Source of the DNA: Streptantibioticus rubrisoli
Lineage (GTDB): Bacteria; Actinomycetota; Actinomycetes; Streptomycetales; Streptomycetaceae
Reading direction: 5' to 3'
Assembly (NCBI RefSeq): GCF_024436055.1
Contig: NZ_JANFNH010000017.1
Location: 1 to 64,000 of the forward strand
DNA length: 64,000 nucleotides
The stretch's first letter is position 1; every line of letters begins with the position of its first letter. The position numbers and the translations under genes are program-made. Shown here one piece after another: positions 1 through 64,000 of the stretch. The notes below the pieces were generated by a model. The model had not been told where the DNA came from. It ran no database searches and was given only the letters and a program-made list of their open reading frames with translations.

Positions 1-54
1 AAGAACACCGCGGCCACGACGGCGGCTACCGCCCCGACCGGCGTCGCGTCGTAA
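1..54 (+). CDS. C-terminal tail of an upstream protein, probably ribonuclease E/G (partial)
   Basis: The first 17 codons read as an Ala/Thr-rich tail ending in VAS and a TAA stop, followed within 6 nt by a strong terminator. No domain is visible in so short a piece. In streptomycetes the gene just upstream of rplU-rpmA normally encodes an Rne/Rng-family ribonuclease with a low-complexity tail, so the assignment rests on neighbourhood alone. Confidence 0.4.
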   Translation, partial: KNTAATTAATAPTGVAS

Positions 55-60
55 CATCGC

Positions 61-102
61 GGCGGGGTGGGTGGGATTCTTCCCACCCACCCCGCCATTT
101 TT
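61..102 (+). terminator. Rho-independent terminator
   Basis: A perfect 16-bp stem (61-76 with 81-96) closes a TTCT loop and is followed by ATTTTT. It sits 6 nt after the stop of the partial upstream gene and separates it from the rplU promoter. This is the most canonical intrinsic terminator in the window, since most others lack a long T run. Confidence 0.93.
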
Positions 103-372
103 GACACTCTCCGCCCCCGCCCACCCCCGGCCGTGGGCGAAGTCGTTGGCCGCCGAATCCCCAGCCACTGCCGGGCGAGCGCGTAAGCCACCGGCCCACG
201 ACCCAGCTGCGCGCCCGGAGTTGGATCCCCGGCAATCGGGTGGGCGGGCGGGCAAAGCCCCACTAACCCCACCCACCGTGCCCAAGACGCACATGCACCG
301 CCACACCCACACCCCGCCGGGCGAACTCCCACCGCCGCAACCCCGTACAAACCACCGGCCCACACACCGGCT

Positions 373-444
373 CCACACCACCGGCCCCACACCACCGGCC
401 CCACACCACCGCCCCCGCAGGGAGGCCACCGCAGGGAGGCCACC
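373..444. repeat. Two adjacent 14-bp tandem repeats upstream of rplU
   Basis: Three units of CCACACCACCGGCC (373-386, 387-400, 401-414, the last with one change) are followed by two exact units of GCAGGGAGGCCACC (417-430, 431-444). The gene-free stretch 103-468 otherwise shows only GC-rich sequence and no convincing coding region. The repeats end 25 nt before the -35 box of the rplU promoter. Confidence 0.8.
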
Positions 445-468
445 GCACGGTGTCGAAGGCGCCCCGGT

Positions 469-498
469 TTGACCCGCCGGGAGGGCGCCCCGTAACCT
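469..498 (+). promoter_or_regulatory. Predicted sigma-HrdB-type promoter of rplU-rpmA
   Basis: TTGACC (469-474) and TAACCT (493-498) are separated by 18 nt, a good match to the principal vegetative promoter class. Transcription would start near 505, giving an untranslated leader of about 138 nt before rplU. Confidence 0.7.
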
Positions 499-537
499 TG
501 ACCTTCGGCGTTTCTGCGCCCACTTCTGAGCAAATCC

Positions 538-593
538 CTCCCGCAGCAGGTGGGAGAGGCCCGAAAATCCGATTCACGCCCAGCGCGAATCGG
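538..593 (+). promoter_or_regulatory. Structured 5' leader of rplU (candidate ribosomal-protein leader)
   Basis: Within the predicted leader two hairpins can be drawn: CTCCC (538-542) with GGGAG (552-556), and CCGATTC (569-575) with GAATCGG (587-593). Ribosomal protein leaders that bind their own product are known in other bacteria; whether this one binds L21 is inference. Confidence 0.4.
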
Positions 594-642
594 GCGGGCT
601 GGCGTCAGGAGTGCCATTTCGAGCGAGAGAGTGAGATCCGCG

Positions 643-963
643 TTGTACGCAGTCGTGCGTAGCGGTGGCCGCCAGCACAAGGTTGCTGTCGGTGACATCG
701 TCGAGGTTGACAAGATTTCCACCGCCAAGGTTGGCGACACGGTCGAGCTCTCGACCCTGCTCGTTGTCGACGGCGACTCGGTCACCAGCGACCCGTGGGT
801 GCTGGCGGGCGTGAAGGTCCAGGCCGAGGTCGTGGACCACCACAAGGGTGCCAAGATCGACATCCTGCGGTACAAGAACAAGACCGGTTACCGCCGGCGC
901 CAGGGTCACCGCCAGCAGTACACGGCAGTGAAGATCACCGGCATCCCCACGGCTGCGAAGTAA
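643..963 (+). CDS. rplU: 50S ribosomal protein L21
   Basis: This 106-residue protein of the large ribosomal subunit has the full bL21 pattern: [13 protein letters not shown] at the N terminus, VDKI near residue 20, [26 protein letters not shown] in the C-terminal half (written here as consecutive motifs), and a final lysine. The TTG at 643 is chosen because bL21 proteins begin immediately before YA(I/V)VRSGG; an in-frame GTG at 631 would add four residues. It is the first gene of a tight pair with rpmA (14-nt gap) and has its own promoter and structured leader upstream. Role and family are certain; only the start codon is open. Confidence 0.97.
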
Positions 964-977
964 GGGACTGAGGAGAG

Positions 978-1232
978 ATGGCACACAAGAAGGGCGCATC
1001 GTCCACCCGGAACGGTCGCGACTCCAACGCTCAGCGGCTCGGCGTGAAGCGCTTCGGCGGTCAGCTCGTCAACGCCGGTGAGATCCTGGTCCGCCAGCGC
1101 GGCACCCACTTCCACCCCGGCCTGAACGTCGGCCGTGGTGGCGACGACACGCTGTTCGCCCTCGCCGCCGGTGCGGTCGAGTTCGGCACCAGCCGTGGTC
1201 GCAAGGTCGTGAACATCGTTCCGGCCAGCTGA
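978..1232 (+). CDS. rpmA: 50S ribosomal protein L27
   Basis: An 84-residue bL27 protein, which lies near the peptidyl-transferase centre of the 50S subunit. It starts [20 protein letters not shown] and contains the diagnostic GVKRFGGQ and [11 protein letters not shown] motifs. GGAGAG lies just upstream of the ATG. It is co-transcribed with rplU and ends 28 nt before a long terminator stem, so obgE downstream is probably reached partly by read-through or its own promoter. There is no N-terminal extension of the kind cleaved in Firmicutes. Confidence 0.98.
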
Positions 1233-1259
1233 ACCAACCAGCTGCCGTAACGCGACACA

Positions 1260-1314
1260 CCGAGGGCGGACCTCGCTTCCCGCACCGGGAGGCAGGTCCG
1301 CCCTCGGCGCGTTT
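1260..1314 (+). terminator. Terminator after rpmA
   Basis: CCGAGGGCGGACCT (1260-1273) pairs perfectly with AGGTCCGCCCTCGG (1294-1307) around a 20-nt loop, followed by CGCGTTT. It closes the rplU-rpmA unit before obgE. Confidence 0.8.
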
Positions 1315-1371
1315 CGCGGGGGGCCGCCCCGACAACACACCGCACTACCCCATTTCCAGGAGGCCCAGACC

Positions 1372-2805
1372 ATGACCACCTTCGTGGACCGCGTCGAACT
1401 GCATGTCGCCGCGGGTAACGGAGGCCACGGCTGCGCCTCCGTACACCGGGAGAAGTTCAAGCCGCTGGGCGGCCCGGACGGCGGCAACGGCGGCCGCGGC
1501 GGCGATGTGATCCTGGTGGTCGACACCGACGTCACCACGCTGATCGACTACCACCACTCCCCGCACCGCAAGGCCACCAACGGCAAGCCCGGTGAGGGCG
1601 GCAATCGCTCCGGCGCGGACGGCAAGGACCTGGTCCTGCCGGTCCCGGACGGCACGGTCGTGCTGGATGCCAAGGGCAACGTACTGGCCGACCTGGTGGG
1701 CCAGGGCACCTCGTTCGTCGCCGCCCAGGGCGGTCGTGGCGGCCTGGGCAACGCCGCGCTGGCCTCCCCGCGCCGCAAGGCGCCCGGTTTCGCACTGCTT
1801 GGCGAGCCCGGCCAGGCGCGTGACATCGTGCTGGAGCTGAAGACCGTCGCCGACGTGGCGCTGGTCGGCTACCCGAGCGCGGGCAAGTCGTCGCTGATCT
1901 CGGTGCTCTCCGCGGCCAAGCCGAAGATCGCCGACTATCCGTTCACCACGCTGGTGCCCAACCTCGGTGTGGTGACGGCCGGTTCGACCGTCTACACCAT
2001 CGCCGACGTGCCCGGGCTGATCCCGGGCGCCAGCCAGGGCAAGGGCCTGGGCCTGGAGTTCCTGCGGCACGTCGAGCGCTGCTCGGTGCTGGTGCACGTA
2101 CTGGACACCGCGACGCTGGAGTCGCACCGCGACCCGGTCACCGACCTCGATGTGATCGAGGCCGAACTGGCGCAGTACGGCGGACTCGAGGACCGGCCGC
2201 GGATCGTCGTACTCAACAAGGTGGACATCCCGGACGGCCAGGACCTCGCCGACCTGATCCGTCCCGATCTGGAGGCCCGCGGCTACCAGATCTTCGAGGT
2301 GTCCGCGGTCTCCCGGCACGGGCTGAAGGAGCTGTCCTTCGCGCTGGCGGACATCGTCGCCAGGGCACGGGCCGCCAAGCCGGTGCAGGAGTCGACCCGG
2401 ATCGTCATCCGCCCGCAGGCGGTGGACGACGCGGGCTTCACCGTCACCGCCGAGGACGGCTTCTACCGGGTGCGCGGCGAGAAGCCGGAGCGCTGGGTCC
2501 GGCAGACCGACTTCAACAACGACGAGGCCGTCGGCTACCTCGCCGACCGGCTCAACCGCCTTGGTGTGGAAGAGGAGTTGGTCAAGGCCGGTGCCCGCGC
2601 GGGCGACGAGGTGGTGATCGGTCCGGAGGAGAACGCGGTCGTCTTCGACTGGGAGCCGTCGCTGGCCGCCGGTGCCGAGATGCTCGGCCGCCGGGGCGAG
2701 GACCACCGCTTCGACGCCCCGCGTCCGGCCGCCCAGCGCCGCAAGGACCGTGAGGCCGAACGCGACGACGCGCAGCGCGAGTACGACGAGTTCAACCCGT
2801 TCTAG
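1372..2805 (+). CDS. obgE: GTPase Obg/CgtA
   Basis: Essential GTPase involved in late 50S assembly and growth/stress control; in Streptomyces Obg is also linked to onset of differentiation. The 477 residues show the three Obg parts in order: the glycine-rich Obg fold (about 1-158, with [11 protein letters not shown]), the G domain with P-loop GYPSAGKSS (166-174), [10 protein letters not shown] and NKVD, and a C-terminal OCT domain with a charged tail. Length is normal for actinobacteria. An AGGAGG-like site (CAGGAGG) precedes the ATG. The obgE-proB order is the usual one in streptomycetes. Confidence 0.97.
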
Positions 2806-2913
2806 GGGTTGGTGGTCGTTCCACGGCTCGATACTCGAAGGCGAACGCTCCGCCGCATCCCGTACATTGCGGACGGCGGATGGGCACCAGCAGGAAGTTG
2901 TGGGGTACGCGCG

Positions 2914-4047
2914 GTGGTAGGGCAGCAGGACGAACGCCTCAGGCACGATGTGACGGCCGCCCGCAGGGTCGTCGTCAAGGTCGGTTCGTCCTCGTTGACC
3001 ACGGCCGCGGGCGGGCTGGACGCCGACCGGGTGGACGCGCTGGTGGACGTGCTGGCCAAGTCCCGGGACGCCAAGGAGATCGTGCTGGTCTCCTCGGGCG
3101 CGATCGCCGCCGGGCTCGCCCCGCTCGGGTTGGCCAAACGCCCCCGTGACCTGGCCCGCCAGCAGGCCGCCGCCAGCGTCGGCCAGGGACTGCTGGTCGC
3201 CCGCTACACCGCCTCGTTCGCACGGTACGGAATCCGGGTCGGCCAGGTGCTGCTGACCACCGACGACGTCAGCCGCCGGGCGCACTACCGCAACGCCTAC
3301 CGCACGCTGGACAAGCTGCTGGCGATGGGCGCGCTGCCGATCGTCAACGAGAACGACACGGTGGCCACCGACGAGATCCGGTTCGGCGACAACGACCGAC
3401 TGGCCGCGCTGGTCGCCCATCTGGTCCACGCCGATCTGCTGGTGCTGCTCTCCGACGTGGACGGGCTGTACGACGGGGACCCGCGCACCCCGGGTGCCCG
3501 GCGGATCGACGAGGTGGCCGGGCCGCGGGACCTGGACGGGGTGTCGATCGGCAGCGCGGGCAAGGCCGGGGTGGGCACCGGCGGCATGGTGACCAAGGTG
3601 GAGGCGGCCGGTATCGCGGCGGCGGCCGGTGTCCCGGTGGTGCTCACCTCGGCGACGCACGCCGCGGACGCGCTGGCCGGGCGGCCGACCGGCACCCTGT
3701 TCCACCGCACCGGCAAGCGCTCAGCGGACCGGCTGCTGTGGCTGGCGCACGCCTCCAGCCCGCGCGGCGCGCTGCGGCTGGACGCCGGAGCGGTCAGGGC
3801 CGTGGTGGAGCGGCGCACATCGCTGCTGCCGGCTGGGCTGATCGGGGTCGAGGGCCACTTCGCGGCGGGCGACCCGGTGGACCTGGTGGACGAGACCGGG
3901 CGGGCGGTCGCCCGCGGCCTGGTCAACTTCGACGCCAAGGAGCTGCCGAGGCTGCTCGGCCGCTCCACCCGGGAGCTGGCCGCGGAGTTCGGTCCGGCGT
4001 ACGAGCGCGAGGTGGTACACCGCGACGACCTCGTCGTACTGCGCTGA
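2914..4047 (+). CDS. proB: Glutamate 5-kinase
   Basis: Catalyses the first committed step of proline synthesis, ATP-dependent phosphorylation of glutamate, in the cytoplasm. The amino-acid kinase domain starts with VVVKVGSSSL, continues with LVSSGAIAAG and the NENDTVATDEIRFGDND substrate motif, and is followed by a C-terminal PUA domain (last ~100 residues), the long ProB form. GTG 2914 is chosen for its GGGG site 8 nt upstream; GTG 2950, preceded by AGG, is an alternative that would shorten the protein by 12 residues. proA, the next enzyme, lies 1 kb downstream, separated by an unknown gene and a repeat. Confidence 0.93.
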   Translation: MVGQQDERLRHDVTAARRVVVKVGSSSLTTAAGGLDADRVDALVDVLAKSRDAKEIVLVSSGAIAAGLAPLGLAKRPRDLARQQAAASVGQGLLVARYTASFARYGIRVGQVLLTTDDVSRRAHYRNAYRTLDKLLAMGALPIVNENDTVATDEIRFGDNDRLAALVAHLVHADLLVLLSDVDGLYDGDPRTPGARRIDEVAGPRDLDGVSIGSAGKAGVGTGGMVTKVEAAGIAAAAGVPVVLTSATHAADALAGRPTGTLFHRTGKRSADRLLWLAHASSPRGALRLDAGAVRAVVERRTSLLPAGLIGVEGHFAAGDPVDLVDETGRAVARGLVNFDAKELPRLLGRSTRELAAEFGPAYEREVVHRDDLVVLR

Positions 4048-4290
4048 GGGTGGTGTGGGGCCCGCTGGGCGGGGGAAGGTGACCGACCCCGGCCGGTTCG
4101 CGGCTGGACAACCAACGAGGGCTTCTTGGGGAAAACCGCCCCGCGGTCGGCCCGGGACTGGTCAACTTTGATGCGGGGAGCGTTTCCACACAGGAAACTC
4201 CAAACTTCAACGTCCGCACACCCCCAGCCAACGACCATCGCACCACGACCCGCTGACCCCAAGGCGGAGAACGCATACAGGAGGCCGCCG

Positions 4291-4791
4291 GTGAGACGAG
4301 GGCGCCCAGGGGCGCTGCCCCGAGGTGGGGGCCCCTCCCACGCACGAAGTGCGGTGGGGGAGGAACGAACCCTGACCAGCGTCGAGGGCATACAGACGGA
4401 CCGTCCAGGGCAGGATCCGGGGCCGGAATCGCACAACCGGGAGCGAGATGCCTCGCGACTGTGGCATGTCACGCTCAGCGTCTCGGGAGACGAGGCGCCA
4501 CTCGCGGAGGTCAGACGGGCGCTGGAGCAGCTCGCCCATGACCACCCCTTCCTACTGACCAGCCGCTACGCCACCACCCACGCGGAGATCCGCTACTGGG
4601 AGGAGGCGCGCGACCTGCACGACGCCGCGGCCATCGCGCTGCGGCTGTGGGGCGAGCACCGCGCCACGGCCAAGCTGCCGCCGTGGGAGATCGTCGGCCT
4701 TGAGGTCATAGACCGCGAGACGTACCACCAGCGCGTCGCGGAGGGCTACGGCCCGCCACCCGCCGCTCCGGTGGGCGTGCATCCGTTCTGA
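4291..4791 (+). CDS. Conserved actinobacterial protein of unknown function between proB and proA
   Basis: The conserved-looking core runs from about LWHVTLSVSG to the C terminus VGVHPF and includes HDHPFLLTSRYA, EIRYWEEARDLHDAAAIALRLW and PPWEIVGLEVIDR. No signal peptide, membrane segment or known catalytic motif is seen; a small cytoplasmic alpha/beta protein is likely. The GTG start chosen has a near-perfect AGGAGG at 4279-4284. However, a hairpin element typical of non-coding DNA (4332-4363) then lies inside the first 25 codons, so the true start may be GTG 4354 or CTG 4372, the latter 8 nt after GGGGGAGG. From memory, similar proteins sit between proB and proA in other streptomycetes. Function is unknown. 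Confidence 0.75.
   Translation: MRRGRPGALPRGGGPSHARSAVGEERTLTSVEGIQTDRPGQDPGPESHNRERDASRLWHVTLSVSGDEAPLAEVRRALEQLAHDHPFLLTSRYATTHAEIRYWEEARDLHDAAAIALRLWGEHRATAKLPPWEIVGLEVIDRETYHQRVAEGYGPPPAAPVGVHPF
4332..4363 (+). repeat. Palindromic hairpin element
   Basis: CCCCTCCCACGCAC (4332-4345) faces GTGCGGTGGGGGAGG (4349-4363) across a GAA loop. Similar short GTGGGGG/CTCCCAC hairpins are common between genes in streptomycete chromosomes. Here it overlaps the putative 5' coding region of the gene at 4291. Confidence 0.6.
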
Positions 4792-4830
4792 CGTGTCGCT
4801 CGCCGCCGGGCGCCAAAGCAGGTGCGGTCA

Positions 4831-4936
4831 GGTAGCGCCCCGAAGGGGTGCGGGGCTGTGTTCATGTGCGGCTCCGCCGCGTGGGCGCGACCAGCCACAA
4901 CGGGGCTGTAGACGATCGACGGCACATCGCCGCAGA
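4831..4936 (+). repeat. Dispersed intergenic repeat, copy A (long form, 3' truncated)
   Basis: Begins GGTAGCGCCCCGAAGGGG, contains the invariant stretch TGTTCATGTGCGGCTCCGCC and GGGCGCGACCAGCC, and ends at CATCGCCGCA. It lacks the CTCCCAGCGGAGCGC end seen in copies D and E. It lies 39 nt after the stop of the unknown gene and about 100 nt before proA. Confidence 0.85.
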
Positions 4937-5045
4937 CGCGGTCGCACCCTCTGCCTGTCGTCACGGACGTGCGAGGACGCGCGCGGGCCGTCCCGCATGC
5001 CGGAATCGTGGTCGCGAGGGCGCCGCAGGTCAGTAGGCTTCCCCC

Positions 5046-6305
5046 ATGACCAGTAGCGCAACCTCACCCGTACTTGAGACCGCCCGCCGCGCGAAGGCGG
5101 CCGCCGCCGTGCTCGCGCCGCTGCCGCGGACCGTACGCGACGGTGCGCTGCTCGCGATCGCCGACGCGCTGCGCGCCCGCACCGAGGAGATCGTCGCCGC
5201 CAACGCCGACGACATCGCCAAGGCGCGCGCCAACGGCACCAGCGAGGCGATCATCGACCGGCTCACCCTCACCCCGGAGCGGATCGAGGCCATCGCCGCG
5301 GACGTGACCAAGGTGGTCGCGCTGCCGGACCCGGTCGGCGAGGTGCTGCGCGGCTCGACGCTGCCCAACGGCCTGGAACTGCGCCAGATCCGGGTTCCGC
5401 TCGGTGTGGTCGGCATCATCTACGAGGCCCGGCCCAACGTCACCGTGGACGCCGCCGTGCTCTGCCTGAAGTCGGGCAACGCGGTGCTGCTGCGCGGCTC
5501 GTCGTCCGCGTACGCCTCCAACACCGCGCTGGTGGCGGTGCTGCGGGACGCCGTCGAGGCGGCCGGACTGCCCGCCGACGCCGTGCAGTTGGTGCCCGGT
5601 GAGAGCCGTGACTCGGTCAAGGAGCTGATGCGCGCCCGCGGTCTGGTGGACGTGCTCATTCCGCGCGGTGGCGCCTCGCTGATCAGGACGGTCGTTGAGG
5701 AGTCCACGGTGCCGGTGATCGAGACCGGGGTCGGCAACTGCCATGTGTACGTGGACGAGCACGCCGATCTCGACATGGCGGTGCGGATCCTGGTCAACGC
5801 CAAGGCGTCGCGGCCGAGCGTGTGCAACGCCGCGGAGACGGTGCTGGTGCACGCCGCCGTCGCCGACGCCTTCCTGCCGCGCGCGCTGTCCGCGCTCGCC
5901 GAGGCCGGGGTGACCGTACACGGTGACGAGACCTGGCAGCGGGTCTCCGACACCGTGCTGGCGGCCACCGAGGAGGACTGGGCGACCGAGTACCTGTCGT
6001 ACGACATCGCCGCCGCCGTGGTCCCCGACCTGGACGCCGCCGTGGCGCACATCCGCCGGTGGTCCTCCGGGCACACCGAGGCCATCGTCACCCGCGACCA
6101 GTCCGCCGCCCGCCGCTTCGTGTCGCTGGTGGACTCCACCGCCGTGATGGTCAACGCCTCAACGCGGTTCACCGACGGCGGTCAGTTCGGCTTCGGTGCC
6201 GAAATCGGCATCTCCACCCAGAAGTTGCACGCCCGTGGACCGATGGGCCTGCCCGAGCTGACCTCCACCAAGTACGTGGTGACCGGCGACGGCCACATCC
6301 GCTGA
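5046..6305 (+). CDS. proA: Gamma-glutamyl phosphate reductase (glutamate-5-semialdehyde dehydrogenase)
   Basis: Second enzyme of proline synthesis, NADPH-dependent reduction of glutamyl 5-phosphate to the semialdehyde. The 419-residue protein has the aldehyde-dehydrogenase fold with [15 protein letters not shown], the catalytic cysteine at residue 260 in [12 protein letters not shown], and a normal C terminus ([15 protein letters not shown]). A TAGGCT hexamer lies at 5034-5039, exactly 6 nt before the ATG and with no ribosome-binding site between, so a leaderless transcript is predicted. It is therefore probably transcribed independently of proB. Confidence 0.97.
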
Positions 6306-6396
6306 CCGTCCGCCCGCTGGCGCGAAGTGGCGGTCACCACTGTCGAATTCGACTTCCGACTGCCCATAGCGGCCCTCGCGGGCTTACTCTGGACGG

Positions 6397-6915
6397 GTGT
6401 CTGAGGATGTGGGCGGCAAGCCGTTCCCGGACGGTGAGGACCACGGCGGCGCGGACGACGAGTTCGCATCCGTGGTGTTCGACGAGGCTTTCGTACGGGC
6501 GGCGACGCTCCATGAACCCACCGCGCGCGAGCGGTTGTTGGCAGCCGCCCAGGCCTGGGCGGAGGCGGACGCGGCGCGCGCCAGGATCGGCGGGGCCGAC
6601 GACGACGGCCTCGACGAGGAGGCGCACCGCTACGACGCCTACCACTACCGCAGTTTCGCGGACGACGCCCACGACCCCCTGGGCCGCTACGGCCACCCGC
6701 ACCGGCACGCCTACCGCGGCCACACCCGCTGGCAGCGCACCGTCGCATGGGTGCTGGCCCTGGTGATGGGCATCGGGGTGATCGCCTTGACCTTCGTCGC
6801 CGTCTACCGCGGCGCCGCTGGCGGCGGACGGCAGCCCACGCCCATGCCCGCGACCGGCCGGGTGGACACCGCACCGCCACCGGGCCGGGTGGCGTCGCCC
6901 GCCGGGTCGCCCTGA
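6397..6915 (+). CDS. Single-pass membrane protein with N-terminal SVVFDE-FVRAA motif (twin 1)
   Basis: This 172-residue protein is unrecognised by function. It has a long acidic cytoplasmic part carrying DDEFASVVFDEAFVRAA (about 22-38) followed by HEPTARERL, a His/Tyr-rich linker, one transmembrane helix at about 117-138, and a Pro/Gly-rich external tail. The next gene begins with the same motif, so the two form a divergent tandem pair. A TACTCT hexamer at 6385-6390 stands 6 nt before the GTG, the same arrangement as in the neighbour, predicting a leaderless mRNA. The motif could bind a shared cytoplasmic partner; that is inference. Confidence 0.8.
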   Translation: MSEDVGGKPFPDGEDHGGADDEFASVVFDEAFVRAATLHEPTARERLLAAAQAWAEADAARARIGGADDDGLDEEAHRYDAYHYRSFADDAHDPLGRYGHPHRHAYRGHTRWQRTVAWVLALVMGIGVIALTFVAVYRGAAGGGRQPTPMPATGRVDTAPPPGRVASPAGSP

Positions 6916-7023
6916 GCGACCCGAAGCCGCGCCACGCCCAGCGAGCGGCCAGGGTGACGTCCGCTCAAAACTTGTCCGGTACCGAGACGTTCACCTGCCG
7001 CACGACCGACCTACTCTTGTTGT

Positions 7024-8082
7024 ATGGCCGGGCGTGGAGACCCTCCGGAGGGGACACCCGAGGGCGTCCCGGGGAGTGGTGACGACGAATACCGATCCGT
7101 CGTGTTCGACGAGTCGTTCGTCCGGGCTGCCCGCATACAGGAGTTCTCGGCGCAGGAACGTATGGGCGGAACGGCCGGTGCGGTGCGCACCCGGCGGCCG
7201 ACCGGCTGGCTGGGCGCCGGGCGGCAGGCGCTGGCCCTGGTGCTGCTGATCGCGCTGGCCTTCGGTACCGCCGTGTACCTGGGCATACGCCACCCGTACC
7301 GGCCCGCCACGGCGACGGATATCGACCCGCCGCGGATCACTCTGGTGCCGTTGGCCCCGCAGGGACCGGTGCCGGTGGCCGCCGCCGACCGGCTGTTCGC
7401 CGCCGAGGACGGGGCGCGCTACCAGGTGGGCGACAAGGGCGTCACCCTGCCGCAGTTCAACGGAACCGACCACTTCTCGCAGAGTGAGGTGCTGCGGGCG
7501 CTGACCACCGCCAGGAGGTACCTGATCGCCTCCGCGCTGGACCGCGCCGCGCTCACCGGCGGCGATGTACGCGCGGTGCGCGAACTGCTCGATCCCGGTC
7601 AAGTCGACCAGTTCGACCGGAGTTTGGCCCATCCGCTCGATGACGGACAGTACGCCGCCACCGGTTGGCTGGTCCGCTTCGACCCGGCCCGGATCGCCCT
7701 CGCCGACCCGCGGGTGCGGGTGCGCGGCAGCATGACGGTGAACGAGGACGGCCCCGCCGGACTGCTGGTCAACACCGACCACACCATGGTCTACGCGGTA
7801 CGGGCCGTCGGCACCACGGGTGCCGCGTCGCTGTTCACCGTACGGCGGCAGCTGAAGCTGTACTTCGACCGCGCCGACCTGCGCAACCGCCAGGTGCAGG
7901 TGGAGCAGGCGGCGGTCGAGGCCGGGCCGCTGGCCTGCGGGAGGGACCCGGCCGGGTACTTCCGGCCGCTACTGGCCGGGCAGAGCGTGCCCGCCGGGAC
8001 CGGGGTGGACCCCTATGACCACGGCAGGCCGGTCAGCTCGGTGTGCGCAGTGCTCAGGACCGTCCCGGGCCCGAGCCGGTGA
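7024..8082 (+). CDS. Single-pass membrane protein with N-terminal SVVFDE-FVRAA motif and large extracytoplasmic domain (twin 2)
   Basis: The 352-residue product repeats the motif of the preceding gene as DDEYRSVVFDESFVRAA near residue 20, followed by QEFSAQERM. One transmembrane helix lies at about 68-88, then a ~260-residue extracytoplasmic domain with two cysteines (LACGRDP and SSVCAVL) that could form a disulfide. No enzyme motif was recognised. TACTCT at 7012-7017 is 6 nt before the ATG. Its last 29 nt overlap the end of the convergent M48 protease gene. Function unknown; a membrane-anchored sensor or envelope component is plausible. Confidence 0.82.
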   Translation: MAGRGDPPEGTPEGVPGSGDDEYRSVVFDESFVRAARIQEFSAQERMGGTAGAVRTRRPTGWLGAGRQALALVLLIALAFGTAVYLGIRHPYRPATATDIDPPRITLVPLAPQGPVPVAAADRLFAAEDGARYQVGDKGVTLPQFNGTDHFSQSEVLRALTTARRYLIASALDRAALTGGDVRAVRELLDPGQVDQFDRSLAHPLDDGQYAATGWLVRFDPARIALADPRVRVRGSMTVNEDGPAGLLVNTDHTMVYAVRAVGTTGAASLFTVRRQLKLYFDRADLRNRQVQVEQAAVEAGPLACGRDPAGYFRPLLAGQSVPAGTGVDPYDHGRPVSSVCAVLRTVPGPSR

Positions 8083-9097
8083 ACTTGTCCCGCAGCTTGC
8101 CGCCGATGTCCCCGGCCCCCGCCGCGATATCGCTGATCAGGCCCATCAGCGGGTCCTTGCTGGACTTCACGTGGTCCGCGTAGTGGTTCGCGGACTCCTT
8201 GAAGGACTCGTACACCGAGGTGTCCCTGTCGTCCTCGCGGCGCGGGTAGTGGCCGTCCATGATCCGCTGGTGGTCGCGGCTGTCCGCCCACTTCTTCAGC
8301 TCGGCCGCCCGCACCGTGGTGAACGGGTGGCTGCGCGGCAGCACGTTGAGGATCTTCAGCACCGAGTCCCGCAGGTCGCCGCCGGACTCGTACTCCTCGG
8401 CCTGCTTGAGGAACTCGTCCACGTTCATCTCGTGCAGGTGGTTGCCGCCCGCCAGCTTCATCAGCCCGCGCATCGACGCCTGCAGGTCCTGGCCGACCAG
8501 CAGTCCGGCCCGGTCGGCGGACAACTCGGACTTGCGGAACCACTCGCGCAGCGCGGTGACGATCGCCATGACCGCCATGTTGCCCAGCGGGATCCACGCC
8601 ACCCGCAGTGCCAGGTTGGTCAGGAACAGCAGGATCGTGCGGTACACCGCGTGGCCGGACAGCGCGTGCCCCACCTCGTGGCCGACGACCGCGCGCATCT
8701 CCTCCTCGTCCAGCAGCTCCACCAGACCGGTGGTGACCACGATGATCGGCTCGTCCAGGCCGATGCACATGGCGTTGGGCTGCGGGTCCTGGTTGACGTA
8801 CATCGGCGGGACCTTCTCCAGGTCCAGGATGTAGCAGGCGTCCCGCAGCATCGTGTTCAGGTGCGGGAACTGCTGCTCGCTGACCCGTACCGAGTCCGAC
8901 AGGAAGAGCAGCCGCAACGAACGCTCCGGCAGCAGCCCGCTGAGCGCCTTGAACACGGTGTCGAAACCGCTGAGCTTGCGCAGCGCCACCAGCGCGGAGC
9001 GGTCGGCCGGATGCTCGTAGGCACGGGACGAGATCCCCGGGAAACGGGTGCGGTTACGGCTCGGCACCTGGTCGTTCGATTCGTTCGGCACGGTCAT
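8054..9097 (-). CDS. M48-family zinc metalloprotease (HtpX-like), membrane associated
   Basis: The 347-residue protein has the M48 zinc-binding motif HEVGHALSGH with HExxH at residues 140-144. A downstream ELSADRAGLL segment supplies the third, glutamate ligand. Hydrophobic stretches around residues 150-175 could be one or two membrane helices. The C-terminal ~60 residues are charged and then Gly-rich. M48 proteases act in membrane-protein quality control or peptide processing; the substrate here is unknown. The ATG follows GGATTGAGG. It converges on, and overlaps by 29 nt, the membrane protein gene at 7024. Confidence 0.9.
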   Translation of the reverse strand: MTVPNESNDQVPSRNRTRFPGISSRAYEHPADRSALVALRKLSGFDTVFKALSGLLPERSLRLLFLSDSVRVSEQQFPHLNTMLRDACYILDLEKVPPMYVNQDPQPNAMCIGLDEPIIVVTTGLVELLDEEEMRAVVGHEVGHALSGHAVYRTILLFLTNLALRVAWIPLGNMAVMAIVTALREWFRKSELSADRAGLLVGQDLQASMRGLMKLAGGNHLHEMNVDEFLKQAEEYESGGDLRDSVLKILNVLPRSHPFTTVRAAELKKWADSRDHQRIMDGHYPRREDDRDTSVYESFKESANHYADHVKSSKDPLMGLISDIAAGAGDIGGKLRDKFTGSGPGRS

Positions 9098-9188
9098 TGG
9101 GCCTCAATCCCCTGCTAGCCGTTTCGTGCTCGTCCCCCTGACACACCCCACGATAGGGCCCGGCACCGACAGGACTACGCTGAGAGGC

Positions 9189-9329
9189 ATGCAGAACGCC
9201 GCACTGAACCACCTCGCCGATGGGGCACCGGTCTCCAGCGAGCTCCTGCCCATCGTCATCGTCGTCGCGGTCGTCGGCGTGGTCTTCCTCGCGTGGTTCC
9301 TGTTGCGCGGTTACGGGAACAAGGACTGA
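9189..9329 (+). CDS. 46-residue single-pass membrane protein (micro-protein 1)
   Basis: The short product reads as an amphipathic N terminus (ALNHLADG), one very hydrophobic helix (residues 22-38) and a polar end RGYGNKD. TACGCT at 9176-9181 is 7 nt before the ATG, so a leaderless transcript is likely; GAGAGG could also act as a weak ribosome site. Its layout matches the next small gene (ALTQLAEG, helix, TRFNRDR), suggesting an old duplication. No function can be assigned. Confidence 0.72.
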   Translation: MQNAALNHLADGAPVSSELLPIVIVVAVVGVVFLAWFLLRGYGNKD

Positions 9330-9525
9330 CGGTCGGTTACTCGGTCCCGCGGTCGGCTGCCGCCGCGGGTACGTAGATCGCGTACACAGTGAGGACGCGC
9401 GGGGGCTGCGTGGGGTTCCTCACGCCCCGCACGTACCATGTGGCACGAGTTTCCGGGCCGGTTCGCCCGCCCGGCGGCTCACCGCGACTCGACCGCATCC
9501 TCGACCGCAAGGGGTCCCGCCGACC

Positions 9526-9672
9526 ATGACCGCAAACATCCCAGCAGCTCTGACGCAGCTCGCCGAAGGCGGCAACCACGAGAGCCTGAGCCCGTACCTC
9601 ACCGGTGGCGGCGCGCTGTTCATCCTGCTGCTCCTGCTGTGGATCACCACGCGCTTCAACCGGGACCGCTGA
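9526..9672 (+). CDS. 48-residue single-pass membrane protein (micro-protein 2)
   Basis: A small protein with ALTQLAEGG near the N terminus, [18 protein letters not shown] as the membrane helix (about 27-43) and a short basic tail NRDR. It resembles the preceding micro-protein in order, spacing and end charges. It ends 43 nt before nadD. The genes are too short for a domain assignment; conservation next to nadD in other streptomycetes would be the test of reality. Confidence 0.7.
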
Positions 9673-9715
9673 TCCGGGTCAGCGCTTCCCCAGGGGCCAA
9701 GTAGGGTGTGCTCGC

Positions 9716-10366
9716 ATGGGAGAGCAGGCAGTGCCCGCGCGCCCCTCCGCGACCGCTGACGGAGGGGCCGGGCCAGTGAAGAAACGACTCGGTGTGATGG
9801 GTGGGACCTTCGATCCCATCCACCACGGCCACCTGGTGGCGGCGAGCGAGGTCGCCAGCCTGTTCCACCTCGACGAGGTCGTCTTCGTCCCGACCGGCCA
9901 GCCCTGGCAGAAGGAGCACCAGCGGGTCTCCCCGGCCGAGGACCGCTACCTGATGACGGTCATCGCCACCGCGTCCAACCCGCAGTTCTCGGTGAGCCGC
10001 ATCGACATCGACCGCGGCGGCCGCACCTATACCCTCGACACCCTGCGGGACCTGCGCGCCGAGTACGGCGACGTCGACCTCTTCTTCATCACCGGCGCCG
10101 ACGCCCTGGCCCAGATCTTCTCCTGGCGGGACGCCCAGGAACTCTTCTCCATGGCGCACTTCATCGGCGTGACCAGACCCGGCCACACCCTGTCGGACCC
10201 CGGCATCCCCAACGGCGGGGTGTCCCTGGTCGAGGTACCCGCGCTGGCCATCTCGTCCACCGAGATCAGGGACCGTGTGGCGCAGGGCGAACCGGTCTGG
10301 TACCTGGTGCCCGACGGAGTGGTGCGCTACATCAACAAGCGGAATCTGTACCGGGACGCCGGGTAG
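9716..10366 (+). CDS. nadD: Nicotinate-nucleotide adenylyltransferase
   Basis: Transfers AMP from ATP to nicotinate mononucleotide in NAD synthesis. The nucleotidyltransferase motif [11 protein letters not shown] and the C-terminal ISSTEIRDR motif are intact; the length is 216 residues from ATG 9716. This start is supported by TAGGGT at 9702-9707, 8 nt upstream (leaderless). GTG 9776, 8 nt after GGAGGGG, would give a 196-residue enzyme starting [10 protein letters not shown] and is a serious alternative. The order nadD-LCP-rsfS-phosphatase is the usual actinobacterial one. Confidence 0.95.
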
Positions 10367-10408
10367 CGATCGCTCGCGGTACTCGTTTTCTGATCTGGAG
10401 GGGTTCCC

Positions 10409-12037
10409 GTGACCGGCGACCAGGAGCACTACGGCCAGGACCCCTACGCGGGCGGCTGCCAGCAGCAGGGCGAGCAGGGCTACGACCCGTACGCCCCCGC
10501 CCAGCAGGGCTACGACCCGGCGTACTACCAGGGCCAGCAGCCCTATGCCCCGTATCCGGACCAGCAGTACCCGCAGCAGGGCTACGCCCAGCAGCCGTAC
10601 CCCCAGGAGTACCCGCAGCAGGGCTACGACGGCTACCAGACCTACCAGCAGCCGGGCTACCACGACCCGGCGGCGTACCCGCAGCAGTCCTACGACGAGC
10701 AGCACTACCAGGTCCCGCAGCCGCGCCAGGAGGAGCCGCCGCGCGCCCCCGAACCCGAACCCCAGCAGCCGCCGCGCCGTGACGAGGAGGCGCCCCGGGA
10801 GTTCCACACCGAGCAGTTCGCCTTCGTCGAGGACGAGGACGAACAGGCCGAAGACGTCATCGACTGGCTGAAGTTCTCCGAGTCCCGCACCGAGCGCCGC
10901 GACGAGCGCAAGCGCCGCGGCCGTACCCGGGTGGTCGTGCTGGCCGTGCTGCTGGTGCTGGCGCTGCTCGGCGGCGTCGGCTACCTGTGGCAGACCGGAA
11001 AGCTGCCGGGGCTCGGCAAGGGCACCGCCGCCGCCCAGGCCAGCGGCGCCCAGAAGCGCGACGTGATCGTGGTGCACCTGCGGCAGGTCGACAGCAACGA
11101 CAGCTCCACCGCGTTGCTGGTGGGCAACGAGACCACCGGCAGGGGCACCACCGTCCTGCTGCCCAACTCCCTTTCCGTGAACCCCGACGGCAACGGCACC
11201 ACCACCTTGGGCAAGTCCGTGGTGGACCAGGGCGCGGGACCCACCAGGGACGCGCTGAGCGCCCTGCTGGGCGCCAACATCCAGGGCACCTGGCGGCTGG
11301 ACACCCCCTATCTGGAGATCCTGGTCGACGCGGTCGGCGGCATCTCCGTCGACACCGACGCCACCATCACCTCAAACGGCAAGACCGTGGTGACCGCGGG
11401 CCAGCAGCAGGACCTGAGCGGGCAGGCGGCGGTCGCCTACGCCAGCTACCGCGGCGCCGGTGAGACGCAGGACAAGCAGCTCAACCGCTTCGGTCAGGTC
11501 ATGCAGGCGGTGCTGATGAAGCTGCCGAGCGACGCCGCCACCGCCACCAAGATCATCGACAGCCTGGGCGCCATCGCCGACCCCTCGCTCACCGACGCCC
11601 AACTCGGCGCCACCCTGGCGCACCTGGCGGACCAGGAGAAGGCCGGCCACTACAGCACCACCACGCTGCCGGTGCGGCCGGACGGCACCCTCAGCGAGCA
11701 GGCCACCAGCGGCGTGGTCAAGGACGTACTCGGCGGCACCGTGAAGAACACCGACACCAGCGGCATCCCGCGGGTCGCCGTGCGCGACGCCACCGGCAGC
11801 AAGAAGGCGGCGTCCTCCGCCCAGGTCGCGGTGGTCAACTCCGGCTACAGCTACGTGGACGGCGGCACCGCGGCGCCGCAGGCGAAGTCACAGGTGATCT
11901 ACGGCTCCGACAACCGGGCGCAGACCGCCAAGGAGCTGGCCAAGACCCTGGGCCTGCCGGACAGCGCGGTCAGCAAGGGACAGGGCACCGGCAACGCGGA
12001 CATCACCGTGGTACTGGGCGGTGACTACAAGGGGTGA
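10409..12037 (+). CDS. LytR-CpsA-Psr-type envelope protein with Gln/Tyr/Pro-rich N terminus and LytR_C domain
   Basis: The 542-residue protein begins with a ~130-residue cytoplasmic segment of QQGYDP/PQQGY-like repeats, then an acidic linker, a membrane helix (about 171-192), an LCP-like domain (about 210-380) and a C-terminal LytR_C-type domain (VAVVNSGYSYVDGG onwards). LCP proteins attach glycopolymers to peptidoglycan. Here the usual LCP signature residues are not evident: the position of the normal SIPRD motif reads LLPNS, and no clear DSR/DTR motif precedes it. It may be a non-catalytic member. The GTG start has GGAGGGG just upstream. It lies between nadD and rsfS as in other streptomycetes. 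Confidence 0.85.
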   Translation: MTGDQEHYGQDPYAGGCQQQGEQGYDPYAPAQQGYDPAYYQGQQPYAPYPDQQYPQQGYAQQPYPQEYPQQGYDGYQTYQQPGYHDPAAYPQQSYDEQHYQVPQPRQEEPPRAPEPEPQQPPRRDEEAPREFHTEQFAFVEDEDEQAEDVIDWLKFSESRTERRDERKRRGRTRVVVLAVLLVLALLGGVGYLWQTGKLPGLGKGTAAAQASGAQKRDVIVVHLRQVDSNDSSTALLVGNETTGRGTTVLLPNSLSVNPDGNGTTTLGKSVVDQGAGPTRDALSALLGANIQGTWRLDTPYLEILVDAVGGISVDTDATITSNGKTVVTAGQQQDLSGQAAVAYASYRGAGETQDKQLNRFGQVMQAVLMKLPSDAATATKIIDSLGAIADPSLTDAQLGATLAHLADQEKAGHYSTTTLPVRPDGTLSEQATSGVVKDVLGGTVKNTDTSGIPRVAVRDATGSKKAASSAQVAVVNSGYSYVDGGTAAPQAKSQVIYGSDNRAQTAKELAKTLGLPDSAVSKGQGTGNADITVVLGGDYKG

Positions 12038-12126
12038 CCGCGGCCGGGCGAAAAACCGGAGGCGGGCTGGCCACCGCGGCATGAGACCCTGGAGGGGTAC
12101 CCGTTCCCGACCGGAAAGCATGGCTT

Positions 12127-12561
12127 GTGACCGCCACGGACCGCTCCCTCGAGCTGATCACCACCGCCGCACAGGCGGCAGCCGACAAGCTCGCGCACGA
12201 CATCATCGCCTACGACGTCAGCGACGTGCTCGCCATCACGGACGCGTTCCTGCTCGCCTCCGCACCCAACGACCGGCAGGTCAAAGCGATCGTCGACGAG
12301 GTCGAGGAGCGGCTGCACAAGGAGCTGGGCGCCAAGCCGGTGCGTCGCGAGGGCGAGCGCGAGGGCCGCTGGGTGCTGCTCGACTACGTCGACATCGTGG
12401 TGCACGTCCAGCACGCCGAGGAGCGGGTGTTCTACGCGCTGGAGCGGCTGTGGAAGGACTGCCCGGAGATCGAGCTGCCCAAGGACGCGGTGGCGACCCG
12501 TGGCAAGGTCGCGGAGTACGCCCGGCAGCACGGCGCCGAGGCGGACGGAGAGCTGAGCTGA
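12127..12561 (+). CDS. rsfS: Ribosomal silencing factor RsfS
   Basis: The 144-residue protein belongs to the RsfS/YbeB/iojap family, which binds L14 on the 50S subunit and blocks joining with 30S. The family core is clear: DKLAHDIIAYDVSDVLAITDAFLLASAPNDRQV in outline, EGRWVLLDYVDIVVHV, and RVFYALERLW. It starts at GTG without a strong ribosome site. The C-terminal extension after ERLWKDCPEIELP is short and acidic. It is followed 20 nt later by the phosphatase gene, so the two are likely co-transcribed. Confidence 0.95.
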   Translation: MTATDRSLELITTAAQAAADKLAHDIIAYDVSDVLAITDAFLLASAPNDRQVKAIVDEVEERLHKELGAKPVRREGEREGRWVLLDYVDIVVHVQHAEERVFYALERLWKDCPEIELPKDAVATRGKVAEYARQHGAEADGELS

Positions 12562-12581
12562 GCGCGCAGGAGCAGCCGCCG

Positions 12582-13271
12582 GTGAACGGCGGGACACAGC
12601 AGGGTACGGCCGAGCGGGAGCCCGGCCGTAAGAACGGGCGCGGCCGCCGCGTCGTGCTGTGGCGGCACGGCCAGACCTCCTGGAACCTGGAGCGCCGCTT
12701 CCAGGGCTCCACGGACATCCCGCTGACCGAGACCGGCGTCGCCCAGGCGCGCCGGGCGGCGCGGCTGCTCGCCGCGCTCAAGCCGGACGCGGTGATCTCC
12801 TCCGACCTGCGGCGGGCCGCGGCCACCGCGGCCGAGTTGTCCGCCGTGACCGGCCTTCAGCCCACGTACTACGAGGAGCTGCGGGAGACCTACGCGGGTG
12901 CCTGGCAGGGGCTGACCAGCACCGAGATCATGGAGCGGTACGGCGAGCAGTACCTGGCCTGGAAGCGCGGAGAGCCGGTGCGGCGCGGCGGCGGCGAGCT
13001 GGAGACCGAGGTCGCCGACCGGGCGGCGCCGGTGGTGCTGCGCGAGGTGGAGAAGCTGCCCGAGGACGGCACGCTGCTGGTGGTCAGCCACGGTGGCGCG
13101 ATCCGGGTCACCATCGGCCGCCTGCTGGGCCTGCCACCGGCGCACTGGGAGTCGCTCGGCGGTCTGTCCAACTGCTGCTGGTCGGTGCTCGGCCACGGCG
13201 CCCGTGGCTGGCGGCTGCTGGAGCACAACGCGGGGACGCTGCCGCAGCCGGTGCTCGGCGACGACGTGTGA
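12582..13271 (+). CDS. Histidine phosphatase (phosphoglycerate-mutase-like)
   Basis: The 229-residue protein carries the phosphatase signature LWRHGQTSWNLERRFQG with the catalytic histidine at residue 29, a second histidine in VVSHGGAIR, and GAWQGLTSTEI between them. This family dephosphorylates small metabolites; some members in this genomic position are annotated as glucosyl-3-phosphoglycerate phosphatase (GpgP), which cannot be confirmed from sequence alone. GTG 12582 is chosen because GCAGGAG lies 8 nt upstream. It is the last gene before the tRNA-Ala. Confidence 0.9.
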   Translation: MNGGTQQGTAEREPGRKNGRGRRVVLWRHGQTSWNLERRFQGSTDIPLTETGVAQARRAARLLAALKPDAVISSDLRRAAATAAELSAVTGLQPTYYEELRETYAGAWQGLTSTEIMERYGEQYLAWKRGEPVRRGGGELETEVADRAAPVVLREVEKLPEDGTLLVVSHGGAIRVTIGRLLGLPPAHWESLGGLSNCCWSVLGHGARGWRLLEHNAGTLPQPVLGDDV

Positions 13272-13279
13272 CCGCCGAT

Positions 13280-13309
13280 TTCACGAATCAGCAGGTCACC
13301 CGCTAAGCT
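13280..13309 (+). promoter_or_regulatory. Predicted promoter of first tRNA-Ala
   Basis: TTCACG (13280-13285) and TAAGCT (13304-13309) are 18 nt apart and lie 39-68 nt upstream of the tRNA 5' end. Confidence 0.5.
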
Positions 13310-13347
13310 TCTACTCGTTCCCGGCAAGGAGACGAGCCGAGAACAGC

Positions 13348-13420
<73 letters not shown>

Positions 13421-13426
13421 CGGGCA

Positions 13427-13456
13427 ACGGACCACCTCCGGGTGGTCCGTTCTGTT
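13427..13456 (+). terminator. Terminator after tRNA-Ala copy 1
   Basis: ACGGACCACC (13427-13436) pairs perfectly with GGTGGTCCGT (13441-13450) around TCCG and is followed by TCTGTT. Confidence 0.85.
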
Positions 13457-13565
13457 ATGCGGCACGAAAACGGCGGGCCCACTCGAGCACGCACCTCGCC
13501 TGCGAACCCGCCGGAACGCGCCCTTGGATCCGCCGCCCGGACGGCGCCCCGAACTCCCCGACAGA

Positions 13566-14504
13566 TCAGGCCCGTTGGGCCGCCCTTTCACGTTCCTCCC
13601 GCAGCTCGGAGAGCGGTCGCCCGTGCAGCGGGCAGCCGATCACCGGATCACCGAGTGCGCGCAGTTGGGCCAGTCGGGCGCGGGTGGCCTCGTTCTCCGG
13701 CGTGTAGACGACGATGCGGTGCTCCGGCATGCCGTCGATCGCCAGTGAGGTGGACACCAGCCGCAGCTCGCCCACCCCGGGGTAGTCGACGATCTTGGTG
13801 CGTCGCCCCGGTGGTGCCACATCGCCGCTCGCCCACAGCTGGGCGAAGTCGGCGCTCGCCCTGATCAGCCGGTCGATGAAGTGCTCCCAGGCCGGTTCCC
13901 CGAGGTGCCTGCCGTACGCGGAGCGCAGTTGCGCCACCATCCGGGCCGCCTCCTCCGGGCTGTGGCGCAGGTTCTGGCAGCAGGGCGGAACGGTGAACAT
14001 CCGCCACAGCACATTGCGCTCGCTCAGGTCCGGCAGCCGTGTCGCGGGCCAGATGGCGCAGTACGCGGTGTTGGCGGCCCGTACGTCGTAGCGGGCGTTG
14101 TAGACCACCGCGGCCAGCGGGTCGAGGGCGTCGAGGATGGCCTGCACCTCGGGGTCCACCTCGTCCGCGTCGGCCACCGCCTCCCGCACGAACGGCACGC
14201 CCGCGAGCCGGTACAGATGCTCGCGCTCCGTCGCGTCCAGCCGCAGCACCCGCGCCACCGCGTCCAGCACCTGAACGCTGGCGTTGATCGGGCGGCCCTG
14301 CTCCAGCCACGTGTACCAGGTCACCCCCACCCCGGCGAGCTGGGCGACCTCCTCGCGGCGCAGCCCGGGGGTGCGGCGGCGGGGGCCTGGCGGGAGCCCC
14401 ACGTCCTGTGGGGTGACCCGGGCGCGGCGGCTGCGCAGGTATGCGGCCAGTTCGGTGCGCCGATTGCCGTGCGCCGTCGTACCGCGGCCGTTGATCGCCC
14501 CCAT
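13566..14504 (-). CDS. MmyB-type XRE-family transcriptional regulator (module 1)
   Basis: The 312-residue DNA-binding protein starts with a helix-turn-helix domain (about 20-95) showing the family signature RRRTPGLRREEVAQLAGVGVTWYTWLEQGR, followed by the MmyB ligand-binding domain (AVVYNARYDVRAANTAY, AHRWS-like region, then the C-terminal DPVIGCPLHG end). It is divergent from an MFS exporter 96 nt away, with a perfect palindrome between them, the usual arrangement for a local repressor. A second module of the same design is at 57932-60308. CACGAT 6 nt before the ATG could be a -10 box of a leaderless transcript. Confidence 0.92.
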   Translation of the reverse strand: MGAINGRGTTAHGNRRTELAAYLRSRRARVTPQDVGLPPGPRRRTPGLRREEVAQLAGVGVTWYTWLEQGRPINASVQVLDAVARVLRLDATEREHLYRLAGVPFVREAVADADEVDPEVQAILDALDPLAAVVYNARYDVRAANTAYCAIWPATRLPDLSERNVLWRMFTVPPCCQNLRHSPEEAARMVAQLRSAYGRHLGEPAWEHFIDRLIRASADFAQLWASGDVAPPGRRTKIVDYPGVGELRLVSTSLAIDGMPEHRIVVYTPENEATRARLAQLRALGDPVIGCPLHGRPLSELREERERAAQRA

Positions 14505-14541
14505 GCGCTCATCGTGCCGTGCCGCCGTGCACCCTGCCAGG

Positions 14542-14558
14542 TGCTGGTGGTACCAGCA
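14542..14558. promoter_or_regulatory. Candidate operator of module 1
   Basis: TGCTGGT-GGT-ACCAGCA is a perfect 7-bp inverted repeat with a 3-nt centre, in the divergent gap between the MmyB-type regulator and the MFS gene. The nine bases TGCTGGTGG recur in the equivalent gap of module 2 at 59387. Confidence 0.55.
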
Positions 14559-14600
14559 TCACCGGGCTCTCACCACCCGTACCGCCGGTCCAGCACCGTC

Positions 14601-16127
14601 ATGGCCATGGCACAGACCGCAACCACCTCCACCATCAACGCGATTGACCGCGAACCACTACGGCACGGGCATCGGCGGCGCGGCTCGCCACGGTCCGGCT
14701 GGCTGCTGGCGATCGTGCTGACCGGCCAGTTCATGGCGCTACTTGACGCCTCCATCGTCAATGTGGCGGCCCCGACCATCCGCGTCGACCTGCACGCCTC
14801 GGGCGGCGGACTCCAACTGGTCGTCGCGGGCTACACCATCACCTACGCCGTGCTGCTGATCACCGGTGCCCGGTTGGGCGACCTGCTGGGGCACCGCAGG
14901 ATGTTCCTCGGTGGTCTTGCGGTGTTCACCGCCGCCTCGCTGGCCTGCGGACTCGCCGCGGGCATCGGGGAGTTGACCGCCTTCCGGCTGGTGCAGGGCG
15001 CGGGATCGGCGCTGATGCTGCCGCAGGTGCTCAGTCTGATCCAGCGGACGTTCACGGGTTCGGCGCGGGTACGGGCGCTCAACGCGTTCTCCGCGGTGCT
15101 GGCCAGCGGCTACGCCTTGGGCCAGGTGCTCGGCGGACTGCTGGTCGGCGCCGACCTGTTCGGCTCCGGCTGGCGTCCGGTGTTCCTGGTGAACGTGCCG
15201 ATCGGCGCCGTACTCCTGCTGGCCGGGCCACGGCTGATGCCTCGCGACGGTGAGCGGGCCCAGGAGCGGCAACGCGCCCTGGACCTACCGGGCTTGGTGA
15301 CGCTGGCGGCGGCCGTGACGCTGTTCACCGTTCCGCTGGTGCTCGGGCAGCAGCAGGGATGGCCGGTGTGGTGCTGGGCGTCTTTGGCGCTCAGCGGCGC
15401 GCTGCTGGCGGTGTTCGCCGCGTTCGAGTCACGGCTGGCACGGCGCGGGGGAGCGCCGTTGATCTCGGGGCGGGTGCTCCGCGCGCCGGGGATGCGGACC
15501 GCCGTGGTGCGCATCGGGCTGGTGATGGCGCTCAACGCGGGGCTGATGTTCGCCTTCGCGCTGCACCTGCAGTCCGGGCTGGGGCGCGACGCCCTGGACG
15601 CCGGGCTGGTCTTCGCCCCCGCCGCGGTGGCGTTCGGCACGGTGAGCCTCAACTGGCGGCGGCTTCCGCCGCGTTGGCACGGCGCGCTGGTGCCGCTCGG
15701 CTTCGTCATCGCCGGTGCGGCCTGCGTCCTGTGCGGGCTGCTGCTACGGGACGGCGGCAGCGGCGGTATGTGCCTCTACCCGGCCATGGCGGCGGCGGGG
15801 CTCGGTGCGGGGCTGGCGTACGGGCCGAACCTCAACCGTGCGCTGGAGCGGGTGGCGCCGACGGACGCGGCCGACGCCAGCGGGCTGCTGGTAACCGTCA
15901 CCCAACTCGGCCAGCTGGTGGGCGTCGCCACCCTCGGCACGCTCTACCTCAACCGTCTGACGTACTACGCCCGTTACACCCCCGGCACCGCGCACGCCTC
16001 CGCTCAGGCGCTGTGGCTCACCGCGGCCGCGCTGGCCGTGATCGCGTTGCTGGGCGTGCTCGCCGGGCCGCTCAGTGGTCGGCGTACGCCTGGTCGTGCC
16101 GGGACGTGCGGGACTGCGCCGGAATGA
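14601..16127 (+). CDS. MFS drug/metabolite exporter, DHA2-like (module 1)
   Basis: The 508-residue membrane protein has the 12-14 helix MFS pattern with the DHA2 hallmarks LDASIVNVAAPTI in the first helix, LGDLLGHRRMF in loop 2-3 and RLVQGAGSALMLP in the fourth segment. It probably exports a small molecule by proton antiport; the substrate is unknown. ATG 14601 or 14607 both fit. The 3' end overlaps the convergent GT87 gene by 56 nt. Regulation by the divergent MmyB-type protein is likely from arrangement. Confidence 0.9.
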   Translation: MAMAQTATTSTINAIDREPLRHGHRRRGSPRSGWLLAIVLTGQFMALLDASIVNVAAPTIRVDLHASGGGLQLVVAGYTITYAVLLITGARLGDLLGHRRMFLGGLAVFTAASLACGLAAGIGELTAFRLVQGAGSALMLPQVLSLIQRTFTGSARVRALNAFSAVLASGYALGQVLGGLLVGADLFGSGWRPVFLVNVPIGAVLLLAGPRLMPRDGERAQERQRALDLPGLVTLAAAVTLFTVPLVLGQQQGWPVWCWASLALSGALLAVFAAFESRLARRGGAPLISGRVLRAPGMRTAVVRIGLVMALNAGLMFAFALHLQSGLGRDALDAGLVFAPAAVAFGTVSLNWRRLPPRWHGALVPLGFVIAGAACVLCGLLLRDGGSGGMCLYPAMAAAGLGAGLAYGPNLNRALERVAPTDAADASGLLVTVTQLGQLVGVATLGTLYLNRLTYYARYTPGTAHASAQALWLTAAALAVIALLGVLAGPLSGRRTPGRAGTCGTAPE

Positions 16128-17430
16128 CCGTGCGAGGCGTCTCGCGGCGCGTCCGTAGCGCCCGCGCCGCCTGGGTAGCGGCGACCGCCAGGAACGCCAG
16201 GCCGATCAGCGGGTAGAGCGCGGACAGCAGCATCTGCCCGGCGTTCTGGTGCAGTTCGAAACGCCACCCGGGAGTGTGCGGCACCGCCCACAGCAGGAAG
16301 GAGCAGAACAGCACCCCGGTCAGCGCCGCACCCGCCCGCCACCGAGGGTCACGCCGCCGCAGCGCCTCCGAGCCCAGCAGCAGCACCATCGGGACGCACC
16401 ACACCCAGTGGTGCGACCACGACACCGGGCTGACCAGCAGCGCCGTCACCGCGCACGCGCAGGCCGCCCAGGCCGCCCCGGACGGCAGCCGGTCACCGGC
16501 CAGCGCCGCCGCCACCGCGACCGCCAGCCCGAGCACACCGACCAGCGCCGCCGCGACCAGCCACGACCCGCCCGGGTCCGGGGTGTGCAGCAGGCGGGCC
16601 AGCACACCGCGCACCGACTGGTTGGCGGTCTCCTCGGCATGGCCGACCCGGTTGGCGGCGAAGACCATCCGGGTCCAGAAGTCGTGTGAGTCCCTGGGCA
16701 GCGCCACCGCCGCCACGGTCACCGTCCCCACGAAGGCGGCCGCGGCCACCGTGGCCCGGCGCAGCGCCGGGTTCCACACCGGGCGGCCGGTGCGCAGCCG
16801 CCGCCAGCCCTGGGCGGCGCCCACCAGCGCCAGGAAGACACCGAACAGCGCCGGGGTCAGCTTGATCCCGGCGGCGATCCCGATGCCGACCCCGGCCCAG
16901 CGGTGGCCGGAGCGACGGGTCAGGTCCCACAGCACCAGCACCGCCAGCAGCAGGTTGATCTGCCCGTACCGCAGTGTCGTCCACACCGGCTCGCACCACA
17001 CCGCCAGCGCGCTGACGGCGAGCGTCGCCGCCGCGCGCGGCACCCGGTGCGGCCTGCCGACCAGCCGCAGCGACAGATGGACCACCGCCACCAGCAGCCC
17101 GAGGTTGGCCAGTGTGGCCGCGGTCCGCATCGCCGGGACACCGAGCCAGCTCAGCGGCGCGAAGAGGATCGCGGCGAACGGCGGATAGGTGTTCGGCAGC
17201 TTCGCCTCGGTGGCCACCATCGCGTACAGGTCGTGACCGGTCCGCATGGTCCAGCCCTCGGCCCGGTACACCATGAGGTCGATCATGGAGACGTGCGCGG
17301 CGCGCTGCGCGATCCAGAAGCAGGTGAACGACGCCAGACAGGCCAGTGCGGCCAATGTGTTCGGGCGTCGCGCTATGAGGTCCCTGACCGCGCCGGTACG
17401 CGGGTCGCTGATCGGCTGCGTCGCGGTCAC
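16072..17430 (-). CDS. GT87-type polyprenyl-phosphate-dependent mannosyltransferase-like membrane protein
   Basis: This 452-residue, largely hydrophobic protein has about ten membrane helices and the GT87 (DUF2029) features: an acidic residue after the first helix (HVSMIDLMVYRAEGW), NTYPPFAAILFAPLSWL, LRYGQINLLLAVLVLWDL and SPVSWSHHWVW. GT87 enzymes are alpha-1,2-mannosyltransferases of cell-envelope glycans using polyprenyl-phosphomannose. The GTG start is preceded by AGGAG. The gene converges on the MFS gene (56-nt overlap) and its start is about 235 nt upstream of the second tRNA-Ala. Donor and acceptor are not deducible. Confidence 0.85.
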   Translation of the reverse strand: MTATQPISDPRTGAVRDLIARRPNTLAALACLASFTCFWIAQRAAHVSMIDLMVYRAEGWTMRTGHDLYAMVATEAKLPNTYPPFAAILFAPLSWLGVPAMRTAATLANLGLLVAVVHLSLRLVGRPHRVPRAAATLAVSALAVWCEPVWTTLRYGQINLLLAVLVLWDLTRRSGHRWAGVGIGIAAGIKLTPALFGVFLALVGAAQGWRRLRTGRPVWNPALRRATVAAAAFVGTVTVAAVALPRDSHDFWTRMVFAANRVGHAEETANQSVRGVLARLLHTPDPGGSWLVAAALVGVLGLAVAVAAALAGDRLPSGAAWAACACAVTALLVSPVSWSHHWVWCVPMVLLLGSEALRRRDPRWRAGAALTGVLFCSFLLWAVPHTPGWRFELHQNAGQMLLSALYPLIGLAFLAVAATQAARALRTRRETPRTVIPAQSRTSRHDQAYADH

Positions 17431-17594
17431 GGTGGTGGCTCCTGGGGTCCGGGGGCTTGGCTCGGCCCGGTCCGGCGGGCCGGGTCGTCGATCGGGCGGC
17501 GCGGAAGCCCGACAGTACCTTCTGCGGGGTTTGCGCAGCAGAGCGCGGTCCTCCCGTGTGCCCCGAAAGGCATGCGGGCGCCCACTCGGCCGAT

Positions 17595-17625
17595 TTGGCG
17601 AAACGCCCCCCGCACCGTGTAATGT
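17595..17625 (+). promoter_or_regulatory. Predicted promoter of second tRNA-Ala
   Basis: TTGGCG at 17595-17600 is followed by overlapping -10 candidates, TGTAAT (17618-17623, 17-nt spacer) and TAATGT (17620-17625, 19-nt spacer). The tRNA begins about 40 nt further on. Confidence 0.5.
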
Positions 17626-17665
17626 TTACTCAGTCGCCGGGGGGTCCCGGCGGAGAGCAGGACCT

Positions 17666-17738
<73 letters not shown>

Positions 17739-17743
17739 CGAGT

Positions 17744-17791
17744 ACGAGGGCGACCTGGAACCGCGAGTAGCGCGGGGCGGGTCGCCCTCGT
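17744..17791 (+). terminator. Terminator after tRNA-Ala copy 2
   Basis: ACGAGGGCGACC (17744-17755) pairs with GGTCGCCCTCGT (17780-17791), with an inner CCGCG/CGCGG-like stem, then CGTTTCCGTTT. Confidence 0.75.
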
Positions 17792-18812
17792 CGTTTCCGT
17801 TTCCGTACGGTTTGGCCGCGCTTCGGGCGCACCGCGGTGGGAGTGGGTGACGGGCGTCACAGCCGGTCGCCGGTCGGTCGGCGCCTCGTGTGCTGCACGG
17901 CGCCCGCGGGCCGGTACGCCGCGCCGGGGCGCGCCCGCCGTCACCGGGCACATCGGGTAGCGCCCAACCCGCTGCCGGGCGCCCCGACTTCAGGCCGTGC
18001 GCCACGCCGGATACCCACACCCGCCAGCGCACCGGGCGCCCTCGCGCCGCGAGCGCCCCGGGTGGCCCGACCGTGGCCGCCGCCAGCAGCGCGAACGCGC
18101 GTCAAGTGGACCGGCGGTGCCCGTCGCCCGGCCGGGTCCGGGCCGGTGCCTCGTGCCACGGCCGCGGCAAGGGCCCGTGACGCGGCCACCTCCGGCAACC
18201 CGTGGCGCGGCCACCCCTGGCGAGGTGACCAGTCGAACCGCGCTCAGCGGGGAGTGCGGGCGGCATGGCGGCCACCATGGAGGTCCACCGCCTGGGCGAG
18301 CCGACCGGACTGCGGCCGAACTCCCCCCGACTGCCGAGGAGTTGTCCGAAGGCGGTCGGCCGCCACTCCGCGCTACGAAGCAACTCAGGCGAAGTCCGCT
18401 GCGGTTCGCGGCGCCCTCAAAGGGGCGAGGGGCTGTGTTCATGTGCGGCTCCGCCGCGTGGGCGCGACCAGCCGCGATGGCGCCGCAGCCGATCGACAGT
18501 GCATCGCGGCTCTCCCGGCGAGGCGCCCAGCGCCGGGTGCGCTGGTCTTGTGCGCGCCCCCCGAACCGGGGAACCCTGTCAACTGCCGTACGGAGTCCAG
18601 CCTTCCGGTCTTGCCTCCGTCGCATGTCAACAGGGCGTGACAACTTCCCGGCCGTTACACCCACTTGGGCATTTCTTGACCCAATCATTCCCCTGACGTG
18701 AACAGATCAGCGACAGAGTTTGGCCCTACGGCATGCGGATCACCGCTATTCGGTGAACGCGCTCCGGGTCACGCGAGCATGCCGCGACCATTCGTGTCTC
18801 TTTGGGGGTTTC
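17792..18812. other. Gene-free stretch upstream of the sedolisin gene
   Basis: About 1 kb with no convincing gene. Open frames here in several phases are Arg/Pro/Gly-rich, lack ribosome sites and overlap each other, as expected of GC-rich non-coding sequence. The only recognisable item is copy B of the dispersed repeat. The last ~150 nt turn noticeably more AT-rich (around 18630-18720), a likely promoter region for the secreted protease, but no clear -35/-10 pair was fixed. Confidence 0.6.
18411..18527 (+). repeat. Dispersed intergenic repeat, copy B (long form)
   Basis: Runs from GCGCCCTCAAAGGGGCG through TGTTCATGTGCGGCTCCGCC and GGGCGCGACCAGCC to a diverged end (CTCCCGGCGAGGCGCC). Bases just left of it (GGCGAAGTCCGCTGCGGTTCG in outline) also resemble the left flanks of copies F and G. 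Confidence 0.8.
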
Positions 18813-20756
18813 ATGAAGCTTGCCCGTCCCAGAACGCGCGCCGGTCTTGCGGTGGCAGCCACGCTGCCGCTGGTGGCCGGCGCTCTGGCGCTCGGTGTGC
18901 CCACCGCCCAGGCCGACTCCAGCAACCGGCAGGTGCTGACCAACACCAAGCCGCTGTGGGCGACGCCGCGCGCTGACCACGGCACCGCCGCTGGTTCGAC
19001 CAGCGTCAACGCCCGTGTCTACCTGGCCGGTAAGGACGCCCAGGGGCTGGCCGCCTACGCACAGGCGGTCTCCGACCCCTCGTCGCCCTCCTACGGCAAG
19101 TACCTGACGCCGAAGCAGGTGCAGGATCGTTTCGGCGCGACCAAGCAGCAGATAGCCGAGGTCACCGCCTGGCTGAAGAGCTCGGGCCTGACGGTGACCG
19201 GTTCCAACCAGCACTACATCGCGGTGAGCGGCGACAAGGCCGCGGTGGAGAAGGCCTTCAACACGGAGCTGCGCAACTACTCCAAGGACGGCCACCTCTA
19301 CCACGCCCCTGCCCAGGCCGCCTCCGTACCGGCCTCGCTGCACGGCGCGGTGCTCACCATCACCGGTCTGGACAACGCTCCCAAGCAGTCCCAGCACGAC
19401 GAGCTGCCCCCGCCGGAGGCCGTCGCCCGGCAGGCCGGTCCGTTCTCCACGTACTACGGCTCCAACGTCGCCAAGAACCTGCCCAAGGCGTACGGCGGTT
19501 CGGCGCCCTACGTCGTCAAGGGCTACACCGGCAAGCAGCTGCGTGCCGCCTACGGCGCCAAGGGCTACACCGGCAAGGGCGTGACCGTCGCCATCACCGA
19601 CGCGTTCGCCTCGCCGTACATCGCCAAGGACGCGTCCGAGTACGCCAAGCGCAACGGTGACGCGGCCTACAAGGCGGGCCAGTTCACCCAGGTGCTGCCG
19701 AGCGCCTACAACAACATCGACTCCTGCAAGGCCGCCGGTTGGTACGGCGAGGAGACGCTGGACGTGGAGGCGGTGCACGCGGTCGCCCCTGGCGCCAACA
19801 TCGTCTACGTGGGCGCCGCCTCGTGCAACGACCCCGACCTGATGGACAGCCTGAACAAGGTGGTCGACAACCGCCTCGCCGACATCGTCTCCAACTCCTG
19901 GAGCGACGTCGAGGCGAACGAGACCCCGGACGTGGCCGCCGCCTACGACCAGATCTTCCAGCAGGGCGCGGTCGAGGGCATCGGCTTCTACTTCTCCTCC
20001 GGTGACAACGGTGACGAGCTCGCCAACACCGGCACCAAGCAGATCGACACCCCGGCCAACTCCGCCTGGGTGACCGCGGTCGGCGGCACCTCGCTGGCCG
20101 TCGGCAAGGGTGACAAGTACCAGTGGGAGACCGGCTGGGGCACCACCAAGGCCACGCTCTCCGCGGACGGCAAGAACTGGTCCTCGCTGCCCGGTGACTA
20201 CCTCTACGGCGCCGGTGGCGGCACCAGCAAGCTCGTTGCGCAGCCGTTCTACCAGCGCGGCGTCGTCCCGGACGCGCTGAGCAAGCAGAACGGTGCCCCC
20301 GCGCAGCGCGTGGTGCCGGACATCGCGGCGGTCGCCGACCCGACCACCGGCTTCCTGGTCGGCCAGTCGCAGACCTTCCCCGACAAGTCCGTGCGGTACA
20401 GCGAGTACCGCATCGGCGGCACCTCGCTCGCCGCGCCGGTGATCTCCGCGATCCAGGCCCTCGCCCAGCAGGCCCGCGGCGGTGTGCCGATCGGCTTCGC
20501 CAACCCGGCCATCTACGACCGGTTCGGCACCTCGGCGTACCACGACGTGACCGACCACCCGCTCGGCCAGGGCCAGTCCCTCGCCGATGTGCGCGTCGAC
20601 TTCAAGAACGGCTTCGACGCCAAGGGCGGCTACAACGTCTCGCTGCGCACCCTGGGCCACGACAGCTCGCTGAACGCGACGATCGGCTACGACAACGTCA
20701 CCGGCGTCGGCAGCCCCGGCGCGAACTACGTGCTCTCGTACCGTCCGCGCCACTGA
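18813..20756 (+). CDS. Secreted sedolisin-family (S53) serine-carboxyl protease
   Basis: The 647-residue pre-pro-enzyme has a signal peptide ending near PTAQA-DS (about 33-35), a pro-kumamolisin activation domain (about 55-200) and an S53 catalytic domain. The catalytic set is visible: Glu313 and Asp317 in GEETLDVEA, the oxyanion Asp398 in SSGDNG, and Ser538 in GGTSLAAP; calcium-site residues near the C terminus (DNVTGVGSPG) are present. Sedolisins are acid proteases of extracellular protein breakdown. ATG 18813 is chosen because the signal peptide starts there and GGGGG precedes it; an upstream ATG would add a non-signal segment. It stands alone, between a gene-free kilobase and a strong terminator. 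Confidence 0.95.
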   Translation: MKLARPRTRAGLAVAATLPLVAGALALGVPTAQADSSNRQVLTNTKPLWATPRADHGTAAGSTSVNARVYLAGKDAQGLAAYAQAVSDPSSPSYGKYLTPKQVQDRFGATKQQIAEVTAWLKSSGLTVTGSNQHYIAVSGDKAAVEKAFNTELRNYSKDGHLYHAPAQAASVPASLHGAVLTITGLDNAPKQSQHDELPPPEAVARQAGPFSTYYGSNVAKNLPKAYGGSAPYVVKGYTGKQLRAAYGAKGYTGKGVTVAITDAFASPYIAKDASEYAKRNGDAAYKAGQFTQVLPSAYNNIDSCKAAGWYGEETLDVEAVHAVAPGANIVYVGAASCNDPDLMDSLNKVVDNRLADIVSNSWSDVEANETPDVAAAYDQIFQQGAVEGIGFYFSSGDNGDELANTGTKQIDTPANSAWVTAVGGTSLAVGKGDKYQWETGWGTTKATLSADGKNWSSLPGDYLYGAGGGTSKLVAQPFYQRGVVPDALSKQNGAPAQRVVPDIAAVADPTTGFLVGQSQTFPDKSVRYSEYRIGGTSLAAPVISAIQALAQQARGGVPIGFANPAIYDRFGTSAYHDVTDHPLGQGQSLADVRVDFKNGFDAKGGYNVSLRTLGHDSSLNATIGYDNVTGVGSPGANYVLSYRPRH

Positions 20757-20782
20757 GCGACAGCGCACAGGCACACGGCGTA

Positions 20783-20815
20783 GGGCCCGCACCGGCTATC
20801 CCGGTGCGGGCCCTT
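20783..20815 (+). terminator. Terminator after the sedolisin gene
   Basis: GGGCCCGCACCGG (20783-20795) pairs perfectly with CCGGTGCGGGCCC (20801-20813) around CTATC, then TT. Confidence 0.88.
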
Positions 20816-20839
20816 CCCGCGCTGGGGTACCCTGAGCCC

Positions 20840-20878
20840 ATGCGTGCCGTACGCCTTCTGCTTATCCAGCCGCGCTGA
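20840..20878 (+). CDS. Leucine leader peptide of leuS
   Basis: A 12-codon frame, [12 protein letters not shown], has three consecutive leucine codons CTT-CTG-CTT (20855-20863) followed by isoleucine; CTT is rare in DNA this GC-rich. TACCCT at 20828-20833 is 6 nt before the ATG, so the transcript probably starts at the leader's own AUG. The stop lies inside the first hairpin of an attenuator. Such leaders make transcription of the downstream gene depend on charged tRNA-Leu, and the downstream gene here is leucyl-tRNA synthetase. Confidence 0.85.
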
Positions 20879-20926
20879 CGAGGAACCAGTCAGTGCGGCG
20901 ACCCCTCCTGTGCGAGGGGTTTTTTC
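20869..20926 (+). promoter_or_regulatory. leuS transcription attenuator
   Basis: Hairpin 1: GCCGCGCTGAC (20869-20879) pairs with GTCAGTGCGGC (20889-20899), one G-T pair, and overlaps the leader stop codon. Hairpin 2 is an intrinsic terminator: ACCCCTC (20901-20907) with GAGGGGT (20914-20920), then a T6 run to 20925. A ribosome paused on the Leu codons would melt hairpin 1. An alternative antiterminator pairing was not convincingly identified by eye. Confidence 0.75.
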
Positions 20927-21021
20927 GTTTCCGGACCAGGCCGGTCCACGGCCCGGGGCGAAACGATCCGAAGGCAGACCGGGCGTACGCCTGTCATGAC
21001 ATCGATGGAGCTTCGAGGGAC

Positions 21022-23895
<2,874 letters not shown>

Positions 23896-24042
23896 CATCG
23901 CGCCCCCTAGGGGGGCGGTTCGGGGCCGGTTGCGGGTTCCACTGGAACTGCGACCGGCCCCGTCCGTTCTACCGTGGAGGCAACCGCTTTCGGCGGGTGT
24001 CTTCGGTGGGTGTTTTCGGTCGTGGTGGGAGAGGGAGCGTCC

Positions 24043-24648
24043 ATGGTTGCCGTTTTCGGGGTACTCGCGCTGGTCCTGCTGGCGGCCGTGGTGCTCGGTG
24101 TGGTCGCGGCGGTCAAGACGGTGCGGGCCGTGCGCCGCGGGGTGGAGCGCACCAGCGCCCAGGCGCGACGCGTGGTCGAGGAGACCACCCTCAAGGCGAA
24201 GAAGTACGGTCAGCCCGGCGCGCTCGGCGAGTTGGCGTCGCTACGGCTGGAACTGCGCGAGTCCATGATCGGCACCCGTCAGGCGCTGGAGGCCGGTGTC
24301 GCGGCTGACCCGGCGCTGCGCGAGGCGCTGGGCCTGCTCGACCGGCTGCGGGAGCACGCGCACTGCCTGGACGACGAGCTGCGGCTGCTGGAGCGCGAGC
24401 CCGACCGGGGCCGGATCGCCGCCCGCCTGCCGGAACTGCGGCAGCGCACGGAACGCGTCACCCACAGCGCGGACTCGCTGCGCTGGGCGGCCCAGGATCG
24501 CGCCCGGCAGTTCGGTGACGACGAACTCGCCGCGCTCGGCCGGGAGATCGAGCTGGAAGCGGGCGCACTGCGGCACTGGGTGCCGACCGAGGTCGACGCC
24601 CCGACGCGGTCGGAGCTGGACCAGGGGCAGTCGCGCGGCCGTCGCTGA
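24043..24648 (+). CDS. Membrane-anchored coiled-coil protein of unknown function
   Basis: The 201-residue protein has one N-terminal hydrophobic helix (about 2-24) and then an almost entirely helical, Arg/Glu/Leu-rich body with heptad-like spacing (LRLELRESM, LDDELRLLE, LREHAHCLD) suggesting a coiled coil. No enzyme motif is visible. AGAGGGAG precedes the ATG. It lies between leuS and degV on the same strand; similar proteins occur here in other streptomycetes as far as remembered. A structural or scaffolding role is only a guess. Confidence 0.8.
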   Translation: MVAVFGVLALVLLAAVVLGVVAAVKTVRAVRRGVERTSAQARRVVEETTLKAKKYGQPGALGELASLRLELRESMIGTRQALEAGVAADPALREALGLLDRLREHAHCLDDELRLLEREPDRGRIAARLPELRQRTERVTHSADSLRWAAQDRARQFGDDELAALGREIELEAGALRHWVPTEVDAPTRSELDQGQSRGRR

Positions 24649-24699
24649 GCCGCGGGCAGCGGTGTTGTCGGCACAGGGTTGACGGGTAGGGTCCCGCTC

Positions 24700-25545
24700 A
24701 TGTCTGCGCATGTCGCCATCGTCACCGATTCCACGGCCTACCTGCCGCAGGAGGCGCTGACCCGCCATCACATCACGGTGGTTCCGCTCACCGTGATCCT
24801 GGGTGACGAGATGCTGGAGGAGGGCACCGAGGGCTCGGCCCAGACGGTCGCCACCGCGTTGCGCCGCCGTCGACCGGTGACCACCTCACGGCCGGGACCG
24901 GAGCGGTTCACCGCCGCCTACCGCGCCGCGGCGGACGCGGGCGCCAGCGCCGTGGTCTCCCTCCACTTGTCCGCCGAGTTCTCCGGGACCTATGACGCGG
25001 CGTGCGTCGCGGCCGAGACCGCGCCGGTTCCGGTCCGGGTCGTGGACACCGGCATGGTGGCGATGGCGCTGGGCTTCCCGGTGCTCGCGGCGGCCGAGGC
25101 GGCACAGTCCGGGGGCACGGTGGACGACGCCGTCGCGGCGGCGGAGAAGCGCGCCGCGGGGACCTCCGCCTACTTCTACGTGGACACCCTGGACTATCTG
25201 CGGCGCGGCGGCCGGATCGGCGCGGCACAGGCCCTGCTGGGCTCGGCGCTGGCCGTCAAGCCGCTGTTGCAGCTCGCGGAGGGGCGGATCCAGCTGCTGG
25301 AGAAGGTGCGCACGGCTTCCCGGGCCATCGCCCGGCTGGAGGAGGTCGTAGCGGAGCGGGCGGGTCAGGCGGTGGTGGACATCGCCGTCCACCATCTGGC
25401 CGCCGCCGACCGCGCCGAGACCCTGGCGGAGCGCCTGCGGGCCCGGGTGCCTGGGGTGGCGGAGCTGCATGTGAGCGAGGTCGGGGCGGTCATCGGGGCG
25501 CACACCGGACCGGGGCTGTTGGGGGCGGTCGTCTCACCACGGTGA
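24700..25545 (+). CDS. DegV-family fatty-acid-binding protein
   Basis: The 281-residue protein matches DegV/FakB proteins, which hold a fatty acid for phosphorylation by FakA-type kinases. Visible motifs are IVTDSTAYLP at the N terminus, TSRPGPERF, LSAEFSGTYDAA, VDTGMVAMALGF, the YVDTLDYLRRGGRIG block and the C-terminal EVGAVIGAHTGPGLLG. TAGGGT at 24687-24692 lies 7 nt before the ATG with TTGTCG 16 nt further upstream, predicting a leaderless mRNA. An upstream TTG (24679) is in frame but lies on the -10 box. Confidence 0.93.
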   Translation: MSAHVAIVTDSTAYLPQEALTRHHITVVPLTVILGDEMLEEGTEGSAQTVATALRRRRPVTTSRPGPERFTAAYRAAADAGASAVVSLHLSAEFSGTYDAACVAAETAPVPVRVVDTGMVAMALGFPVLAAAEAAQSGGTVDDAVAAAEKRAAGTSAYFYVDTLDYLRRGGRIGAAQALLGSALAVKPLLQLAEGRIQLLEKVRTASRAIARLEEVVAERAGQAVVDIAVHHLAAADRAETLAERLRARVPGVAELHVSEVGAVIGAHTGPGLLGAVVSPR

Positions 25546-25604
25546 GGGTCCCCGCCGAGGACGGGGTGCTGGTGGCGGGTGCGCGTGGCCGGGCGCGGGG
25601 ACTG

Positions 25605-25695
25605 CGCCCTGAAGGGGCGCGGGGAACTGCGCGACCAGCCGCAACGGCGCTGCAGACGAATTGACGGCACCCATCGCCGCACCCCCAGCGGAGCG
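25605..25695 (+). repeat. Dispersed intergenic repeat, copy C (short form)
   Basis: Starts GCGCCCTGAAGGGGCGCGG and ends CACCCCCAGCGGAGCG like the other copies, but has AACTGC where they have the ~31-nt middle with ATGTGCGGCTCCGCC. It is therefore about 25 nt shorter. It follows degV by 59 nt. Confidence 0.85.
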
Positions 25696-25736
25696 GTTAG
25701 CGCGCTGGCCTGAGTTCACCCGATCGAATGACCAAG

Positions 25737-25763
25737 TTATCCACAACTGCCCAGTAATCCACG
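25737..25763 (+). promoter_or_regulatory. Two DnaA-box-like 9-mers upstream of comEA
   Basis: TTATCCACA (25737-25745) is a perfect match to the general DnaA-box consensus; TAATCCACG (25755-25763) is a weaker copy in the same orientation, 18 bp further on. Streptomyces oriC boxes more often read TTGTCCACA. They lie about 55-80 nt before comEA. Confidence 0.45.
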
Positions 25764-25798
25764 GGATTTGGCTGGACTCGGCAGCGTTCGGTTCAACT

Positions 25799-25815
25799 GC
25801 CTACTGTCAGTAGGC
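25799..25815. promoter_or_regulatory. Palindrome over the comEA promoter
   Basis: GCCTACTG-T-CAGTAGGC is a perfect 17-nt palindrome ending directly before the comEA ATG. It contains TACTGT (25802-25807), 8 nt before the start, which fits a -10 box of a leaderless transcript, so a bound regulator would cover promoter and start codon together. Confidence 0.55.
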
Positions 25816-26658
25816 ATGGGAACGCACACCGCAACTGCCAATCGCCCCAGCGACAGTGACACCGTCGCCCGAGCGCGCGCGGACGCGCTGTTCGACCGCC
25901 CGCCGACGGGTGCCGATCCTGCCCCGGAGCCCGCTGCCGCGCGGCCGCGGCGGCCGCCGCGCCGCCCCTCGTGGCGGACCGCCGTCTTCGAACGGCTGCC
26001 GGTCTGGGTGCAGTTGAGATGCGGGATGGAACTGCGCACGGTCGCCGCCCTCGCCGGTGTGCTGGTGCTGGCGGCGGTCTTCGCGGCGCACCACTTCTGG
26101 GCGGGCAGGCCGCGTACGGTGCAGCCGCCGCCCGTCGCACGGGCCGCCACCTTCCCGGTAGGGCAGGTGACCGGCGGCTCGGCGACGCCGACGGTCCGAC
26201 CGTCGACCGCGGAGGTGGTGGTCGACGTCGCCGGAAAGGTACGGGCCCCGGGAGTACGGCACCTCCCGGCCGGGTCACGCGTCACCGACGCGCTGAAGGC
26301 GGCGGGCGGCCCGCTGCCGGGTGCCGACACCAGCGGCCTCAACCTGGCCCGGCCGCTCACGGACGGGGAGCAGGTCGTGGTCGGCCAGCCCGTGGCGCCC
26401 GCCGAGGGCGCGGGCAGCCGAGGGGGCGGTGCGGCGCAGGCGTCGGGCACGGGCGGGGGGACGAACGGTCCGCTCAGCCTCAACACCGCCACGGCCGAGC
26501 AGCTTGACGCCTTGCCCGGCGTCGGCCCGGTGCTCGCCCGCCGCATCGTCGAATACCGCACCGAGCACGGCGCGTTCACCTCCGTCGGCCAACTCCGCCA
26601 GGTCACCGGGGTGGGGGAGCGTCGTTTCCAGGAACTCCAGCCGTTGGTGCGGCCATGA
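25816..26658 (+). CDS. comEA: ComEA-type DNA-binding membrane protein
   Basis: The 280-residue protein has a basic Pro/Arg-rich cytoplasmic N terminus, one membrane helix (about 73-95), an SLBB domain (about 135-190, VVVDVAGKVRAPG) and a C-terminal helix-hairpin-helix pair (about 221-280, LSLNTATAEQLDALPGVGPVLA). ComEA binds incoming double-stranded DNA at the cell surface in competent bacteria; natural transformation is not established in Streptomyces. It overlaps comEC by 4 nt (ATGA), so translation is coupled. The chosen ATG lies at the edge of the palindrome, and there is no usable ribosome site, consistent with leaderless translation. Confidence 0.92.
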   Translation: MGTHTATANRPSDSDTVARARADALFDRPPTGADPAPEPAAARPRRPPRRPSWRTAVFERLPVWVQLRCGMELRTVAALAGVLVLAAVFAAHHFWAGRPRTVQPPPVARAATFPVGQVTGGSATPTVRPSTAEVVVDVAGKVRAPGVRHLPAGSRVTDALKAAGGPLPGADTSGLNLARPLTDGEQVVVGQPVAPAEGAGSRGGGAAQASGTGGGTNGPLSLNTATAEQLDALPGVGPVLARRIVEYRTEHGAFTSVGQLRQVTGVGERRFQELQPLVRP

Positions 26659-29174
26659 ACGCCATGAACGCCGTGAGCACAGCACGCCCCGCCGCGCCTC
26701 CGGTCGCGCCGCCCGACGGCGTGGGCGCGCCCCGGGCGGGGCAGGACGGACCGGCCGACCTGCGCCTGGTGCCGCCCGCGGTGGCGACCTGGCTCGCCGC
26801 CGTCATCGCGTTGAACGCACCCGGCCGCTGGGTGGCCGTCGGCGCCGGGGTCTGTCTCGTCGCCGCCCTGGCCCTGTGCGTCGCACACCGCGCGGCGCCG
26901 GGCGGGATGAGACGGGGCGTCGGCACCGCCGCGGTGGCGGCCGCGACGCTGCTGTGCGCCTGCGCCGCCGCGGGCGTGGCGGCACTGGGCGTGGCGGGCC
27001 TGCATCGGGGGCCGATCCCGTCGCTCGCCGCCCAACAGGCCCGTGCCACCGTCGAGTTGACGCTCACCAGTGACCCCCGAGCGGTAACCCCGCGGGCACG
27101 TGGTTCGACGCCCGCCCCGCTGTCCGTCATCGCGGAGGGCGAGGCGTCGCGCGTCACCTCGCGGGGCACCACCACCGCCGTGCGCACCCCCGTGCTGCTC
27201 ATCGCCCAGCCCGGGGACAGCGCCCAGGCATGGCTGGGGCTGCTGCCGTCCACCGTCCTCACCCTGGACGGCCAACTCGCCCCCACCACCAGACAGGCCG
27301 ACCGCAGCGCCGCCGTCCTCCAGGTGCACGGCCCGCCGACCGTCACCCGGCCGCCGTCGGCGGTCCAGCGGCTGGCCGGAGCGCTGCGCGCGGGATTGCG
27401 GGACGCGACCGACCAACTGTCGCCGGACGCCCGCGCGTTGATCCCCGGCCTGGTGGTCGGAGACACCTCCCGCGTGCCGCCCGACCTGCAGGAGGCCTTC
27501 GCCGCCACCGACCTGACCCATTTGCTGGCGGTCAGCGGTGCCAATCTGACCGTGATCCTCGCCCTGCTGATCGGCCCGCCCTCACTGGCGGTACGCGCGG
27601 AACGCCGGGGCATCGCCGCCAGACTGGGCCTGTCGCTGCGGCTCACCGCACTCCTCGGCGGGGCGCTGACCGTCGGCTTCGTGGTGCTGTGCCGACCGGA
27701 TCCGAGCGTGCTGCGAGCCGCCGTCTGCGGTCTGATCACGCTCCTGGCGATCGGTACGGGACGGCGGCGCGCCCTGCTGCCCGCGCTGGCCGCCGCCGTC
27801 ATCGCCCTGGTCCTCTACGACCCGTGGCTGGCCCGCTCCTATGGCTTCGCGCTGTCGGTGCTGGCCACGGCCGGGCTGCTGACCTTGGCCCCGGGGTGGA
27901 GCGCCGCGCTGCGGCGGCGCGGTGTTCCGGCGCATCCGGCGGAGGCCGTGGCGGCCGCCGCGGCCGCGCAGGTGCTGTGCGCACCGCTGGTCGCCGTGCT
28001 CGCCGCGCACATCAGCCTGGTCGCCATCCCGTGCAACCTGCTGGCCGAGTTGGCGGTGCCGCCAGCCACCGTGTTGGGCTTCGCCGCCCTGGTGGCGGCG
28101 CCGGTGTCGATGTTCGCCGCCAAATGCCTTGCGTGGCTGGCGGGTTGGCCGGTGGTGTGGATCGGCGTGGTCGCCCGTAAGGGCGCCGCACTGCCGGGGG
28201 CGGCGCTGGACTGGCCCGGTGGCTGGACGGGCGGACTGCTGCTGGCCGCCCTCACCGCCGTGGGGCTGCTGCTCGCCCGGCGTATCGCCCGCCACCCGTG
28301 GGTCTGCGCCGCGCTGGCGGCACTGCTGCTGGTCGCGGTGCTCGCGCCCGCCCCGCTCACCCGGCTGGCCACCGGCTGGCCGCCCGCGGGGTGGCGGATG
28401 GCGGCGTGCGACGTCGGGCAGGGGGACGCGTTGGTGCTCAACTCCGGTGACGGTGACGGCTCAGCGGTGGTGGTCGACACCGGTCCCGAGCCGATGCTGG
28501 TCGACCGGTGCCTGAAGTCCCTTGGCGTGACCACGATTCCGCTGCTGGTCCTCACCCACTTCCACGCCGACCACGTCGCCGGGCTCCCCGGCGTCCTGGC
28601 CGGTCGCAGCGTGGGCGCGATCGAGACCACGACCGTGGACGCGCCGCCCGGCGAAGCCGCCTCGGTACGCCGCCGCGCCGAGGCGGCACACATCCCGGTG
28701 CTGCGCGCGACAGAGGGGGAGCGGCGCCAACTCGGCCGCCTGGACTGGCAGATCCTCTGGCCACCAGAGCCGCGAACCGCCCTGCCAGCCGCCGACCCCA
28801 ACGACTCCAGCGTCACCCTGCTGGTCAGAACCGCGGGCCTCACCCTGATACTCCTGGGCGACCTGGAGCCCCCGGCCCAGCGCGAGCTGCTGGCCCGCCA
28901 CCCCGATCTCCCGCCGGTCGACGTCCTCAAGGTCGCCCACCACGGCTCCTCCCACCAGGACCCCGCCCTCCTGGCCCAGCTGCACCCCCGCCTGGCCCTC
29001 ATCTCGTGCGGCACGGGCAACAGGTACGGCCACCCCTCACCTCACACCCTGACCACCCTGCACACCGAAGGCGCCACGGTCCTGCGCACTGACACCGACG
29101 GCCCGATCGCCATCACGGGGGGCAACGGAGAGGAGATGGGCGCGAGCCTTGCGAGGGCGTCGATATGGGAGTGA
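26655..29174 (+). CDS. comEC: ComEC/Rec2-family membrane channel with metallo-beta-lactamase domain
   Basis: The 839-residue protein has N-terminal hydrophobic helices, a soluble segment, the Competence domain (about 270-520: LTHLLAVSGANLTVI, then multiple helices) and a C-terminal MBL domain with HFHADH at 635-640 and KVAHHGSSHQD. ComEC forms the inner-membrane pore for single-stranded DNA in transformable bacteria; its MBL domain may degrade the other strand. The start ATG overlaps the comEA stop. The stop codon is followed immediately by copy D of the repeat. Confidence 0.94.
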   Translation: MNAMNAVSTARPAAPPVAPPDGVGAPRAGQDGPADLRLVPPAVATWLAAVIALNAPGRWVAVGAGVCLVAALALCVAHRAAPGGMRRGVGTAAVAAATLLCACAAAGVAALGVAGLHRGPIPSLAAQQARATVELTLTSDPRAVTPRARGSTPAPLSVIAEGEASRVTSRGTTTAVRTPVLLIAQPGDSAQAWLGLLPSTVLTLDGQLAPTTRQADRSAAVLQVHGPPTVTRPPSAVQRLAGALRAGLRDATDQLSPDARALIPGLVVGDTSRVPPDLQEAFAATDLTHLLAVSGANLTVILALLIGPPSLAVRAERRGIAARLGLSLRLTALLGGALTVGFVVLCRPDPSVLRAAVCGLITLLAIGTGRRRALLPALAAAVIALVLYDPWLARSYGFALSVLATAGLLTLAPGWSAALRRRGVPAHPAEAVAAAAAAQVLCAPLVAVLAAHISLVAIPCNLLAELAVPPATVLGFAALVAAPVSMFAAKCLAWLAGWPVVWIGVVARKGAALPGAALDWPGGWTGGLLLAALTAVGLLLARRIARHPWVCAALAALLLVAVLAPAPLTRLATGWPPAGWRMAACDVGQGDALVLNSGDGDGSAVVVDTGPEPMLVDRCLKSLGVTTIPLLVLTHFHADHVAGLPGVLAGRSVGAIETTTVDAPPGEAASVRRRAEAAHIPVLRATEGERRQLGRLDWQILWPPEPRTALPAADPNDSSVTLLVRTAGLTLILLGDLEPPAQRELLARHPDLPPVDVLKVAHHGSSHQDPALLAQLHPRLALISCGTGNRYGHPSPHTLTTLHTEGATVLRTDTDGPIAITGGNGEEMGASLARASIWE

Positions 29175-29293
29175 GCGCCGCCCTGAAGGGGCGCGGGGCA
29201 GTGTTCATGTGCGGCTCCGCCGCGTGGGCGCGACAAGCCACAACGGTGCCGCAAACGATCGACCGGCACATCGCCGCGCTCCCAGCGGAGCCT
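29175..29293 (+). repeat. Dispersed intergenic repeat, copy D (long form), filling a convergent gap
   Basis: The repeat occupies the whole gap between the comEC stop and the stop of the convergent gene at 29294. It begins GCGCCGCCCTGAAGGGGCG, has the TGTTCATGTGCGGCTCCGCC core and ends CTCCCAGCGGAG. Its position suggests a bidirectional terminator or 3'-end element. Confidence 0.88.
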
Positions 29294-29539
29294 TTACTCC
29301 TCCTCGCGCCAGCCGTCGTACTCCTCGGCGAGGGCGTCGAGGGCGGTGGAGTCGAGGTCGCCCTCGGTGTCCTCGATGATGACCAGCCACTGGGCGTCCT
29401 CGGCGTCGTCCTCGCCCGCCAGGGCCTCCCGTACCAGTTGCGGCTCCTGCTCCAGGCCGAAGCGCTCCGCCACCTCTTCGGCCACCTCCTCCGCCGCGTC
29501 GCGATCGGGGAGTACCAGCACATGTCGAACAATGCTCAC
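29294..29539 (-). CDS. Small acidic protein of unknown function
   Basis: The 81-residue product (starting MSIVRHVLVLPDRDAAEEVA) is very acidic, with a beta-strand-like start, a helical middle (EEVAERFGLEQEPQLVREAL) and WLVIIEDTEGDLD before an acidic end. Cytoplasmic; no motif recognised. The GTG start is supported by GACAAT 6 nt upstream (29546-29551 on the complement), a candidate leaderless promoter. It is divergent from holA, 84 nt away. Confidence 0.75.
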   Translation of the reverse strand: MSIVRHVLVLPDRDAAEEVAEEVAERFGLEQEPQLVREALAGEDDAEDAQWLVIIEDTEGDLDSTALDALAEEYDGWREEE

Positions 29540-29623
29540 GGCGACATTGTCGGGTACGGCCTGAGCGGGGTTTCCGGCAGGTGTGGGGTGGACTGTCAGT
29601 GGCCCGTGGGATGCTGGACCGCG

Positions 29624-30610
29624 ATGGCAAAGAAGACGTCGACCGATGACCCACTCGCCCCTGTCACGCTCGCCGTGGGGCAGGAGGACCTGCTGATCGA
29701 CCGTGCCGTGGCACAGGTCGTCGCGGCCGCCCGAGCCGCTGACCCCGACACCGACGTACGGGAGTTGGCCCCGGACGCGCTGCAGCCCGGCACGCTCGCC
29801 GAGCTGGTCAGCCCGTCGCTGTTCGCGGAGCGCAAGGTCGTCGTGGTGCGCGCGGCACAGGACCTGTCGGCGGACACGGTCAAGGACGTCAAGGCGTATC
29901 TCGCCGCGCCCGCCGAGGAGATCACGCTGGTCCTGGTGCACGCGGGCGGTGCCAAGGGCAAGGGCCTGCTGGACGCCGCCCGCAAGGCCGGAGCGCGCGA
30001 GGTCGCCTGCCCGAAGATGACCAAGCCCGCTGACCGGTTGGCCTTCGTCCGGGGCGAGTTCCGCACCGCGGGCCGGTCCGCGACCCCGGAGGCGTGCCAG
30101 TCGCTGGTCGACGCCATCGGCAGCGACCTGCGTGAACTGGCCTCCGCCTGCGCGCAACTGGCCGCCGATGTGGACGGCACCATCGACGAGGCGGTGGTCG
30201 CCCGCTACTACACCGGGCGCGCCGAGGCCACCGGCTTCGAGGTCGCCGACCTCGCCGTCACCGGCCGTACCGCGGAAGCCCTGGAGCGGCTGCGGTGGGC
30301 GCTCGCGGTGGGCCAGCCGTTGCCCGGCATCACCTTCGCGCTCGCCTCCGGGGTGCGGGCGATCGGCAAGCTGGCCACCGCTCCACGCGGCGCCCGCCCC
30401 GGCGATCTGGCCCGTGAGCTGGGTATGCCGCCGTGGAAGATCGACCGGGTGCGGCAGCAGATGCGCGGCTGGTCCGGCGACGGAGTGGCGGCCGCCCTCC
30501 AAGCGGTCGCCGAGGCCGACGCCGCCGTGAAGGGCGCGGCCGCCGACCCGGCGTACGCGTTGGAGAAGGCGGTCGTCACCATCGCCCGCGCCGCCCGCTC
30601 CCGGCGCTGA
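29624..30610 (+). CDS. holA: DNA polymerase III delta subunit
   Basis: The clamp-loader delta subunit opens the beta sliding clamp during replication. The 328-residue protein has the HolA layout: LAVGQEDLLIDRAVAQV at the N terminus, LFAERKVVVVRAAQDL, the middle AAA+-like fold without a Walker A motif (as expected for delta), and the C-terminal alpha-helical domain with ALASGVRAIGKL and PWKIDRVRQQMRGWS. ATG 29624 is the first start that gives the family N terminus. comEC-holA-rpsT is the common order in actinobacteria. Confidence 0.94.
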   Translation: MAKKTSTDDPLAPVTLAVGQEDLLIDRAVAQVVAAARAADPDTDVRELAPDALQPGTLAELVSPSLFAERKVVVVRAAQDLSADTVKDVKAYLAAPAEEITLVLVHAGGAKGKGLLDAARKAGAREVACPKMTKPADRLAFVRGEFRTAGRSATPEACQSLVDAIGSDLRELASACAQLAADVDGTIDEAVVARYYTGRAEATGFEVADLAVTGRTAEALERLRWALAVGQPLPGITFALASGVRAIGKLATAPRGARPGDLARELGMPPWKIDRVRQQMRGWSGDGVAAALQAVAEADAAVKGAAADPAYALEKAVVTIARAARSRR

Positions 30611-30728
30611 GCGCTCCGCTGGGAGTGCGGCGATGTGCCGTCGACGTCCGCGGCGCCATCGCGGCTGGTCGCGCCCACGCGGCGGAGCCGCACATGAACA
30701 CTGCCCCGCGCCCCTTTAGGCGCTACCG
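30611..30728 (-). repeat. Dispersed intergenic repeat, copy E (long form, reverse)
   Basis: Read on the minus strand it runs GGTAGCGCCTAAAGGGGCG, TGTTCATGTGCGGCTCCGCC-type core (here GTGTTCATGTGCGGCTCCGC), then CATCGCCGCACTCCCAGCGG and AGCGC. It starts directly after the holA stop codon. Confidence 0.88.
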
Positions 30729-30745
30729 CGCCCCCCGAGCAGCGC

Positions 30746-30788
30746 GAAGGCCCCGTTGCCGTCGGGGAATGACGGCAACGGGGCCTTC
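30746..30788. terminator. Long bidirectional terminator between holA and rpsT
   Basis: An 18-bp perfect stem, GAAGGCCCCGTTGCCGTC (30746-30763) with its complement at 30771-30788, has a 7-nt loop. There is no T run, but such stems end transcripts in streptomycetes. The rest of 30789-30928 holds no gene. Confidence 0.85.
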
Positions 30789-30928
30789 GGTCGTGCAGTG
30801 GTGCGCCGCACCCGCGTGGCGAACGCAGGCCGCGTGCGGCGCGTGCCGCAATGAAGCGGAGGGGGTGTCGGTGTGGAGCGGTTGAGAGGGTCCGCTTGGT
30901 TCCGTACCGACGGATCAGGCGGGGAGGC

Positions 30929-31195
30929 TCAGCCCTGGAGCTCCGCGACCTTCTTGGCCAGCGCCGACTTCTTGTTGGCGGCGTTGTTCTTGTGGATCAC
31001 ACCCTTGCTGACGGCCTTGTCGAGCTTCTTGGCGGCCTCGCGGGCGGCAACGGTGGCCTTCTCCGGGTCACCGGCGGCCACGGCCTCACGGGTGCGGCGG
31101 ATCGCGGTCTTCAGCGAGGACTTGACGGCCTTGTTCCGCTGACGAGCCTTCTCGTTCGTCTTGATCCGCTTCATCTGGGACTTGATGTTCGCCAC
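30929..31195 (-). CDS. rpsT: 30S ribosomal protein S20
   Basis: The 88-residue basic protein binds 16S rRNA early in 30S assembly. It has the bS20 N terminus [30 protein letters not shown], and the [21 protein letters not shown]-terminal helix. It is transcribed alone, divergent from lepA, with an untranslated gap of about 215 nt between the two starts. Confidence 0.98.
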
Positions 31196-31410
31196 GAATA
31201 AGCCTTTTCAGGTTTGACTGAGTGAATCGACTGTGTGCCTGGGAGCGCCTCGGATTAGAGGGCACGAGGCACAGTGGTCCAGGCTACCAGCAGGTCCATA
31301 CGCCTCCCAAACCGCTGTCCACCCGTCGTGCATGGGACTATGGAGGGCAACGTATCGATCCGCCCACACACGTCGACCCGTCGACCATGAGTCGAGAATC
31401 AGGACCCTGC

Positions 31411-33279
<1,869 letters not shown>

Positions 33280-33297
33280 CCCCCGTCAGTGCTCGTC

Positions 33298-33326
33298 AGG
33301 GCCTGCCCGCCGCCCGGGCAGGCCCT
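33298..33326 (+). terminator. Terminator after lepA
   Basis: AGGGCCTGCCCG (33298-33309) pairs perfectly with CGGGCAGGCCCT (33315-33326) around a 5-nt loop. Confidence 0.85.
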
Positions 33327-33430
33327 CGTCCCACTCGTACGCCGTATTCGCACCGTAACGGCCGGGCCGCCAATCCGTTACGCACGGTGGCAGCGGCGCG
33401 ACAGCGCGGCGCGAGAGAAGGGACTGCACT

Positions 33431-33880
33431 GTGAGTGACTCCTCGGTTGCCAGGCGGGCGATCTTCGTAGCGGCGGCCTCAGCGCTGGCAGTCGGGGTGG
33501 TGTCGCCGACGGCGTTCGCCGACGACCCCAACCGCTTCGACGAGGGCCATCTGAACCTCAACAACGGCGCGTCCTGCGCCACCAAGGACGCCACCGAGAT
33601 CGGCTGGACCCTGCTGTCCACCGGTCGTCTGCCCAAGGCGTTCAACGACACCCGGGTCACCCGCGGCAGTGACGCCGTCAACGAGCTGTGCCACGCGGTC
33701 GACTCACCGCCACCCGGCCAGGCCTCCGGCCCCAACCATCAGCCGCAGGGACTGTTCGCCCTCGCCCAGCACCGGACGCAGGGGCTGCGCCAGCACCTCC
33801 CGCAGGGCGTCGCCCAGCACGCCTCCAAGAAGCTACTCGGCGGCCTGCCGGTCGGCGGGGTGACCGTCAGCCGCCACTGA
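33431..33880 (+). CDS. Small secreted protein of unknown function
   Basis: The 149-residue product starts at GTG with an N-terminal signal peptide (ARRAIFVAAASALAVGVV, likely cleavage after AFA, near residue 30). The mature part has two cysteines (GASCATK and NELCHAV) that could form a disulfide, then a Gln/His-rich C-terminal half with LAQHRTQGLRQHLPQG. No family was recognised. It stands alone between the lepA terminator and its own terminator. Export is well supported; function is unknown. Confidence 0.78.
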   Translation: MSDSSVARRAIFVAAASALAVGVVSPTAFADDPNRFDEGHLNLNNGASCATKDATEIGWTLLSTGRLPKAFNDTRVTRGSDAVNELCHAVDSPPPGQASGPNHQPQGLFALAQHRTQGLRQHLPQGVAQHASKKLLGGLPVGGVTVSRH

Positions 33881-33911
33881 CCCCTTCGCCCACAGGCCCG
33901 GCGTGTCCGAG

Positions 33912-33938
33912 GGCCCGGCGCCGACGCGCCGGGCCTTT
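33912..33938 (+). terminator. Terminator after the small secreted protein
   Basis: GGCCCGGCGC (33912-33921) pairs with GCGCCGGGCC (33926-33935) around CGAC, followed by TTT. A second hairpin with three G-T pairs (33967-33980 with 33983-33996) follows. Confidence 0.8.
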
Positions 33939-34178
33939 CGCACGCACACATTCGGCAGGCCTTTTCCGCGCTGGCCCGTTTTAACGGGTTGGCGCGACTT
34001 AATGGCACCGGCCCCATTTTCCATGCATCGCGCAGCTATCCCGGTGGTCACGGATTGAATGAAGCATCCCGCAGACCCTTACGTGCCGGGTGCATGGCGT
34101 CTAACCTGATCCCTGCTCGAAGGTTACCGATGAGTCACAAGCAATGACCTGGCATTGACGCGGGCCCCGGAGGTTGTC

Positions 34179-36056
<1,878 letters not shown>

Positions 36057-36234
36057 CGGGCGGACCCCTGCGCTCCGGTAAGCCCGCGTTCCGCGTGAGA
36101 GACCACCGCCGCGATGGTGAGCGACCAGGACGGCGGTGATCGGCGGTCTGAACACAGCGCACCGGGCGAAGCCCTACCGGCCCCGAAGGGGCACGGCACC
36201 CGGTGCGCCCGACGCCGCCCAGCGGGGTTCGATC

Positions 36235-36262
36235 TGGCATACGGGACAATGTCCGTATGCCA
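36235..36262. promoter_or_regulatory. Inverted repeat over the hemW promoter and start codon
   Basis: TGGCATACGG (36235-36244) and CCGTATGCCA (36253-36262) form a perfect 10-bp inverted repeat with an 8-nt centre. The right arm contains the hemW ATG (36257) and the centre contains GACAAT, 6 nt before it, a candidate -10 box of a leaderless transcript. Confidence 0.6.
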
Positions 36263-37489
36263 TCCGTACTGCCCGACGGCGAGCCCGTACCGCACGACGG
36301 CTCGCTGCCCGCCGATGCCCTGGCGGGCGCGGCCGACCGGCCGCTGGGCTTCTACCTGCACGTGCCCTACTGCGCGACCCGCTGCGGGTACTGCGACTTC
36401 AACACCTACACCGCGAACGAGCTGCGGGGTTCCGGCGGTGCGCTCGCCTCGCGGGACAACTACGCGCAGACGCTGGTCGAAGAGGTCAGGCTGGCCCGCA
36501 AGGTGCTGGGCGATGATCCGCGCCCGGTGGAGACGGTGTTCGTCGGCGGCGGCACCCCGACCCTGCTGCGGGCCGCCGACCTGGGGCGGATGCTGGCCGC
36601 GATCCGCGAGGAGTTCGGGCTGGCGGACGGCGCCGAGATCACCACGGAAGCCAATCCGGAATCCGTTGATCCGGAGTATCTGGGCGAGCTGCGGGCGAGC
36701 GGCTTCAACCGGGTCTCGTTCGGCATGCAGAGCGCCCGGCAGCACGTGCTGAAGATCCTGGACCGCACCCACACGCCGGGACGGCCGGAGGCGTGCGTCG
36801 GCGAGGCGCGGGCCGCCGGTTTCGAGCACGTCAACCTCGACCTGATCTACGGCACGCCCGGTGAGAGCGACGAGGACTGGCAGGCGTCACTGGACGCGGC
36901 GATCGCGGCCGGTCCTGATCATGTGTCCGCCTACGCGCTGATCGTCGAGGAGGGCACCCAGCTGGCCCGGAGGATCCGCCGCGGCGAGATCCCGATGACC
37001 GACGACGACGTACACGCCGACCGCTACCTGATGGCCGAGGAGACGCTCTCCCGTGCCGGGTTCGGCTGGTACGAGGTGTCGAACTGGGCGACCTCGCAGC
37101 CCGGCCGCTGCCGCCACAACGAGCTGTACTGGCGCGGCGCCGACTGGTGGGGCGCGGGCCCCGGCGCCCACAGCCACGTGGGCGGCGTGCGGTGGTGGAA
37201 CGTCAAGCACCCCGGCGCGTACGCGCAGGCGCTGGCCGAGGGGCGGTCGCCCGGGGCCGGGCGCGAGATCCTTTCGGCGGAGGACCGCCGGGTGGAGCGG
37301 ATCCTGCTGGAGCTGCGGCTCTCCGACGGCTGCCCCCTGGACCTGTTGGCCCCGGCGGGGGCGCGGGCGGCGGCCAGGCACGTCGCCGACGGGTTGCTGG
37401 AGGCGGGGCCGTACGAGGCAGGGCGAGCGGTGCTCACCCTGCGGGGGCGGCTGCTGGCGGACGCGGTGGTGCGGGATCTGGTGGACTGA
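36257..37489 (+). CDS. hemW: Radical SAM heme chaperone HemW (coproporphyrinogen III oxidase-like)
   Basis: The 410-residue protein has the radical-SAM cluster motif with Cys39, Cys43 and Cys46 in CATRCGYC, the GGGTPT SAM motif, and the HemW C-terminal domain (WWGAGPGAHSHV). HemW proteins bind heme and hand it to membrane enzymes; older annotations call them oxygen-independent coproporphyrinogen oxidase (HemN). Start ATG 36257 lies inside a striking palindrome, and no ribosome site precedes it, so leaderless translation is likely. It converges on the DUF3097 gene with a 78-nt gap. Confidence 0.94.
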   Translation: MPSVLPDGEPVPHDGSLPADALAGAADRPLGFYLHVPYCATRCGYCDFNTYTANELRGSGGALASRDNYAQTLVEEVRLARKVLGDDPRPVETVFVGGGTPTLLRAADLGRMLAAIREEFGLADGAEITTEANPESVDPEYLGELRASGFNRVSFGMQSARQHVLKILDRTHTPGRPEACVGEARAAGFEHVNLDLIYGTPGESDEDWQASLDAAIAAGPDHVSAYALIVEEGTQLARRIRRGEIPMTDDDVHADRYLMAEETLSRAGFGWYEVSNWATSQPGRCRHNELYWRGADWWGAGPGAHSHVGGVRWWNVKHPGAYAQALAEGRSPGAGREILSAEDRRVERILLELRLSDGCPLDLLAPAGARAAARHVADGLLEAGPYEAGRAVLTLRGRLLADAVVRDLVD

Positions 37490-37567
37490 TCAGGCTGCGG
37501 CCTCAAGCGAGGTCCGTGCCCATCGACGCCCTCGGCGTCCAACTGGAGACGGGCCGGTTCCAGCGCC

Positions 37568-38398
37568 TCAGCTGACCCCCACCGTCACAAAGTCGATCAA
37601 CTCCTCCACCCTGCCCAGCAGTTCCGGCTGGAGATCCTTGTACGACCGCACCGAGCCCAGGATGCGCTGCCACGCCGCGCCCGTGTTCTGCGGCCAGCCC
37701 AGCGCCCGGCACACGCCCGTCTTCCAGTCCTGCCCGTGCGGTACCTTCGGCCAGTCGGGGATGCCGACGGAGGACGGTCTCACCGCCTCCCAGACGTCGA
37801 TGTACGGGTGACCGACCACCAGGACGTCGTCGCCGCTCACCTGTTCCGCGATGCGGGACTCCTTGGAGCCGGGCACCAAGTGGTCCACCAGAACACCCAG
37901 CCGGGCGTCAGGGCCGGGGGCGAACTCCGCGACGATGGACGGGAGATCGTCGATGCCCTCGAGGTACTCCACCACCACGCCCTCGACGCGCAGGTCATCG
38001 CCCCACACCCGCTCCACCAACTCGGCGTCGTGGCGCCCCTCCACATAGATGCGCCCCGCCCGGGCCACCCGCGCCCTGGCGCCCGGAACCGCTATCGAAC
38101 CGGAAGCCGTGAGCCTGGGCCCGCGAGGCGCCGCCACGGCGGCCGGGCGGACCAGGGTCACCACCTTGCCGTCGAGCAGGAAGCCGCGCGGTTCCATGGG
38201 GAAGACCCGGTGCTTGCCGAAGCGGTCCTCCAGGGTCACCGTGTGGCCCTGCGCGGTCTTCTCACAGCGCACCACCGCACCGCAGAAGCCGCTGGCGACC
38301 TCCTCCACCACCAGGTCCGGCTCCGCCGCCACCTCGGGCGCGGGCTTGCTCCGCTTCCAGGGCGGGGTCAGGTCCGGGCCGTAACTCCTGCTGCGCAT
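37568..38398 (-). CDS. DUF3097 family protein
   Basis: The 276-residue protein matches the actinobacterial DUF3097 pattern: GFCGAVVRCE near residue 38, RIYVEGRHDAELVERVWGDDLR in the middle, VLVDHLVPGSKESRIA and HPYIDVWEAV. The EGRHDAE and VDH segments resemble metal-binding motifs of Toprim-like domains, so a nucleic-acid-related role is possible but unproven. TACCAT at 38406-38411 (complement) is 7 nt before the ATG, predicting leaderless translation. The MBL gene lies just upstream on the same strand, 24 nt away. Confidence 0.88.
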   Translation of the reverse strand: MRSRSYGPDLTPPWKRSKPAPEVAAEPDLVVEEVASGFCGAVVRCEKTAQGHTVTLEDRFGKHRVFPMEPRGFLLDGKVVTLVRPAAVAAPRGPRLTASGSIAVPGARARVARAGRIYVEGRHDAELVERVWGDDLRVEGVVVEYLEGIDDLPSIVAEFAPGPDARLGVLVDHLVPGSKESRIAEQVSGDDVLVVGHPYIDVWEAVRPSSVGIPDWPKVPHGQDWKTGVCRALGWPQNTGAAWQRILGSVRSYKDLQPELLGRVEELIDFVTVGVS

Positions 38399-38422
38399 AC
38401 GCCAGATGGTATCCGCGCCCGG

Positions 38423-39166
38423 TCACGCCCCCTCGAAACGCCGGGCGAGCGCGTCGCGTTGGCGGCGGACGAACCGGGCGTCCACCGTCGCGCCGTGCCC
38501 GGGGACGTACAGCGCGGTCTCACCGCCCACTTCCAGCAGCCGGTCCAGCGTTCGCGGCCACTCGCCCGGTACCGCGTCCGGACCGGCCTGCGGTTCGCCG
38601 GACTCCTCCACCAGGTCGCCGCAGAACACCACGCTGGGGGTGCCCGGGACGACCACCGCCAGGTCGTGGTCGGTGTGCCCGCGCCCGGGGTGCACCAGTA
38701 GCACCTCACGGTCGCCCAGGTCGATCTCGTACCAGTTGTCGACCAGATGGCCGGGCCGCACCAGCGCCGCACTCGCCTCGGCGGCCTCCCGCGGGTCCGT
38801 CCCGTGCCGTACCGCGTCGGCCCTCAGCGCCTCGCGCTCCCGTTCCAGATAGCCGTCCAGCGCCATGTCCCCGTACACCTGGGCGCCGGGGAAGGCCGCG
38901 GTGCCGAAGACGTGGTCGAAGTGGCCGTGGGTGAGCGCGACATGGCCGACCGGGCGACCGGTCAACTCCCTCAGCTGCTGGTTCAGCTGCGCGCCGGTGC
39001 GCACCGTGGACCCGGTGTCGATCACCAGCACGTCGTCGGTGCCCACCACCACGCCGATCGTCACGTCGAGGAACGGCAGTCGGCGCCGGGCGACCCCCGG
39101 TGCGAGCCGTTCCCACACCTCGCCGCCCGCGGCCGCGCGCGACGCGTTGCCTTCCGCGTTGTCCAC
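38423..39166 (-). CDS. Metallo-beta-lactamase-fold hydrolase
   Basis: The 247-residue protein has the MBL metal motif LTHGHFDHVFG, then GRGHTDHDLAV, FCGDLVEESGE and a late histidine in YVPGHGATVDARF. Specific substrate unknown; the family includes glyoxalase-II-like and lactonase-like hydrolases. GTG 39166 is selected because TAGCGT (39174-39179, complement) is 7 nt upstream and a reading frame further upstream is Arg/Ser-rich without family character. It is divergent from hrcA and shares the intergenic region with the CIRCE element. Confidence 0.86.
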   Translation of the reverse strand: MDNAEGNASRAAAGGEVWERLAPGVARRRLPFLDVTIGVVVGTDDVLVIDTGSTVRTGAQLNQQLRELTGRPVGHVALTHGHFDHVFGTAAFPGAQVYGDMALDGYLEREREALRADAVRHGTDPREAAEASAALVRPGHLVDNWYEIDLGDREVLLVHPGRGHTDHDLAVVVPGTPSVVFCGDLVEESGEPQAGPDAVPGEWPRTLDRLLEVGGETALYVPGHGATVDARFVRRQRDALARRFEGA

Positions 39167-39317
39167 AGGGACGACGCTATCGGCGGGCGGTCGACGACGC
39201 TCGCGGTACCGTGGCTGACCAACTGTACCGGCGGGTTGTAACGCCAGGTCGCGGCGGCGTACGGGGCACACCCTTGCCGTCCCCTGACTACTCGGCCGTA
39301 CACTGGCTGCGGGATTT

Positions 39318-39344
39318 CTGGCACTCGTGGCTGATGAGTGCCAG
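39318..39344. promoter_or_regulatory. CIRCE operator (HrcA binding site)
   Basis: CTGGCACTC-N9-GAGTGCCAG is a perfect 9-bp inverted repeat with the exact 9-nt spacing of the CIRCE consensus TTAGCACTC-N9-GAGTGCTAA; only the outer bases differ. It lies 61 nt upstream of hrcA, implying self-repression and heat-shock induction of hrcA-dnaJ. Confidence 0.93.
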
Positions 39345-39404
39345 GGGGAAGTACCTGAAGGACTGAACGGCCCGCAACGGGACCACCGCTTGGAGGTGTG
39401 CGCA

Positions 39405-40421
39405 ATGCTCAGCGAACGCAGACTCGAAGTGCTGCGCGCCATCGTCCAGGACTACGTGGGCACGGAGGAGCCGGTCGGTTCGAAGGCGCTCACCGAGCGT
39501 CATCGGCTGGGCGTCTCGCCCGCCACGGTGCGCAACGACATGGCGGTGCTGGAGGAAGAGGGCTTCATCCACCAGCCGTACACCAGCGCGGGCCGGATCC
39601 CCACCGACAAGGGCTACCGCCTCTTCGTCGACAAGCTGGCCGGGGTCAAGCCGCTGACCGCCGCCGAGCGCCGGGCGATCCAGAACTTCCTGGACGGCGC
39701 GGTGGACCTCGACGACGTGGTGGCGCGCACGGTGCGGCTGCTGGCGCAGCTCACCCGGCAGGTCGCGGTCGTGCAGTACCCGTCGCTGACCCGTTCCACG
39801 GTGCGCCATGTGGAGTTGCTCTCACTCGCCCCCGCGCGGGTGATGCTGGTGCTGATCACGGACACCGGTCGGGTCGAGCAGCGGCTGGTGGACTGCCCGG
39901 CGCCGGTCGGCGAGACCGTGCTGGCGGACCTGCGGGCCCGGCTCAACAGCCGGGTGGTGGGCCACCGCTTCTCGGACGTGCCGTCGCTGGTGCAGGACCT
40001 GGCCGAGTCCTTCGAGCACGACGACCGTCCCACGGTCTCCACCGTGCTCGCCACGCTGCTGGAGACGCTGGTCGAGGAGACCGAGGAGCGGATCATGCTC
40101 GGCGGCACCGCGAACCTGACGCGCTTCAACCATGACTTCCCCCTGACGATCCGCCCGGTCCTGGAGGCCCTGGAGGAGCAGGTGGTACTGCTCAAGCTGC
40201 TCGGCGAGGTCAAGGACTCCGGCGTGACGGTGCGCATCGGCCACGAGAACGCCCATGAGGGCCTGAGTTCCACGTCTGTCGTCGCGATGGGCTACGGTTC
40301 CGGCGACGAGGCGGTCGCCAGGCTAGGCGTGGTCGGCCCGACCCGCATGGACTACCCCGGAACGATGGGAGCGGTACGCGCAGTGGCGAGGTACGTCGGA
40401 CAGATCCTGGCGGAGTCGTAA
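39405..40421 (+). CDS. hrcA: Heat-inducible transcription repressor HrcA
   Basis: The 338-residue repressor binds CIRCE operators and releases them when chaperones are occupied. It has an N-terminal winged helix ([50 protein letters not shown]) and the GAF-like HrcA C-terminal domain ending with [19 protein letters not shown] lies 8 nt before ATG 39405. A CIRCE site is just upstream. The stop codon is directly followed by the dnaJ start with no gap. Confidence 0.97.
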
Positions 40422-41561
40422 GTGGCCACGGACTATTACGCGGTCCTGGGCGTACGACGCGACGCCAGCCAGGACGAGATCAAGAAGGCGTTCCGCCGTC
40501 TCGCTCGCGAGCTGCACCCGGACGTCAACCCCGACCCGAAGACCCAGGAGCGGTTCAAGGAGATCAACGCCGCTTACGAGGTCCTCTCCGACCCGCAGAA
40601 GAAGCAGGTCTACGACCTGGGCGGGGACCCGCTGTCGGCGTCCGGCGCCGGTGCGGGCGCGGCGGGTGGCTTCGGCGCGGGCTTCGGCAACTTCAGCGAC
40701 ATCATGGACGCCTTCTTCGGCCAGGCGTCGCAGCGCGGGCCGCGGTCGCGGACCCGGCGCGGCCAGGACGCGATGATCCGGCTCGAAGTCGAGCTGGACG
40801 AGGCCGCGTTCGGCACCACCAAGGACATCCAGGTGGACACCGCCGTCACCTGCACCACGTGCAGCGGTGAGGGCGCCGCGCCGGGCACCTCGGCGCAGAC
40901 CTGTGACATGTGCCGCGGTCGCGGTGAGGTCTCCCAGGTCACCCGGTCCTTCCTGGGCCAGGTCATGACGTCCCGGCCGTGCCCGCAGTGCCAGGGGTTC
41001 GGCACGGTCGTGCCGACGCCGTGCCCGGAGTGCGCCGGGGACGGGCGGGTCCGCTCCCGCAGGACGCTCACGGTCAAGATTCCGGCGGGCGTCGACAACG
41101 GCACGCGCATCCAGCTCGCCGGTGAGGGCGAGGTCGGCCCGGGCGGCGGCCCGGCCGGTGACCTCTACGTGGAGATCCGCGAGCTGCCGCACGCGGTGTT
41201 CCAGCGGCGCGGCGACGATCTGCACTGCACGGTGACCATTCCGATGACGGCGGCGGCGCTCGGCACCAAGGTGCCGCTGGAGACGCTGGACGGGCTGGAG
41301 GAGGTCGACATCCGGCCCGGGACGCAGTCCGGTCAGTCGATTCCGCTGCACCAGCGCGGCATCACCCATCTGCGGGGTGGCGGTCGCGGCGATCTCGTGG
41401 TGCACGTCGAGGTGCAGACGCCGACCAAGCTGGACCCGGAGCAGGAGGAGCTGCTCCGGCGGCTCGCCGCGCTGCGGGGGGAGGAGCGGCCTGCTGGCCA
41501 CTTCCAGCCTGGCCAGCAGGGGTTGTTCTCGCGGCTCAAGGACGCGTTCAACGGCCGCTGA
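40422..41561 (+). CDS. dnaJ: Type I J-domain co-chaperone DnaJ
   Basis: The 379-residue protein stimulates DnaK ATPase and delivers unfolded clients. It has the J domain with HPD at 32-34, a Gly-rich linker (about 68-90), four CxxCxGxG-type zinc motifs between about 144 and 207 (CTTCSGEG, CDMCRGRG, CPQCQGFG, CPECAGDG) and the C-terminal client-binding domains. It starts GTG immediately after the hrcA TAA, so the two are translated together and repressed through CIRCE. This is the hrcA-linked, probably second, dnaJ typical of streptomycetes. Confidence 0.97.
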   Translation: MATDYYAVLGVRRDASQDEIKKAFRRLARELHPDVNPDPKTQERFKEINAAYEVLSDPQKKQVYDLGGDPLSASGAGAGAAGGFGAGFGNFSDIMDAFFGQASQRGPRSRTRRGQDAMIRLEVELDEAAFGTTKDIQVDTAVTCTTCSGEGAAPGTSAQTCDMCRGRGEVSQVTRSFLGQVMTSRPCPQCQGFGTVVPTPCPECAGDGRVRSRRTLTVKIPAGVDNGTRIQLAGEGEVGPGGGPAGDLYVEIRELPHAVFQRRGDDLHCTVTIPMTAAALGTKVPLETLDGLEEVDIRPGTQSGQSIPLHQRGITHLRGGGRGDLVVHVEVQTPTKLDPEQEELLRRLAALRGEERPAGHFQPGQQGLFSRLKDAFNGR

Positions 41562-41649
41562 CGCGGCCGTTGGGGGGTTTTGGGGTGGCGGGGCTCTCCC
41601 GCCCCCGGAACGGCCCCAAGCGGGTCGGGCGAGGCCCGCTGCGGTTCGG

Positions 41650-41766
41650 TAGCGCCCCGAAGGGGCGCGGGGCTGTGTTCATGTGCGGCTCCGCCGCGTG
41701 GGCGCGACCAGCCACGACGATGCCGCAGTCGACCGACGGTCCCTGCCGCACCCTCAGTGGAGCGCC
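41650..41766 (+). repeat. Dispersed intergenic repeat, copy F (long form)
   Basis: Starts TAGCGCCCCGAAGGGGCGCG, contains TGTTCATGTGCGGCTCCGCC, and ends CACCCTCAGTGGAGCGCC. It lies 88 nt after dnaJ and 40 nt before the next start codon. Confidence 0.87.
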
Positions 41767-41806
41767 CCGCAGGGGCGGTGTCACGGCGCCGTGACAGGAT
41801 GTACCC

Positions 41807-42874
41807 ATGGCCGCGTTGACCGAGCTTTCGCTTCTGCCCATCGTTCAGGCGCCGATGGCGGGTGGGGCCTCGTGCCCGCAGCTCGCGGCGGCGGTGAGTG
41901 AGGCCGGGGGACTGGGGTTCCTGGCCGCCGGGTACAAGACGCCCGAGGCGATGTACCAGGAGGTCAAGCAGCTTCGGACGCTGACCTCACGGCCGTTCGG
42001 GGTCAACCTGTTCATGCCGCAGCCGAACACCGCCGATCCGGCCGCCGTTGAGGTGTACCGGGAGCAACTCGCCGGTGAGGCAAGCTGGTACGACACCGAA
42101 CTGGGCGACACCGACGCGGGCACCGACGACGCCTTCGACGCCAAGGTGGCGGTGCTCACGGATGATCCGGTTCCGGTGGTGAGCTTCACCTTCGGCTGCC
42201 CCAGCCGCGCCGTGATCGACCGGCTCGCCCGGGTCGGTACGTACACCGTGGTCACCGTCACCTCGGTCGCCGAGGCGCAGGCGGCCCAGTGGGCGGGCGC
42301 GGACGCGGTGTGCGTGCAGGGCGTCGAGGCGGGCGGTCACCAGGGCACGCACCGCGACGACCCGCAGCTGGACGGCGCCGGGGCCGGGCTGCTGTCGCTG
42401 ATTCCCGCCATCCGCGAGGCGGTCCGGCTGCCGATCATCGCCGCGGGCGGCATCATGCGCGGCGGCCAGATCGCCGCGGTGCTGGCGGCGGGCGCCAGCT
42501 CGGCCCAGCTCGGCACCGCCTTCCTGGTCTGCCCGGAGTCCGGCGCCAACGTGCTGCACAAGCGCGCGCTGACCGACCCGCTGTTCACCCACACCGAGTT
42601 GACCCGGGCGTTCTCTGGCCGTCCGGCCCGTGGCCTGGTCAACCGCTTCATGCGCGAGCACGGCCCGTACGCTCCGGCCGCCTACCCGCAGGTGCACTAC
42701 CTGACCGCGGGCCTGCGCAAGGCGGCCGCCGCGGCCGGTGACCCGCAGGCGATGGCGCTGTGGGCCGGACAGGGCCACCGGCTGGCCCGCGAACTGCCCG
42801 CCGCCCGGCTGGTGGACGTGCTCGGCGCCGAACTCGACGCGGCCCGCGAGCAGTTGGCGAAGGGCCGCCCATGA
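41807..42874 (+). CDS. Nitronate monooxygenase-like FMN enzyme
   Basis: The 355-residue TIM-barrel protein matches the nitronate monooxygenase (2-nitropropane dioxygenase) family: IVQAPMAGGASCPQLAAAVSEAGGLGFLAAGY at the N terminus in outline, PFGVNLF, CVQGVEAGGHQGTH with the catalytic-type histidine, IAAGGI and GAS-AQLGTAFL for FMN. The family oxidises alkyl nitronates or acts as enoyl reductase; the natural substrate here is open. CAGGAT 6 nt before the ATG is a possible -10 box. It overlaps rsmE by 4 nt. Confidence 0.9.
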   Translation: MAALTELSLLPIVQAPMAGGASCPQLAAAVSEAGGLGFLAAGYKTPEAMYQEVKQLRTLTSRPFGVNLFMPQPNTADPAAVEVYREQLAGEASWYDTELGDTDAGTDDAFDAKVAVLTDDPVPVVSFTFGCPSRAVIDRLARVGTYTVVTVTSVAEAQAAQWAGADAVCVQGVEAGGHQGTHRDDPQLDGAGAGLLSLIPAIREAVRLPIIAAGGIMRGGQIAAVLAAGASSAQLGTAFLVCPESGANVLHKRALTDPLFTHTELTRAFSGRPARGLVNRFMREHGPYAPAAYPQVHYLTAGLRKAAAAAGDPQAMALWAGQGHRLARELPAARLVDVLGAELDAAREQLAKGRP

Positions 42875-43608
42875 CCGCCCCCGTCTTCCTGGTGGAACCA
42901 GGCGAGTTGACCGGTGACCGGCTCACGCTCACCGGCCCCGAGGGCCGCCACGCGGTCTCGGTGCGGCGGCTGCGGGTCGGCGAGGAGATCGTGCTGACCG
43001 ACGGCGAGGGCACCGGCGCCTACGGCACGGTGGCCGCCATCGAGGGCAAGGACCGGCTGGAGGTCGCCGTCACCCGGACCCGTACCGAGCCCGCGCCCAA
43101 TCCGAGGATCACCGTCGTCCAGGCGCTGCCGAAGGGCGACCGGGGCGAGTTGGCCGTCGAGACGATGACCGAGACCGGGGTCGACGCGGTGGTGCCCTGG
43201 GCCGCCGCCCGCTGCGTCACGCAGTGGAAGGGCGAGCGCGGCGCCAAGTCGCTGGCGAAGTGGCGGGCCACCGCGCGCGAGGCGGGCAAGCAGGCCAGAA
43301 GGCTGCGACTGCCGCAGGTTCGCGATCTTGTGACGACCCGTCAGGTGGCCGAGCTGCTCTCCGGCGCCGCGTTCGCCGCCGTACTGCACGAGGAGGGCAG
43401 CGCACCGCTGGCCACCGCACTGCTGCCCACCGAGGGCGACATCGTGCTGGTCGTCGGCCCGGAAGGCGGCGTCGCCCCCGACGAACTGGACGCCTTCGCG
43501 GCGGCGGGCGCCAAGCCGTACCGGCTGGGTCCCACGGTGCTGCGCACCTCCACGGCGGGGGTGGCCGCCACCGCGCTGCTGCTGGGCCGCACCGGCCGGT
43601 GGGCCTGA
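42871..43608 (+). CDS. rsmE: 16S rRNA m3U1498 methyltransferase
   Basis: The 245-residue SPOUT methyltransferase modifies U1498 of 16S rRNA. It has an N-terminal PUA-like domain (RHAVSVRRLRVGEEI), then the knot region with QALPKGDRGELAVETMTETGV, ARCVTQWK, VVGPEGGVAPDEL and LGPTVLRTSTAGVAA, all family hallmarks. The ATG overlaps the preceding stop, so the two genes are translationally coupled. In many actinobacteria rsmE follows dnaJ directly; here the FMN enzyme lies between. Confidence 0.96.
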   Translation: MTAPVFLVEPGELTGDRLTLTGPEGRHAVSVRRLRVGEEIVLTDGEGTGAYGTVAAIEGKDRLEVAVTRTRTEPAPNPRITVVQALPKGDRGELAVETMTETGVDAVVPWAAARCVTQWKGERGAKSLAKWRATAREAGKQARRLRLPQVRDLVTTRQVAELLSGAAFAAVLHEEGSAPLATALLPTEGDIVLVVGPEGGVAPDELDAFAAAGAKPYRLGPTVLRTSTAGVAATALLLGRTGRWA

Positions 43609-43696
43609 GCGCGGTACGGAAGCGGCTTTCCAGCGGCCGATGGCTGTTTTCCATGGGCTGACCCGCTGATAAAAGCCCAGTATTAGTGTGGCCGGT

Positions 43697-46600
43697 GTGA
43701 CGCAGCCTTCGTACCTCAGGTATCCGCATCCGCACGGCGATCTGATCACCTTCACAGCCGAGGACGACGTCTGGGCGGCGCCGCTCGACGGCGGTCGGGC
43801 CTGGCGGGTCAGCGCGGACAACATGCCCGTACGTCATCCGTGTATCTCGCCGAACGGCGAGTACATCGCGTTCACCTCCACGCGTGACGGCGCGTCGGAG
43901 GTGTGCGTGGCACCGGTGGACGGCGGGCCGGTCAACCGGCTGACGTACTGGGGGAGTTCGCGGACCGCGGTGTGCGGTTGGACACCGGACGGCGAGATCA
44001 TCGCGACCAGCGCCTACGGGCAGGCGTCGCTGCGCCGCACCTGGGCCTGGGCGGTACCGGTGGACGGCGGCCCCCCGCGCCGCCTGCCGTACGGCCCGGT
44101 CGGCGCCGTCGCCTACGGGCCGGGGGCCGCGGTACTGCTGCAGTCCGTCACCATGGGCCGGGACGCCGCCGCCTGGAAGCGCTACCGGGGCGGCACGGCG
44201 GGCAAGTTGTGGCTGGACACCGAAGGCGACGGGGAGTTCCGGCGGATCCACGCCGACCTCGACGGCAATATCGAATGCCCGATGTGGGTGGGGGACCGGA
44301 TCGCGTTCCTGTCCGACCACGAAGGCACCGGAGCCCTCTACTCCAGCCTGCCCGACGGCTCCGACCTGCGGCGGCACACCCCGCTTGGCGGCTTCTACGC
44401 CCGCCAGGCAGCCACCGACGGCAGCCGCGTCGCCTACACCAGCGCGGGCCGACTCCACCTGCTGGACGACCTGTTGAGCGGCACCGAGCCGCGTCCGCTG
44501 GCCATCCGGCTCGGCGGCCAGCGCACCGATCTGCGCCCGCACCCGATCCGCGCCGCCCACCACCTCGCCGACGCGTACCCCGACCACACCGGCCGTGGCA
44601 GTGCCGTGGAGGTGCGCGGCACCATCCACTGGCTGACCCACCGCGAGGGACCGGCCCGCGCGCTCGCCGCCGAGCCCGGGGTGCGCGCCCGGCTGCCCCG
44701 CACCTTCCGGGTGGGCGGCGAGGGCGCGCCGCAGGTGGTCTGGGTGACCGACGCCGAGGGCGAGGACGCCCTGGAGTTCGCGCCCGCCACCGGTCTGCCG
44801 CCCGGCGGCACACGGCGCCGACTGGCCGCGGGCCGACTCGGCCGGGTGCTGGAGCTCGTCGTCTCCCCGGACGGCAGACGGATCGCGGTCGCCTCGCACG
44901 ATGGGCGGGTGCTGCTGGTGGAACGGGAGACCGGCGAGGTGCGGGAGGTGTCGACCAGCGAGTACGGCGACGCCAGCGGCCTGGCGTTCTCGCCCGACTC
45001 CGGCTGGCTCGCCTGGTCGCAGCCAGGACCCGACCCGCTGCGGCAGCTCAGGATCGCCAACACCACCACGCTCGCCGCCGCCGACGCGACACCGCTGCGC
45101 TTCAACGACTACGCACCGGCGTTCACCTCGGACGGCAAGCACCTGGCGTTCCTGTCCGAGCGGGCCTTCGACCCGGTCTACGACGCCCATGTCTTCGACC
45201 TGTCGTTCCCCAACGCCTGCCGCCCGCACCTGATCACGCTCGCCGCCGACACCCCGTCCCCGTTCGGCCCGCAGCGCCACGGCCGTCCGCTCGGCGCGTC
45301 CTGCGAGGACAAGCCGGACGGCGACAAGCACGAGGGCGAGGGCGCGAGCGGCGAGGAGCAGCGCGCTCCGGTCACCCGGGTTGACCTGGAGGGCCTCGCC
45401 GACCGCATCGTGCCGTTCCCGGTGGAGGCCGCCCGCTACTCGGACCTGCACACCGCCAAGGACGGTGTGCTGTGGCTGCGGCACCCGCTCTCTGGGGTGC
45501 TCGGCGCGGCACTGGCCACCCCGCAGGCCCAGCCGCCAGCCACCACGCTGGAGCGCTACGACCTGCAGCGGCTGCGCTCCGAGGAACTCGCCGAGGACGT
45601 CGACGACTTCGCGGTCACCGGGGACGGCGAGCGGCTGCTGCTGATCTGCGGCGGCAAGTTGCGGCTGGTCCCGTCCGACAGCAAGGCGTCCGACGACGAG
45701 GACGGCGACAACAGCGTCACCGTCGACCTCTCCCGGGTGAGGGTGACCGTCGAACCGGCCGCCGAGTGGCGGCAGATGTACGCGGAGACCGGCCGTCTGA
45801 TGCGCGACCACTTCTGGCGGCCGGACATGTCGGGGGTGGACTGGAACGGGGTACTGGACCGCTACCGTCCGGTCCTCGACCGGCTCGCCACCCACGACGA
45901 CCTGGTCGACCTGCTCTGGGAGGTGCAGGGCGAACTGGGCACCTCGCACGCGTATGTCTCACCGCCGGGCGGACACGGTGACGCGCTCAGCCGCCAGGGC
46001 CTGCTCGGCGCGGACCTCTCCCGCGACCAGCACGGGGTGTGGCGCATCGACCGGGTGCTGCCCTCCGAGACCTCCGACCCGGCGGCCCGCTCACCGCTGG
46101 CGGCGCCCGGTGTCGCGGTACGCGCCGGGGACGGTGTGCTCGCGGTCAACGGCCAGCCGGTGGACCCGCTGACCGGTCCCGGTCCGCTGCTGATCGGCAC
46201 CGCGGGCAAACCGGTCGAGTTGACCATCGCCCCGGCCAACTCGGCTGCCGGGGAGACCCGTTCGGTGGTCGTGGTACCGATCGCCGACGAGGAGCCGCTG
46301 CGCTACCACGACTGGGTGGCGGACCGTCGCGCCCATGTCCACCGGCAGAGCGGCGGCCGCCTCGGCTATCTGCACGTTCCCGATATGGTCGGCTCCGGCT
46401 GGGCGCAGCTGCACCGCGACCTGCGGGTGGAGGTGACCCGCGAGGGCCTGGTGGTCGACCTGCGGGAGAACCGCGGCGGCCACACCTCGCAGCTGGTGGT
46501 GGAGAAGCTGGCCCGCCGGATCGTCGGCTGGGACGTACCGCGCGGGGTGCGGCCGTCCAGTTATCCGCTGGACGCGCCGCGCGGCCCGGTGGTGGCCATC

Positions 46601-46942
46601 GCCAACGAGCACTCCGGCTCCGACGGCGACATCGTCAACGCCGCCATCAAGGCCCTGGGCATCGGCCCGGTGGTCGGCACCCGCACCTGGGGCGGAGTGG
46701 TCGGCATCGACTCGCGCTACGACCTGGTGGACGGTACGAGCGTCACCCAGCCCAAGTACGCGATCTGGCTTGAGGGATACGGCTGGGACGTGGAGAACCA
46801 CGGCGTCGACCCTGATGTCGAGGTGGTGCCGACCCCGCAGGACTGGGTGGCGGGCCGCGACCCGCAACTGGACACCGCCATCGCGCTGGCGTTGGAGGCG
46901 CTGGCCGCCAACCCCGCGAAGACGCCGCCCGCGGTCCCGTAG
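43697..46942 (+). CDS. Tricorn-like S41 peptidase
   Basis: The ~1,081-residue protein is a tricorn protease homologue, an oligopeptide-degrading enzyme downstream of the proteasome. It contains N-terminal beta-propellers (YLRYPHPHGDLITF, repeated DG/W-rich blades to about residue 640), a C1 domain with the charge-relay His751 in GTSHAYV, a PDZ domain, and the S41 core with DLRENRGGH and the nucleophile region NEHSGSDGD (Ser973/Ser975). No signal peptide is seen. GTG 43697 (TQPSYLRYPHP) is preferred to GTG 43688, three codons upstream, because TATTAG at 43681 fits a -10 box. An acidic insertion (EDKPDGDKHEGEGASGEE) sits in the second propeller. Confidence 0.93.
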   Translation: MTQPSYLRYPHPHGDLITFTAEDDVWAAPLDGGRAWRVSADNMPVRHPCISPNGEYIAFTSTRDGASEVCVAPVDGGPVNRLTYWGSSRTAVCGWTPDGEIIATSAYGQASLRRTWAWAVPVDGGPPRRLPYGPVGAVAYGPGAAVLLQSVTMGRDAAAWKRYRGGTAGKLWLDTEGDGEFRRIHADLDGNIECPMWVGDRIAFLSDHEGTGALYSSLPDGSDLRRHTPLGGFYARQAATDGSRVAYTSAGRLHLLDDLLSGTEPRPLAIRLGGQRTDLRPHPIRAAHHLADAYPDHTGRGSAVEVRGTIHWLTHREGPARALAAEPGVRARLPRTFRVGGEGAPQVVWVTDAEGEDALEFAPATGLPPGGTRRRLAAGRLGRVLELVVSPDGRRIAVASHDGRVLLVERETGEVREVSTSEYGDASGLAFSPDSGWLAWSQPGPDPLRQLRIANTTTLAAADATPLRFNDYAPAFTSDGKHLAFLSERAFDPVYDAHVFDLSFPNACRPHLITLAADTPSPFGPQRHGRPLGASCEDKPDGDKHEGEGASGEEQRAPVTRVDLEGLADRIVPFPVEAARYSDLHTAKDGVLWLRHPLSGVLGAALATPQAQPPATTLERYDLQRLRSEELAEDVDDFAVTGDGERLLLICGGKLRLVPSDSKASDDEDGDNSVTVDLSRVRVTVEPAAEWRQMYAETGRLMRDHFWRPDMSGVDWNGVLDRYRPVLDRLATHDDLVDLLWEVQGELGTSHAYVSPPGGHGDALSRQGLLGADLSRDQHGVWRIDRVLPSETSDPAARSPLAAPGVAVRAGDGVLAVNGQPVDPLTGPGPLLIGTAGKPVELTIAPANSAAGETRSVVVVPIADEEPLRYHDWVADRRAHVHRQSGGRLGYLHVPDMVGSGWAQLHRDLRVEVTREGLVVDLRENRGGHTSQLVVEKLARRIVGWDVPRGVRPSSYPLDAPRGPVVAIANEHSGSDGDIVNAAIKALGIGPVVGTRTWGGVVGIDSRYDLVDGTSVTQPKYAIWLEGYGWDVENHGVDPDVEVVPTPQDWVAGRDPQLDTAIALALEALAANPAKTPPAVP

Positions 46943-46960
46943 GCCCGGCGCACCACCATC

Positions 46961-46996
46961 CCTACGGGGCGCGCCCGGTAGCATGCGCCCCGTAGG
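46961..46996. repeat. Perfect 12-bp inverted repeat between the S41 and HIT genes
   Basis: CCTACGGGGCGC (46961-46972) and GCGCCCCGTAGG (46985-46996) flank a 12-nt spacer that contains TAGCAT. It could end the S41 transcript or be an operator for the HIT gene. Confidence 0.6.
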
Positions 46997-47021
46997 CCAC
47001 ACACCCGAGGGAGACCCAGCC

Positions 47022-47381
47022 GTGCCGGGAGAACCGCAGGCCGACTGCCTGTTCTGCAAGATCGTGCGGGGAGACGTGCCCGCGACCATTGTCCGGGAGA
47101 CCGAGACGACCGTCGCGTTCCGCGACATCAACCCGCAGGCCCCCACGCACGTTCTGGTCATCCCCAAGGCCCACCACCGGGACGCGGCCAGCCTCGCCGC
47201 CGAGGCGCCGGAGCTGTGCGCGGACATACTGCGCGAGGCGGGTGCGGTCGCCGCCGACGAGAAGGTGGACGGCACCGGCTACCGCATCGTCTTCAACACC
47301 GGTTCCGGCGCGGGCCAGACGGTCTGGCACGCGCACGCCCACGTACTCGGCGGCCGCGGCTTCGAGTGGCCGCCCGGGTAA
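47022..47381 (+). CDS. HIT-family nucleotide hydrolase
   Basis: The 119-residue protein has the HIT layout: CLFCKIVRGDVPATIV at the N terminus, FRDINPQAPTHVLVIPK in the middle and the catalytic triad HAHAHV from residue 103. HIT proteins cleave nucleoside phosphoramidates such as AMP-lysine. GTG 47022 follows GAGGGAG; an upstream in-frame ATG (46983) lies within the inverted repeat and is less likely. The last codons lie in the first unit of a 25-bp tandem repeat. Confidence 0.93.
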   Translation: MPGEPQADCLFCKIVRGDVPATIVRETETTVAFRDINPQAPTHVLVIPKAHHRDAASLAAEAPELCADILREAGAVAADEKVDGTGYRIVFNTGSGAGQTVWHAHAHVLGGRGFEWPPG

Positions 47382-47442
47382 CCCACCCGTCGGGCCGCCC
47401 GGGTAACCCACCCGTCCGGCCGCCCGGGTAGCCCACGCGTCA
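47368..47442. repeat. Three tandem 25-bp units at the end of the HIT gene
   Basis: Units starting GGCCGCCCGGGTA begin at 47368, 47393 and 47418. The first contains the stop codon of the HIT gene; units 1 and 2 differ only in the last base, while the third has diverged at a few positions. No gene lies between here and 47486. Confidence 0.9.
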
Positions 47443-47486
47443 CCCACCACCCTCAACGGAGGCCCTTCGGGCCGAAGGACAGTCCT

Positions 47487-48392
47487 TTGTCCCAAAGAGA
47501 GTTGATCGTCCTCGGCACCGCGAGCCAGGTGCCCACCCGGCACCGCAACCACAACGGCTACGTGCTGCGCTGGGACGGCGAGGGCATCCTGTTCGACCCC
47601 GGCGAAGGCACCCAGCGGCAGATGCTGCACGCCGGGGTCGCCGCGCACGACCTCACACGGATCTGCGTCACCCACTTCCACGGTGACCACTGCCTGGGGC
47701 TCGCCGGGGTCATCCAGCGGATCAACCTCGACCGCGTTCCGCATCCGATCACCGCGTACTACCCGGCCAGTGGGCAGCGCTTCTTCGAACGCCTCCGGTA
47801 CGCCACCGCGTACCGGGAGACGGTACGGCTGCGCGAGCAACCCGTCGAGCGGGGCGGTGAGTTGGCCGCTACCCAGGGTTTCACGCTGTACGCCCGCGGG
47901 CTGGACCATCCCGTGGAGTCCTTCGGCTACCGGCTGGTCGAGCCGGACAGCCGCCGGATGCTGCCCGAACGGCTGGCCGCCCTGGGCATCCAGGGCCCGG
48001 ACATCGGCCGCCTGCAGCGCGAGGGGGAGTTGCGCGGGGTCCTGCTGGAGGACGTCAGCGAGCCGCGGCGCGGGCAGCGGTTCGCCTTCGTGATGGACAC
48101 CCGGCTGTGCAACGCCGTTTTCGCCCTGGCCGAGGACTGCGACCTGCTGGTCATCGAGTCCACGTTCCTCGACGAGGACGAGGCGTTGGCCACGGAACAC
48201 GGCCACCTGACGGCCGGTCAGGCGGCGCGGGTCGCCGCGTTCTGCGGGGTGCGGCATCTTGTGCTCACGCACTTCTCACAGCGGTACCCGGACGCGGGGG
48301 TCTTCGCCCAGCAGGCGCGGGCCGCCGGTTTCACCGGCGAGTTGACGATCGCCCGGGACCTGGACCGGATCCCGGTGCCCAAGCGGGGGTAG
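47487..48392 (+). CDS. Ribonuclease Z-like metallo-hydrolase
   Basis: The 301-residue protein matches the tRNase Z branch of the MBL fold: [29 protein letters not shown], the metal motif HFHGDH at 63-68, FVMDTRLC and a late HLTAGQAA plus LTHFSQRY. tRNase Z trims tRNA 3' ends; tRNA-Ala genes in this window lack encoded CCA, so such an activity is needed. The start is TTG 47487, inside CTTTG-TCC-CAAAG, with AAGGACAG upstream. A short hairpin GGCCC-TTC-GGGCC (47461-47473) precedes it. Confidence 0.92.
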
Positions 48393-48411
48393 CAACTCCG
48401 CCCGCAACCCC

Positions 48412-49137
48412 TTACGCGTCCGCCGTGCCGTCCTCGTCCGAGGACTCCGCCAAGTGCCAGTGCAGGTCCCGGATGCCGGGTTCCAAGGACAGCCGGGAAA
48501 CAAGCTGCTCCAACCCCTGGGCAGGATCGCCCGTGACGCTGACCACCGCCTGGAGGCGAGTCGTCTCCGGGCGATCGCGCCGGGCCCGCAGAGCGGTGGG
48601 CGCCAAACCCACAGCGGCGAGCGCCTGAAGCAGCAGCGCGCGGATGTGCGTCTCGTCGCGCCGGTCGCAGACCAGATGCACGGTGGCGTGCGCGGGACCG
48701 GTGTCCGGGTCGGCCTGCGGCACCCGGTCGATCAGCCGCCCGGCGGGCCGCAGCAGCAGATGGACGCCGACCACCGCCAACGTCCCCAGCACCGCCAGCG
48801 GCAGCCGACCGGAGGCGGCCAGCACCCCGACCGCCGCCGAACACCACAGTGTGGCCGCGGTGTTCAGCCCCCGTACACTCGCGCCCTCGCGCAGGATCAC
48901 CCCACCGCCGAGGAAGCCGATGCCCGAGACCACGTAGGAGGCCACCCGGGTCGGGCTGCCGCTGTCCCCGGCCGCCACGCTGTAGAGCACGAACAGCGTG
49001 GCGCCGGTCGCCACCAGCGCGTTGGTCCGCAGTCCGGCCATCCGGGCGCGCCACTGCCGTTCGACCCCGATCAGCGCGCCGCAGCCCATGCCGGTGACGA
49101 GCCGGACGACGAAGTCCGTGGTGGACAGGGTGTGCAT
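48412..49137 (-). CDS. MgtC/SapB-family membrane protein
   Basis: The 241-residue protein has four to five N-terminal helices with the family motifs GALIGVERQWR, LRTNALVATGATLFVL, GIGFLGGGVILREG and VRGLNTAATLWCSAAVGV, then a C-terminal ACT-like soluble domain. MgtC proteins affect magnesium homeostasis and ATP synthase in pathogens; the role here is unknown. GAGGAGGTG lies upstream of the ATG. No magnesium-sensing leader was seen in the 73-nt gap to the divergent deaminase gene. Confidence 0.9.
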   Translation of the reverse strand: MHTLSTTDFVVRLVTGMGCGALIGVERQWRARMAGLRTNALVATGATLFVLYSVAAGDSGSPTRVASYVVSGIGFLGGGVILREGASVRGLNTAATLWCSAAVGVLAASGRLPLAVLGTLAVVGVHLLLRPAGRLIDRVPQADPDTGPAHATVHLVCDRRDETHIRALLLQALAAVGLAPTALRARRDRPETTRLQAVVSVTGDPAQGLEQLVSRLSLEPGIRDLHWHLAESSDEDGTADA

Positions 49138-49210
49138 CTGGGCGCACCTCCTCGCAGCAGGGTGTTTGCGTGTCCGCGCGAATATATCCGTGGCAGATTA
49201 CGATGACTGA

Positions 49211-50203
49211 ATGCCTGCGAAGCCCCTGCCCAAGGCCGAACTACACCTGCACATCGAAGGCACGCTGGAGCCCGAGTTGGCGTTCGCGCTGGCTGAACGC
49301 AACGGTGTCGCCCTGCCGTACGCCACCACCGCGGAGCTGCGCAGCGCGTACTCCTTCACGGACCTGCAGTCCTTCCTGGATCTGTACTACGCGTTGATGG
49401 CCGTACTGCGAACCGAGGATGACTTCGCGGAACTGGCCGACGCCTATCTCACCCGCGCCGCCGCGCAGGGCGTACGGCACGCCGAGATCTTCTTCGACCC
49501 GCAGGCGCACACCGCGCGCGGTGTGCCGATCGGCACCGTCATCGAGGGGCTCGCCCGCGCGCTGGACGACAGCGAGCGGCGGTACGGCATCGGCACCCGG
49601 CTGATCATGTGCTTCCTGCGTGATGAGTCCGCCGACTCCGCCCTGGAGACCTTCGAGGCCGCCAGGCCGTACCTGCACCGGATCTGTGCGGTCGGCCTGG
49701 ACTCCGCCGAGGTCGGCAACCCGCCGTCGAAGTTCCGCGAGGTCTTCCGTCGCGCGGCGGAGGCCGGGCTGCACCGGGTGGCGCACGCGGGCGAGGAGGG
49801 CCCGGCCGAGTACATCACCGAGGCGCTGGACGTGCTCGGCGTGGAGCGGATCGACCACGGGCTGCGCTGCCTTGAGGATCCGGCACTGGTCGAGCGGCTG
49901 GCCCGGGAGCGGGTACCGCTCACCGTCTGCCCGCTGTCCAACGTGCGGCTGCGCTGCGTCGACCGGCTGGCGGACCATCCGCTGCGGGCGATGCTGGAGG
50001 CCGGGCTGCTGGTCACCGTCAACTCCGACGACCCGTCGTACTTCGGCGGTTACGTGGACGACAACTTCACCGCCATCCGCGACGCACTGCGCCTCGACGA
50101 CGAGACGCTGCGGTTGCTGGCCGCCAACTCCTTCCATGCGGCGTTCCTGGATGACCGGACCAGGCGCGACTACCTGGCGGAAGTGGCCGCGCACACCTTC
50201 TAG
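49211..50203 (+). CDS. Adenine-deaminase-type member of the adenosine deaminase family
   Basis: The 330-residue amidohydrolase has the metal motif with His12 and His14 in ELHLHIEGTLEPE, the helical ALAERNG region, HAGEEGP, DHGLRC and VNSDDPSYFGGY. The IEGTLEPE motif and the FGGY ending mark the adenine deaminase branch rather than true adenosine deaminase, so adenine to hypoxanthine plus ammonia is the best call. TACGAT at 49199-49204 is 6 nt before the ATG (leaderless). It is divergent from mgtC and 68 nt before the HAD-GT20 gene. Confidence 0.9.
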   Translation: MPAKPLPKAELHLHIEGTLEPELAFALAERNGVALPYATTAELRSAYSFTDLQSFLDLYYALMAVLRTEDDFAELADAYLTRAAAQGVRHAEIFFDPQAHTARGVPIGTVIEGLARALDDSERRYGIGTRLIMCFLRDESADSALETFEAARPYLHRICAVGLDSAEVGNPPSKFREVFRRAAEAGLHRVAHAGEEGPAEYITEALDVLGVERIDHGLRCLEDPALVERLARERVPLTVCPLSNVRLRCVDRLADHPLRAMLEAGLLVTVNSDDPSYFGGYVDDNFTAIRDALRLDDETLRLLAANSFHAAFLDDRTRRDYLAEVAAHTF

Positions 50204-50271
50204 AACGACCATCACTGAGCGTGCGGTTAAGGTAGCGTTCCGTTCGTGTTCACTTGCGATGCGGGCGCTCC

Positions 50272-52404
50272 ATGAGGGTCCTGGTCGCCGACCTGGACGG
50301 CACGTTACTCGGCGGCAGTGAGGGCCAACGGCGCGCGCTACGGGGCGCGTTGGGCCGCCACCCCGATGTCACCGTGGTCTTCGCCACCGGCCGCGGACTG
50401 CCCTCGATCCGCGCGGCGCTGCGCGACCCGCTGTTGCCCCGGCCGCGGTGGATCATCGCCGACGTCGGGGCGAGCGTCATCGACGGCGCCAGCCTGACCC
50501 CGGTCACCGCGCTGCAACGTCGGCTGCGGCTCGGCTGGCCGGGCGCCGAGCGGATGCGCGCCGCGCTGGACCGCTTCCCGGAACTGGTCTACCAGGACGG
50601 GGTGGCCCAGGACGCCCGCTGCTCGTACTACCTGCGCCCCGAAAGCCTGACACGGCGAATCACCGATGCGGTACGGGAGTTGGGCTGCGGCTGGCTGTAC
50701 TCGGCGGACCGCTACTTCGACGTACTGCCGCCGGGCGTGGACAAGGGTGCCGCGCTCGCGGCGCTCGCCCGCGAGCAGGGCTGGCCGATGGACTCCGTGC
50801 TGGTCGCGGGCGACTCGCTCAACGATCTGTCGCTGTTCGGGCTCGGCGCGCACGGCGTGCTCGTCGGCAACGCCGAGCCCGCGCTGCTCGCCGCCGTCCC
50901 GGACAACGCGACCGTGCTGCGTTCCGAACTGCCGGGAGCGGCCGGTGTACTGGCGGGACTTGAGGAACTCGGCTGGGTGGAGCACCGGTATCCGCTGGTC
51001 GTCGGCTACCACCGGCCGCCGATGCGCTGGACGCCCGACGGCTGGCGGCAGCCGTCCAGCCCCAACGGCATCCTGCCCACCCTGCGCAGCGCGCTCGACG
51101 GCAACCCGGACGCGGTATGGGCGACGGCCGCGGTGCTCGGTGAAGGCGGTGAGGACGAGCCGCTGACCGCCCCCGACTGCGGGATGCCGCTGGCTTTCTT
51201 GCGGCTGGGGCGCGAGGAGTGGGCCCGATACTTCCACCGCGCCTGCAAGGAGACGCTGTGGCCGGTGCTGATGTCCCAGCCGGAACGGCTGCGCTTCGAC
51301 TCCGGCACCTGGGCGTCCTACCGCGAGGTCAACGAGCGGTTCGCCGAGCACATCGGCGACCACGCCGCCGAGGGCGGGACCGTCTGGCTGCACGACTACA
51401 ACCTGTGGCTGGTGCCCGGACTGCTCCGCGCGGCCCGCCCGGACCTGCGGCTCGGGCTGTTCCACCACACCGCGTTCCCGCCGCCGCGGGTCTTCGCCCA
51501 ACTGCCCACCGCCGACGAACTGCGGGCCTCGCTCGGCTGCCTGGACTGGGCCGGATTCCACACCTCCGGCTTCGCGGAGAACTTCCGGCGGACCGTCCCC
51601 GGGCGGCCACGGCTCGGTGTGCATCCGCTGGGCATCGACCGTACCGCCATCGAGACGCTGGCCCGTGCCCGTGTGCCACGACGCCGTGCGGCGGACGGGC
51701 CGCTGGTGCTCTCCGTCGAGCGGCTTGACTACGCCAAGGCCCCGGCGGAGAAGGTCGAGGCGGTCGACGCGCTGCTGGAGCGCTGCCCGCAACTGCGCGG
51801 CCGACTGCGCTTCCGGCTGGTCTGCCCGCCCCCGGAGCCCGGTATCACCGCCTACGACACGACCCGCGCGGCCCTGGAGCGTCGCGTCGCCGAGGTCAAC
51901 GGCGCCTGGGAAACGGACAGTTGGCGACCGGTGGAGTACCTGCCGCGCAACCTGCCGTTCGGCGAGGTGGTAGACCACTACCTCGCCGCCGACGTGTTCT
52001 GGGTGACCTCGCTCCAGGACGGTATGAACCTCACCGCCAAGGAGTTCGTCGCCGCCCAGGCCGCCTGCGGCCTTGACGGGGTGCTGGTGCTCTCCCGGTA
52101 CGCCGGTGCCGCCGCGCGACTGGGCGGTGCGGCGCTGCTCACCGACCCCGGCTCGCCCGACGACCTGGTGGCCACCTTGCGCCGGGCCCTCACTCTCGCC
52201 CCCGAAGAACGCCGCGCCCGGTTGGCCCGCTTGTCCCGGCTGCTCGGGCACGAGCACCCCGCGCGGTGGGCGGCGCGGATCATCGCCGCCATCCAGGGCC
52301 GCGCGGAGTCAGCTGATCCCCGCCCGGTCCAGGATCCGGGCGGCCACCGCCACCGAGTCCACCAACGGGTGCATGGACATCGCGCGCAGAGCGGCGGTAC
52401 GTGA
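50272..52404 (+). CDS. HAD phosphatase - GT20 glycosyltransferase fusion (glucosylglycerol-phosphate synthase/phosphatase-like)
   Basis: The 710-residue protein fuses two enzymes. The N-terminal HAD domain (about 1-230, sucrose-phosphatase-like) has VADLDGTLL with Asp7 and Asp9, FATGRG, a lysine in GVDKGAAL and VAGDSLND (Asp181). The C-terminal GT20 domain (about 250-680) has HDYNLWLVPGLLR, LFHHTAFPPPRVF, SVERLDYAKAPAEK and DGMNLTAKEFVAAQ near 583. GT20 makes trehalose-6-phosphate or, in the GgpS branch, glucosylglycerol-phosphate; the LDYAKAPAEK and W.P..YLPRNLPF.EVVDHY pattern leans to GgpS. HAD-first fusions of that kind are known as GgpPS. The last ~32 codons overlap the convergent GH4 gene by 96 nt and look like read-through. 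Confidence 0.88.
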   Translation: MRVLVADLDGTLLGGSEGQRRALRGALGRHPDVTVVFATGRGLPSIRAALRDPLLPRPRWIIADVGASVIDGASLTPVTALQRRLRLGWPGAERMRAALDRFPELVYQDGVAQDARCSYYLRPESLTRRITDAVRELGCGWLYSADRYFDVLPPGVDKGAALAALAREQGWPMDSVLVAGDSLNDLSLFGLGAHGVLVGNAEPALLAAVPDNATVLRSELPGAAGVLAGLEELGWVEHRYPLVVGYHRPPMRWTPDGWRQPSSPNGILPTLRSALDGNPDAVWATAAVLGEGGEDEPLTAPDCGMPLAFLRLGREEWARYFHRACKETLWPVLMSQPERLRFDSGTWASYREVNERFAEHIGDHAAEGGTVWLHDYNLWLVPGLLRAARPDLRLGLFHHTAFPPPRVFAQLPTADELRASLGCLDWAGFHTSGFAENFRRTVPGRPRLGVHPLGIDRTAIETLARARVPRRRAADGPLVLSVERLDYAKAPAEKVEAVDALLERCPQLRGRLRFRLVCPPPEPGITAYDTTRAALERRVAEVNGAWETDSWRPVEYLPRNLPFGEVVDHYLAADVFWVTSLQDGMNLTAKEFVAAQAACGLDGVLVLSRYAGAAARLGGAALLTDPGSPDDLVATLRRALTLAPEERRARLARLSRLLGHEHPARWAARIIAAIQGRAESADPRPVQDPGGHRHRVHQRVHGHRAQSGGT

Positions 52405-53628
52405 ACCGGTCCGCGCCGCCTCGATGGTGGCCCGCTCCACCGCCTTCACCGACAGCATCAGCCCCGCCTGGTGGGCGTCCGGCGGGGCGACCGGCAGCGG
52501 CCGGACGCCGTTCGCGTCGACCACGCACGGCACCTCGATCACGGCGTCGGCGTCCAGCGCGTCGACCGTACCGGCGTTCGGGACGTTGAGGATCAACGTG
52601 GCGCGTTCGTCATGGGCGATCGCCCGCATCAGGGCGAGCGCCACCCGGTCGTAGCCGCCGCCCTCCAGGTCCTCGGCGTCCCGCTCCCAACCACCGGACG
52701 CCGCGCGGCTCGCGGCGCCGTAGGTCACCTCGCGCTCCAGGCGGGTGTGCTCCCACAACTCGGCGGCGTCGGTGGGCCGCGCCGCGGCCCGCTCGAAGAA
52801 CACGGCCTGCTGGCGCTCCAGGAACTCACCGCGAGTGGTCTCACCGGAGCGGACCGCCTCGATCGCCTCCCGGGTGAAGTAGTAGTAGTGCAGGTACTCG
52901 TTGGGGATCGAACCCAGGGTGCGCAGCCACTGGGCGCCGAACAGCCTGCCCTCCTCGAACGAGGTCAACGCCGCCTCGTCTTCCAGTAGTTGGGGCAGCA
53001 GGTCCCGCCCGCCGAAGTCCAACCGGCGCAGCCAGCCGAGGTGGTTGAGGCCGACGTAGTCATAGCCCACCGTGTCCGGATCGGCCCCCGCGGCCCGCGC
53101 CGCCCGCCGTACCAGGCCCACCGGGGAGTCACAGATGCCGATCACCCGCGGGCCCAGCACCCGGTGCATCGCCTCCGTCACCATCCCCGCCGGATTGGTG
53201 AAGTTGATCAGCCAGGCGTCCGGTGCCACCGCCCGCACCCGCTCGGCGATGCGCACCGCCTCCGGCAGTATCCGCAGCCCGTACAGCACCCCGCCCGCGC
53301 CCACCGTCTCCTGACCGAGCACCCCCTCGGCCAACGGGATCCGCTCATCGCGCACCCGGCCCGCCATACCGCCCACGCGGATCGCGGAGAAGACGAAGTC
53401 CGCGCCGCGCAGCGCGTCGTCCAGGCTCTGCGCGATCCGCACCACGGGCGCGCCGGGGGCACTGTGCGCCTGGGCGGCGAGCACACAGGCGATCACCGAA
53501 AGCCGCCGGTGGTCGGTGTCGTACAGCACCAACTCCCGGACCGCGCCCGGCGTTCCGGGTTCCGCGAACAGGGACCGGTACACCAGCGGCACGCGGAATC
53601 CGCCTCCACCGAGAATCGTCAGCCGCAC
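52309..53628 (-). CDS. GH4-family 6-phospho-glycosidase
   Basis: The 439-residue NAD- and metal-dependent glycosidase has the Rossmann start LTILGGGGFRVPLVY, VFSAIRVGGMAGR, QETVGAGG, NFTNPAGMVTEAM and the metal-binding motif ICDSP with Cys166. In GH4 the residues after this cysteine track substrate type (CDMP for 6-phospho-alpha-, CNVP for 6-phospho-beta-glucosides); CDSP is intermediate but nearer the alpha type. GTG 53628 follows GGGAGGAAGC. It is divergent from the PfkB kinase (122-nt gap) and converges on the HAD-GT20 gene. Confidence 0.92.
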   Translation of the reverse strand: MRLTILGGGGFRVPLVYRSLFAEPGTPGAVRELVLYDTDHRRLSVIACVLAAQAHSAPGAPVVRIAQSLDDALRGADFVFSAIRVGGMAGRVRDERIPLAEGVLGQETVGAGGVLYGLRILPEAVRIAERVRAVAPDAWLINFTNPAGMVTEAMHRVLGPRVIGICDSPVGLVRRAARAAGADPDTVGYDYVGLNHLGWLRRLDFGGRDLLPQLLEDEAALTSFEEGRLFGAQWLRTLGSIPNEYLHYYYFTREAIEAVRSGETTRGEFLERQQAVFFERAAARPTDAAELWEHTRLEREVTYGAASRAASGGWERDAEDLEGGGYDRVALALMRAIAHDERATLILNVPNAGTVDALDADAVIEVPCVVDANGVRPLPVAPPDAHQAGLMLSVKAVERATIEAARTGSRTAALRAMSMHPLVDSVAVAARILDRAGIS

Positions 53629-53750
53629 GCTTCCTCCCTTTCCGGCGGAACCTGGTCGTACGTCCTGTGACGCTGCCTTCACCGCGTACCCCGTTCTCCT
53701 GGGGCACAGTGTGCAGCACGCGATCACGCGCACGCCGGAAGGAGCCACTG

Positions 53751-54836
53751 GTGGCAGACCAACCCGTCCTCGACCCGCTCGCCGCGGTCCGCACCCCGGC
53801 CGACCCGGCGACCGACGTCTATCTGACCGGAACCGTGTTCCTGGACATCATCTTCACCGGCCTCGACAGCGCCCCGGTGCGCGGCACCGAGTCGTGGGCG
53901 CGCGGCATGGGCTCCAGCCCTGGCGGCGTGGCCAACATGGCGACCGCGCTCGCCCGGCTCGGCCTGCGCACCTCGCTCGCGGCGGCGTTCGGCGACGACA
54001 TGTACGGCGACTACTGCTGGGAGTCCCTGGAGCGGGACGAGGGCATCGACCTGTCGCTGTCCCGCCGGGTGCCCGGCTGGCACTCACCGGTCACCGTCTC
54101 CATGGCGTACGAGGGCGAACGCACCATGGTCAGCCACGGCCATGAGGCGCCGCCCCCGGAGGAGCCCGCGCCGGTGTGCCCGCCGCCCGCCCGCGCCTGC
54201 GTGGCGTCCCTCACCCCCGGGCGCCGGGAGGAGTGGCTCGGGCACGCCGCCCGGCACGGCAGCCGGATCTTCGCCGACGTCGGCTGGGACGACTCCGGGC
54301 GCTGGGACCCCGGTGACCTGGCCGACCTGCGCCACTGCGAGGCGTTCCTGCCGAACGCGGCCGAGGCGATGCGCTACACCCGCACCGAGTGCCCGCGCCA
54401 GGCCGCCAGGGCGCTCGCCGAACTGGTGCCGTTGGCCGTCGTCACTTTGGGCGAACAGGGCGCGTACGCGGTTGACTCGGCGAGCGGCGAGGCCGCCGAG
54501 GTGCCCGCGCTGACCGTGGACGCGCTGGACCCGACCGGCGCCGGTGATGTGTTCGTCGCCGGGTTCATCACCGGCACGCTCGCCGACTGGCCGCTCACCG
54601 ACCGGCTCGCCTTCGCCAGCCTGACCGCGGCGCTGTCCGTCCAGGAGTTCGGCGGTTCGCTCTCCGCGCCCGGCTGGATCGAGATCGCCGCCTGGTGGCA
54701 GCACGCCAAGCACTACGACGACCAGGACCGAGCCGCGCTGCGCCGCTACGCCTTCCTGGACGACCTCCTGCCCTGCGGCGTCCGCCGCTGGCCGCTGCGC
54801 CGCGCGGTCCCGACGATCGGGTTCCGGCAGCCGTAG
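53751..54836 (+). CDS. PfkB-family sugar kinase
   Basis: The 361-residue ribokinase-fold enzyme has the N-terminal substrate motif SSPGGVANMATALARLG and the C-terminal signature LDPTGAGDVFVAGF with catalytic Asp266. The N-terminal GTVFLDIIFTGLDSAPVRGTE segment is typical of the family. PfkB enzymes phosphorylate sugars or nucleosides; the adjoining phospho-glycosidase suggests a glycoside or hexose substrate. GTG 53751 has AAGGAG 7 nt upstream. No transporter gene lies next to the group. Confidence 0.9.
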   Translation: MADQPVLDPLAAVRTPADPATDVYLTGTVFLDIIFTGLDSAPVRGTESWARGMGSSPGGVANMATALARLGLRTSLAAAFGDDMYGDYCWESLERDEGIDLSLSRRVPGWHSPVTVSMAYEGERTMVSHGHEAPPPEEPAPVCPPPARACVASLTPGRREEWLGHAARHGSRIFADVGWDDSGRWDPGDLADLRHCEAFLPNAAEAMRYTRTECPRQAARALAELVPLAVVTLGEQGAYAVDSASGEAAEVPALTVDALDPTGAGDVFVAGFITGTLADWPLTDRLAFASLTAALSVQEFGGSLSAPGWIEIAAWWQHAKHYDDQDRAALRRYAFLDDLLPCGVRRWPLRRAVPTIGFRQP

Positions 54837-55016
54837 GCGGCGGGGACACGGCGACCCGGGCGGCGGCGCCGCTGCCCGGCCGGGCCGTCTGAGCCGCCCG
54901 GAAACCGGGGCGGAAAACCTCTCGGGCCTCGCCTCGGCGCGAAGTACCCTTGAACCCCAGGCCCTCACGGGCATGTCGAGTACGGAAGCGGGACAAAAGG
55001 CCGCAGAGCCTCGCCC

Positions 55017-56057
55017 ATGACACAGACACCCACGCAGCAGCAACCGCAGGCGCGCGCACACTTCGTCGTACCGGCCAAGCACCCCATGGTCACCGTTCTG
55101 GGATCGGGTGATTCGCTGCTGCGCGTGATCGAGCGGGCGTTCCCCACCGTGGACATCCATGTCCGTGGCAACGAGGTCAGCGCTGCCGGAGACGCGCCGG
55201 AAGTCGCCCTGGTGCAGCGCCTTTTCGACGAGATGATGCTGGTGCTGCGCACCGGCGCGCCGATGACGGAGGACGCAGTGGAGCGGTCGATCGCCATGCT
55301 CCGGCAGGACAGCGGACCGGACGGCCTGGAGGAGACCCCCGCGCAGGTCCTCACCCAGAACATCCTCTCCAGCCGCGGCCGCACCATCCGCCCCAAGACG
55401 CTCAACCAGAAGCGGTACGTCGACGCGATCGACAAGCACACCATCGTCTTCGGCATCGGCCCGGCCGGTACCGGCAAGACCTATCTGGCGATGGCCAAGG
55501 CCGTTCAGGCGCTGCAGTCCAAGCAGGTCAACCGGATCATCCTCACCCGGCCCGCCGTGGAGGCGGGCGAGCGGCTCGGCTTCCTGCCCGGCACGCTCTA
55601 CGAGAAGATCGACCCGTACCTGCGCCCGCTGTACGACGCGCTGCACGACATGATCGACCCCGACTCGATCCCCCGGCTGATGGCGAACGGCACCATCGAG
55701 GTCGCCCCGCTCGCCTACATGCGCGGCCGCACCCTCAACGACGCCTTCATCATCCTGGACGAGGCCCAGAACACCTCCGCCGAGCAGATGAAGATGTTCC
55801 TGACCCGCCTGGGCTTCGACTCCAAGGTCGTCGTCACCGGCGACATCACCCAGGTCGACCTGCCCGGCGGCACCAAGAGCGGACTGCGGCAGGTGGTGGA
55901 GATCCTCGACGGCGTCCAGGACGTCCACTTCGCCCGGCTCACCAGCACCGACGTGGTGCGCCACAAGCTGGTCGGCCGGATCGTGGACGCCTACGAGGCC
56001 TATGACAAACGCAACGGCGGCCCTACCGGCAGCGGCCACGCCAGCAAGGGAAAGTAA
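55017..56057 (+). CDS. PhoH-family ATPase
   Basis: The 346-residue protein has the PhoH core: P-loop GPAGTGKT at 148-155, [18 protein letters not shown], and the Walker B-type FIILDEAQN followed by [21 protein letters not shown]. PhoH-like (PhoL) proteins act in RNA metabolism, often with YbeY, which is encoded 13 nt downstream. The N-terminal ~110 residues form the KH-like domain of the PhoL group. It heads a phoH-ybeY-CBS operon. Confidence 0.95.
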
Positions 56058-56070
56058 AAGACACCGCACC

Positions 56071-56568
56071 ATGGCGATCGACGTCAACAACGAGTCCGGC
56101 TGGGAGATCGACGAGCAGTCGGTGCTCGAAGTCGCCCGTTACGCACTCCAGCGCATGCGCATCCACCCCATGTCAGAGCTCTCGATCATCGTCGTGGACG
56201 CCGACGCCATGGAACAGCTGCACATCCAGTGGATGGACCTGCCAGGCCCCACTGATGTGATGTCCTTCCCGATGGACGAGCTGCGCCCGCCGGGCAAGGA
56301 CGACGAGGAGCCGCCGCAGGGCCTGCTCGGCGACATCGTGCTGTGCCCGGAGGTCGCCAAGAAGCAGGGCGAGCAGGCCCCCACCCAGCACTCGATGGAC
56401 GAGGAACTGCAACTGCTCACCGTGCACGGCGTGCTGCACCTGCTCGGCTACGACCACGAGGAGCCGGGCGAGAGGGCCGAGATGTTCGGCTTGCAGAAGG
56501 CGATCCTGGACGACTGGCGCGTGGAGCGCGGCGTCGAAGGGCCGTCTCCGGCCCCCACCACCCACTGA
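56071..56568 (+). CDS. ybeY: Endoribonuclease YbeY (16S rRNA maturation)
   Basis: The 165-residue zinc ribonuclease processes rRNA 3' ends and takes part in ribosome quality control. The metal motif [11 protein letters not shown] is at 119-129, preceded by [14 protein letters not shown] and [11 protein letters not shown]. The ATG follows the phoH stop after 13 nt (AAAGTAAAAGACACC); a translation-coupled start is likely. The CBS gene begins 5 nt after its stop. Confidence 0.97.
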
Positions 56569-56573
56569 CCGCC

Positions 56574-57863
56574 GTGATCATCGCAAGCGTCGTTCTTGTC
56601 GTCATCGCCTGGCTCGCCGCCTGCGCCGAGGCGGGCCTGGCCCGTATCTCGCGGTTCCGTGCCGAGGAGGCGGCCAGGGCCGGTCGGCGCGGCAGCGCCA
56701 AGCTGCTGGCGGTCGCCTCCGACCCCACCCGGTACCTGAACGTGGCGCTGCTGGTGCGGGTCGGCTGCGAGATGGCCGCCGCCGTCTTCATCACCGCGGT
56801 CTGCCTGCGCTCCTTCGACCGGACCTGGCAGGCACTGGCGGTCGCCATCGGCGTGATGGTGCTGGTCAGCTATGTCGCGGTGGGCGTCTCACCGCGCACC
56901 ATCGGCCGCCAGCACCCGTTGAACACGGCCACCGCCGCCGCGTACGTACTGCTGCCGCTGGCCCGGGTCATGGGACCGGTGCCCAAGCTGCTCATCCTCA
57001 TCGGTAACGCGCTCACCCCCGGCAGGGGCTTCCGCCAGGGGCCGTTCGCCTCCGAGGCGGAGCTGCGCGCCCTGGTCGACCTCGCCGAGCAGGACTCGCT
57101 GATCGAGGACGAGGAACGCCGCATGGTGCACTCGGTCTTCGAACTCGGTGACACGATCGTGCGCGAGGTGATGGTGCCCCGCACCGACCTGATCATGATC
57201 GAGCGGACGAAGGCGATCCGCCAGGCGCTCACCCTCGCGCTGCGCAGCGGTTTCTCGCGCATCCCGGTCACCGGGGAGAACGAGGACGACGTGGTCGGCA
57301 TGGTCTACCTCAAGGACCTGGCACGACGCGTGCACATCAACCGCGAGTCGGAGAGCGATCCGGTCACCTCGGTGATGCGGCCCGCCACGTTCGTCCCCGA
57401 CACCAAGAACGCGGGCGATCTGCTGCGGGAGATGCAACGCGACCGCAACCATGTCGCGGTCGTCATCGACGAGTACGGCGGTACCGCCGGGATCGTCACC
57501 ATCGAGGACGTCCTAGAGGAGATCGTCGGCGAGATCACCGACGAGTACGACCGCGAACTGCCGCCGGTCACCGACCTCGGCGACGGCAGCTTCCGGGTCA
57601 CCTCCCGGCTGGACATCGGTGACCTGGGCGAGCTGTACGGGGTGAAGCTGGACGACGAGGACGTGGAGACGGTCGGCGGTCTGCTGGCCAAGGCTCTCGG
57701 CCGGGTGCCGATTCCCGGCGCCTCGGCGGTGGTTGGGCTTCCGGAGGACGCCGATGCGCCGGGGGCGCTCCGCCTGACGGCGGAGTCCCCGTCCGGGCGC
57801 CGCAATCGGATCGGCACCGTTCTGGTCGAGCCCGCGGAGCTCGCGGGAGGTTCGCCGGAGTAG
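56574..57863 (+). CDS. CNNM/CorC-type membrane protein with CBS pair
   Basis: The 429-residue protein has an N-terminal DUF21 membrane domain (three to four helices in residues 1-140), a cytosolic CBS pair ([24 protein letters not shown], then [25 protein letters not shown] in outline) and a C-terminal CorC/HlyC domain. The family is implicated in Mg2+/Co2+ efflux; older names say hemolysin. GTG 56574 overlaps no ribosome site but lies 5 nt after the ybeY stop, indicating coupling. Confidence 0.93.
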
Positions 57864-57931
57864 GCGCGGGTGCGGGCGCGTTCGGGCTGGTGCCCAGCGG
57901 GACGAGCCCAATGGCCCGGCCACCGTCACCC

Positions 57932-59338
57932 TCACCGGCGCCGCAGACCCCAGGCCGTGGCCACCGCCGCCGCCGCGACGATCGCGGCGTCCACGCCGAA
58001 TCCCAGGCGGACGCCGTCCAGCAGGCTGGCACGGGACGCGGCCAGCGCGCCGAGCAGCGGAATGCCGATCGTCATGCCCAACTGCTGGGAGCTGGTGACC
58101 AGTCCGGTCGCCAACCCCTGCTCGTGGTCGGGCAGTGCGGAGGTGGCGACGATGCCGTACGAGACGATCGCCCACAGGTGCCCGACGCACGCGATCGTCG
58201 CCGCGGCCAGCGCCAGCCACGTACCGTACGAACCGCCGCCCACGAAGACCAGCGCCGCCGTCACCACCGCCTGCAGCAGCAGGCCGCCCACCAGCGTCCT
58301 GCGCACCCCGAACCGGCCCACCACGCGTGCCGCCGTCGCACCGGTCACCGCGGCGCCGAGCCCCTGCACACCGAAGACCAGACCGGTCTGGAACGCGTTC
58401 AGCCCGCGCACCTCCTGCAGGTACAGGGTGAGCATGAAGATCACCGTGCTCATCATCGAGAACGTGGTGATCCCGGCCAGGTTGCCCCACGCCACCGAGG
58501 GGCGGCGCAGCATCCGCAGCGAGACCATCGGCTCGGCCACCCGCGACTCGACCACCACGAAGGCGGCCAGCAGCGCCACACCCGCCACCAGCGCCACGAT
58601 CACATCGGCACCGCCGAAGCCGCGCTGCGAGGCCGTGGACAGCGCGTAGATCAACGCCAGCAGGCCACCGGTGACGGTCACCGCACCCGGCACGTCGACG
58701 CGCGCCCGCAGGGCGTTTCGCGACTCGGTGAGCAGCCCCGGCGCGGCGGCCAGCACCAGCGCTCCGGCGATGCCGAGCAGCCCCATCGTGGAGCGCCAGC
58801 CGAACGTGTCCGTCAACGTGCCGCCGAGCACCATGCCGACGGTGAAGCCCAGCGACATCAGGGTGCCGCTGATGCCCAACGCCCGCTCGCGCTGCGGGCC
58901 TTCGGGGAACGTGGTGGTCAGCAGCGACATCCCGGTCGGCACGATGACCGCGGCGCCCAGCCCCTGCACCGCCCGGCCCACCAGGAACACCGTCGGGTCC
59001 CAGGCCAGGGTGGCCAGCACCGACGCCGCGGTGAACACCGCCAGCCCGGTGAGGAACATCCGGCGCCGCCCGAACAGGTCGGCGACCCGGCCGAACAGCA
59101 GAAGGAAACCGCCGGACGGCAGGGCGAACGCGGTGACCGCCCACTGCAGGTTGGCCTGGCTCATGCCGAGGTCCCGGCCGAGCACCGGCAGTGCGACGTT
59201 CAGGATGGAGAAGTCGAGCGCGATCATGAACTGGGCCGCGCAGAGGACGAGGAGGACCAGCTTGGCACGGATGGTCAGCCGTGCGGGCGCCGCGTCAACG
59301 GCGGCGGTGGTCAGTGGAGTTGGTGTGTCGATCGCCAT
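57932..59338 (-). CDS. MFS drug exporter, DHA2/QacA-like (module 2)
   Basis: The 468-residue transporter shows ALDFSILNVALPVLGRDLG, FGRVADLFGRRRMFLTG, GRAVQGLGAAVIVPTGMSLL and further helices expected of a 14-helix exporter. A small-molecule efflux role is likely; the substrate is unknown. It is divergent from a MmyB-type regulator 94 nt away, the same arrangement as at 13566-16127, and the gap has an inverted repeat (59389-59407). Confidence 0.92.
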   Translation of the reverse strand: MAIDTPTPLTTAAVDAAPARLTIRAKLVLLVLCAAQFMIALDFSILNVALPVLGRDLGMSQANLQWAVTAFALPSGGFLLLFGRVADLFGRRRMFLTGLAVFTAASVLATLAWDPTVFLVGRAVQGLGAAVIVPTGMSLLTTTFPEGPQRERALGISGTLMSLGFTVGMVLGGTLTDTFGWRSTMGLLGIAGALVLAAAPGLLTESRNALRARVDVPGAVTVTGGLLALIYALSTASQRGFGGADVIVALVAGVALLAAFVVVESRVAEPMVSLRMLRRPSVAWGNLAGITTFSMMSTVIFMLTLYLQEVRGLNAFQTGLVFGVQGLGAAVTGATAARVVGRFGVRRTLVGGLLLQAVVTAALVFVGGGSYGTWLALAAATIACVGHLWAIVSYGIVATSALPDHEQGLATGLVTSSQQLGMTIGIPLLGALAASRASLLDGVRLGFGVDAAIVAAAAVATAWGLRRR

Positions 59339-59386
59339 GCCGTAGAGCCTGCGGTGATCCGGAAGGCCGTGGGGAGCGGCAGCTTA

Positions 59387-59407
59387 TGCTGGTGGCCGGA
59401 CCACCAG
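59387..59407. promoter_or_regulatory. Candidate operator of module 2
   Basis: CTGGTGG (59389-59395) and CCACCAG (59401-59407) form a perfect inverted repeat around CCGGA. With the two preceding bases it reads TGCTGGTGG, identical to the left half of the module 1 palindrome. Confidence 0.55.
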
Positions 59408-59432
59408 GCAGCGCCGATCAGGGGGAGAACGC

Positions 59433-60308
59433 GTGGAACAGCCGGTCAAGTCCTTGAAGTCACCGCGCCGTCAGGAACTGCGTGAGTTCCTGATGAACCG
59501 CCGCGCCAGGGTCACCCCCGCGCAGGCCGGGCTACCGGACGGCGGAGCGCGCCGCCGCACTCCCGGGCTGCGCCGCGAGGAGGTCGCGGTGCTCGCCGGA
59601 GTCGGCGCTTCCTGGTACCAGTGGCTGGAGCAGGGCCGGGACATCTCCGTCTCGCCGCAGGTGCTGGACTCGGTGGCCCGGGTGCTGCGGCTCAACGGCG
59701 CCGAGCGGCGCCATCTCTACGTACTCGCCGGGCTCAACCCCCCGTTGCCGCGGGCCGAATCGCGCGAGGGGTCCTGCGAGGGGCTCAAGCGGCTGATCGA
59801 CGCCTGGATGCCGTTCCCGGCGCACATCATGGACGCGTACTGGAACATCGTCGCCTTCAACGAGGCGGCCGGGCTCACCTTCGGCTTCGGCGAGAGCGAC
59901 ACCAACTGCCTGGTCAGCTTCTTCACCAACGAGGTCTACCGCAGCCGCGCCAACACCAGCGGCGCCATCGCCGCGTCGGTCGTCGCCCAGTACCGGGCCG
60001 CCGCCTCCGAGCACCCGGACGACCAGGGATTCCGTGCGGTGGTGGACGAACTGGCCGCGGTCAGCGGGCAGTTCGCGGAGCTGTGGGCGCGCGGTGACGT
60101 CCAGCCCAGTGGGCAGATGGTGAAGGAGATCGTGCATCCGGTGGTCGGTTCGCTGCGTTTCGAGAGCACACAGTTGCGGATCCCGGCCCGGCCGGACCTG
60201 ACCATCGTGATGCACAACCCGGTGCCGGGCACCGAGACCGCCGAGAAGCTGGAGCGGCTGGTCTCGCCGGAGGGCCGCCGGGAAACCATCCGCCCGGTGG
60301 CCAGTTGA
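59433..60308 (+). CDS. MmyB-type XRE-family transcriptional regulator (module 2)
   Basis: The 291-residue protein has an N-terminal helix-turn-helix (RRRTPGLRREEVAVLAGVGASWYQWLEQGR) and the MmyB ligand-binding domain (PFPAHIMDAYWNIVAFNEAA, then HPVVGSLRFESTQLRI). It is closely related in layout to the regulator at 13566. It probably represses the divergent MFS gene, with the ligand being an exported compound. GTG 59433 has GGGGGAGAAC just upstream. The downstream cytidine-deaminase-like gene is 22 nt away but has its own predicted -10 box. Confidence 0.92.
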   Translation: MEQPVKSLKSPRRQELREFLMNRRARVTPAQAGLPDGGARRRTPGLRREEVAVLAGVGASWYQWLEQGRDISVSPQVLDSVARVLRLNGAERRHLYVLAGLNPPLPRAESREGSCEGLKRLIDAWMPFPAHIMDAYWNIVAFNEAAGLTFGFGESDTNCLVSFFTNEVYRSRANTSGAIAASVVAQYRAAASEHPDDQGFRAVVDELAAVSGQFAELWARGDVQPSGQMVKEIVHPVVGSLRFESTQLRIPARPDLTIVMHNPVPGTETAEKLERLVSPEGRRETIRPVAS

Positions 60309-60330
60309 ACGCTCACCGTATGCTCGCTCC

Positions 60331-60681
60331 ATGAGTGACGCAGCAGCCATCGACCCCGAGGACCGCAAGATCATCACGCTCGCCCGCTCGGTGCGCGCCC
60401 GCAACGGGGTGCCCGAGGGCGCGGCGGTACGCGACGAGACGGGCCGCACCTATGTGGCGGGGACGGTGGATCTGGCCTCGCTGAAGCTGAGCGCGCTGGC
60501 GACGGCCATCGCGATGGCTGTCGCCAGCGGCGCGAAGTCCCTGGAGGCGGCGGCAGTGGTCACCGAGGCGGAGACCGTCCCGGCGCAGGACCAGGCGGTC
60601 GTCCGTGACCTCGGCGGCCCCGGCACCCCGGTCTTCCTGGCCGCGGCGGACGGCACCCTGCGCACCCGCCTGGAGGCGTAG
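60331..60681 (+). CDS. Cytidine-deaminase-like protein lacking zinc ligands
   Basis: The 116-residue protein resembles the cytidine deaminase fold (VPEGAAVRDETGRTYVAGTVDLASLKLSALATAI in outline: the strand-loop-helix corresponding to the active site). However the usual C/HAE and PCxxC zinc motifs are absent; SALA stands where TLCAE would be and no cysteine occurs in the protein. Catalysis by the normal mechanism is therefore not possible. TATGCT at 60319-60324 is 6 nt before the ATG (leaderless). It is a regular neighbour of era in streptomycetes as far as remembered. Confidence 0.78.
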   Translation: MSDAAAIDPEDRKIITLARSVRARNGVPEGAAVRDETGRTYVAGTVDLASLKLSALATAIAMAVASGAKSLEAAAVVTEAETVPAQDQAVVRDLGGPGTPVFLAAADGTLRTRLEA

Positions 60682-60818
60682 GGCACGGGATTCGGGGCGC
60701 CTGGAGGTCTTCTCCCGCCGGGGCGGCGAACAACCCGGTCGGCGCGGCCCGGCCGTGCCGAGCCGACCGCGAGCCGCCCCGGCGAATCCATCGCCGCCCA
60801 TCAGGGACAATGGGCGGC

Positions 60819-61814
60819 ATGAGCGTTCGCACTCCATCCCCGCACAATTCCCACCGGGCCGGTTTCGCCTGCTTCGTCGGTCGGCCCAACGCGGGCAAGT
60901 CCACCCTGACGAACGCTCTGGTCGGCCAGAAGGTGGCGATCACCTCCAACCGGCCGCAGACCACCCGGCACACCGTGCGCGGCATCGTGCACCGCCCGGA
61001 CGCCCAACTCGTCCTGGTGGACACTCCCGGGCTGCACAAGCCGCGCACGCTGCTCGGCGAGCGGCTCAACGACGTGGTACGGACCACGTGGTCCGAGGTC
61101 GACGTGATCGGGTTCTGCCTGCCCGCCGACCAGAAGCTCGGCCCTGGTGACCGGTTCATCGCCAAGGAGCTGGCGGAGATCAAGAAGACCCCGAAGGTCG
61201 CCATCGTCACCAAGAGCGACCTGGTCGACGCCGAGCGGTTGGCCGCCCAGCTGATCGCGGTCGACCAGCTCGGCAGGGAGCTCGGCATCGAGTGGCAGGA
61301 GATCGTTCCGGTCTCGGCGGTGGCCGCGGAAAAGGAGGCGGGACGCGGTTCCTCGACCGAGGATGGCGGTGGGCGAGGGGCTGGCCAGGTCTCGCTCCTG
61401 GCGGATCTGCTGGTTCCGCTGCTCCCCGAGGGGCCCGCGCTCTACCCGGAGGGCGACCTCACCGACGAGCCCGAGCAGGTCATGGTGGCCGAGCTGATCC
61501 GCGAGGCGGCCCTGGAGGGTGTCCGGGACGAGCTGCCGCACTCCATCGCGGTCGTCGTCGAGGAGATGCTGCCGCGCGAGGGCCGCCCGGCGAACAAGCC
61601 GCTGGTCGACGTGCACGCCAACATCTACATCGAACGCCCCAGCCAGAAGGGCATCATCATCGGCCCCAAGGGCGCCCGCCTGAAGGAGGTCGGCACCAAG
61701 GCCCGCAAGCACATCGAGGCGCTGCTGGGCACGCCGGTCTTCCTGGACCTGCATGTGAAGGTCGCCAAGGACTGGCAGCGGGACCCGAAGCAGTTGCGCA
61801 AGCTGGGCTTCTGA
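60819..61814 (+). CDS. era: GTPase Era (16S rRNA maturation)
   Basis: Era binds the 3' end of 16S rRNA and monitors 30S assembly. The 331-residue protein has P-loop GRPNAGKS at 21-28, DTPGLHKPRTLLG, TKSDL and a C-terminal KH domain (GIIIGPKGARLKEVG). An extra Gly/Glu-rich stretch of about 20 residues (about 168-190) interrupts the link between G domain and KH domain, where relatives read roughly VSAVAGDQVGLLADLL. ATG 60819 is preferred (GACAAT 7 nt upstream); ATG 60810 adds three residues. Confidence 0.96.
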   Translation: MSVRTPSPHNSHRAGFACFVGRPNAGKSTLTNALVGQKVAITSNRPQTTRHTVRGIVHRPDAQLVLVDTPGLHKPRTLLGERLNDVVRTTWSEVDVIGFCLPADQKLGPGDRFIAKELAEIKKTPKVAIVTKSDLVDAERLAAQLIAVDQLGRELGIEWQEIVPVSAVAAEKEAGRGSSTEDGGGRGAGQVSLLADLLVPLLPEGPALYPEGDLTDEPEQVMVAELIREAALEGVRDELPHSIAVVVEEMLPREGRPANKPLVDVHANIYIERPSQKGIIIGPKGARLKEVGTKARKHIEALLGTPVFLDLHVKVAKDWQRDPKQLRKLGF

Positions 61815-61950
61815 GCTAGGCGCTCCACGGGGGGTGCGGCTATGGGCCGTCGGTCGGCTGCGGCGCCGTCGTGGCTGGTCGCGCCCACGCGGCGGAGCCG
61901 CACATGAACACAGCCCCGCGCCCCTTCGGGACGCCACCGGACTTCGCCCG
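61815..61950 (-). repeat. Dispersed intergenic repeat, copy G (long form, reverse), filling a convergent gap
   Basis: On the minus strand it reads GGGCGAAGTCCGGTGGCGTC, CCGAAGGGGCGCGGGG, TGTTCATGTGCGGCTCCGCC, and ends CCGTGGAGCGCC. It lies 4 nt after the era stop and reaches nearly to the stop of the convergent emfourin-like gene. Confidence 0.85.
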
Positions 61951-61956
61951 GCCCCC

Positions 61957-62223
61957 TCAGGCCCCCTCGCCCAACACCTTTGAGACCAGCTCCTGTTGGG
62001 ACGGGGACAGTTCGGGGTCGGCGCAGTACGCCGTGACGCCGTCCACGTCGAGCTCGTAGCTGAAACCGTCCGGCACCCCGGCCGGGCGGTCCGGCCAGGC
62101 GTCTGACAGGGCCGCCAGGGCCAAGGACCGCAGCCGCGCCGCGTCGGGGCGGCCGGTGGTGTCCAGCTCCGCCCGACGGGTGATCCCGGCGAAGCCGCCG
62201 GTCCTCGTCACCACTATCCGCAT
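61957..62223 (-). CDS. Emfourin-like inhibitor of the adjacent M4 protease
   Basis: The 88-residue protein has the features of emfourin, the protein inhibitor of protealysin: an N terminus MRIVVTRTGGFAGI, a central PDGFSYELDVDG and an ELSPSQQELVSKVL end. Its gene follows the protealysin-like protease by 9 nt on the same strand, the arrangement in which emfourins were described. It probably binds and blocks the cytoplasmic or exported protease. Similarity was judged by eye. Confidence 0.72.
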   Translation of the reverse strand: MRIVVTRTGGFAGITRRAELDTTGRPDAARLRSLALAALSDAWPDRPAGVPDGFSYELDVDGVTAYCADPELSPSQQELVSKVLGEGA

Positions 62224-62232
62224 GCTCTAGGC

Positions 62233-63351
62233 CTACCCCTGCGCCGGGAACGGCGCACCCTCCGGCGCCGTCTGCCGGGGCACCGCGGCGCTGACCGCGA
62301 CACCGACCTGGGACCAGGCCTTGAGCACCGCCTGGTGCTCCTCCCCGTCCCCGTACCGCGTGTGCGCCGCCGCCGCGGTGGCCCTGGCGAAGGCGGCGAA
62401 GTCGGCGTCCGAGGCCAGCTGGCCGCCGGTGAGGGTGTCGTACCAGATCCGGCCCGCGCGCTCCCAGCTGTGCCCGCCGAGCGCGGTGGCGACCAGGTAG
62501 AAGGCGTGGTTGGGAATGCCGGAGTTGATGTGCACTCCGCCGTTGTCCTGCGAGGTGGTGACGTAGCCGTCCATGGTGGCGGGCTGCGGGTCCTTGCCGA
62601 GCGCGGGGTCGTCGTAGGCGGTCCCCGGCGCCTTCATCGAGCGCAGCGCGGTGCCGTGGATCCCCGGCGCGAGGACGTCCGCGCCGATCAGCCAGTCGGC
62701 TTGGTCGACGGTCTGCCCCAGCGCGTGCTGCTTGATGATCGAGCCGAACACGTCGGAGACCGACTCGTTGAGCGCTCCTGACTGTCCGAAGTACTCCAGC
62801 TTCGCCGAGTACTGGGTGACGCCGTGTGTCAGCTCGTGCCCGATCACGTCGATCGAGCCGGTGAAGTCCTGGAAGATCCGCCCGTCGCCGTCACCGAAGA
62901 CCATCTGCTTGCCGTCCCAGAAGGCGTTGTTGTAGCCCTGCCCGTAGTGGACGCTGGCGTTCAGCGGCAGGCCCCGGCCGTCGATGGAGTGCCGTCGGTA
63001 CGCCTTCAGATACAGCTCGAAGGTGGCGCCGAGACCGTCGTACGCGTGGTTGACCGGCTGGTCCTTGCTCGGCCGCGCGCCCTCCGCGCGCGCCTCGGTG
63101 CCGGGCAGCGTCTGCTGGTGCCCGGCGTCGTAGATGGTGCGGTCGGGCCGGTCGCCGGCCGCCTCGGCGACGGCGGACTCGGCGGCCCCCGGGGCGCCGA
63201 GCCGGCGCCGGGTGCGGTGCGAGGCGTCCAACTCCAGCGTGTAACGCGCCGGAAGGTGGATTTCGGGGTCCTCGTGCCGGGCGAGGGATTCCAGCAGGTG
63301 GGGTGGGACGATCGGGCAGAAGACAGCGGGACGGTCAGGCGCGTTGGTCAT
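62233..63351 (-). CDS. Protealysin-like M4 zinc metalloprotease
   Basis: The 372-residue thermolysin-family enzyme has HELTH at 172-176, the third ligand Glu196 in GALNESVSDVFG and the later histidine in DNGGVHINSG. There is no signal peptide; the short propeptide contains IVPPHLLESLARH, the PP(L/H)L-type motif of protealysin-like precursors. This group is typically intracellular or exported by a non-classical route. On the minus strand GTGACA-N17-CAGATT lies 7 nt before ATG 63351, predicting a leaderless promoter. Its inhibitor-like gene lies 9 nt downstream. Confidence 0.93.
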   Translation of the reverse strand: MTNAPDRPAVFCPIVPPHLLESLARHEDPEIHLPARYTLELDASHRTRRRLGAPGAAESAVAEAAGDRPDRTIYDAGHQQTLPGTEARAEGARPSKDQPVNHAYDGLGATFELYLKAYRRHSIDGRGLPLNASVHYGQGYNNAFWDGKQMVFGDGDGRIFQDFTGSIDVIGHELTHGVTQYSAKLEYFGQSGALNESVSDVFGSIIKQHALGQTVDQADWLIGADVLAPGIHGTALRSMKAPGTAYDDPALGKDPQPATMDGYVTTSQDNGGVHINSGIPNHAFYLVATALGGHSWERAGRIWYDTLTGGQLASDADFAAFARATAAAAHTRYGDGEEHQAVLKAWSQVGVAVSAAVPRQTAPEGAPFPAQG

Positions 63352-63521
63352 GCCCCGCAATCTGGCACCGCGTGGCGACGTTGTCACGGTACGTGCCCGT
63401 AATTGACGAGAACGAGTGGAAGCTCCGCGTTTGCCACGTGTCGGCCCGGCGTCTTGCATACTGAGAGGAACCGGGCTTCTCCTGTGCGCCGTGGGGCCTG
63501 CCGGGCTAGGCTTCCCCCACC

Positions 63522-64000
<479 letters not shown>

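Follow-up and report, generated by a model that had tools for sequence, protein, structure and literature searches.

A probable leuS attenuator with a leaderless leader peptide in Streptantibioticus rubrisoli and its occurrence across the class

The window, which is the whole stretch of 64,000 nucleotides of Streptantibioticus rubrisoli DNA analysed here (positions 1 to 64,000 of contig NZ_JANFNH010000017.1), contains leuS on the forward strand at 21022..23895. This gene begins with ATG at 21022 and encodes a leucine--tRNA ligase of 957 aa, whose sequence matched the profile TIGR00396 (leuS_bact) with an E value of 2.4e-273 and 909 bits against a cut-off of 548. The parts of its putative control element were read directly from the sequence of the same strand. 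A -10 element, TACCCT (TANNNT), at 20828..20833 is separated by the 6-nt spacer GAGCCC (20834-20839) from a leader ORF of 12 residues plus stop (20840..20878), the ATG of which at 20840 is the predicted +1 of the transcript. The ORF carries three leucine codons in 20855..20863, namely CTT (20855-20857), CTG (20858-20860) and CTT (20861-20863). The last of these (20861..20863) is located 5 nt 5' of a hairpin, P1; on the basis of a class-wide codon count it is proposed as the sensing codon and is referred to below as the ruler codon. P1 (20869..20899) is formed by GCCGCGCTGAC (20869-20879) and GTCAGTGCGGC (20889-20899) with one G-U pair, and the leader stop TGA (20876-20878) lies inside it. An intrinsic terminator at 20902..20925, consisting of CCCCTC (20902-20907), GAGGGG (20914-20919) and T6 (20920-20925), is thus situated between the leader ORF and leuS, as is expected for an attenuator. 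The start of leuS is 96 nt 3' of T6, and the transcript to the terminator would comprise about 80 nt, half of which is leader ORF. The sequence-only reading had listed the TACCCT box, the 6-nt distance, the ATG, the CTT-CTG-CTT run, a hairpin over the stop codon and a terminator with T6, and each was found at the bases it had named.

An inverted repeat, GGGCCCGCACCGG / CCGGTGCGGGCCC, occupies positions 20783-20813 of the window, at the place expected for the -35 region of the promoter. It is probably the end of the upstream gene, which was named protease-like by eye, and its right arm was much alike at the same place in most of the sequences L001-L013.

The element is an ortholog of leuL2 of Streptomyces lividans TK24 and is not new as such, since the same leader was described in S. 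lividans (PMC8079986) and leuS attenuators of the classical type were predicted in 2005 in S. avermitilis and S. coelicolor (PMC1262725). Both here and in the S. lividans leuL2 family, a 12-residue leader with three leucine codons directly precedes leuS and is followed by a hairpin and a uridine stretch (PMC8079986). The two peptides differ in two residues (IQ in leuL2 vs SE here), and the leaderless start was obtained from RNA-seq in S. lividans whereas it is predicted here; otherwise the sections of that report on leuL2 indicate no difference of principle (PMC8079986). The 2005 prediction shares with the present element a leader ORF and a terminator 5' of leuS, and an antiterminator is drawn there; its leuS portion deals with two Streptomyces only and does not mention a leaderless start (PMC1262725). 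For the class-wide spread, the 5-nt spacing and the preference for CTY at the ruler position no report was found in the open-access papers covered, as judged mostly from listings. Spread, ruler spacing and codon rule are what is added here, and the class-wide ruler and codon rule form the part worth testing.

The distance between the -10 element and the start codon was conserved throughout the class. In all 69 readable class-wide leuS leaders a TANNNT was present 6 nt (46 leaders) or 7 nt (23 leaders) 5' of an in-frame ATG or GTG, as compared to 14 of 6900 dinucleotide-shuffled upstream sequences. The sequence of the spacer varied across the class and its length was kept. A degenerate pattern of -10 element and leader with a gap of 4-8 nt occurred in 162 of 297 genomes of the family, and the reversed control pattern occurred in none. 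When 30 family genomes missed by the strict pattern were fetched via leuS, all 30 possessed the leader, 28 being detected by a leader finder and two (L116 and L131) by a covariance model. Because of the empty reversed control, the presence of the leader in these 30 genomes and the spacing in 69 of 69 leaders, chance is excluded as the source of this arrangement. The proposal of the sequence-only reading that the leuS leader mRNA starts at its own AUG is well supported by the constant spacing beside a changing spacer and by the S. lividans ortholog, which is leaderless according to RNA-seq (PMC8079986). In this strain the transcript probably begins at the start codon of the leader, as inferred from promoter spacing and from this ortholog. 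RNA polymerase would start at the A of the leader AUG or no more than one base away from it, and the ribosome would initiate on a bare 5' end. The leaderless form bears on how a 70S ribosome can load quickly enough to decide termination when the RNA is about 80 nt long; the leader of the enterobacterial leu operon has a 5' UTR.

Outside the Streptomycetaceae the leader was also widespread. The finder detected it in 53 of 80 named leuS loci, and among these loci it was present in Kibdelosporangium, Prauserella, Lentzea, Actinopolyspora, Amycolatopsis, Blastococcus and Brachybacterium. The other 27 of the 80 named loci, including those of Mycobacterium, Nocardia, Corynebacterium, Brevibacterium, Actinomycetaceae, Acidimicrobiia and others, showed neither a leader nor a match of the covariance model at an E value of 0.1 or better. 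This model, R1, contains the two hairpins and was built from 47 sequences, each beginning after the last leucine codon. With an E value of 0.01 or better and strict filters it matched 174 of 394 genomes of the class, belonging to 75 of 138 genera. Among the R1 matches listed, 80 regions were fetched, of which 70 were leuS-type leaders and 10 were another leader, so the 174 positive genomes include some leaders that do not belong to leuS. In 69 of the 70 leuS-type copies leuS was directly 3' according to tblastn; the sequence of the remaining copy (L159) stops too soon for this to be judged. One genome (G488) carried two leuS-linked copies (L149 and L150) with different sequences.

The ten other leaders matched by R1 (L198, L199, L200, L206, L208 and L211-L215) contained isoleucine codons, often as ATC ATT ATC, together with a similar hairpin and a terminator, and in each fetched region the match lay about 200 bases in from the upstream end. 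The frame 3' of the leader resembled citramalate synthase, an enzyme of the isoleucine route, in four of five loci inspected. One of these downstream proteins was tested and matched TIGR00977 with an E value of 6.7e-108, as a fragment below the full-length cut-off. No report of an isoleucine-codon leader in front of a citramalate synthase-like gene was found in the open-access papers covered; the sole match was judged off-subject by its title.

Both hairpins were supported by covariation. Alignment A1 comprised 47 of 102 distinct sequences; in it 97.4% of the cells of P1 and the terminator were paired and five pairs had changes on both sides, a number reached by none of 500 shuffles. Slid registers in the same alignment paired at most 56.3% of the cells. 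In the class-wide alignment A2, which was fitted to the model, both-side changes occurred in 12 of 17 pairs (0 of 500 shuffles). A2 has 78 rows, seven of which are antisense matches of P1; when these rows were left out, 1156 of 1197 cells were paired. For the terminator helix in A2, 99.5% of the cells were paired and five of six pairs had both-side changes. The outermost pairs of P1 were nearly invariant: pairs two and three were kept in all 71 sense rows, and pair one varied only by two G-U.

A leucine codon was present at exactly 5 nt 5' of P1 in all 70 class-wide leuS-type copies, as would be expected if the leader ORF carries the codons relevant to the controlled gene. It was CTT in 61 copies, CTC in eight and CTG in one, and the single CTG belonged to a copy at a contig edge (L166). 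As R1 holds nothing upstream of the 5 nt, the ruler codon is not part of the search model. The leader finder used for the 30 family genomes and the 80 named loci required CTT, and codon counts were therefore taken from the 70 class-wide copies alone. The ruler codon was the sixth to ninth codon of the leader, and in one leader (L184) it was a CTT that was the sole leucine codon. The stop codon followed five codons after the ruler in 53 of the 70 copies and elsewhere in 17, with a range of 2 to 11 codons. Compared to its share of 61 in 70 ruler codons, CTT made up only 1.8% of the leucine codons (27 of 1477) when other genes of the window were counted, and 0 of 3082 in 41 Streptomycetaceae leuS genes. 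Peptide length and stop position thus drift between families, whereas the distance from codon to P1 and the CUY identity are fixed, so that stall position and codon could be tested by single substitutions in a clean experimental system.

The element, an ortholog of S. lividans leuL2, is in our view likely to control leuS by ribosome-mediated transcription attenuation with a leaderless leader peptide. If leucyl-tRNA is plentiful, the ribosome would pass CTT-CTG-CTT and leave at the stop codon, P1 would re-form, and the terminator would halt transcription. If leucyl-tRNA is short, the ribosome would be expected to wait at the last CTT, with this codon occupying its A site. A ribosome usually covers about 12-13 nt, counted from the first base of the codon in the A site. 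When stalled on this CTT it would accordingly reach no further into P1 than the fifth base and cover GCCGC, including the invariant pairs. The strand GCGGC, which lies 2 nt 5' of the terminator, would then be freed, and this may lead to more read-through into leuS. The least secure link in this chain is how the freed strand would defeat the terminator; GCGG may form a short helix with CTG(T/C) of the terminator loop, which is unproven.

The term attenuator, which had already been applied to the element by the sequence-only reading, fits its position, the leucine codons and the covarying hairpin and terminator. An antiterminator is the part that covariation did not support: the candidate pairing of GYGCGG with the terminator loop had pairs in 89.7% of the cells, but in none of these pairs had both sides changed, and the result did not exceed that of shuffles. 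It is rejected as proven and retained as a candidate despite the absence of covariation, since the P1 strand is nearly invariant. The GAGG of the P1 loop, an idea obtained by eye, was dropped as an antiterminator strand because the loop sequence changes freely. The folds were examined with 171 distinct of 179 sequences, of which 169 were parsed, 162 were used for loop shuffling and 166 for pause spacing. Shuffling of the terminator loop weakened the antiterminator fold slightly (-4.56 for the real loop vs -4.07), the real value being lower in 95 of 162 cases. When folds were masked for a ribosome on CTT, the terminator still won in most of those listed. The lack of covariation in the candidate antiterminator would also suit a different role of P1, namely that it is chiefly a pause hairpin which holds RNA polymerase back for the ribosome; termination would then depend on how early the ribosome melts P1, without a true antiterminator. 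The consensus of pause sites is G-10 Y-1 G+1. In 113 of the 166 parsed sequences the first YG of the terminator loop was 10 nt from the base of P1, in 26 it was 11 nt away, and a G was present at -10 in 111. These values fit the layout of a hairpin pause and this consensus. However, the spacing may simply follow from a conserved terminator stem of fixed length beside P1, and a large share of the set is from Streptomyces. We regard such a pause-based decision as possible, but rather unlikely.

It is improbable that the terminator is constitutive and leuS controlled otherwise, with a leader peptide that does not sense leucine. A response of leuS to leucine was not found in the literature covered, as far as its accessible text goes, and in S. 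coelicolor codon mutations in the leaders of ilvB and leuA had effects other than those of classical attenuation (as told in PMC1262725), which also counts against the word attenuator in its strict sense. However, a constitutive terminator would not need a leucine codon at a fixed 5 nt from P1, and the presence of this codon in 70 of 70 copies, outside the search model, argues against it. A tRNA-binding T-box, the regulator of most aminoacyl-tRNA synthetase genes in Firmicutes (PMC1262725), has next to no chance of being the control of leuS here. Rfam gave seven matches up to an E value of 5 in 20600-21100, all far below their gathering scores and none of them a T-box, and the transcript to the terminator would be about 80 nt, half filled by an ORF, which argues against one.

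The putative ribosome-mediated attenuator of leuS resembles two further leaders. The leuA leader of Streptomyces (LEU element or leuL1) likewise has a leader ORF whose leucine run ends in CTT; unlike the leuS leader, it was reported without a typical terminator (PMC8079986), and a pseudoknot has been proposed (PMC1262725). In the pseudoknot of a LEU element the leucine run would pair with the Shine-Dalgarno site. The window contains this leuA leader as well, at 63522-63569, with a peptide identical to S. lividans leuL1 (PMC8079986); its leucine run ends in CTT and TAGGCT is found 9 nt 5' of its ATG. The leader of the enterobacterial leu operon senses by leucine codons that are rare in the genome, as proposed here for leuS, and the change of CUA to CUG was reported to lower its sensitivity (PMC1183508). 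It differs in controlling biosynthesis instead of leuS and in using CUA, whereas the codons here are CUU or CUC (PMC1183508).

The use of leucine codons in leuS itself was also determined. In 12 Streptomycetaceae genomes CTC/(CTC+CTG) was 17/732 in leuS, compared to 303/803 in valS and 229/586 in rpoB (2% vs 38-39%); the value for leuA was 33/435. Among the window genes counted, leuS had the lowest share of CTC. In nine genomes with the leader, CTY/(CTY+CTG) was 85/652 in leuS vs 227/602 in valS, and in 17 genomes without the leader it was 270/1116 vs 380/1095. The assumption that codon avoidance follows the leader holds only in part. Some Nocardia leuS genes avoid CTC and CTT as strongly as those of Streptomyces; at five loci where no leader was found (L079, L080, L084, L085 and L098) the CTC/CTT share was 0.01-0.11 in leuS vs 0.23-0.42 in valS. 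Conversely, in Actinopolyspora and Brachybacterium equifaecis the leader is present and avoidance in leuS is weak.

The tRNA-Leu with the anticodon GAG reads CUY. Tentatively, and at a little less than even confidence, we suggest that the class-wide actinobacterial leuS switch senses this one isoacceptor: a single CUU or CUC, 5 nt from a hairpin with a near-invariant base, would report the charging of the CUY-reading tRNA, and leuS, which in many genomes uses almost exclusively CUG, would be translatable when that tRNA runs empty. The selective-charging theory has been presented with the enterobacterial leu leader as a case (PMC1183508). Avoidance of CTC and CTT in leuS is what this theory would call for in genes expressed while leucine is short, if it may be extended to coding regions. 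High-GC bacteria would then offer, in this avoidance, a natural example of selective charging (PMC1183508).

Follow-up and report, generated by a model that had tools for sequence, protein, structure and literature searches.

The window analysed here comprises 64,000 nucleotides of Streptantibioticus rubrisoli (NZ_JANFNH010000017.1, positions 1-64,000), and between positions 50272 and 54836 it carries three adjacent genes for putative sugar-phosphate enzymes. The first, on the forward strand (50272-52404), encodes a protein of 710 residues in which an N-terminal HAD-IIB/S6PP-type phosphatase domain (50275-50964, forward) is fused to a C-terminal GT20 domain (51037-52314, forward). This fusion gene is convergent with a GH4 phospho-glycosidase gene on the reverse strand (52309-53628), the two overlapping tail to tail by 96 bp (52309-52404), a detail absent from the initial annotation, and the GH4 gene is in turn divergent from a forward-strand gene for a PfkB carbohydrate kinase (53751-54836; P0003), from which it is separated by 122 bp (53629-53750). 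Both the GH4 and PfkB genes start with GTG, each preceded by a Shine-Dalgarno-like sequence (GGAGG 5' of GH4 and AGGAG at 53740, 5' of PfkB), and the three genes do not form a single operon. To the left lies an adenosine deaminase gene, ada (49211-50203, forward), and to the right a PhoH-like gene (55017-56057, forward), which is the right border of a conserved chromosomal locus. No sugar transporter is adjacent to the three genes, as the initial annotation had stated. Farther out, beyond PhoH, inspection of the translations by eye revealed an MFS-type transporter (57932-59338, reverse) with a divergent helix-turn-helix regulator (59433-60308, forward), both unrelated to the set.

Pfam matches were obtained for all three proteins, in agreement with the span and the domain calls originally proposed. 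In the fusion, residues 2-231 match S6PP (E 1.6e-45), with the HAD motifs DLDGT, ATGR, DKGA and GDSLND all intact, and the C-terminal half matches Glyco_transf_20 (E 7.3e-73). The phosphatase domain shares 97 of 233 aligned residues with the HAD protein encoded beside Tistrella GgpS. The best NCBIfam model for the GT20 domain is GgpS (TIGR02398, 319.4 bits), with OtsA (TIGR02400) at 281.2 bits, and the domain reaches neither the equivalog cut-off of the former (569 bits) nor the curated cut-off of the latter (564.85 bits). Its top PDB matches are solved trehalose-phosphate synthases, and its similarity to VldE is weak (E 7e-5). Three annotated plasmid copies of the fusion carry the sole label "HAD-IIB family hydrolase", which hides the glycosyltransferase half of the protein.

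To place the GT20 domain, we used a rapid search to build a tree of 96 domains (33 fusions, 31 GgpS and 32 OtsA), some branches of which are long; VldE, cyanobacterial GgpS and the fused GgpPS already characterised lay outside this set. The tree resolves three clean groups, in which the 33 fusions form a single clade that is sister to GgpS and outside OtsA (SH-aLRT 99 and 100); the fusions are not nested within GgpS and sit on a long stem (1.71). Acceptor-contact and donor-site residues described for OtsA (PMC6879718) were then mapped by alignment to solved OtsA. The arginine that contacts the acceptor phosphate (Arg300 in the E. coli enzyme, Arg324 in that of M. thermoresistibile) is present in 32/32 OtsA sequences, whereas this column holds Glu in all 33 fusions (Glu522 in the window) and Ala or Asn in GgpS. 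Furthermore, OtsA Tyr76 is replaced by Phe (F321), and the His/Gln132 position is occupied by Asn (N377), as in GgpS, while the acceptor contacts Arg9 (R248) and Asp130 (D375) are kept. The donor-site residues R484, K489 and D583 are retained, and the base pocket (V517, P519 and V566) is hydrophobic, like that of the UDP-type E. coli enzyme. Because the donor side and the HAD motifs are both intact, we predict from sequence that the fusion functions both as synthase and as phosphatase, its acceptor pocket being altered.

These results bear directly on the possibility that the GT20 domain makes trehalose-6-phosphate in the manner of OtsA, with which it shares the GT20 family, the donor-site residues and its best structural matches. 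The fusion clade lies apart from OtsA, in accordance with the initial view that the domain is not a plain OtsA; the acceptor arginine is Glu throughout the clade; and the window genome has its own OtsA-type GT20 gene elsewhere (L001, 1489-2940, reverse), so trehalose synthesis need not depend on the fusion. On the basis of the tree and the residues, we reject an OtsA role as highly improbable. A VldE/ValL-type enzyme is likewise not indicated: the VldE phosphate contact Arg326 is conserved in OtsA (PMC3441724), and the equivalent column in the fusion, located through OtsA because VldE itself was outside the alignment, is the same Glu.

The resemblance to GgpS requires closer consideration. Fused GgpPS proteins, in which the phosphatase precedes the GT20 domain in one polypeptide as it does in the window, are known in Marinobacter, Pseudomonas, Azotobacter and Stenotrophomonas (PMC10873239), a likeness of architecture rather than of directly compared sequence. 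The Marinobacter GgpPS is paired with a glucosylglycerol phosphorylase (GH13_18), whereas the window fusion is accompanied by PfkB and GH4 (PMC10873239). We also compared 80 GgpS (L064-L147; Tistrella, Dinoroseobacter and others), none of which is fused and none of which has PfkB at its locus. Among the 72 loci with enough upstream sequence, an HAD gene lies directly upstream in every case and gpsA upstream in 57. The product of gpsA makes glycerol-3-phosphate, the acceptor for GgpS. These loci resemble the window fusion in HAD type, in the YHR and SPNG motifs and in the logic of the reaction, but GgpS shares only about 35% identity with the window GT20 domain, is unfused, has other acceptor residues and has gpsA where the window has a kinase. 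It could thus be argued that the fusion is simply a diverged GgpPS that uses glycerol-3-phosphate and that its neighbours are incidental, since its best family model is GgpS, its domain order is that of the fused enzymes of Marinobacter and Pseudomonas, and the YHR and SPNG motifs are common to both. We nevertheless consider this unlikely, given a score far under the GgpS cut-off, the length of the stem, the change of residues that are invariant in GgpS (Trp to Ala286 and Tyr to Phe321), and a linkage to a kinase instead of gpsA. Of the product types proposed in the initial annotation, glucosylglycerol is no more than a candidate, because the acceptor pocket differs from those of both GgpS and OtsA. 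Genuine GgpS also occurs in actinobacterial MAGs (L089, L099 and L100; Ilumatobacter and Nitriliruptoraceae), where it is distinct from the Streptomycetaceae fusions.

The fusion was present in 26 of 150 Streptomycetaceae genomes and in 30 of 70 genomes of one genus, g14, and a search of 396 genomes across the phylum (E 1e-70) matched the window genome alone, which indicates that the family is narrow. Carriers among plasmid records are Kitasatospora NBC_00039, Embleya NBC_00888, and Streptomyces NBC_01006, NBC_01001 and BHT-5-2; from these named carriers, g14 is probably Kitasatospora and g5 probably Embleya. In all three genomes of the window genus the fusion lies between ada and GH4, whereas at L255 and L260, which lack it, the gap between these two genes is only about 29-72 bp as judged by match ends. 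This empty site indicates that the fusion was inserted into an old locus, with ada as its left border. Relatives of GH4 and of PfkB are each found in 87/150 family genomes, in many cases as divergent neighbours flanked by ada and PhoH, and these two genes are a true, ancient pair, to which the HAD-GT20 gene is a younger, accessory addition. The fusion and GH4 overlap in antisense by 96 bp both here and in G013 (L035), compared with just 8 bp in G026 (L036); the long overlap probably reflects loss of a stop codon after insertion. The three genes travel together in the window genus (3/3 genomes), and there alone; elsewhere they occur as two separate modules, PfkB with HAD-GT20 and GH4 with PfkB. 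The initial interpretation is partly supported, and neither of the two outcomes it had named as refuting, a GT20 domain clearly within OtsA or three genes co-conserved nowhere, was observed. No account of a HAD-GT20 protein from Streptomycetaceae or of the PfkB-GH4 pair emerged from our literature searches.

The window GH4 matches the Pfam N and C domains of the family (E 4e-39 and 2e-52, respectively). Its CDSP and GLNHLGW motifs, which are kept in 15 of 16 relatives (CDTP in the remaining one), contain the Cys-Asp and GLNHxGW signatures of 6-phospho-alpha-glucosidases. In PDB alignments, they lie closer to the CDMP/GLNHFGW of the 6-phospho-alpha type (maltose-6'-phosphate glucosidase 1u8x) than to the CNVP/GLNHMVF of the 6-phospho-beta-glucosidase 1s6y, as had been noted from the motif. 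The window enzyme departs from the GlvA type in having CDSP instead of CDMP, in its association with PfkB, and in the ABC importer found beside its relatives. In several Streptomyces-type genomes, the GH4-PfkB relatives are accompanied by a DeoR regulator, a solute-binding protein and two permeases, and some of these groups add GH38, GH29 and GH2 enzymes. Sugars brought in by ABC importers of this sort carry no phosphate, and the CD-type GH4 enzymes already known, such as GlvA, act on 6-phosphorylated ones, so PfkB would most likely phosphorylate the glycoside before GH4 cleaves it.

Several individual loci illustrate the range of these settings. The operon-like groups at L252 (3266-17107) and L281 (2616-15210), which combine GH4, DeoR, PfkB, an ABC sugar importer, a GH38 alpha-mannosidase and GH2, with a GH29 alpha-fucosidase additionally in L252, suggest glycan salvage. 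On a Curtobacterium plasmid (L282, 5010-8945), a glucosamine-6-phosphate deaminase gene accompanies GH4 (CDTP), DeoR and PfkB, a hint that GH4 may yield a phosphorylated amino sugar in this branch. Sinorhizobium meliloti pSymB (L283, 6589-13177) carries GntR, GH4 (CDGA), PfkB and an ABC importer.

The window kinase has a PfkB profile match over the cut-off (E 2.2e-35) and the GAGD catalytic motif, within DPTGAGDVF, and no usable substrate was indicated for it by NCBIfam kinase models. Since the conserved locus has ada on its left, one might suppose that it is a nucleoside kinase paired with the deaminase and that its link to sugars is due to chance; however, at loci away from ada the same lineage accompanies GH4 and ABC importers of sugars, and from this genomic context we attach hardly any weight to such a role. 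Fusions in other genera are often preceded directly by a same-strand PfkB gene of their own, at a distance of about 20-80 bp in several cases, and the flanks of this module otherwise vary. A second PfkB was found in 17 of the 70 g14 genomes, always just upstream of the fusion, that is, in 17/30 genomes with the fusion and in 0/40 without it (Fisher p 1.5e-8, with relatedness not corrected). The best match of this kinase in the window genome is P0003 (35%, E 4.3e-30; next 5e-12). In the PfkB tree, the GT20-linked and GH4-linked kinases are sister clades (99/96) that exclude the eight other PfkBs of the genome; when the Curtobacterium and Sinorhizobium kinases are added, the combined group has support of 92/93, and the nearest relative of the GT20-linked clade is the GH4-linked kinase of S. 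meliloti pSymB (100/99). The fusion is thus tied to one PfkB lineage in two settings, through its own copy elsewhere and through P0003, as GH4-linked kinase, in the window. The co-occurrence in g14 and the nesting of the lineage among GH4-linked kinases make the kinase link of the fusion well supported, as the initial annotation had supposed from adjacency; involvement of GH4 with the fusion is plausible.

What the kinase does for the fusion may be viewed in two ways. PfkB might phosphorylate an acceptor, which the GT20 domain would glucosylate and the HAD domain would then dephosphorylate, with GH4 being a chance neighbour or removing other phospho-glycosides. That PfkB, absent from all GgpS loci examined, here holds the place occupied there by the acceptor supplier gpsA makes this a serious rival to salvage; the acceptor pocket, unlike that of GgpS, is in keeping with it, as is the occurrence of the PfkB-fusion module in g14, where the GH4 genes checked (n=30) are of the CNVA rather than the CD type. 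Against it, 13 of the 30 g14 genomes with the fusion lack the kinase, no recurrent alternative acceptor-supplying enzyme was found beside HAD-GT20 genes that lack PfkB, and the kinase lineage is nested among GH4-linked, importer-linked kinases. We therefore regard acceptor supply as a possible but doubtful role. The 13 genomes also mean that neither salvage nor acceptor supply is absolute and, together with the CNVA type of GH4, that a make-and-recycle set is not needed in g14.

The reading that we favour, albeit tentatively and short of even odds, is that the fusion resembles GgpS, acts as synthase and phosphatase to produce a neutral glucoside, and is coupled to a kinase/GH4 salvage pair. 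A nucleotide sugar would donate the glucose, which the GT20 domain would transfer to a small acceptor bearing a phosphate; this acceptor would be something other than glucose-6-phosphate and probably also other than plain glycerol-3-phosphate. The HAD domain would then strip the phosphate to leave a neutral alpha-glucoside. In an ancestor of the window genus, the fusion would have been inserted beside the older divergent PfkB-GH4 pair, relatives of which work with ABC sugar importers; in those settings the kinase most likely phosphorylates the incoming glycoside, and GH4 then splits the phospho-glycoside. The window set would most likely both make and recycle a glucoside, the kinase connecting the two processes. 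What is real about the grouping is a pair of linked modules that differ in age, with domains, motifs, phylogenetic position and gene linkage observed directly; the shared pathway, first proposed from adjacency, is a well-founded hypothesis in which we infer the substrates, the direction of the kinase step and a single shared metabolite. Besides the g14 genomes, several observations weigh against it: all three genes were joined by one insertion event only, such that their adjacency could be luck; they do not share an operon in the window; and the GH38, GH29 and GH2 enzymes of the Streptomyces operons speak for a glycan instead of an osmolyte.

More broadly, we consider it conceivable, if somewhat less probable than the coupling just described, that the fusion clade represents a further acceptor class of GT20 enzymes in Kitasatospora, Embleya and related genera, soil bacteria akin to Streptomyces, which acts on a phosphorylated acceptor other than glucose-6-phosphate or glycerol-3-phosphate and, with its PfkB module, yields an undescribed glucoside serving as an osmolyte or signal. 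Should this hold, some 17% of the Streptomycetaceae genomes in our sample (26/150), and 30/70 in one genus, encode an enzyme for an unnamed small glucoside, which may have a protective or signalling role, in a group intensively mined for metabolites; where bacteria take up sugars via ABC transporters, GH4 phospho-glycosidases would likewise have this PfkB lineage as their partner. At L038, L059 and L061-L063, the HAD-GT20 gene either lies about 8 kb from the end of a contig that is a nearly complete chromosome (G133) or is borne on a large linear plasmid, positions that fit accessory genes.
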